Source: an uncultured Bacteroidales bacterium
GTDB lineage: Bacteria; Bacteroidota; Bacteroidia; Bacteroidales; UBA4417
DNA: 34,910 nt
NCBI GenBank assembly: GCA_903913645.1
Contig: CAIWMA010000405.1
Span: forward strand, 1-34,910
Direction of reading: 5' to 3'
The notes below the pieces were generated by a model. It made no database searches. It was not told where the DNA came from and saw only the letters and a program-made list of their open reading frames with translations. Each line of letters opens with the position of its first letter. Position 1 is the first letter of the stretch. Below, one piece after another: positions 1-34,910 of the stretch. The position numbers and the translations under genes were made by a program.

Positions 1-2832
1 AGAACTTTTATTTACAGTCCTTAGATTAACGCGTTTTATAAAATCGAAAATATTTCCAAAGGGACCATTTTCGGTACGTTCCGATAACAACGAATCTGCT
101 GCAGCATCGCCCATTCCTTTAAGAGCCTTGAGCCCGAAACGAATTTCCTTATTCTTATTTACCGAAAAGTTAAGTCCTGATTCGTTTACATCCGGACCTA
201 AAACGCGTAAACTCATCCTGCGGCACTCGTCGAGGTAAGCCGTGAGGTTATCAACATTTCCTAGGTTGGTGGTAAGTAAAGCCGCCATGTATTCAGCTGG
301 GTAATGAACTTTCAGATATGCTGTCTGGTATGCAATGTAGGCATAACAGGTACTATGCGATTTATTAAAAGCGTAGGATGCAAAATCTTCCCAGTCAGTC
401 CATATCTTATTAAGCTTATCTTCGGGATGGCCATTTTCAGTTCCGCCTTTAATAAACTCGGGTTTCATTTTATCCAGTTTCTCGCGGATCTTTTTACCCA
501 TCACCTTTCGCAACTCATCTGCTTTGCCTTTGCTGAAGCCGGCCAGCTTCTGCGAAAGGAGCATAACCTGTTCCTGGTAAACAGTAATACCATAGGTTTC
601 GTGCAGAATTTCTTCCATAATGGGAAGATCGTATGAAACAACCTCCCGGCCATGTTTACGCGCTATGTAGTTGGGGATATACTTAATAGGTCCCGGACGG
701 AAAAGTGCATTCATGGCAATAAGATCCTCAAACTTATCGGGTTTCAGGTTGCGTAGATGCTGTTTCATCCCGATACTTTCAAACTGGAATGTGCCGTCGG
801 TATCACCACGCTGATAGAGTTCGAAGGTTGCTGTATCGTCGAGTGGAATTGTGTCCAGGTCTAATTTAATACCATGGTTTTCTTCAATTAACTGGAGGCA
901 ATCTTTCAGAATGGTAAGGTTTTTTAAACCCAGGAAGTCCATTTTGATAACACCGGCAGATTCGATGATATTCCCTTCGAACTGCGTTACCCACAAAGGA
1001 GAATCTTTTGCAATGCAAACCGGAATTAGTTCAGTAAGATCGGTTGGTGCAATAATAATACCAGCCGCGTGAATGCCTGTGCCACGCACGGAACCTTCGA
1101 GTTTTTCAGCCAGCTGCAGCACTTTTTTCTGCAAAAGCATAGAAGTATCAGTACCGGCAAAATTATATATCTCCCTGATTTTACGGATATTATCCATATC
1201 TTCAGATCGAAGGTCTTCTTTTTCCTCCAGCGACTTTTCGCCATTTTTATGAGCATCTCTAACTGTAAGCGGAGCCATGAGTACCCTTTTGAGTTTTATG
1301 CCAGGTTTATCAGGTACCAGTTTAGTAAGATAATTACTTGTATTCAGGTCGAGATCGAGAACACGGGCAACATCCTTAATACTGCTTTTGGCAGCCATAG
1401 TACCATAGGTAACAATCTGGGCAACCTGGTTCTGGCCGTATTTCTGCACTACGTAATCGATTACTTTTTGACGGCCCTGATCGTCGAAATCCGTATCAAT
1501 ATCAGGCATGCTGATACGCTCAGGATTAAGGAAACGTTCGAACAGCAAGTTGTACTTCATTGGATCGATATTGGTAATTGCAGTACAATACGCTACCACA
1601 CTACCGGCTGCCGAACCACGGCCGGCACCGATATAAACACCCATATCGCGACCGGCTTTTATAAAATCGCTTACAATCAGGAAGTAACCGGCAAAACCCA
1701 TATCGTGTATGGTTTGCAACTCAAAATCAATGCGTTCGCGAAGCTGAGGTGTAATATCACCATACCGTACTTTAGCACCAATGTAGGTGAGATGTTTCAG
1801 AAACTCCCATTGATTTCGCACATCGGCGGTAATTTCTTTTTGCCCGTTTACATCTTTACGATCGGTAAAAATAGAATTCCTATGCAGAACAAACTCAGGC
1901 GGCACAGGGAAATTTGGCAACAAAATATCCCTTTTGAGCTGAATGATTTCAACCTTATCAACAATTTCATTTGTATTATCAATGGCTTCTGGTACGTCAG
2001 CAAAGAGCGTACTCATCTGCTCTGTATTTTTGAAAAAGAACTGATCGTTATAAAACGAAAAGCGCCTGCCTTTTACAAGGGCATCGCCGTCGCCATACTC
2101 ACGAAAAGTAGGAGTACTTTGTTTTTCACCGGTATTTACACAGAGCAGAATATCGTGTGCATTTGAATCTTCCTGTTCAACGTAATGCGAATCGTTGCTG
2201 GCAATCATTTTCACATTGTACCTGGCGGCGAACCGTTGCAGCACAAGGTTAACGTCATTCTGCTCAGGTATATCGTGGCGTTGAAGTTCCACATAATAAT
2301 CTTCACCAAAAATATCAAGCCACCATTTAAATATCTTTTCAGCTTCGGCTTCACCTTTAGAAGAAATAGTTCGCGGTACTTCGGCGCCAAGGCAGCAAGT
2401 AGTAGCAATAAGTCCTTCATGATATTGAAGCAATAATTCCTTATCAATACGCGGATATTTACCATACAGACCCTGAATATAACCTAGCGAAGCAAGTTTA
2501 ACAAGATTCCGGTACCCTATGGCATTTTTGGCAAGAAGCAACTGATGGTAACGAACATCTTTTTCACCGCCGGTAAATTTTCGTTTGTGACGATCCTGAA
2601 CCAGGTAAAATTCGCAGCCAACAATAGGTTTAATTACAGGGATAGCACTCTTTCCGTTGATTTTTTCTGCTTCGGCAATAAATTGAAAAGCACCGAACAT
2701 GTTTCCATGATCGGTAAGTGCAATACCAGGCATTCCGTCGGCAACAGCCTTTCGGAACATTGCCGGTATTTCGGCAGCACCATCGAGTAATGAATATTGA
2801 GAATGTACGTGAAGATGACTAAATTTGGGCAT
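1..2832 (-). CDS. dnaE: DNA polymerase III subunit alpha (DnaE), C-terminal part cut off by the left window edge
   Basis: Reverse-strand reading from ATG at 2832 gives MPKFSHLHVHSQYSLLDGAAEIPAMFRKAVADGMPGIALTDHGNMF (PHP domain). It continues to MPDIDTDFDD (polymerase catalytic motif) and ends GNIFDFIKRVNLRTVNKSS at base 1. 2832 nt is exactly 944 codons, so start and end are in the same frame. It is absent from the ORF track because the stop codon lies outside the window. Confidence 0.97.
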   Translation of the reverse strand, partial: MPKFSHLHVHSQYSLLDGAAEIPAMFRKAVADGMPGIALTDHGNMFGAFQFIAEAEKINGKSAIPVIKPIVGCEFYLVQDRHKRKFTGGEKDVRYHQLLLAKNAIGYRNLVKLASLGYIQGLYGKYPRIDKELLLQYHEGLIATTCCLGAEVPRTISSKGEAEAEKIFKWWLDIFGEDYYVELQRHDIPEQNDVNLVLQRFAARYNVKMIASNDSHYVEQEDSNAHDILLCVNTGEKQSTPTFREYGDGDALVKGRRFSFYNDQFFFKNTEQMSTLFADVPEAIDNTNEIVDKVEIIQLKRDILLPNFPVPPEFVLHRNSIFTDRKDVNGQKEITADVRNQWEFLKHLTYIGAKVRYGDITPQLRERIDFELQTIHDMGFAGYFLIVSDFIKAGRDMGVYIGAGRGSAAGSVVAYCTAITNIDPMKYNLLFERFLNPERISMPDIDTDFDDQGRQKVIDYVVQKYGQNQVAQIVTYGTMAAKSSIKDVARVLDLDLNTSNYLTKLVPDKPGIKLKRVLMAPLTVRDAHKNGEKSLEEKEDLRSEDMDNIRKIREIYNFAGTDTSMLLQKKVLQLAEKLEGSVRGTGIHAAGIIIAPTDLTELIPVCIAKDSPLWVTQFEGNIIESAGVIKMDFLGLKNLTILKDCLQLIEENHGIKLDLDTIPLDDTATFELYQRGDTDGTFQFESIGMKQHLRNLKPDKFEDLIAMNALFRPGPIKYIPNYIARKHGREVVSYDLPIMEEILHETYGITVYQEQVMLLSQKLAGFSKGKADELRKVMGKKIREKLDKMKPEFIKGGTENGHPEDKLNKIWTDWEDFASYAFNKSHSTCYAYIAYQTAYLKVHYPAEYMAALLTTNLGNVDNLTAYLDECRRMSLRVLGPDVNESGLNFSVNKNKEIRFGLKALKGMGDAAADSLLSERTENGPFGNIFDFIKRVNLRTVNKSS

Positions 2833-3308
2833 GTAAAGCTTGATTATCAGATTTTTACCATTTATCAATGGAATCTGCTAAGATACCTGTTTTAGAACAG
2901 GTGGTTATCAAGTGTTGATAAATTATAGTAAAACCATTCCTGAAACCGGAAGACCCTGAAAGCTAAGGCCGAAGGCTAAATCACAATTTTAATCAAGACT
3001 AAATTTCTGAGTATTTTCCTAAATCTGAAAAAACACATAAAATGCATGTGTATTAAAGAAAAATTATAGCTTTGTTAAAAAAACATTGTAAAAGTGACGA
3101 GATTAGCATGTTCCTTTGGCATTGAAAGAGGTTAAACCATCCTATAAACATGATAATTACTAATTCAGTAAAACTTTTTTCCAGCAGTCAAAAGGAATAT
3201 CAGGTTTTCAGTTTGGGTTGAAATTTGAAAAACAAGTATTTCTGATTTACTCAGGACAGAGATTGAAAATAATTAAAATGAAGTATTATTGATGAATAAA
3301 GTTGGCAT

Positions 3309-3839
3309 ATGAGAGCAAGAAGCAAAACAATTGAAATTCACATCCTGGTTATAACTATGGCATTTCTGGCAGTTGGAGCTATTTATGGCGGTATTAGCCT
3401 GATGAATGATCCATCGGGTGAAACACTTGAGTTACCTCTGAAATTACTTAAGGGAACAATTTTCTCCAGTTACATGATACCAGGCATTATTCTATTTCTA
3501 ACGCTTGGATTTTTTCCGCTCTTCCTGATTTTTCCATTAATTTTCAAACCCAGATGGCCTGTTATCGATAAATTAAATATTTATAGAAGCTATCACTGGG
3601 CATGGACCTATACACTGTATACCGCCATAATGCTAATTATCTGGATAGATGTTCAGATAATAATTCTACAAACCTCATCTGTTATACAAGGTATATTCGG
3701 ACTAATAGGCGTATTTATACTTATATTGGTTTTATCGCCACGTGTTAAGCGCTATTACAAGATTCAGACCCACACCAGGCACCATGTAAATAAGGCTAAA
3801 TCAAACGAAGATAAAATATTTGATGATTCTGATCTGTAA
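3309..3839 (+). CDS. Hypothetical membrane protein with about four predicted transmembrane segments
   Basis: 176-aa ORF with long hydrophobic stretches (IHILVITMAFLAVGAIYGG, MIPGIILFLTLGFFPLFLIFPLIF, YTLYTAIMLIIWIDVQIIIL, GIFGLIGVFILILVL). No recognised family. Confidence 0.7.
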   Translation: MRARSKTIEIHILVITMAFLAVGAIYGGISLMNDPSGETLELPLKLLKGTIFSSYMIPGIILFLTLGFFPLFLIFPLIFKPRWPVIDKLNIYRSYHWAWTYTLYTAIMLIIWIDVQIIILQTSSVIQGIFGLIGVFILILVLSPRVKRYYKIQTHTRHHVNKAKSNEDKIFDDSDL

Positions 3840-3865
3840 TGCTTTGAAAATCAAAAATAACATCC

Positions 3866-3873
3866 TACCTTTG
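3866..3873 (+). promoter_or_regulatory. Bacteroidetes-type -7 promoter motif (TACCTTTG) upstream of rpsP, with a TTG (-33-like) at 3844-3846
   Basis: Matches the TAnnTTTG -7 consensus; TTG lies 19 bp upstream, and rpsP starts about 85 bp downstream. Confidence 0.55.
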
Positions 3874-3958
3874 CACCCTTAAAATAAAAACCTGCAGATA
3901 ATTATAACTATCTATAAAGCAAGGTTTTATAATTAACCAATTAACAAATACAATTTAC

Positions 3959-4666
3959 ATGGCAACAAAGATGAGATTACAGCGATTTGGGAAAAAAGGC
4001 CAGGCCTATTTCCATATCGTGATTGCTGATGGTCGTGCACCACGTGACGGACGTTTTATTGAAAAAATTGGAATTTATAACCCAATCACCCGGCCGGCTG
4101 ACATTCAGATTGATTTTGACCGTGCCCTTTATTGGGTAAAAACAGGTGCTGAACCTACAGAAACTGTTGAAGCTATCCTGAAATATACAGGAGTTGCTTA
4201 TATGCATCACCTGATAAAAGGCGTTGCTAAAGGTGCGATGACCGAAGAACAGGCTCAGGCTAAATTCGAAGAATGGAAGACTGTTAAAACAGGAAAAATT
4301 GAAAGCGCTAAAAACGACCTTGGTCTTAAAGCAAAAACAGAAGACAAAAAACGCCTTGCCGCTGAGGTTAAAGTTAACCAGGCCAAAGCTGATGCATTAG
4401 CTAAAAAATTAGCTGCAGAAGCTAAAAAAGCAGCTGGTGTAGTTGAAGAAGAAGTTGAAGAAGAAGTTGCTGAAGCAGTAGAAGAAACACCTGAAGTAGT
4501 TGCTGAAGTTGCTCCTGAAGTAGTTGCTGAAGCTGCTCCTGAAGTAGTTGCTGAAGCTGCTCCTGAAGTAGTTGCTGAAGTTGCTCCTGAAGTAGTTGCT
4601 GAAGTAGTTGCTGAAGTTACCGAAGAAGCTGCTCCTGAAGCACCTGCAACCGAAGAAAAAGCATAA
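3959..4666 (+). CDS. rpsP: 30S ribosomal protein S16 with a long Ala/Glu/Val/Pro-rich C-terminal extension
   Basis: N-terminus MATKMRLQRFGKKGQAYFHIVIADGRAPRDGRFIEKIGIYNP is canonical bS16. It is followed by rimM. Confidence 0.96.
   Translation: MATKMRLQRFGKKGQAYFHIVIADGRAPRDGRFIEKIGIYNPITRPADIQIDFDRALYWVKTGAEPTETVEAILKYTGVAYMHHLIKGVAKGAMTEEQAQAKFEEWKTVKTGKIESAKNDLGLKAKTEDKKRLAAEVKVNQAKADALAKKLAAEAKKAAGVVEEEVEEEVAEAVEETPEVVAEVAPEVVAEAAPEVVAEAAPEVVAEVAPEVVAEVVAEVTEEAAPEAPATEEKA
4490..4603 (+). repeat. 24-bp in-frame tandem repeat (CCTGAAGTAGTTGCTGAAGYTGCT, about 4.75 copies) encoding PEVVAE(V/A)A
   Basis: Units read at 4490, 4514, 4538, 4562 and a partial unit at 4586. Confidence 0.9.
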
Positions 4667-4673
4667 TTGCCCT

Positions 4674-5204
4674 ATGAAACAAGATGAACTTTTCCAACTG
4701 GGAAAGATCGTCAGAACTTTCGGCACAAAAGGCGAAGTAATATTTCAGATTGATAGTGAAATACTTTCGCGGATAAAAAAACTGGAATCAGTGTATCTCA
4801 AAATTAATGAGAACCTGGTTCCTTTTTTTATTGAACTGCTACAGCCCAAGGCCAAAGGTCAGGCGCTGGTGAAGTTCCTGGATGTTGACAGCACTGATGA
4901 ATCTTCCCTGCTCTCCGGTTGCGATATATTTATACCAATCGCACAATTGCCAAAGCAAAAAGGCACCCAATTATTTTCCGTTGAAATTGAAGGATACACC
5001 GTAATCGATGCCATTCGTGGTGAAACAGGTACTGTGCGTACCGTGCTGGAAATGCCGCAGCAGGCTTTGCTTGCTATTGATTTTAACGGCAAGGAAATAC
5101 TGGTGCCCATTGTTGACGAAATCGTAAAAAAGATCGACAGGAAAACCAGGACGATACATATCGAAGCACCGGAAGGACTGATTGATTTGTACCTGGAAGG
5201 GTAA
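4674..5204 (+). CDS. rimM: Ribosome maturation factor RimM
   Basis: ATG at 4674 (MKQDELFQLGKIVRTFGTKGEVIFQID) is preferred over the ORF-track start at 4608, which overlaps rpsP. The C-terminal PRC-barrel-like segment GKEILVPIVDEIVKKIDRKTRTIHIEAPEGLIDLYLEG is typical. Confidence 0.93.
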   Translation: MKQDELFQLGKIVRTFGTKGEVIFQIDSEILSRIKKLESVYLKINENLVPFFIELLQPKAKGQALVKFLDVDSTDESSLLSGCDIFIPIAQLPKQKGTQLFSVEIEGYTVIDAIRGETGTVRTVLEMPQQALLAIDFNGKEILVPIVDEIVKKIDRKTRTIHIEAPEGLIDLYLEG

Positions 5205-5284
5205 GGTGATACTGGTGACTGGTGATTGGTTTGCAATTACAACCTATTTACTATTTTCGATTAACTATTAACCAACCACCCCAC

Positions 5285-5989
5285 GTGTTCCATTTCAAGA
5301 AATTCAGTATCGACGACAGCAAAGCTGCCATGAAAATCGGCACTGATTCTGTATTACTTGGTGCATGGGCGCCTTGTGGCCTGGAAACCAGGATACTTGA
5401 TATTGGCGCCGGTTCAGGAATATTAGCCTTGATGATGGCTCAAAGAAGCGATAAGATTTTAATTGATGCTGTAGAAATTGACCCAAATGCGACTGAGCAG
5501 GCACGTATAAATGTTCAGTTAAGTCCATGGTCGGGCCAGATTCAGGTATTCAATTCATCAATCCAGGAGTTTTTATTAAAAACACAAAATAAATACAGCC
5601 TGATTATCAGCAATCCGCCTTTTTTTACTGATTCAGTGAAAGCACCTGATAGAGCACGAAATATTGCCAGACATAATGATACTTTACCCGTCAACGAATT
5701 GCTGGAAATTACGTCTAAACTACTTGAATTAACTGGCAAGGGTGCTTTTATAATTCCTGCTGATGCTCTAGAAATCTGGATTTTCGAAGCATCTAAACTT
5801 TTACTATTCCCACTTTTTATAACGAGAGTCAAAAGTTCGATCAATCACAATCCTCATCGGGTATTGATTGTATTTACAAAAAATAAAAAATCGGAAGTAA
5901 TTGATAATGAATTAACTATCTATATTTCAAAAGATATTTATACGAATGAGTACCGCCAACTCACCAAAGATTTTTATTTGAATTTTTAG
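5285..5989 (+). CDS. tRNA1(Val) (adenine(37)-N6)-methyltransferase family protein (TrmN6/YfiC-like)
   Basis: SAM-binding motif ILDIGAGSGILALMMAQR and the N6-adenine methyltransferase NPPF motif (IISNPPFFTDS). The N-terminus VFHFKKFSIDDSKAAMKIGTDSVLLGAW is typical of the family. The start is probably GTG 5285; the ORF track uses GTG 5222. Confidence 0.85.
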   Translation: MFHFKKFSIDDSKAAMKIGTDSVLLGAWAPCGLETRILDIGAGSGILALMMAQRSDKILIDAVEIDPNATEQARINVQLSPWSGQIQVFNSSIQEFLLKTQNKYSLIISNPPFFTDSVKAPDRARNIARHNDTLPVNELLEITSKLLELTGKGAFIIPADALEIWIFEASKLLLFPLFITRVKSSINHNPHRVLIVFTKNKKSEVIDNELTIYISKDIYTNEYRQLTKDFYLNF

Positions 5990-6063
5990 TCAGTCTTGCA
6001 TAAATTCAAATGCGGGATATCAAAATCCCCATTAATACCTACCTTTATATCAAATTCAGGAAT

Positions 6064-6408
6064 ATGAGGATATTATTCACAAGTGGGATGACATTGCTGA
6101 TTTTTGTGTTCTCAATGCCAGCTATTTCACAAAAAGTCTTTAGTTGTAACAATCGCTACGATGCTGACATAAAGATATTTGTAGTTGAAAATCGCTACGA
6201 TGCTGACCTGTTGGTATTCAAAGTAAGCAATGCATATGATGCCGATGGAAATAAAGGACTTTGGTATTTCTGCAAGAACAAGTATGACGCAAAGAAAATA
6301 GTCTGGTTTGCTGAAAACAAATATGATGCCGACTTGTTAGTATGCTTTGTTGAAAATAAATATGATGCAGGATGGAGAGAAAAGGAAAAGATGCATTTGC
6401 TATACTAA
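6064..6408 (+). CDS. Small secreted repeat protein (six N-x-Y-D-A repeats; resembles DUF6150-type proteins)
   Basis: Start at ATG 6064 gives the signal peptide MRILFTSGMTLLIFVFSMPAISQ. The mature part is six NRYDAD/NAYDAD/NKYDA units alternating with beta-strand-like hydrophobic stretches. The DUF6150 link is from memory. Confidence 0.75.
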   Translation: MRILFTSGMTLLIFVFSMPAISQKVFSCNNRYDADIKIFVVENRYDADLLVFKVSNAYDADGNKGLWYFCKNKYDAKKIVWFAENKYDADLLVCFVENKYDAGWREKEKMHLLY

Positions 6409-6897
6409 CCTGAATGTTTTATTTGAAATAGCAAAGGCGATGTGGTGAAGGTTCGAAAGGTCAGATAATACAAGAAATACAGAGGGATTTGCAAAAAGCC
6501 AAGTTGGGGACTTTGAATTTAATACTTTTCAGATAGCAACAAATATATTTTACATCCAATACTCTAAATCTAACTAAATTCTTTCTTATATTTGTTCATA
6601 CCAAAATTCGCTTACCTGGCAAGTCTCTTTTACAACTCGCAAAATACAGTTTTTCAAACCGATATAATCTTTTAATTTCTAATTACCAGATAAGAAATCC
6701 TCTAAAATTGAGGACATTGAAAACAACAGAAAAATAGATTTAGAAAAATATATACATTGATTGGGCTTCAGAATAAAATCGGAACTAAAATACCTTGAAA
6801 AATAAATCTGGATGTTTTCTGACAGCCTGATATAAATAATCAACCGAATTGAAAATCAAAAAAACCAATAATCATTAACCTTCAAAACTACTATTTT

Positions 6898-8322
6898 ATG
6901 AAAAAATTCATTGCATTATTTTTAGTACTGGGAATGTCGATTGGGATATCAGTCAAATCCTTTTCTCAAACCGCGGATTATCCATGGGCTATCGGCGTTG
7001 GAGTCCATTGGGCCAGTTTTAGTAATATCAATCTCCCGATACAGGATCAGTTCAAAAATATGAAATTCCAGGGAGGACCACTCGAAGCTTCTGTTAGCCG
7101 TTATCTCACACCTTTCTTTAATATGCAGTTAACCGGCGGTTATCTCAGCCTTGCAAGAGGAGAATATGCAAATTACTCTATCACATCTAAAAACTATTGG
7201 TACTTCGATCTGGACGGCCAGCTTAAATTTCTGGGAGGAGCCATTAAAGAAGATGCATTTATTACACCTTACTTATATTTTGGCTTTGGTGATCAGAAAA
7301 TGAACGAAGTCAATGACTTGAAGGCTCAAACAGGTTTAGGCCTAGATTTCAATATCGTAGAGAATCTCTCCTTGTATGCTCGCGCAGATTATGTTTTCAC
7401 AACGAATAAAGAGGGAATCAGTTATGTCCATCCTCATCTCGGATTAAAATACAGGTTCACTTGTAAAAAGGATATGGATAAAGATGGAATAGTAGATGAG
7501 GAAGACCGTTGTCCTGAAGTATTTGGTTTAGCTTCTTTGAAAGGCTGTCCAGACCGGGATGGTGATGGCATTGCCGATATTGACGACAAATGCCCGGATG
7601 TTAAAGGATTAGCTGCTTTCCAGGGATGCCCTGACCGTGATGGTGATGGTATTACTGATGCAGAAGACCGCTGTCCGGATGCTGCAGGTTCCAAAGCACT
7701 TAATGGCTGTCCTGACAAAGATAAGGATGGAATTGCCGACATTGACGATAATTGTCCCGATGTTGCAGGTATTGCCAAGTTCAAAGGTTGCCCGGATACA
7801 GATGGCGATGGTATAATGGATAAAGAAGATGCTTGCCCAACTGTTGCCGGTTTGGCCGCATTTAAAGGATGCCCTGATACCGATGGTGATGGAATCACAG
7901 ACAAAGAAGATAAATGTCCTTTGGTACCTGGTACAATTGCCAACCATGGCTGTCCTGATGTGACACCAGTTGAGAAAGAACAGATAACAAAAATCGCAAA
8001 AGCAATTTACTTTGCAACCGGTAAGGACATTATCAAGAAAGAATCCGAAGCCCCATTAAATGAATTGATCCCAATCCTGATGAAATATCCTGAGATGAAA
8101 CTCAAGATTGAAGGAAATACCGATAATGTAGGTAAAGACGAGCTGAACCTCAAACTCAGCCAGGACAGGGCCAATGCTGTAAAGAAATATCTTGAAGATA
8201 AAGGAATTGCCGCTGCCCGTCTTACAGCTATTGGAAATGGTGAAACAAAACCACTTGCAGATAATGCAACTGCTAAAGGCAGAGCTGAAAACCGCCGTGT
8301 TGATTTGACTACAGAATACTAG
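6898..8322 (+). CDS. OmpA family outer membrane protein with thrombospondin type 3 (calcium-binding) repeats
   Basis: Signal peptide MKKFIALFLVLGMSIGISVKSFSQ, an N-terminal beta-barrel-like region, six DxDxDGxxDxxDxCP repeats, and an OmpA C-terminal domain (IEGNTDNVGKDELNLKLSQDRANAVKKYLEDKGI...GRAENRRVDLTTEY). Confidence 0.94.
   Translation: MKKFIALFLVLGMSIGISVKSFSQTADYPWAIGVGVHWASFSNINLPIQDQFKNMKFQGGPLEASVSRYLTPFFNMQLTGGYLSLARGEYANYSITSKNYWYFDLDGQLKFLGGAIKEDAFITPYLYFGFGDQKMNEVNDLKAQTGLGLDFNIVENLSLYARADYVFTTNKEGISYVHPHLGLKYRFTCKKDMDKDGIVDEEDRCPEVFGLASLKGCPDRDGDGIADIDDKCPDVKGLAAFQGCPDRDGDGITDAEDRCPDAAGSKALNGCPDKDKDGIADIDDNCPDVAGIAKFKGCPDTDGDGIMDKEDACPTVAGLAAFKGCPDTDGDGITDKEDKCPLVPGTIANHGCPDVTPVEKEQITKIAKAIYFATGKDIIKKESEAPLNELIPILMKYPEMKLKIEGNTDNVGKDELNLKLSQDRANAVKKYLEDKGIAAARLTAIGNGETKPLADNATAKGRAENRRVDLTTEY
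7474..7956 (+). repeat. Degenerate ~72-75-bp repeats encoding TSP3 units inside the OmpA-family gene
   Basis: Translated units DKDGIVDEEDRCPEVFGLASLKGCP, DRDGDGIADIDDKCPDVKGLAAFQGCP and so on recur six times. Confidence 0.85.
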
Positions 8323-8353
8323 TCCATAACTTTTGATAATACTAATGTAACAA

Positions 8354-8382
8354 AAAAGGGAGGCCTGATTAGCCTCCCTTTT
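8354..8382. terminator. Bidirectional rho-independent terminator between convergent ompA-like and tex genes
   Basis: AAAAGGGAGGC ctgatta GCCTCCCTTTT: perfect 11-bp arms, with a T-rich tract on both strands. Confidence 0.88.
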
Positions 8383-8462
8383 CTTTTTCAGCATGAACCG
8401 CTTTAACTCCAGTTCCTTGAATCAAATCATTTTTTGTACTTCAGCATGGTGAAAATAACGAA

Positions 8463-10598
8463 TTACTGAACATTTTTAAGCGTCAGCTGAATCCTTTTGC
8501 GCTCTTTATCCACCTCCAGAACTTTCACCCTGACTTTTTGATTCAGTTTTACTATTTCATTCGGATCTTTCACATATTTATCAGCCAGCTGGCTTACATG
8601 TATTAGTCCATCCTGGTGAACACCAATATCAACAAACGCACCAAAATTTGTTATATTAGTAACCAGTCCATCGAGAATCATTCCTGCTTTGAGGTCGCCA
8701 ATTGAATTTACATTCTTATCAAATTCGAATAACTCAAATTTCTGCCGCGGATCACGGCCAGGTTTTGAAAGTTCAGCCATAATATCCGTTAATGTAGGCA
8801 GTCCGACTTTATCGGTAATAAATTCTTCCAGCTTAATCTGCTTTTGTAAATCCTCATTGTTAATCAGATCAGCTACAGAACATCCTGCCTTTTTAGCCAT
8901 TTTTAATACAATCGGATAGCTTTCAGGATGCACTGCGCTGGCATCCAGTGGATTCTCGGATTCACGGATACGCAAAAATCCAGCTGCCTGCTCGAAAACC
9001 TTTTCTCCCAGCCGTGGAACGCTTTTTAACTGTTCACGCGATTGGAACATCCCGTTTTTATCACGGTATTCAACAATTTTGGCTGCCAGCACAGGACCAA
9101 CACCCGAAACATATGTGAGCAACTGCTTACTTGCCGTGTTGAGCTCCACTCCTACTTTATTAACGCAACTCTCAACGACTGATTCAAGGCTTTTTTGCAA
9201 CAATGCTTGGTTCACATCATGCTGGTATTGACCAACACCAATTGACTTTGGATCAATTTTAACAAGTTCGGAAAGAGGATCCATCAGGCGACGGCCAATA
9301 GAAACAGAGCCTCTTACAGTTACATCATAATCGGGAAATTCTTCCCGTGCTACTGCTGATGCTGAATACACCGAAGCACCGTTTTCGTTCACCATCAACG
9401 CAATTAATTCAGTATCAAACGGAATACGACGGACCAGGTTTTCTGTTTCCCGGCCGGCAGTACCATTTCCAATAGCAATGGCTTCAACTTTATAGGCTTT
9501 AACAAGGTTCTGAATTTTAGAAACCGATTGTTTTACTTCACTCTGAGGTGGATGAGGGTATATGGTTTCGTTATGCATAAGCCGGCCCTGTCGATCGAGA
9601 ACCACTAGTTTACAACCGCTGCGGAATCCCGGGTCGATCGCCAGAACTGTTTTTTGTCCCAATGGGGGAAGCATAAGCAGCTGCCGCAAATTCTCAGCGA
9701 AAACACGAATGGCTTCCAGGTCTGCTTTTTCTTTAACCATTTGCCGGTATTCAGTTTCGATAGACGGTTGTAAGAGCCGTTTGTAGGCATCTTTCACCGC
9801 TTCCTGAACCTGATGTGAGGATTCATTGGAGGACTTAACAAATATCTTATTAAGCGATTCTCTGGCCAGTTCAGCATCGGGCTCAATGTCAACTTTCAAA
9901 AACCCTTCATTTTCTCCCCGAAACATAGCCAATAAGCGGTGCGAAGGGGCTTTCATTAAAGGTTCTGCCCAATCGTAATAGGTTTCGTACTTTATGCCTT
10001 CAAGTTCTTTGCCACGAACAGGCTTCGAAAGAATTTCACCTGATCGTTCAAAATGATTCCTGATCCGTTGACGGCTCTGCTGGTTTTCATTCACCCATTC
10101 GGCAATAATATCGCGTGCTCCGGCTAAAGCTTCTTCTTCGGACTTAACGTCCTTTTCAATGTTGATAAATCCTTTAGCTTTTCGGTATGGGTCAGGTTCC
10201 TGTTGCGACATAATAATTTTGGCAAGAGGTTCCAATCCCTTTTCGCGGGCAATTGAAGCGCGGGTGCGGCGTTTGGGTTTGTAAGGAAGGTATAAATCTT
10301 CCAACTCGCTCATAGTTGAAGCACCTTTTAAAAGTTTCTCCAGTTCCGGAGTTAGTTTTTCCTGCTCGGTAACAGAAGTGATAATTACTTCACGTCGTTT
10401 CTCAAGTTCAATTATTTTTTCATACCGTTCCCGGATTGACGCTATCTGAACTTCATCGAGGCTTCCGGTCATTTCCTTGCGATATCTGGCTATAAAAGGA
10501 ACTGTTGCTCCTTCTTTGAGCAAATTAATAGTATTCAATACCTGAAAATCACGAACACCAAGTTCGTTTGATATTTGCAGGATATATTTCGTTTCCAT
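8463..10598 (-). CDS. tex: Tex family RNA-binding transcription accessory protein (S1 domain)
   Basis: 711 aa containing VPFIARYRKEMTGSLDEVQI, LAIDPGFRSGCKLVVLD, YVSGVGPVLAAKIVEYRDKNG (HhH), and a C-terminal S1 domain GMILDGLVTNITNFGAFVDIGVHQDGLIHVSQLADKYVKDP. Confidence 0.95.
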   Translation of the reverse strand: METKYILQISNELGVRDFQVLNTINLLKEGATVPFIARYRKEMTGSLDEVQIASIRERYEKIIELEKRREVIITSVTEQEKLTPELEKLLKGASTMSELEDLYLPYKPKRRTRASIAREKGLEPLAKIIMSQQEPDPYRKAKGFINIEKDVKSEEEALAGARDIIAEWVNENQQSRQRIRNHFERSGEILSKPVRGKELEGIKYETYYDWAEPLMKAPSHRLLAMFRGENEGFLKVDIEPDAELARESLNKIFVKSSNESSHQVQEAVKDAYKRLLQPSIETEYRQMVKEKADLEAIRVFAENLRQLLMLPPLGQKTVLAIDPGFRSGCKLVVLDRQGRLMHNETIYPHPPQSEVKQSVSKIQNLVKAYKVEAIAIGNGTAGRETENLVRRIPFDTELIALMVNENGASVYSASAVAREEFPDYDVTVRGSVSIGRRLMDPLSELVKIDPKSIGVGQYQHDVNQALLQKSLESVVESCVNKVGVELNTASKQLLTYVSGVGPVLAAKIVEYRDKNGMFQSREQLKSVPRLGEKVFEQAAGFLRIRESENPLDASAVHPESYPIVLKMAKKAGCSVADLINNEDLQKQIKLEEFITDKVGLPTLTDIMAELSKPGRDPRQKFELFEFDKNVNSIGDLKAGMILDGLVTNITNFGAFVDIGVHQDGLIHVSQLADKYVKDPNEIVKLNQKVRVKVLEVDKERKRIQLTLKNVQ

Positions 10599-10709
10599 CT
10601 TAAAAATCAGAATTTTGTGAAAACACGAATAATCTCGGCGTTCTTAAAATGAGCCGCGACTTTTAATTGAGTATTAATTATAACATAAATCGAAAAAGAG
10701 ACTTTTAGC

Positions 10710-11429
10710 TTACCATCCTTGCGCCAACAGGTCGATAACATGCATGGTCTTAATAGGAAGCTTATGCTTATCAATATACCCTTGTTGATGCATCAGGCAG
10801 GATGAATCGGTACTTACAATATATTCGGCGCCGGTTTCGATGGCATGAAGTACTTTCTGCTCAGCCATGGCAGTAGAAATCGGCTCGTGTTTAACCGCAA
10901 ATGTACCGCCAAAACCACAGCAGGTATGATTTTCCTTCATTTCGCGGATTTCAAGTCCTTTTACCTGGCTAAGCAATTCGCGGGGCTGGGTTGTAAGACC
11001 GTATTCGCGTAAAGCTGCACATGAATCATGGTATGTAATCACATGTTCGAAAGTAGCACCTACATCGGTAACTTTCAAAACATTAACCAGAAAATCGGTA
11101 AATTCAAAGAAGTTCTTTTTAAGCTGGTGATATTCTATATGCAAGGCAGAATTATAGAACATTTCATCATAATAATTCCTTACAAAACCAGCGCAAGATG
11201 CCGATGGCCCAACGATATATCGGTTATTAGGAAAATCGCGGATAAACTTCTCTCCTACTGCTTTGGCTTCATCCCAGAATCCGCTGTTATAAGCCATCTG
11301 TCCACAGCATGTCTGCTGATTGTTAAAATTCACTTCCACCCCAAGTTTTTCAAGAATTTTAACCATATTAAATCCTGTTTCAGGATAAATCTGGTCGATA
11401 AAGCAAGGAATAAATATGTCTACCGTCAT
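10710..11429 (-). CDS. (Fe-S)-binding protein, LutA/YkgE-like (two CCG domains)
   Basis: FIPCFIDQIYPETGFNMVKILEKLGVEVNFNNQQTCCGQMAYNSGF and ITYHDSCAALREYG...ENHTCCGFGGTFAVKHEPIS contain the paired cysteine-rich CCG motifs. Confidence 0.88.
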   Translation of the reverse strand: MTVDIFIPCFIDQIYPETGFNMVKILEKLGVEVNFNNQQTCCGQMAYNSGFWDEAKAVGEKFIRDFPNNRYIVGPSASCAGFVRNYYDEMFYNSALHIEYHQLKKNFFEFTDFLVNVLKVTDVGATFEHVITYHDSCAALREYGLTTQPRELLSQVKGLEIREMKENHTCCGFGGTFAVKHEPISTAMAEQKVLHAIETGAEYIVSTDSSCLMHQQGYIDKHKLPIKTMHVIDLLAQGW

Positions 11430-11579
11430 GAATCGGGGTATTAGTGTGTTTCGAAAGCAAAAATATCAAAAATTAGCCGTTGGGTCTGTACAAAGTTATT
11501 AACCGGATGTTAATAGATTGGGGATGGCAGATACTATTTTCCTGTTTTTCTATTTCCTATTTCCCTAGACTCATATTCC

Positions 11580-12842
11580 CTAAAGCTTTACAAAACCTGC
11601 CTCAGCCAAATCATCCCAAAATCCGGGATACGATTTCTTAACCACTTCAGGTTCTTCGATGCAAATATCATCGCGCAATATTGCAAGTGTGGCAAAAGAC
11701 ATTGCCATGCGATGATCATCATAGCATTTCACAATCACAGGTGTATGATCGTGTTTGTTGATAAATGCTGTGCCGCTTAAAAATATCTCATTATCAATTA
11801 CATCTACACCATAACCAAGTTTTGTCAACTCATTTCTCAAAGCATCTATTCGATCAGTTTCTTTGACCCTTAATGTTTTAAGACCAGTGAAGTGTCCTTT
11901 TATTCCTAAAGCTGCACATGTTACAATTACAGCCTGGGCAAGGTCGGGGCATTCGGTAAAATCATAATTAAACTCCCGAACGGCCAACTGATCTGATTTG
12001 GTGAGCAGTAATCCTTCGGAAGTAAAAACTGAACTTACTCCCAGATTTGAATAAATAGTTGGCAAAACTGAATCGCCCTGAACACTTTCGCTACTTAATC
12101 CTTTTAATACAATATGGGCGTCGGGTATAAATACAGCAACCTGGTACCAGAAAGCGGCTGCACTCCAGTCAGGTTCAATAATCGAGAAATAATCGATGTT
12201 GTTGTATTTCTGTTCTTTAACCGTAATAGTATTCCTGGCAAATTGAACATCAGCACCCGATTTTTGCATTAGTGACTGTGTCATCCTGATATACGATGCC
12301 GATATAATTTCTCCCTGCAATTCAATAACAATTCCACCTTTTAAGATTGGCCCAAGCATCATCAAAGCACTGATAAACTGGCTGCTGATTCCTGCGTTTA
12401 ATTGAACGTTTCCTCCAATCATTTGTGAATTACCAATGATTTTAATCGGAGGAAATCCTTGTACATGAGAAAAAGTAAGGTCGGCGCCAAGACTCTGTAA
12501 TGCATCAGTAAGTGGCTTGACAGGTCGATTCTGCATGCGTTCTGTTCCGGTAATTAACCAGTTTCCGGGTGTTACTGCCAGTAAGGCGGTAAGAAAACGC
12601 ATAACGGTTCCTGCATTTCCAACATTAATTTCAATTAATGTTTCCGCTGTGAAAGATTTGTTGCTGATTATCTGCAAAAGATGTTGCATAACCACTGTAT
12701 CAACCGAATCGGGCACCAAACCTTCAATAGAAGAACCGCCTGAAAGATTGTTAATTATTAATAGCCTGTTTACGATACTCTTGCTTAAAGGCAAGGTAAT
12801 TGTGCATTCAACAAAATCCTGGGTATGGGAGATACAATGCAT
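11580..12842 (-). CDS. aroA: 3-phosphoshikimate 1-carboxyvinyltransferase (EPSP synthase)
   Basis: LPLSKSIVNRLLIINNLSGG, NAGTVMRFLTALLAV, ITGTERMQNRPVKPLTDALQSLGAD, LRVKETDRIDALRNELTKLG, DDHRMAMSFA. Confidence 0.94.
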   Translation of the reverse strand: MHCISHTQDFVECTITLPLSKSIVNRLLIINNLSGGSSIEGLVPDSVDTVVMQHLLQIISNKSFTAETLIEINVGNAGTVMRFLTALLAVTPGNWLITGTERMQNRPVKPLTDALQSLGADLTFSHVQGFPPIKIIGNSQMIGGNVQLNAGISSQFISALMMLGPILKGGIVIELQGEIISASYIRMTQSLMQKSGADVQFARNTITVKEQKYNNIDYFSIIEPDWSAAAFWYQVAVFIPDAHIVLKGLSSESVQGDSVLPTIYSNLGVSSVFTSEGLLLTKSDQLAVREFNYDFTECPDLAQAVIVTCAALGIKGHFTGLKTLRVKETDRIDALRNELTKLGYGVDVIDNEIFLSGTAFINKHDHTPVIVKCYDDHRMAMSFATLAILRDDICIEEPEVVKKSYPGFWDDLAEAGFVKL

Positions 12843-13041
12843 TCTATATATGGTTAGCCTTGAAATGCAAATTTAACAATATCAGGCAAATTGGAAAATG
12901 AGAATTTTTATGGTTGATTCAGTTTTCCACCTGTCGCTCGTTTCACCTTTATAATGAATAACTCATAATAGGACTTTCAACGCTGAAATAAGAAAGACGT
13001 ATGATGAATTTATCGCTTAAAGCAAGTGTTAACCTTAAAAC

Positions 13042-14118
13042 TTATACAAAAAAACCAACTTCCAGGTTAATATAGAAATGAAGGCTTTCAAGTACAAGTT
13101 TTTCGCCGGGGAATTGATCATAAACAGGATCGCCTATTTTACGGAGAAGCGAAAAATTTAATTGCGAAGTGCTGGAATTCTTTTTATCATGGCACATCAA
13201 TGCTAAAAGTTCATCACCCGGTTTCGTTTTGAAACGATAATGCGGAAAATGCCAGCTTACCAGGTTGGCAAGTCGTTTCAAATCGTTTTTATCCAATCCA
13301 AACATTCGCATGGAAATAAAACTTTCGCAAATCAGGCCGATAGCAACAGCTTCGCCGTGAAGCAACGGGTCGGAATCATATTTCTGCGAATAGGATTCAA
13401 TGGCATGCCCGATAGTATGCCCGAAATTAAGTGCTTTACGCAAACCTGTTTCGGTGAAGTCAGAATTTACAATATCCATTTTTACTGAAGCAGATTCAAG
13501 AATATTTGCTTCGTTACATACCTTTTCGTGAGAATTGAGTACTATTAGCTTTCCAAAAAGCTTCTCGCTATGAATCATAGCATGTTTCAGCATTTCAGCA
13601 TACCCCGATAATTTCTGCCTGGCCGGAAGTGTTTTCAGAAATTCTTCAAAAACAAATACTGCTTTGGGAAGGGCAAAAACACCGATCTGATTTTTGACAG
13701 AGTTGAGGTTTACACCTGTTTTACCACCAAGTGATGCATCAACCATTGCCAAAAGCGTTGTCGGAATATGGATAAAATTTATGCCCCGTTTAAAAGTAGC
13801 TGCGGCAAATCCACCAACATCCGTAGTTAGTCCTCCCCCAAGGCATATCATCAATGAATTTCTAACAGCATTTCCAACAACAAGCTGTTGCCAGATTTTT
13901 TCGACAGTCGCAATAGTTTTATTCGATTCGCTGCTATGTATTTCAATAACCATCGCATCCTCGAGTCCGCTGCATTTAGCTTTCAGTATCGGCAAACAGA
14001 GTTCAATCGTATTTTCATCAACCAGGATATAAATTCCGGACTTTTTGTATTCAGCAATTACTTCCTGCAAATGCGACCAGCCATCGTCACCAGAATATAG
14101 AGAATTAGAAATGTTCAT
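13042..14118 (-). CDS. aroB: 3-dehydroquinate synthase
   Basis: LGGGLTTDVGGFAAATFKRGINFIHIPTTLLAMVDASLGGKTGVN and ALNFGHTIGHAIESY. The internal start MNISNSLYSGDDGW at 14118 is preferred; the ORF track extends to 14184. Confidence 0.93.
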   Translation of the reverse strand: MNISNSLYSGDDGWSHLQEVIAEYKKSGIYILVDENTIELCLPILKAKCSGLEDAMVIEIHSSESNKTIATVEKIWQQLVVGNAVRNSLMICLGGGLTTDVGGFAAATFKRGINFIHIPTTLLAMVDASLGGKTGVNLNSVKNQIGVFALPKAVFVFEEFLKTLPARQKLSGYAEMLKHAMIHSEKLFGKLIVLNSHEKVCNEANILESASVKMDIVNSDFTETGLRKALNFGHTIGHAIESYSQKYDSDPLLHGEAVAIGLICESFISMRMFGLDKNDLKRLANLVSWHFPHYRFKTKPGDELLALMCHDKKNSSTSQLNFSLLRKIGDPVYDQFPGEKLVLESLHFYINLEVGFFV

Positions 14119-14619
14119 GTTGTTAAGAGTAGTAAATAAAATTAGGATTGGCTTTTCTAAAGTACGTTTCACCTGCTTAAACAAGCATAGATGCTAATTT
14201 TCAATCATTGCAGTAAATTTACTTTACGCACTATGTAGAAAAAAGCCTTCAATCTTTCCTTAAAACCAGACTCTCTCTTTTTCAGAATCTGACTTGGGGA
14301 AATCGAAAAGACAGCAAATCAACGCACTCAACCAAAACCTGTTATGATTCCACAAGGTTTTCAAGTTATTGCAAAGATAAATAATTTCCATGAAGGAAAA
14401 AATGTTTACGAATGAAACTACTTCAATCCGATACTAACTTCGTGTAGCTGAATATAGAAATTCGATTAATTTGCAGTTTCAGACCTATTGTTTGATACCT
14501 TTTTCGGTTTTCAATTGGTAAAACAAGAAACACAGCCTGAACACATTTATAAATTTTACGACACCTTTGCAATTACTATATTTCCAATTAATAATTCACT
14601 TCACATATAAAAAGGTTTA

Positions 14620-14627
14620 TACATTTG
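14620..14627 (+). promoter_or_regulatory. Bacteroidetes-type -7 promoter motif (TACATTTG) upstream of the proline dehydrogenase gene
   Basis: Matches TAnnTTTG and lies about 20 bp before the ATG at 14647. No clear -33 TTG was seen. Confidence 0.5.
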
Positions 14628-14646
14628 CACCTTTAAAATAATTTAT

Positions 14647-15813
14647 ATGCTTTCATTCGACAATACTGAAACAGCGTTTCGCTACAAAAGCAACTCCGAC
14701 CTGACACGGGCACGTATTCTTTTCAGTACTCTTGCAAATCCGGAACTTGTTAAAGTTGGAAAATCGCTCACATATTTTGCATTAAATCTGCATCTGCCTA
14801 TTGCCTGGGCCATCAAGCCTACACTTTATAAGCACTTTGTTGGAGGCGAAACCCTGGATGAATGCGAAAAAACTGTACAATTGCTTAGTAAGTTTAATGT
14901 TAAATCCATTCTGGATTATTCGGTTGAAGGAGGCAAGGACCATGAAACCATGCAGCGCACGCTTGAAGAAACGCTTCGATCGGTTATTAATGCTGCCAGC
15001 CACCCGGAAATTCCATTCTCGGTATTTAAGCCTACTGCTTTTGCTTCTCAGCAAGTGTTGACGCTTGCTTCTGAAAATGCTCCGGTTAATGAAGAAACTG
15101 CCAAAGCTATCCAATTCTTTAAGGACTGCGTCGAAATTCTATCAAAAACTGCTTTCGAAAATGGTATTCCTATCATGATTGATGCCGAAGACTCATGGTA
15201 TCAGCCATTTGTTGACCAGGTGGTAACCGAAATGATGGAGAAATATAACAAAAACAGCGCTATTGTATATAATACATTGCAAATGTACAGGACCGACCGG
15301 CTCTACTTTTTGAAAGAATCGCTCCGAAAAGCTGAAGAAGGCAATTATTACCTTGGAATTAAATTCGTACGTGGAGCTTATATGGAAAAAGAACGTTTGC
15401 GTGCTGCCGAAAAAGGATATCCCTCGCCTATTCAGCCTGATAAAGAGGCTACCGACCAGAATTATGATGCAGGCATTGCTTATACACTTGAGCATCTGGA
15501 CAGAATTTCAGTTTTTAACGGGTCGCATAATGAGAAAAGCAACCGTTTGCTCACTGAACTCATGGCAAAAAAAGGTCTTGAGCGCAATGAAAAGAAAATA
15601 TGGTTTTCGCAACTTTATGGAATGAGCGATCATATCAGTTTTAACCTGGCAGACGAAGGCTACAACGTTACCAAATATATTCCCTATGGCCCGGTTCGTA
15701 ATATTTTACCATACCTGATCCGGCGAGCCGAAGAAAACACTTCTATAGCAGGTCAGACAGGCCGTGAACTCGGGTTGCTTGAGCAGGAGCGGTTACGCAG
15801 AAAAAAGGGATAA
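14647..15813 (+). CDS. Proline dehydrogenase family protein
   Basis: 388 aa with an FAD/PRODH TIM-barrel: SVFKPTAFAS, IMIDAEDSWYQP, VYNTLQMYRTDRLYFLKESLRKA, GIKFVRGAYMEKERLRA, FSQLYGMSDHISFNLADEGYNVTKYIPYGPVRNILPYLIRRAEENTS. Confidence 0.94.
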   Translation: MLSFDNTETAFRYKSNSDLTRARILFSTLANPELVKVGKSLTYFALNLHLPIAWAIKPTLYKHFVGGETLDECEKTVQLLSKFNVKSILDYSVEGGKDHETMQRTLEETLRSVINAASHPEIPFSVFKPTAFASQQVLTLASENAPVNEETAKAIQFFKDCVEILSKTAFENGIPIMIDAEDSWYQPFVDQVVTEMMEKYNKNSAIVYNTLQMYRTDRLYFLKESLRKAEEGNYYLGIKFVRGAYMEKERLRAAEKGYPSPIQPDKEATDQNYDAGIAYTLEHLDRISVFNGSHNEKSNRLLTELMAKKGLERNEKKIWFSQLYGMSDHISFNLADEGYNVTKYIPYGPVRNILPYLIRRAEENTSIAGQTGRELGLLEQERLRRKKG

Positions 15814-15836
15814 AACAAGATGAATACTAATCGATG

Positions 15837-15863
15837 AAGCCACAATTTGTAACATTGTGGCTT
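15837..15863 (+). terminator. Rho-independent terminator downstream of the proline dehydrogenase gene
   Basis: AAGCCACAAT ttgtaac ATTGTGGCTT followed by TTTTTTTA: perfect 10-bp arms plus T-tract. Confidence 0.9.
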
Positions 15864-15993
15864 TTTTTTATGACCCTATTTTTCAGTAAGCCGGGCTAAA
15901 TATTCATTTTTTAATGGTTTTATCCATTTCAATCGGAAATAGTTTAATTTTATCCGCACTTGGGTCCAGATAAGACCAGCACATTTTATTGAG

Positions 15994-18843
15994 ATGAAAA
16001 ACGCAGTTTCCCTGTTTATCACATCACTATTCGTATTTCTTACAAATGCATTTACTGTAGCTCAATCGTCGTGCCTCGTAACCCACTACAGCCGCAGCCA
16101 ATATGCTGCTGGTAGTCAGAATTGGTCCTTAGCAATGGATAAGCAGGGATTTGTATATGCAGCCAATAATAAAGGGCTTATGAAATATGATGGTGTTCGC
16201 TGGAGAATATTTCCAATGCCCGCACGTAAAATTGCCCGTTCAGTTTCGATAGGTAATGACGAAAAGATTTATACCGGGGCCATCGAGGAATTTGGATATT
16301 GGACCAAGGATGCAGCAAAAGGATTAACATATACATCGCTGGTTCCGCTTTTAAAAAATGTTGATCTTCATAATCACGAAATTTGGAAAATAGTACAGTC
16401 ACAAAACAAAGTCTATTTCCAGGGATTTTCATGCTTGTTTGTTTATGACAAACACACTGTAAAACCAATTAAACTGCCGGGTTCAATAGTTTTTCTTCTG
16501 AAAGCCGGTGAGCGCCTGTTTGCCCATGCCGTAAAAGGCGACTTATATGAAGTTATTGACGACAAACTTGTCAAAATCGACCAGGGCAAAATGCTTTACG
16601 GAACAGAAGTTAAAGCCATACTACCATACAAAGACGGATCTTTCCTGATTGGCACTTCTTCAAAAGGCGTTTTTATTTTCGACAAAAACGGAATTACTCC
16701 CTGGAATGTACCCGCAAATCCTTTACTCAAAGAGTTTCAGATTAACAATGGAATAATCTTTGGCAACAAAATTGTTTTCGGCACAATTGTTAAAGGCCTG
16801 TTTATTCTTGATTTTGAAGGCAATCTTTTAAATCATTTATATAGTGATAATGACCTACAAAACAATACTGTCCTTTCCCTTTGCAACGATAATAATCAAA
16901 GCATCTGGGTTGGTCTCGATAACGGAATTGACAATGTTTCATTTAACAATCCTGTTGATATTTATCCCAGTCATAATGAAGCATTGGGTACCGTATATAC
17001 GGCAGCACTCCAGGCAAACATGCTTTATGTAGGAACTAACCGCGGTGTTTTCACATATATAAAGGATGGAAACAGGTTTACATACAATGGATTTCTACAA
17101 AATTCGCAGGGACAGGTCTGGCAACTCAAAGTTATTGATGGAACCTTATTCTGTGGCCACACAAACGGAACGTACATTATTGAGAAAAATACGTTGAAAC
17201 CAATTTTCAATGTCAGCGGTGGCTATATGTTGCAAAAGTTGCTGATCAGAGGTAAGGAGTATCTTCTACAAAGTACCTACAGCAGTTTGGTTATCTATAA
17301 AAAGGCAGGAAATACATGGGTCTACAGTCACCAGGTGGAGGGATTTATGGAACCGGCCAGGTTTGTAGAAGTTGATCACCTGGGTAATATCTGGGTTGGC
17401 CATTCCGTGAAAGGGCTGTACAGGCTGCGGTTATCGGATTCTCTTGACAGAGTATCTGAAAAGCAGCTATTTACAGAAAAAGAAGGGCTTCCTTCCAACA
17501 CGAATATAAAAGTTTTTAAAATTGCAGACCGGGTAATATTTTCCAATGCTGAAAGTCTTTTTACCTGGGACGACCTGCGGCAGAAAATAATTCCTTATAC
17601 CGATCTTAACAGTAAACTTCAGGGCTTTGAATCGTCAGTTTCAATAACTCCGATTGATGAAAAAAGTTACTGGTTTGCCACCAGAAATGAGGCTGCGATT
17701 TTTAATTTTAAAGATAACATGCCAGTAATGTCATATCGCCTGATTTTCAACCAGTTTAATCTTTCCCTTGTTGATAATTACGAAAATCTGGTTCCACTTA
17801 CCGGGAATCTTCACCTGATTTGCCTTGACAATGGATTTGCCATTTTCAATAAGGATGTTGTTTCCCAGTCAAGGTCCAATGAATCCAAGCTTGTGATCAG
17901 GGAAATTGTATGCAGGGATGCTTCCGGAAATATTCTTGATCTGGATCCATCAGGAAATCCGGTTTCACTGCGGAATGCCTATAATAATATTTCAATTTCA
18001 TACTCTACACTTCAAAACCCGTGTTCACGCAAACTCTATCAATTTAAACTTGATGGTATCGACAGGGAATGGAGCAGGTGGTCCGAATCAGCCGAGGCAA
18101 AATATACCCGTTTACCAGTTGGGGAATATAAATTTAATGTGCGTACTTTAACTTCGAATGGGACAATTACACAAGCAGTCACGCTGAAATTCAAGGTGAG
18201 GCCGGCCTGGTATGCATCCATAGCAGCCATGCTGCTGTATATTCTGATAGGATTGGGCGGAATATTAGTAAGTCAGTATTTTTACCGCAAAAGGCTTGCA
18301 AAACACCATAACCGCCTTCATCTGATTGCAGATGATAAACGGAAAGCAGAGAAATTAAAATCTGAGCAAGAGATTATGAAACTTCAGAATGAAAAACTCC
18401 AGTCCGAAATATCGCATAAAAACATGCAGCTTGCAGACTCAACTTTATCGATTATCAAGAAAAATGAAGTGCTCATTGAAATCAAAAATGAACTAGAGAA
18501 ACAAAAGGAAGATCTCGGGGCACGCTATCCAGCACGTTATCTGCAGCGGTTAACAACACTGATCGATAAGAATATATCAAACGATAACGACTGGGAAATG
18601 TTTGAGGCACTGTTCGACCAAGCGCACGAAAACTTCTTCAAGCGGCTGAAACAATCTTTTCCCGACCTCACTCAAAGCGATCTGAAACTTTGCGCTTACC
18701 TGAAACTGAACCTTTCTTCCAAAGAAATTGCCCCTTTGCTTAATATTTCGATTCGAGGGGTTGAAATCCGAAGGTACAGGCTCAGGAAAAGGCTCTCACT
18801 TACCTCAGATAATAACCTGGTGGAATATATTATGCAGTTCTAA
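15994..18843 (+). CDS. Membrane-spanning beta-propeller / triple-tyrosine (Y_Y_Y) sensor with a C-terminal LuxR-type HTH and no histidine kinase domain
   Basis: Signal peptide. Propeller repeats (GIDNVSFNNPVDIYPSHNEALGTVYTAALQANMLYVGTNRGVF...). Y_Y_Y domain (LQNPCSRKLYQFKLDGIDREWSRWSESAEAKYTRLPVGEYKFNVRT). Transmembrane segment WYASIAAMLLYILIGLGGILVSQYF, a coiled coil, then LTQSDLKLCAYLKLNLSSKEIAPLLNISIRGVEIRRYRLRKRL (HTH). Confidence 0.87.
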   Translation: MKNAVSLFITSLFVFLTNAFTVAQSSCLVTHYSRSQYAAGSQNWSLAMDKQGFVYAANNKGLMKYDGVRWRIFPMPARKIARSVSIGNDEKIYTGAIEEFGYWTKDAAKGLTYTSLVPLLKNVDLHNHEIWKIVQSQNKVYFQGFSCLFVYDKHTVKPIKLPGSIVFLLKAGERLFAHAVKGDLYEVIDDKLVKIDQGKMLYGTEVKAILPYKDGSFLIGTSSKGVFIFDKNGITPWNVPANPLLKEFQINNGIIFGNKIVFGTIVKGLFILDFEGNLLNHLYSDNDLQNNTVLSLCNDNNQSIWVGLDNGIDNVSFNNPVDIYPSHNEALGTVYTAALQANMLYVGTNRGVFTYIKDGNRFTYNGFLQNSQGQVWQLKVIDGTLFCGHTNGTYIIEKNTLKPIFNVSGGYMLQKLLIRGKEYLLQSTYSSLVIYKKAGNTWVYSHQVEGFMEPARFVEVDHLGNIWVGHSVKGLYRLRLSDSLDRVSEKQLFTEKEGLPSNTNIKVFKIADRVIFSNAESLFTWDDLRQKIIPYTDLNSKLQGFESSVSITPIDEKSYWFATRNEAAIFNFKDNMPVMSYRLIFNQFNLSLVDNYENLVPLTGNLHLICLDNGFAIFNKDVVSQSRSNESKLVIREIVCRDASGNILDLDPSGNPVSLRNAYNNISISYSTLQNPCSRKLYQFKLDGIDREWSRWSESAEAKYTRLPVGEYKFNVRTLTSNGTITQAVTLKFKVRPAWYASIAAMLLYILIGLGGILVSQYFYRKRLAKHHNRLHLIADDKRKAEKLKSEQEIMKLQNEKLQSEISHKNMQLADSTLSIIKKNEVLIEIKNELEKQKEDLGARYPARYLQRLTTLIDKNISNDNDWEMFEALFDQAHENFFKRLKQSFPDLTQSDLKLCAYLKLNLSSKEIAPLLNISIRGVEIRRYRLRKRLSLTSDNNLVEYIMQF

Positions 18844-19302
18844 AACTTCGTTTTGAATTCAACTCGAACTCTTTGCTGGTTTTAAATACAGCAACTTTAT
18901 TATAAAAACTGCTAAACATTAAATATAGAATACCTGAAACTGATTTTTTACAGCCAAACTTTATGATATTTATTCCTCATATATTTGTAATTCACCACAT
19001 CATACAGCATTTTATATAAAATATAATTTCACAAAACTAAATTCCCATATAACTGTTAATCTATTAATTACATATCTTAGTATTGCAATTGATGTAATGA
19101 TGTATAGGATGTTGTTTAATGCTTCATATCGATGTAGTAATCATGATGAATCTTTTTAACACCCATCATCAACAAATAACCTTTTTATTTGTATTTTTAA
19201 AACTGGAACAATCGATTGCGGGAATGCCTAAAATCTGCTTATTTCTTAACCAACCATAAATCGAATCTTCAACCAAACCTAATTCTAATTAATCTTTATG
19301 TT

Positions 19303-22300
19303 ATGAAAAAATCACTACCTCTAAAGCGGGTTATTCCCTGGGCAAAAGGATTATTACTGCTTCTGATGTTTTCGTTATTGAATACATCAGTTTTTGGACA
19401 GGGACGAACTATTTCCGGAGTTGTAACCGATCAGCTAACAAAAGAAACACTGCCCGGAGCTTCGGTAATCATTAAAGGAACAACTACAGGCACTTCCACT
19501 GATATTAACGGGAAATATTCGCTAACGGTTTCCGGTGCCGACAAATTTCTAGAGGTATCCTTCATAGGATACAACCCAACAGAAGTTGCTGTAGGAGCTG
19601 CAAATGTGATTGATATTCAGTTATCAATGAAACTCACAACTCTGGATGAAGTTGTAGTTGTAGGATACGGTTCGAGTAAAGTAAAGGATCTAACCTCTTC
19701 TATTACAACTATCAAATCAGGCGATCTTCTCAAAACGCCATCGAGCCAACCCATGAATGCGTTGCAGGGAAAAGTAGCCGGTCTACAGGTTGTTGCCAAC
19801 GGAGGTCCGGGCAATTCCTCAACCATTCGTATACGTGGTATAGGTTCGTTTCCAGGAAGAGAAAATGAAGCACCACTGTATGTGGTTGACGGAGTATTCT
19901 TCGATAATATCGATTTCCTGAACCCGGCAGACATTGCATCGATTTCTGTCCTTAAGGATGCTTCGGCCGCTGCTATTTATGGTGTACGTGCTGCAAATGG
20001 TGTTGTACTTATCGAAACAAAATCGGGAGCTTACAACCAAAAAACCGAGATTACCTACGATGGTTATATGGGTTACCAGGTTGCCCAGAATGTTCAGAAA
20101 ATGGCCAATTCTGCCCAATTTACACAAATGGCATTAGAATCCGGATCAGCTGCTGATGTTGCATATATAAACAATGCCATGCAGCGCTATGGACGTAGCC
20201 GTGTAAACCCGAATGTTCCGAATGTGAACACAGATTGGTATAAAGAAATCCTTCGCCCCGCGCAGATTCAGAACCATAGCCTTGGTTTTGATGGTGGTAA
20301 CGAAAAAGCCAAATACTCATTAGGCGTGAATTATTTCAACCAGCAAGGTATTCTGAATATGAAAAATGAGTACGAACGATTGAACCTTCGTGCTAAAGTT
20401 GATTTAAAAGCGACAAGCTGGCTTACAGTCGGCGGCAATTTTATAATCAGTAATGCAAATAAATACAATGAGCAGGCCGGTGCATGGAACCAGGCTTATT
20501 TTGCAGTTCCTATTCTGCCTGTTTACGACTCTCTAAACATTGGAGCAACGCCAACGGATTATGCAAATGCACAGGACCTTGGTTACAGGGCAGGCCAGAA
20601 TCCTTTTCCTACTATGCAATACAACGAGAGTTTCTTGAAAATCAAGAAAATGCTTGCCAATATGTACATGGAGTTCACCCTGATACCAAAAGTGCTGACC
20701 TTCAAAACTACATATAACAACAATTTCACTTCAGTTAACCAAAGAGATGTCAACCTGCCATACAACCTGGGACACGATTTCAAAAATCTTAACTCTCAGA
20801 TATCTAAAAGTTCATCGATCAACGTTAACCAGACCTGGGATAATATCCTGACATTAATTGAAAAATTCAATAAGCATAATGTAACCTTAATGGCAGGATC
20901 ATCCTATAAAATTGAAGATTTCCAAGGGCTGTACGGTTATGGACAGAATTTCGATCCGAATATTCAGCAATCCTGGTATATAAGTCAATCAACGGCTAAA
21001 ATATTAAATAATGCCTCTGACGGCGGAAGCCTTCAGTATGGGATGTCGTATTTCGGAAGATTAGCTTATAACTATGCTGATAAATATTTATTATATGCTA
21101 CCATGCGTGCTGACGGAAGTTCGAAGTACCAGGAGAAATGGGGATATTTTCCGACTGTTGGTGCAGGCTGGGTAATTTCGGAGGAAAGTTTCCTGAAAAA
21201 CAACGAATATGTTCCATACCTGAAATTACGTGCCAGTTGGGGACAACTCGGTAACGACCATATACAAGCCAGCGACGGTACCAGAACAACACTGCTTACC
21301 GAAATTGCCATGGGAGGCACTGCCACAACCCCAGGCATCGTATTTCCAGGAACATTGGCACCAAATTCCTATTCATCACTTAAGTGGGAATTGACTGAGG
21401 AAACCAATATCGGCCTAACTGCACGATTCCTTAAAGACAGGTTATCTCTCGATTTTGACTATTATATACGTGATACAAAAAATGCAGCTATACCGGTTGC
21501 ACTTCCTGGAGTGGGAACAAGTATTCTGAAACCAGTAGGTACCATCCGGAATAAAGGTATTGAACTCGCACTTACATGGTCAGATAAGATTACGGATAAA
21601 CTCAGCTACAATATAGGTGCAAATATGTCGACACTGAAAAACTCAGCGATTGACCTTTACGGGCAACCATACATTAACGGAGGACAGGCTGAATTCCTGC
21701 AACGCACATACCTTAATGAACCTCTGATGTCTTTCTACGGATATCAAACTATTGGCGTTTACCAAAATGCTGCTGAAATTCTGGCAGATCCTGTTGCAAC
21801 CAAATATCACATGACACATCCAACCGAATATTTAGTGCCTGGAGATTTTAGGTTTAATGACGTAAATGGAGATAGTGTGATTGATGGCAGTGATCGCGGA
21901 ATACTAGGATCCTATTTCCCTACATTCATTTATGGGGCTAATATTTCATTAACTTATATGAATTTTGACTTTTCGGCCAGCATGTACGGGCAAACCGGTA
22001 ATAAAATCCTGAACCGTAAGCGTGGCGAAGTGATCTGGACCAACGATGAAAACATGGACGCCAACCTTGCAGATAACCGCTGGCACGGTGAAGGCACTTC
22101 CAACACCTATCCTTCTTCTGCCGGATTAAGAAAACCGTGGAACCAGGTAATGAGTAATTATTTTGTTGAAGACGGATCATTTTTCCGTATCCAGAATATT
22201 CAGATTGGTTACACAATTAAAAACAAACAATGGTTAGGAGGAAATTTCCCTGTATGCAGGATTGCTTTTACTGCCGACCGTCCGTTAACCATTTTCAAAT

Positions 22301-22395
22301 ATAATGGTTTTACGCCTGAGATATCTGATGGTATAGATTCGCAAACCTACCCGGTTCCTGCCGTTTACACAGTTGGACTAAATGTTAAATTCTAA
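19303..22395 (+). CDS. SusC/RagA family TonB-linked outer membrane protein
   Basis: Signal peptide MKKSLPLKRVIPWAKGLLLLLMFSLLNTSVFGQ, carboxypeptidase-regulatory-like domain (ISGVVTDQLTKETLPGASVIIKGTTTGTSTDINGKYSL), plug (LDEVVVVGYGSSKVKDLTSSI...IRIRGIGSFPG...PLYVVDGVFFDNI...ISVLKDASAAAIYGVRAANGVVLIETK). The ORF-track start at 19216 is probably 29 codons too early. Confidence 0.96.
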   Translation: MKKSLPLKRVIPWAKGLLLLLMFSLLNTSVFGQGRTISGVVTDQLTKETLPGASVIIKGTTTGTSTDINGKYSLTVSGADKFLEVSFIGYNPTEVAVGAANVIDIQLSMKLTTLDEVVVVGYGSSKVKDLTSSITTIKSGDLLKTPSSQPMNALQGKVAGLQVVANGGPGNSSTIRIRGIGSFPGRENEAPLYVVDGVFFDNIDFLNPADIASISVLKDASAAAIYGVRAANGVVLIETKSGAYNQKTEITYDGYMGYQVAQNVQKMANSAQFTQMALESGSAADVAYINNAMQRYGRSRVNPNVPNVNTDWYKEILRPAQIQNHSLGFDGGNEKAKYSLGVNYFNQQGILNMKNEYERLNLRAKVDLKATSWLTVGGNFIISNANKYNEQAGAWNQAYFAVPILPVYDSLNIGATPTDYANAQDLGYRAGQNPFPTMQYNESFLKIKKMLANMYMEFTLIPKVLTFKTTYNNNFTSVNQRDVNLPYNLGHDFKNLNSQISKSSSINVNQTWDNILTLIEKFNKHNVTLMAGSSYKIEDFQGLYGYGQNFDPNIQQSWYISQSTAKILNNASDGGSLQYGMSYFGRLAYNYADKYLLYATMRADGSSKYQEKWGYFPTVGAGWVISEESFLKNNEYVPYLKLRASWGQLGNDHIQASDGTRTTLLTEIAMGGTATTPGIVFPGTLAPNSYSSLKWELTEETNIGLTARFLKDRLSLDFDYYIRDTKNAAIPVALPGVGTSILKPVGTIRNKGIELALTWSDKITDKLSYNIGANMSTLKNSAIDLYGQPYINGGQAEFLQRTYLNEPLMSFYGYQTIGVYQNAAEILADPVATKYHMTHPTEYLVPGDFRFNDVNGDSVIDGSDRGILGSYFPTFIYGANISLTYMNFDFSASMYGQTGNKILNRKRGEVIWTNDENMDANLADNRWHGEGTSNTYPSSAGLRKPWNQVMSNYFVEDGSFFRIQNIQIGYTIKNKQWLGGNFPVCRIAFTADRPLTIFKYNGFTPEISDGIDSQTYPVPAVYTVGLNVKF

Positions 22396-22408
22396 AACAC
22401 AAGGAAAT

Positions 22409-23965
22409 ATGAAACGTACAAAATATATTATACCGTTCGCTATAATAATAGTTGCAATGTTCTTTGCAGCAAGTTGTAGTAAGAATCTGGATGTACTTCC
22501 CGAAAACCGGACATTTACCGCCGAAACCGATTATACTAAAACCAGCGATATGATCAACCCTTTGTTGGGAGTATATGCCGGAATGTCAGTAACTGATGGA
22601 GAATGGGAAGACTTCCCGATTATCGGAGTCCGTGGTGATGATGTAAATGCAGGAGGTGGAAGTGACCAGCCGGATTTAGCAGCAACAGATAAATACAATT
22701 ACAACAGGACTTTCTGGGCATTAAATACTTTCTGGGAGGCTTATTACCAGCATCTCTTCGCTAGCCAGTCGGCAATGGAACAGATAGCGCTTTTCAAAGC
22801 AAAGATCAGTTCCGGTAATACCGAAGCGCTTGCCAGAGCCGATCAGTATACCGCTGAGGTAAAAGTTCTGGAAGCATGGTGGTTACTACAGGTAAGTCGT
22901 GTATGGGGTCCCATATTCATTCCAACCAGTTCCGATCCTGCATCATTGTTTGTTACACCATTATCATCAAAAGATGAAGTAATGAAGCGTATTTCGGATT
23001 TAATGGATGAGGCTTCTCCTTTACTTCCGGCAATAAGGCCAAATGAACGGACGGATATACCGGGTGGAGTAACGAAATACACTGCTTTAGCCTTGAAAGC
23101 CCTGGCTAACCTGGAACTCAAGAATTATGACGGCGTTGCTGCAGCAACTGGCGAAATAATAAATTCTAATAAATTTATTCTTGAACCTGATTTCTATCAG
23201 CTTTTCAAACTTAAAGGGAAGTTGAATAATGAAAACCTGCTGGAGAAACAATATTCAGACCTTGGCACAAACGCTAATCCTAAGTTTTATTATAAATTTG
23301 AATTTTTCGGACCACAGAGTTGGACGCCAAAACTAGCAACCGCAGGTGGTGGATGGGGTTTTTACGAACCGAGTTTGAAATACATCAAGTTTATGCTCGA
23401 CAGGGGAGATACGCTTCGGTTGAAAACCACTGTTATCTTTACGCCCAGGGGCATTGCTGAAATCGAGAAAGATGCCTCTTACACACCAAAAATGGCAGGC
23501 ATAACAAATGTTTCCCGTTCAGGAGATATATTTATTGATTTTGACCGTGAAATGTTTTTAAGTGGCAAGCATTACCTGCCTTCCGATCAGCTCACTTCAG
23601 GCCAGACTACTTATGGAACCAATAAGAACTTCTCCTGCATCAGGTATGCACAAATCCTGCTGATGTACGCTGAAGCACTTACACAGGGAGCTACCGGTAG
23701 CGCCGGAACTGCTGATAATGCTGTAAACCTGGTAAGAGCCAGAGCAGGATTGACGGCGATCACAGGAGTTACAAATGACCAGGTAATGGATGAAAAATTT
23801 GCAGAACTTGCCACCGAATGGGGCGATCGTTTTTATGATATGGTCAGGCTTGGTAAAACAGCTGAACTGAGCTACGAAGGAAGAATATTCACAATGGATA
23901 AAACTTTCCTTCCTTATCCCGAAAACCAGGTTAGTATACTTCCTGCTTTATCAGTTAAAAAGTAA
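22409..23965 (+). CDS. RagB/SusD family nutrient uptake outer membrane lipoprotein
   Basis: MKRTKYIIPFAIIIVAMFFAASCSKNLDVLPENRTF (lipobox), directly downstream of SusC. C-terminal SusD features: IRYAQILLMYAEALTQ...AVNLVRARAGL...DEKFAELATEWGDRFYDMVRLGKT. Confidence 0.95.
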   Translation: MKRTKYIIPFAIIIVAMFFAASCSKNLDVLPENRTFTAETDYTKTSDMINPLLGVYAGMSVTDGEWEDFPIIGVRGDDVNAGGGSDQPDLAATDKYNYNRTFWALNTFWEAYYQHLFASQSAMEQIALFKAKISSGNTEALARADQYTAEVKVLEAWWLLQVSRVWGPIFIPTSSDPASLFVTPLSSKDEVMKRISDLMDEASPLLPAIRPNERTDIPGGVTKYTALALKALANLELKNYDGVAAATGEIINSNKFILEPDFYQLFKLKGKLNNENLLEKQYSDLGTNANPKFYYKFEFFGPQSWTPKLATAGGGWGFYEPSLKYIKFMLDRGDTLRLKTTVIFTPRGIAEIEKDASYTPKMAGITNVSRSGDIFIDFDREMFLSGKHYLPSDQLTSGQTTYGTNKNFSCIRYAQILLMYAEALTQGATGSAGTADNAVNLVRARAGLTAITGVTNDQVMDEKFAELATEWGDRFYDMVRLGKTAELSYEGRIFTMDKTFLPYPENQVSILPALSVKK

Positions 23966-23995
23966 ATACAGTTAACTAATTTAAAACCTAGAACA

Positions 23996-25099
23996 ATGAA
24001 AATACTTAGATACGTACTCATAGGTTCACTTGCGATGGTTTTCGCTGTCGCCTGTAATAAAGGCATCGACCCGATCTCTTACGTTGATCCGGGCCCTGAT
24101 ACTGCTGCTCCCAAAATAACAATCAGTTACCCCATCGAAGGTACTAAGATCAGGGTAGATGAGCCTGTTACTTCCATCAATATTAAATTTGTAGCATCTG
24201 ATGAAATAGAGATAAAATCCATTTCCCTGAAACTCGATGGAGCTGAAATTGCTACCTTTAATAGTTTTAAGGATTACCGCCGCTACATGGGAGAATTCCA
24301 ATATGATAACATTACGAATGGTGACCATGCGCTTTCTATTACAGTAACCGACCTTTCGGATAAATCAACATCACAGACAGTTAATTTCAAGAAAATTGCT
24401 CCCTATGTACCACTTGATGGAGAAGTAGTGTATATACCTTTTGATGGTGATTATTTTGAACTGGTAGGCAAGAAAGAAGTTACGGTTGCAGGTTTACCTG
24501 GTTTTGTTGACGGTAAAATCGGTCAAGCCTATGCAGGGGCTTTAGATGCCGGCATAACATATCCGGCACCAGCCTCCCTGATGGCCAGCAGCGAGTTCAG
24601 TTTGTCATTCTGGTACAAATTGAATGGCATACCAAAAAGAGGAGGAATTATATCCATTAGTCGTCCGAACACAGGTACAGCAACAACTTCACCTCCGGAT
24701 AGTACCCGTTTTAAAGGATTCAGGTTTTTCCATGAAGATAACGGCAAGAATGAAAACCTTGGTATTGATATAGGAATTGGCAAGGCAGAACAATGGATGA
24801 ACCCGTTTATTACTCTCAAACCAACAGTTGCAGGTGACTTTGGTGACTGGATTCATATTGCAATCTCCATATCAAGCACAAAAGCTATCGTTTATGTGAA
24901 TGGTGTTTCTAAAATGACAGCCAATTTAAAAACACCTATTAACTGGACTGATTGCTCACTGATCTCAATCGCTTCAGGTGTTCCCAACTTTATTTACTGG
25001 GGCCATTTATCCGACTTGAGTTTGTACGATGAACTGCATATCTTCAAAAAAGCTATTACCCCCGAAGAGGTCACAGCTTTGTATGGTGTAAAAAAATAA
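23996..25099 (+). CDS. LamG/concanavalin A-like domain surface lipoprotein with an N-terminal Ig-like domain, in the surface-glycan-binding-protein position
   Basis: Lipobox LAMVFAVACNKG. Ig-like DTAAPKITISYPIEGTKIRVDEPVTSINIKFVASDEI. LamG-like GEVVYIPFDGDYFELVGK...SSEFSLSFWYKLNG...GDWIHIAISISSTKAIVYVNGV...LSDLSLYDELHIFKKAITPEEVTALY. Confidence 0.88.
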   Translation: MKILRYVLIGSLAMVFAVACNKGIDPISYVDPGPDTAAPKITISYPIEGTKIRVDEPVTSINIKFVASDEIEIKSISLKLDGAEIATFNSFKDYRRYMGEFQYDNITNGDHALSITVTDLSDKSTSQTVNFKKIAPYVPLDGEVVYIPFDGDYFELVGKKEVTVAGLPGFVDGKIGQAYAGALDAGITYPAPASLMASSEFSLSFWYKLNGIPKRGGIISISRPNTGTATTSPPDSTRFKGFRFFHEDNGKNENLGIDIGIGKAEQWMNPFITLKPTVAGDFGDWIHIAISISSTKAIVYVNGVSKMTANLKTPINWTDCSLISIASGVPNFIYWGHLSDLSLYDELHIFKKAITPEEVTALYGVKK

Positions 25100-25123
25100 A
25101 ACTCTGGTTAGTTTGTTTGGTTT

Positions 25124-25161
25124 GAAAAGAGGGAATGTGGGCTCCACATTCCTCTCTTTTC
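25124..25161. terminator. Strong hairpin terminator between the LamG-lipoprotein and ARH-fold genes
   Basis: GAAAAGAGGGAATGTGG gct CCACATTCCTCTCTTTTC: 17/18-nt arms with a single-nt bulge and an A/T flank. Confidence 0.82.
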
Positions 25162-25299
25162 AATTATTCACCTGCTTATAAATCAAAAGCAGTTCTTAGT
25201 ATTATCTGATTCCATGCTGAATAATACTGACAGAATAGTTAACCTGATTTCGTATATTCTATAAAGTAGATAATTCAGACCTTAATACACATAGAAAAT

Positions 25300-26925
25300 A
25301 TGAAAAAATATCTGGTGTGCATAGCTATTTTAATACTGACTGTACAAATTGTATCCGGACAATCCAAACCAGGTAACCTACAGTCTATCAGTTCTGAAGA
25401 CTTAAAAGATAAGATAGCCGGGGGATGGGCCGGGAAGATGATAGGTGTAACGTATGGTGGGCCAACGGAATACTCTTTTCGAAAAGCAATTAATGACGCT
25501 CCCATAAAATGGACACCCGCTGATCTGGCCGGAAGTAACACCCAGGATGATCTTTATGTGCAGCTTTCGCTTATTATGGCGATGGATAAATATGGAATTG
25601 GTGTTTCGGCTAAAAATCTTCAGGAACAAATAGCAAAAGCTGGTTTCACAATGTGGGCTGCCAATTTACAGGCCCGGAAGAACTACTTTAATGGCATTTA
25701 TCCGCCTGAATCGGGCAGCCCAAAATACAATTACAGAGCCGATGACATCGACTTCCAGATTGAATCGGATTTTATCGGCTTTATGAATCCGGGGATGATA
25801 CAGAATTGTATTGAAATCTCCTGTAAAGTCGGGCACATCATGAATTATGGCGATGGCGTTTACGGCGGAACTTTTGTTTCAGCCATGCAAAGTGCTGCCT
25901 TTTTTCAAAACGATATGGAAAAAATAGTTGAAACTGGTTTGACAGCCATTCCAAAAGAAAGCAACTATTCGAAAATTATCCGTGATGTTTTACTGCTTCA
26001 TAAGTACTATCCCAACGACTGGAAAGCCGCATGGAAGGAATTAGATGACAAATGGAGTGAGATAGATGTGAGCGGAGCCAGCATAGATTTTAATTTTGAC
26101 GCTACACTGAATGGAGCTTATATTGTTATGGGTTTGTTGTATGGCGATGGCGATGTAATGAAGACTATCGACATTTCAACCCGCTGCGGGCAAGATTCGG
26201 ATTGTAATCCGGCAAATGCTATGGCCATTCTGGGAGTAGTAAAAGGGTTTAGTAATTTACCAAAGGAAATGACAACCGAGATCAGGAAAATAGAAGATTC
26301 CACTTTCTCACACACTACTTATTCCTTTAAAACCATGGTGGAAAGCACCTATAATTATGCTATCCAATACATTAAAAGGAATGGAGGTACTATCAAAGAT
26401 AACGAAATTAAAATTCCTGTTCAAAGTATTAGGTTTAAAAAAACCGAAGTTTCTTTCCCGAACGTAGTGTATGATACAGTTGTGTCTGCATTTTCAAAAG
26501 AAAGATGGCAATTCAAAGGAAATTGGCAGGTTTGGCAGGTTCCTCATTGGGAAAAAGATCATGCACCAATCGACCAGTCCATATATGCCAGTAAGGCCGG
26601 TGACCAGGTTGAATTTACATTCAATGGTTCCGGTATTGCTCTGTATGGAAATATTTTTAAATACGGAGGAAAGGCGGATTTTTATGTTGATGGGAAACCA
26701 GATCAAACAATAGACACGTATTATAATTATTGCAACCAGGAACCGCTTGATATTTGTATCTGGCATGTATTTCAGTTAAAACCTGGTAATCACACAATAA
26801 AAATAATAGTAAAAGGAGAAAAACGCTTAGAATCAGCCGGGACAAATATTTGCATTACCCGAGCTTTTGTATACAAAACAGCTCAAAAGAAAAATGAATC
26901 CTTTATGTTTTCGTTTCAAAAATAA
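25300..26925 (+). CDS. Exported ADP-ribosylglycohydrolase (ARH/DraG) fold protein with a C-terminal beta-sandwich, carbohydrate-binding-like domain
   Basis: Signal peptide MKKYLVCIAILILTVQIVSGQ. ARH-like motifs DKIAGGWAGKMIGVTYGGPTEY, SNTQDDLYVQLSLIMAM, GDGVYGGTFVSAMQSAAF, RCGQDSDCNPANAMAILGVVKGF. C-terminal VEFTFNGSGIALYGNIFKYGGKADFYVDGKPDQTIDTY...HTIKIIVKGEK. Confidence 0.85.
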   Translation: MKKYLVCIAILILTVQIVSGQSKPGNLQSISSEDLKDKIAGGWAGKMIGVTYGGPTEYSFRKAINDAPIKWTPADLAGSNTQDDLYVQLSLIMAMDKYGIGVSAKNLQEQIAKAGFTMWAANLQARKNYFNGIYPPESGSPKYNYRADDIDFQIESDFIGFMNPGMIQNCIEISCKVGHIMNYGDGVYGGTFVSAMQSAAFFQNDMEKIVETGLTAIPKESNYSKIIRDVLLLHKYYPNDWKAAWKELDDKWSEIDVSGASIDFNFDATLNGAYIVMGLLYGDGDVMKTIDISTRCGQDSDCNPANAMAILGVVKGFSNLPKEMTTEIRKIEDSTFSHTTYSFKTMVESTYNYAIQYIKRNGGTIKDNEIKIPVQSIRFKKTEVSFPNVVYDTVVSAFSKERWQFKGNWQVWQVPHWEKDHAPIDQSIYASKAGDQVEFTFNGSGIALYGNIFKYGGKADFYVDGKPDQTIDTYYNYCNQEPLDICIWHVFQLKPGNHTIKIIVKGEKRLESAGTNICITRAFVYKTAQKKNESFMFSFQK

Positions 26926-27068
26926 AGAGTAGAATACCTGGTCAGAAATGAGAATAAACGTATAAGTTAAAGTGTATGCACTTACTAACGCTTTTGAACA
27001 CGTAAAAATGTAATTTTAAATTAGCATAAAATCTAAATCTGCCCTTTGGCAATACACATAAAGGCCCA

Positions 27069-29033
27069 ATGAAGAAATCTGCTTCAATTTTAATTCCGGT
27101 ATTAATACTTTTATTCTTTACCGTTTCGTGTAAAAAAGATCCTGCTTTTGTGATCGGAACTATGCAATTGGCAAGTTGTACGGTTGGCGATGCTCAATTG
27201 ACGAATGGAGTAGTTACTAATAATGTACCAATAAATCAACCTGTTGTATTAAATTTTTCCGAATCTGTAGATTCAACCCTTGTAAAGGCAAACATTTACC
27301 TGAAAGACAATACGGGCAACACTGTACCCATGGTATATTTCTCGTATGCCGATACGTATCATACCGTTTTCTTAAAACATAATGCAAGCTTACAGAAGCT
27401 TCAACAATATACCCTGGTTGTTTCAAAGTCACTTAAAGGCAAAAACAGTGAGACTTTTAATGGTGCTGAATATCAATTTATAACTTCCGATGCTTCTGTC
27501 ACACTAAAGAAGATTACGATTGATGATCAGAATTTCATGACTCCTTCGGTAGTAGGTATGGTGCCTGTTACAGGGGCAGTATTTTCGGTTGAATTCTCAC
27601 TTCCTATTGACACAGTGCAGGTTAAATCCAAATTTACACTCGACGGATCTGCAAAATTCATTATAACATTCAGTTCCGATTTGAAATCAGCAACTATGGT
27701 GTATCCGGATAAATTAGCCAACTTAACAAAATACACATTCTCGATTTCTTCAAATTTAAAAGCAACCAATGGATATACTTTTGCCGGATTCAGTAATGTT
27801 CTTACTACAGCGACTATCCCACTCTCCGATGATGAATTACTGACCGTGGTTCAGCGCCAGACCTTTAAATACTTTTACGACTATGCCCACCCTACCAGCG
27901 GCATGGCACGCGAACGTTCAGGCTCCGGCAATACGGTTACTACCGGTGGATCCGGATTTGGTGTGATGGCTTTAATTGTGGGCATGGAACGTGGTTTTAT
28001 TACCCGTAGCCAGGGAATTACCCAGCTCACCAAAATAATATCTTTCCTCGAAACTGCCGACCGGTTTCATGGAGCGTGGTCGCACTGGATTGATGGAAGC
28101 ACAGGTAAAGTAATTCCTTTTGGTGATAATGATAATGGTGGCGACCTGGTAGAGACAGCTTTTATGGCACAGGGACTTATTGCTATGCGCCAGTACCTTA
28201 ATTCTTCAACACCAGCTGAAAAAGCACTGATTGACAGAATTACAAATATGTACAATGGAATTGAATGGGATTGGTACAGGCAAAACGGACAAAATGTACT
28301 TTACTGGCATTGGTCACCGGATAAAAACTGGATAATGAATATGCCTATAAGGGGATACGATGAAGCACTAATTGTGTATGTACTAGCTTCCTCATCAACA
28401 CAGCATACGATCCCAAAAATAGTTTATGATGCAGGTTGGGCCGGCAATGGAAGTATAAAAAACGGAAAAACATTTTATGGCTATACATTACCCGTCGGAT
28501 ACGATTTGGGCGGACCTTTATTTTTTGCCCATTATTCATTCCTTGGACTCGATCCCCGAAAATTATCAGATGCCTATGCAAATTACTGGACGCAAAATGT
28601 GAATCATTCGCTGATTAACTGGCAATATTGTGTTTCAAATCCTAAAAAATATCCGAATTACAGCGCATCGTGTTGGGGGCTTACAGCCTGCGACCTTCCG
28701 GCACCCGATTATTATGGAGCTTGTGAACCCAGCAACGACAAGGGAACTATTGCTCCTACAGCTGCTGTATCATCACTTCCTTACACTCCAGTACAATCAA
28801 TGAATGCCATCCGGTATTTTTACTATAATGTTGGTGATCATTTATGGGGCGACTACGGATTTCATGATTCATTTGATGTTCAGGAAAGCTGGTGGGCTGA
28901 TTCATACCTAGCTATTGACCAGGGACCCGAAGTTGTAATGATTGAAAACTATCGCACTCAACTGATTTGGAAATTATTTATGTCAGCTCCGGAAGTTCAG
29001 GCTGGTTTGACGAAATTAGGTTTCAGCTATTAG
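27069..29033 (+). CDS. Glycoamylase-like / GH144-type lipoprotein with two N-terminal Ig-like domains
   Basis: Lipobox FFTVSCKKDP. Ig-like INQPVVLNFSESVDSTLVKANIYLKDN and a second Ig-like repeat. Catalytic-like region VQRQTFKYFYDYAHPTSGMARERS...GGDLVETAFMAQGLIAMRQYL...GYDEALIVYVLASSS...SCWGLTACDLPAPDYYGACEPSNDKGTIAPTAAVSSLPYTP...SWWADSYLAIDQGPEVVMIENYRTQLIWKLFM. Confidence 0.86.
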   Translation: MKKSASILIPVLILLFFTVSCKKDPAFVIGTMQLASCTVGDAQLTNGVVTNNVPINQPVVLNFSESVDSTLVKANIYLKDNTGNTVPMVYFSYADTYHTVFLKHNASLQKLQQYTLVVSKSLKGKNSETFNGAEYQFITSDASVTLKKITIDDQNFMTPSVVGMVPVTGAVFSVEFSLPIDTVQVKSKFTLDGSAKFIITFSSDLKSATMVYPDKLANLTKYTFSISSNLKATNGYTFAGFSNVLTTATIPLSDDELLTVVQRQTFKYFYDYAHPTSGMARERSGSGNTVTTGGSGFGVMALIVGMERGFITRSQGITQLTKIISFLETADRFHGAWSHWIDGSTGKVIPFGDNDNGGDLVETAFMAQGLIAMRQYLNSSTPAEKALIDRITNMYNGIEWDWYRQNGQNVLYWHWSPDKNWIMNMPIRGYDEALIVYVLASSSTQHTIPKIVYDAGWAGNGSIKNGKTFYGYTLPVGYDLGGPLFFAHYSFLGLDPRKLSDAYANYWTQNVNHSLINWQYCVSNPKKYPNYSASCWGLTACDLPAPDYYGACEPSNDKGTIAPTAAVSSLPYTPVQSMNAIRYFYYNVGDHLWGDYGFHDSFDVQESWWADSYLAIDQGPEVVMIENYRTQLIWKLFMSAPEVQAGLTKLGFSY

Positions 29034-29136
29034 TTTTTTTAAGACAATCAGCGGGATCTTCTAATTTAAATTCATTGTCTTTTCTCATTTATCCGAAAAT
29101 CAAAACAAGCACATTTTTAAAAGTTGTCAGATAAAA

Positions 29137-30534
29137 ATGAAAAATCTAAACAAAGTAATATTACTTGCCCTGTTAATTTTAACTGCAAGTTGTGCACAAT
29201 CGCAGAAACTGGCATTCAAATCCAATGGTAAAATCAAATACCAGGTAACACCCGAAGATTTAGCTATGCTCGATTCCATCCAGCATAAAACTTTTCTCTA
29301 CTTTATAAGTGAGCTCAGTCCTGATAAAGGTATTGTGAAAGACCGTGCCGCAAGTTGGGCACCTGCAAGCATAGCTTCAACTGGTTTTGGAATTCCGTGC
29401 TTTGCCATAGGAGCCGAAAGAAACTGGATTACCCGCAAACAGGCTGCAGACATTACGCTCAACATTCTTAAATTCTTTGCGAATTCAGTGCAGAGTACCG
29501 ATACAAATGCCACAGGTTATAAAGGATTTTATTACCATTTCCTGCGAATGAATTCAGGTACGCGCGAATGGAAATGCGAACTTTCGTCCATCGATACAGG
29601 CATTTTGATGATGGGTATCCTTTTTGCCCGGAACTATTATAACATGGACAATGCTGATGAACAGCAAATCCGTTCACTTGCCGGAATGTTATTAGAAAGA
29701 ATGGACTGGAAATTTATGCAAATGTCAGCTACAGCAAAGCATCCGAATTGTATTTCCATGGCATGGACTCCCGAAAAAGGGTTGCTAAATCATGGATGGA
29801 GCGGATATAACGAGGGACTTTTTCTCTATGTCCTGGCTGCTGGCACCGGAATGGAAGACGTGGAGAACAGTTATAATTCCTGGTTATCTACCTATGAGTG
29901 GAAAACACCGTATAAAGGATTTTCACATGTAGCTTTCCCTCCATTATTTGGTCACCAGTTTTCGCAGGCTTTTATCGATTATCGTGGCCTGTCGGATAAA
30001 TATATGGTAGAAAAAGGAATTGATTATTTCGAAAACTCCCGGCGCGCTACCTACGTTCAACGTCAGTATGCCATCGAAAATCCGAAAGGGTGGATTGGTT
30101 ACGATTCGCTTTGCTGGGGTGTAACCGCATGCGACGGACCTGGTGATAAATATAATTTCGGCGATAAAAAGTTTGAAGGGTATGCAGGAAGAGGAACAAG
30201 CGGACCGGGTAATACTATTGCTGAGGACGGGACAATCGCTCCTTACGGCCCCATGTCATCTTTGCCTTTTGCTCCGGAAATTGTTTTGCCAACCATTAAA
30301 TCCATAAATGCAAAGTATGGTAAAGAGCTTTGGGGAAAATACGGGTATTATGATTCATTTAATCCAACAGCCAAATGGGTGAACAATGATTTCCTGGGAA
30401 TTGATGAAGGTCCTATGCTGATTATGATTGAAAATTTCAGAACCGGTCTGGTATGGGATTATGTGATGAAGGATCCAATTATCCAGAAAGGATTAACTAA
30501 ACTCGGATATGTTTATATGTTGAGGATCGACTAA
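29137..30534 (+). CDS. Glycoamylase-like / GH144-type lipoprotein (second paralogue, no Ig domains)
   Basis: Lipobox LTASCAQSQ. DSIQHKTFLYFISELSPDKGIVKDRA...SSIDTGILMMGILFARNYY...GYNEGLFLYVLAAGTG...LCWGVTACDGPG...EDGTIAPYGPMSSLPFAPE...WVNNDFLGIDEGPMLIMIENFRTGLVWDYVM. Confidence 0.86.
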   Translation: MKNLNKVILLALLILTASCAQSQKLAFKSNGKIKYQVTPEDLAMLDSIQHKTFLYFISELSPDKGIVKDRAASWAPASIASTGFGIPCFAIGAERNWITRKQAADITLNILKFFANSVQSTDTNATGYKGFYYHFLRMNSGTREWKCELSSIDTGILMMGILFARNYYNMDNADEQQIRSLAGMLLERMDWKFMQMSATAKHPNCISMAWTPEKGLLNHGWSGYNEGLFLYVLAAGTGMEDVENSYNSWLSTYEWKTPYKGFSHVAFPPLFGHQFSQAFIDYRGLSDKYMVEKGIDYFENSRRATYVQRQYAIENPKGWIGYDSLCWGVTACDGPGDKYNFGDKKFEGYAGRGTSGPGNTIAEDGTIAPYGPMSSLPFAPEIVLPTIKSINAKYGKELWGKYGYYDSFNPTAKWVNNDFLGIDEGPMLIMIENFRTGLVWDYVMKDPIIQKGLTKLGYVYMLRID

Positions 30535-30571
30535 ACTTGATTATGCCTATAAAACAGAATTTACAATGGTC

Positions 30572-33500
30572 ATGAAAAAGCTATGTATAAAGCGAACCAC
30601 GGCATTACTCATGTTCGTGTTTACAACTACCCTGTTATTTGCTCAAATCAAAATACTTGATGATTTTGAAAGTAAAGATGGCTGGAATTTCATCAAATCT
30701 GATGGTGTTAATCTTAATCTCTCTACCGAAAAAGGATTAACAGGCAATGCGATCCGTTTCGATTACGATTTCACACACGGTACCGGTTACGGTGGAATAC
30801 AGAAGCTTTTCCCGATTGACCTTCCAGAGAATTATGAGTTTACTTTTTACGTTAAAGCTGAATCTCCTGCCAATAACTTTGAAATAAAATTCATCGACAG
30901 TACAGGAAATAATGTGTGGTGGATAAGCAACCGCAACTTCGATTTTCCGACTGAATGGAAAAAGGTCACCATCAAGAAAAGGCATATCAGTTTTGCATGG
31001 GGACCGACATCTGATAAAAATTTAAAACGGATTGACCGGATTGAGTTTACAATAGCATCCTTTGTTGGAGGCAAAGGAACTATCTGGCTCGATAATTTTA
31101 AGTTTGAACCGCTTGCTCCTGAAACTACCACTTATCCTGCTCCGGCTATCACGGCATCATCATTTCTGAAAAACCATCCAGCAAAATGTATTGCTGATAA
31201 TTCGGATAAAACCTTCTGGCAAAGCAGCAAAGCAACACCACAAAATATCATAATTGATTTCAAAACCCGCAGGGAATTTGGTGGTTTGCAGATCAACTGG
31301 CTAAAAGATAATTACGCAAAAAACTTTGATATTCTGCAATCGAACGATAACAAAACCTGGGAGAAAGTCTATTCCGTCCAGAACAACCAGGGCGATGTAA
31401 GTTTTATCAGGCTTCCCGAAGCAGAAGCAAAATATATAAAGATAAATCTCATAAAAAGTAATGCAGACAAAGGCTTCATGATTAATGAAATAAAGTTTCT
31501 GACCATTAAAGAATCTCTGACAAAAAATGATTTCCTGATTTATTCAGCCAAAAATTCGCCGGTTGGAAATTTGCCAAGGTACTTCCTTGAGCAAGCTTCG
31601 TATTGGACCATTACCGGTGTAAATAATGATGTAAAAGAAGCCATGATCAACGAAGATGGAATGGTTGAAGTTGATAAGGGCTTGTTTTCAATTGAGCCAC
31701 TTGTTAAAATGGGTGATTCGGTTTACAACTGGCACAATGTCAAATCCAGTCAATCGTTAGGCAATACAAAGGATCAGCGCGAATTTGATTTTATTCCTAC
31801 GGTTACGTGGCAACTAGAAGATCTGAAATTAGTAACAAGTGTAACGGCTACAGGCGAAGCCAACAAAAATTCGAAACTTGATATCTGGTACTCTTTTATA
31901 AATACCTCAAGCCAGCCAAAAGACTTTGAGTTTTACCTACTGATCCGGCCTTACCAGGTTGATCCTTATTACCAATTTTTGAATATGACCGGCGGAGCAG
32001 GGAAAATCAAATCCATCAGGGAAGAATCTGGCAGTTATTTGTCGGTCGATGATAAGGTTATACTATTTCAGAAAAAATACGATTCTTTCGGAGCAAGCAA
32101 TTCTGATGAAGGCAATGTGGTTGAGTTGCTCCGCAAAGGAAAAATGCCTCTGAATAAATCGGCAGTCGATCAAAACAGCCAGGCAAGCGGAGTTGTAAAA
32201 TATAGTTTACACCTGAATCCGGGTCAACAGACTGAGTTGTTTGTAGCTGTTCCGTACTACGGTAAAAATACACCAGACGGGAAATTCAGTATTATCAACA
32301 CGGAAGCTGAATTTACCAAATCATGCACTTTCTGGAAATCGGAAGTTGAGCATATCAAATTTAACCTGCCACCATCAGCTGACAGGATTATCAATACTTA
32401 CAAAGCAAACCTGGGATATATTTTAGTAAACCGGGATAATGCAGGGATTCAGCCCGGCTCGCGTTCGTACGAAAGAAGCTGGATCCGCGACGGAGCTCTG
32501 ACGTCATCGGCACTTTTAAAATCAGGAATTGTTAACGAAGTAAAAGACTTTATCGACTGGTATACCGCTCATCAATACGAAAACGGGAAAGTTCCCTGCG
32601 TGGTTGACCATCGTGGTCCTGACCCGGTTCCGGAAAACGACAGCCATGGCGAAATGATTTACCTGCTCCGCGAATATTTCAATTTTACCCACGATACGAC
32701 TTTCCTGAAATCAAAAAACAGCCATGTTCTGAAAGCGGTTGAATATATTGAATCACTTGTTGCAGAGCGATCAACAGATTATTTTAAAAACGGGAACGAT
32801 AGTTTGCGTGCTTTTTACGGACTGGTTCCAGAATCCATAAGTCACGAAGGCTATTCTGCCAAACCCATGCACTCGTATTGGGATGATTTCTTTATCATGA
32901 AAGGCCTGAAAGATGCCACCGAAATTCAGAAAATACTGGGAGAAACAGCGAATTCTGAAAGGATAAAGAAGGTTCGGGATACGTTTTCCGAGAATCTTTA
33001 CAACTCATTGAATCTCGCCATGAAATTGAGGAAAATCGATTATATCCCCGGTTGCGTTGAACTTGGTGATTTTGACGCCACTTCAACCACTATCGCTTTA
33101 ACGCCTTGCAACGAGCTTAAAAACCTGCCCAAACCACAGGTTTACAATACCTTCGACAAATACTATGAATTTTTCAAAAACCGCAGGGATGGGAAAACCG
33201 ATTGGGTAAATTACACTCCCTACGAAAATCGCCTGATCGGCTCATTTATCAGCCTGGATCAGCCGGATAGAGCACATGAGTTGATTGAGTTCTTTTTGAG
33301 TGATCAGCGGCCACAAGGTTGGAATCACTGGGCAGAAGTAGTTTGGAAAGATTACCGCCACCCGGGTTATATAGGCGACATGCCGCATACCTGGTGCGGA
33401 AGCGATTTTATCAATGCTATCCGTTCCATGTTTGTATATGAAAATGAGTTTGATCAGTCGATCGTTCTAGCAGCAGCGCTTTACCAGGACTGGATTGATA

Positions 33501-33757
33501 CTCCAACTGGAATGTCAGTTGAACATATGCCAACTTATTATGGAGAGATTTCCTATTCTATAAAAAAAGAAATCAGTACCTATCGTTTCTCAATTAAAGG
33601 CGATGTAAAACTTCCGTCGAATGGAATAAAAATCAGGAACTTCAACGGATCGAAACTTCCATCAAAAATAACAGTGAACGGAAATGAGGTAAAAGACTTT
33701 TCGAATAAAGAAATTTCCGTCAGGGAATGTCCTGCCGAGGTTGTTATTTTTTATTAG
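30572..33757 (+). CDS. Large multidomain putative glycoside hydrolase: N-terminal CBM11/CIA30-like domain, F5/8C (discoidin) domain, beta-sandwich, and C-terminal (alpha/alpha)6 six-hairpin domain
   Basis: Signal peptide MKKLCIKRTTALLMFVFTTTLLFAQ. Domains: ILDDFESKDGWNFIKSDG...GTIWLDNFKFEPL; SSFLKNHPAKCIADNSDKTFWQSSKATPQNIIIDFKTRREFGGLQINWLKDNYAKNFDILQSNDNKTWEKVYSV (F5/8C); SYERSWIRDGALTSSALLKSG, PENDSHGEMIYLLREYFNFTHD, MHSYWDDFFIMKGLKDA. Confidence 0.78.
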   Translation: MKKLCIKRTTALLMFVFTTTLLFAQIKILDDFESKDGWNFIKSDGVNLNLSTEKGLTGNAIRFDYDFTHGTGYGGIQKLFPIDLPENYEFTFYVKAESPANNFEIKFIDSTGNNVWWISNRNFDFPTEWKKVTIKKRHISFAWGPTSDKNLKRIDRIEFTIASFVGGKGTIWLDNFKFEPLAPETTTYPAPAITASSFLKNHPAKCIADNSDKTFWQSSKATPQNIIIDFKTRREFGGLQINWLKDNYAKNFDILQSNDNKTWEKVYSVQNNQGDVSFIRLPEAEAKYIKINLIKSNADKGFMINEIKFLTIKESLTKNDFLIYSAKNSPVGNLPRYFLEQASYWTITGVNNDVKEAMINEDGMVEVDKGLFSIEPLVKMGDSVYNWHNVKSSQSLGNTKDQREFDFIPTVTWQLEDLKLVTSVTATGEANKNSKLDIWYSFINTSSQPKDFEFYLLIRPYQVDPYYQFLNMTGGAGKIKSIREESGSYLSVDDKVILFQKKYDSFGASNSDEGNVVELLRKGKMPLNKSAVDQNSQASGVVKYSLHLNPGQQTELFVAVPYYGKNTPDGKFSIINTEAEFTKSCTFWKSEVEHIKFNLPPSADRIINTYKANLGYILVNRDNAGIQPGSRSYERSWIRDGALTSSALLKSGIVNEVKDFIDWYTAHQYENGKVPCVVDHRGPDPVPENDSHGEMIYLLREYFNFTHDTTFLKSKNSHVLKAVEYIESLVAERSTDYFKNGNDSLRAFYGLVPESISHEGYSAKPMHSYWDDFFIMKGLKDATEIQKILGETANSERIKKVRDTFSENLYNSLNLAMKLRKIDYIPGCVELGDFDATSTTIALTPCNELKNLPKPQVYNTFDKYYEFFKNRRDGKTDWVNYTPYENRLIGSFISLDQPDRAHELIEFFLSDQRPQGWNHWAEVVWKDYRHPGYIGDMPHTWCGSDFINAIRSMFVYENEFDQSIVLAAALYQDWIDTPTGMSVEHMPTYYGEISYSIKKEISTYRFSIKGDVKLPSNGIKIRNFNGSKLPSKITVNGNEVKDFSNKEISVRECPAEVVIFY

Positions 33758-33803
33758 CCGTTGTTTTACTCTGCATCAAATTATTTAATCCAAAAGTATC
33801 ACG

Positions 33804-34910
33804 ATGAAAGAACAGGAAAAAAGCTTGGATCAGAATACGAAACCAGAAGGGTATATTCCTTTTACTCAGTTGGCGGCTTATGGCGCCGGTGGTATTATTC
33901 CAATTGCTCTCTTCAATATAGCCGGTATCCTGGTTGGACTGATGGGAAATATTAGCCTGGGTTTAAGCGCCTTCTGGCTAGGGTTTATACTCATTATCCC
34001 GCGTTTGTGGGATGCCGTTTCCGATCCTATTATTGGTCATCTTTCGGATAATACACGAACACGTTGGGGCCGTCGGCGCCCCTTTCTACTATTGGGCGGA
34101 ATATTGGTTTCAGTCACTTTTGTGATCATGTGGTGGATTCCAAAAGGCGAAATGGTGCAAACATGGTTCCCTACCGAATCAAGCTACCATGCATTTCAGC
34201 TTGTTTATATTCTGATTACACTGCTACTGTTTTTCACAGCTGTGAATATTTTTGAAATACCTCACGGAGCCCTTGGAATGGAAATGACAAACGATTACCA
34301 TGCACGTACCCGCTTATTCAGCGCCAAGAGTTTTGTCGGGAACCTTTTTGCCATGAGCACGCCCTGGCTATTCGCCATTGCAAGTATGGAGATTTTCAAA
34401 GGTCCGGGAGGAAATGAAGCAGATGGAATGAGGTATGTTTCCTTAATGATAGCAGCCATCCTTATTCCGCTATCGTTTTGGTGGTTTTTCAAATTAAAGG
34501 AACCGGGATTTCAAAAAGCTGCCAAACAGGAGAAAACGCATTTCTGGAAAGACATGAAGTTGGTTGTCTCGAACAGAAATTTTGTAATGCTCACGTTAAC
34601 TGTTTTTACTTTAGCGATGGGATTTAATTTCGTGCAATTGCTCGGTTCTTATATTCCTATTTTCTATGTTTTTGGCGGCGATAAAGTTGCCGGTGCCACC
34701 ATGCTTGGTATAAACGGAACCGTTTGGGCCATCACCGGAGTGCTGGCAGTTTTTCCTCTCAACTGGATAAGCCCAAAACTAGGTAAACGAAGCACTCTTA
34801 TCATCGCTATGCTGCTTATGAGTTTTGCACAACTCTCTAAAATTGTTTGTTACAACCCGCAACACCCCTATTTAATCATAATACCAACCATTCTGCTTTC
34901 AGCCGGCATG
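33804..34910 (+). CDS. GPH-family (MFS) glycoside/cation symporter, C-terminus cut off by the right window edge
   Basis: Open frame from ATG 33804 (MKEQEKSLDQNTKPEGYIPFTQLAAYGAGGIIPIALFNIAG) to the last base. RLWDAVSDPIIGHLSDNTRTRWGRRRPFLLLGG is the hallmark GPH motif. It is missing from the ORF track because its stop codon is outside the window. Confidence 0.9.
   Translation, partial: MKEQEKSLDQNTKPEGYIPFTQLAAYGAGGIIPIALFNIAGILVGLMGNISLGLSAFWLGFILIIPRLWDAVSDPIIGHLSDNTRTRWGRRRPFLLLGGILVSVTFVIMWWIPKGEMVQTWFPTESSYHAFQLVYILITLLLFFTAVNIFEIPHGALGMEMTNDYHARTRLFSAKSFVGNLFAMSTPWLFAIASMEIFKGPGGNEADGMRYVSLMIAAILIPLSFWWFFKLKEPGFQKAAKQEKTHFWKDMKLVVSNRNFVMLTLTVFTLAMGFNFVQLLGSYIPIFYVFGGDKVAGATMLGINGTVWAITGVLAVFPLNWISPKLGKRSTLIIAMLLMSFAQLSKIVCYNPQHPYLIIIPTILLSAGM

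Follow-up and report, generated by a model that had tools for sequence, protein, structure and literature searches.

An exported ADP-ribosylglycohydrolase-fold protein in a predicted beta-1,2-glucan utilisation locus of an uncultured Bacteroidales bacterium, with close relatives in ribose operons

Enzymes with the ADP-ribosylglycohydrolase (ARH) fold hold the 2- and 3-hydroxyls of ribose through two divalent metals carried on pairs of aspartates, a carboxylate assisting hydrolysis at C1, and all the characterised ones known to us act on ADP-ribosyl bonds. The occurrence of a gene for an exported protein of this fold within a polysaccharide utilisation locus (PUL) of an uncultured Bacteroidales bacterium raises the question of what such a protein would cleave, and where. 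The gene, P0001, lies on the stretch of DNA that was analysed here in full (hereafter the window; 34,910 nucleotides), a single 34.9-kb contig (C405) of a 5.7-Mb genome assembled in 593 contigs. Its near relatives are likewise found on public contigs of uncultured Bacteroidetes/Bacteroidales MAGs.

P0001 occupies positions 25300..26925 of the forward strand, on which all the window features described below also lie, and encodes a protein of 541 amino acids, recognised through its open reading frame, the PF03747 profile, AlphaFold2 and Foldseek. The reading frame is real. Read by eye, its N-terminus, MKKYLVCIAILILTVQIVSGQS, is a signal peptide of type I that has no lipobox cysteine (approximately residues 1-20, ending at IVSG before QS; 25300..25359), as claimed in an earlier reading made from the sequence alone (the sequence-only reading). 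A lipobox could be seen by eye in the tandem paralogue of P0001 in relatives, and nearly all family members have either a signal peptide or a lipobox by the same inspection, so that the family departs from the cytosolic location of classical ARHs. Among P0001 orthologues pN is ~0.12 and pS 0.66-0.77, and the window pair with finite dS gives a dN/dS of ~0.08, indicating purifying selection. Since relatives at 77-80% identity have the same type of locus and dN/dS is this low, the locus is not a product of chance; a pseudogene or artefact is ruled out by the open frame together with the dN/dS.

The ADP_ribosyl_GH domain spans residues 41-323 (25420..26268; PF03747, E 4.3e-27), the match scoring 95.9 bits (cut-off 26.2) and covering positions 1-287 of the 287 of the profile, which places the protein within the superfamily. 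An AlphaFold2 model built on a 28-sequence alignment (pLDDT 91.3, pTM 0.90) has the all-helical ARH fold, and its best PDB matches in Foldseek include ARH3, Tri1 and DraG near the top and ARH1 lower down, the match to ARH3 (6hh3) having an E-value of 8.5e-7 and a TM-score by target of 0.69. A single-sequence phmmer search of P0001 against the PDB returned no ARH match, while the profile and fold searches did. At the C-terminus the AlphaFold2 strands form a beta-sandwich resembling a carbohydrate-binding module (CBM; approximately residues 389-527, 26464..26880), matched in Foldseek to BT_2959 (3nqh), xanthan lyase (6f2p) and CBM36 (7ay3), and weakly by the CE2_N profile. Both the ARH/DraG-like fold and the CBM-like sandwich had been claimed beforehand, and the structural comparison with DraG, ARH1, ARH3 and CBMs then suggested for them recovered all of these; that P0001 combines the ARH fold with export we regard as practically certain.

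The gene lies in a PUL headed by a beta-propeller/Y_Y_Y regulator with a LuxR-like C-terminus (15994..18843), recognised by profiles and found in the same place in relatives. This regulator has no histidine kinase and looks LuxR/sigma-like at its end, unlike classical hybrid two-component systems. It is followed by profile matches to a SusC-like TonB-dependent transporter (19216..22395), a SusD-like lipoprotein (22382..23965) and a LamG/Big_7 surface lipoprotein (23996..25099). Downstream of P0001 lie two GH144 genes, P0006, of endo-beta-1,2-glucanase type (27069..29033; 504 bits to 5gzh), and P0007 (29137..30534; 361 bits to 8xul), closest to the beta-1,2-glucanase XcSGL (XCC2207), an enzyme classed as GH144 (PMC12102758); profile and structure-sequence matches thus agree on the SusC/SusD/LamG and paired GH144 neighbours that the sequence-only reading had listed. 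They are followed by P0008 (30566..33757; 1063 aa) and by an MFS_2 (GPH) sugar symporter recognised by profile and cut by the contig end (33804..34910). P0008, a core gene of the beta-1,2-glucan PUL, carries N-terminal CBM-like domains and an all-helical, weakly GH15-like C-terminal part; it has no Pfam catalytic match, its structure model is poor (pLDDT 61), and it is possibly an undescribed enzyme.

A reference locus from the same genus (G408, in which L175 and then L072 are contiguous) shares part of this order, reading regulator, SusC, SusD, LamG, GH144, GH144, P0008 and MFS, and continues with GH35, SOGP, a canonical clade-A ARH at L072 8735-10357, GH43 and GH3. The window keeps this gene order except that P0001 stands between LamG and the first GH144 gene. 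The SOGP of the reference locus scores 591 bits against 1,2-beta-oligoglucan phosphorylase (5h3z) and its GH35 499 bits against beta-1,2-glucosyltransferase (7vkw); with the two GH144 genes of the window and the SOGP, GH35 and GH3 of the reference, the PUL around P0001 is, on gene content, one that targets beta-1,2-glucan. In the genome under study a canonical ARH, GH43 and GH3 are found on contig C455 (L070), which, judging from the contig ends, is probably the continuation of the window PUL. Some PULs of the same type, such as L180, had no ARH in the stretch read.

The homologue tree resolves into two sister clades. Clade A (support 100/100) comprises P0001, its 77-82% identical orthologues and a broader group at ~47-56%; clade B is ~35-40% identical overall. 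Few genomes (G000, G405, G400 and L007) were found to carry P0001 or one of its close orthologues, and in L007 and L008 the P0001-type copy stands in tandem with a canonical ARH. Six PF03747 matches occur in the window's own genome, some of them belonging to a three-ARH operon whose pieces lie on contigs C261 and C29. Elsewhere in clade A the neighbours are GH27, or GH127/GH16/GH30/GH3, or GH29/GH38/GH2. Several genes of both clades are solitary, with no glycan link, and six or so clade-A loci and many of clade B have neither ribose nor glycan neighbours; the link of homologues to glycan loci that the sequence-only reading wished to see scored is therefore frequent and not universal, a number of relatives being solitary.

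The residues on which an ARH active site would depend are retained throughout the family. E57 (25468..25470), D83 and D84 of the SNTQDD motif (residues 79-84, 25534..25551), N271, and D299 and D301 of GQDSDC (residues 297-302, 26188..26205) are invariant in 57/57 sequences of the homologue alignment, as expected from the paired acidic residues noted earlier, and give P0001 the DD and DxD pairs of the PF03747 superfamily. In profile alignment E57 falls on the MPTE glutamate of MJ1187, the first aspartate pair on its TDD and the second on its GGDTDS; all three also fall on the matching motifs of DraG and Tri1, in the aligned parts only. The four aspartates are presumed metal ligands, and E57 presumably falls near E41 of ARH3. 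The sequence-only reading had rightly described GGDTDT as altered to GQDSDC, but the alteration is not peculiar to P0001: in the two-clade set 49/50 sequences have Cys at position 302 and 50/50 have Asn at 303, and QDDL with GQDSDC replaces the threonine-bearing TDDT and GGDTDT family-wide, the last Thr of GGDTDT being variable in Tri1 and MJ1187 as well. With the acidic residues of the motifs invariant in 57/57, GQDSDC is the family norm, and in the alignment the threonine changes leave these residues in place. Two further motifs set the family apart: RADDIDFQIESDF (residues 146-158, 25735..25773), at whose position clade members other than the P0001 type have HADDID, and GHIMNYGDG (residues 178-186, 25831..25857). 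The family-specific motifs HADDIDFQIEADF and GHIMNYGDG are common to both clades, and neither HADDID nor GHIMNYGDG was seen in the DraG, Tri1 and MJ1187 segments aligned in this partial profile alignment.

The clearest clue to the substrate comes from the gene neighbourhoods of relatives. A ribokinase or permease gene occurs in 31 of the 54 clade-B loci (52 genome loci and two annotated records), over retrieved stretches of mostly 20 kb, and in 3/21 clade-A loci. These figures are counts and not independent events, as locus length varied and related genomes contributed many of the loci. Neither gene was present in any of six beta-1,2-glucan PUL loci that had been retrieved by way of a different gene. 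A first sample, with 0/12 in clade A, had suggested that the ribose link was confined to clade B; the wider sample yielded the three clade-A cases, and the clades differ in frequency. In these three (L107, L109 and L111) the ARHs are 53-56% identical to P0001 and stand in a compact operon of ribokinase (above the TIGR02152 cut-off), nucleoside hydrolase, ARH and a Ureide_permease/Sugar_transport-type permease; in L109 an additional unassigned gene follows the ribokinase. Two of the three loci also have a regulator of the BT2802 ribose-utilisation family, the matches running along nearly the whole profile at 411 and 416 bits, under the cut-off of 550; none was found in L111. Three annotated plasmid records, the best-matching of the search and picked blind to neighbours, show comparable orders: rbsK-ARH-nucleoside hydrolase-GRP transporter in Parabacteroides distasonis, rbsK-(unannotated ARH match)-GRP transporter in Spirosoma, and rbsK-GRP-ARH-SusD-SusC in Flammeovirga. 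The Spirosoma match (L183, 8001-8957) has no gene entry in the record table, which is incomplete, and because it extends over no more than query residues 1-307 a broken gene is possible.

A larger operon of rus type in relatives runs, in order, ribokinase (TIGR02152 in the L082-type operon), SusC, SusD, three different exported ARH-fold proteins (~660, 545 and 525 aa), two tandem PF00756 esterases and a permease; the regulator of L082 is of the BT2802 family (NF058569, 650 bits, above cut-off). This arrangement is conserved over many Bacteroidales (L080, L082-L086, L090, L122, L123, L127-L129, and C261/C29 of the window's own genome, which has a ribokinase and pieces of the regulator) and suggests an esterified, ribose-containing nutrient. 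Elsewhere, DUF4434 proteins directly adjoin clade-B ARH genes in L117 and L144, twice in the latter. An Ensifer plasmid (L184, NZ_CP070354.1) has two adjacent ADP-ribosylglycohydrolase genes, ~31% identical to P0001 over the domain, in a carbohydrate ABC transporter operon, and similar proteins occur on many Ensifer/Rhizobium plasmids.

Since close relatives sit in ribose-scavenging gene sets, P0001 probably removes a ribose-like sugar from a glycan used as a nutrient, and the intact acidic residues together with the ribose operon partners of relatives make hydrolysis of terminal ribofuranosyl or pentofuranosyl groups outside the cytosol the best reading. Action on a glycoside, as opposed to ADP-ribosylated protein, is likely; the direction of the earlier proposal is supported in this respect, but the best indication of the substrate lies in the ribose operons of relatives and not in the glucan locus. 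For the canonical members a ribosyl target seems reasonably probable, and for the window copy it is a somewhat doubtful one. The fuller account, to which we give an even chance, is that P0001 is an exported ARH-fold glycosidase from a ribose-releasing lineage that was recruited to beta-1,2-glucan PULs.

Judged by operon partners, the ancestral role of the family would have been the release of D-ribose from ribosides, the sugar being imported and phosphorylated by an RbsU-type permease and a ribokinase; one lineage would then have been recruited to beta-1,2-glucan loci, where P0001 would represent an extra, diverged paralogue. P0001 is probably metal-dependent, and from the ARH fold we infer a catalytic scheme in which two divalent metals held by D83, D84, D299 and D301 would bind the cis-diol of a furanose, a carboxylate, with E57 as the candidate, would activate the leaving group or a water molecule, and hydrolysis would take place in the periplasm at the C1 glycosidic bond by which a ribofuranosyl or similar pentofuranosyl group is attached terminally, the C-terminal beta-sandwich holding the glycan. 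The freed pentose would pass to a separate ribose system of the genome and the glucan core to GH144, GH3, SOGP and GH35. Ribose genes are not adjacent to P0001, ribokinase, RbsU-type permease and BT2802-family regulator being absent from the window, and ribokinase is absent from the beta-1,2-glucan loci. We know of no ribosylated beta-1,2-glucan; on this scheme some such decoration would be expected.

By sequence comparison the window copy is itself a divergent extra paralogue. When P0001 and its L008 orthologue were set against 18 other clade-A proteins, they were found to differ by six substitutions (W81T, H120A, H146R, C258S, I266F and K269T), the first-named residue being present in 17-18 of the 18; His at 120 and 146 also occurs in the clade-B examples shown. 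Given these losses and the low dN/dS, the copy has been maintained and is probably altered in specificity, and the loss of W81, H120, H146 and K269 may mean that it acts on another substrate than the ribose-operon enzymes do. A switch to another furanoside or glycoside (arabinofuranosyl, galactofuranosyl, apiosyl, or a beta-1,2-glucan linkage) would agree with the loss of these four residues and of C258 under strong purifying selection while the metal-motif residues were kept, and with the canonical clade-A paralogue and GH43 in the same PUL type, beside which a second copy of the same specificity would be redundant. Nothing, however, points positively to one particular other sugar, and we consider such a switch rather unlikely.

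The family might instead have kept the classical chemistry and changed compartment alone, cleaving ADP-ribosyl (or NAD- or nucleotide-derived) compounds outside the cytosol as a source of ribose or nucleotides. The nucleoside hydrolases among the operon partners and the retention of all ARH metal-site acidic residues speak for this, as does L107, in which a type I phosphodiesterase/nucleotide pyrophosphatase (14457-16121) lies ~1 kb downstream of the clade-A rus operon and would fit nucleotide or NAD scavenging. A glycan sugar nevertheless fits better with the presence of clade A in GH144/SOGP PULs and in the other glycoside hydrolase settings listed above, and neither the C-terminal CBM-like domain nor the motifs HADDID and GHIMNYGDG, not seen in the aligned segments of DraG, Tri1 and MJ1187, favour this alternative, which we judge unlikely. 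That the window copy descends from an enzyme but serves, without catalysis, to bind glycans or as a scaffold, as the loss of several clade-conserved residues and the CBM-like domain could suggest, is very improbable with E57, N271, the QDSDCNP block and every acidic residue of the metal motifs intact.

Should hydrolysis of ribofuranosyl or related groups by the exported proteins prove correct, a secreted ARH branch freeing ribose or related furanoses would bring a metal-dependent mechanism into glycan degradation, many Bacteroidota proteins annotated as 'ADP-ribosylglycohydrolase' would be nutrient enzymes rather than signalling enzymes, and an undescribed decoration on beta-1,2-glucans would be indicated. 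The boldest form of the proposal, to which we attach a modest chance, joins three claims: that the exported proteins of the ARH fold form a novel class of metal-dependent ribofuranosidases and a future glycoside hydrolase family, that beta-1,2-glucans are naturally ribosylated or pentofuranosylated, and that the window copy is a second-generation enzyme of new specificity. The presence of canonical and diverged paralogues in one PUL type makes the change of specificity directly testable.

In comparison with ARH3, DraG, ARH1 and Tri1, P0001 has the same fold, a full-length PF03747 domain, the DD and DxD pairs and the N-terminal Glu, at ~11-13% identity. Unlike them it is exported and carries a C-terminal beta-sandwich, with Gln in place of the first Thr of TDDT and Cys in place of the last of DTDT, and its family has the signature motifs HADDID and GHIMNYGDG and glycan or ribose genes as operon partners. 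Closer counterparts are the ARHs of rus operons, Glowacki et al. having reportedly noted ADP-ribosylglycohydrolases in rus variants (Cell Host Microbe, 2020). The P. distasonis protein WP_005858072.1 is 39-40% identical to P0001 over most of its length and shares its acidic key residues and both signature motifs; the rus-operon ARHs, however, adjoin ribokinase, nucleoside hydrolase and GRP transporter, whereas the neighbourhood of P0001 is a beta-1,2-glucan PUL, and P0001 no longer has the W/H/H/K residues. In the open literature searched we found no ADP-ribosylglycohydrolase linked to polysaccharide utilisation or CAZymes, nor the recruitment to beta-1,2-glucan PULs, the clade shared with ribose-operon enzymes or the diverged duplicate, and a word search of two papers on beta-1,2-glucan gene clusters gave no mention of an ADP-ribosyl protein (PMC8861115, PMC12102758). 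The clusters described there comprise GH144, SOGP, GH35 IaSGT and GH3 (PMC8861115, PMC12102758); the window-type PUL has the same enzyme set and adds to it one or two ARH-fold genes and GH43.
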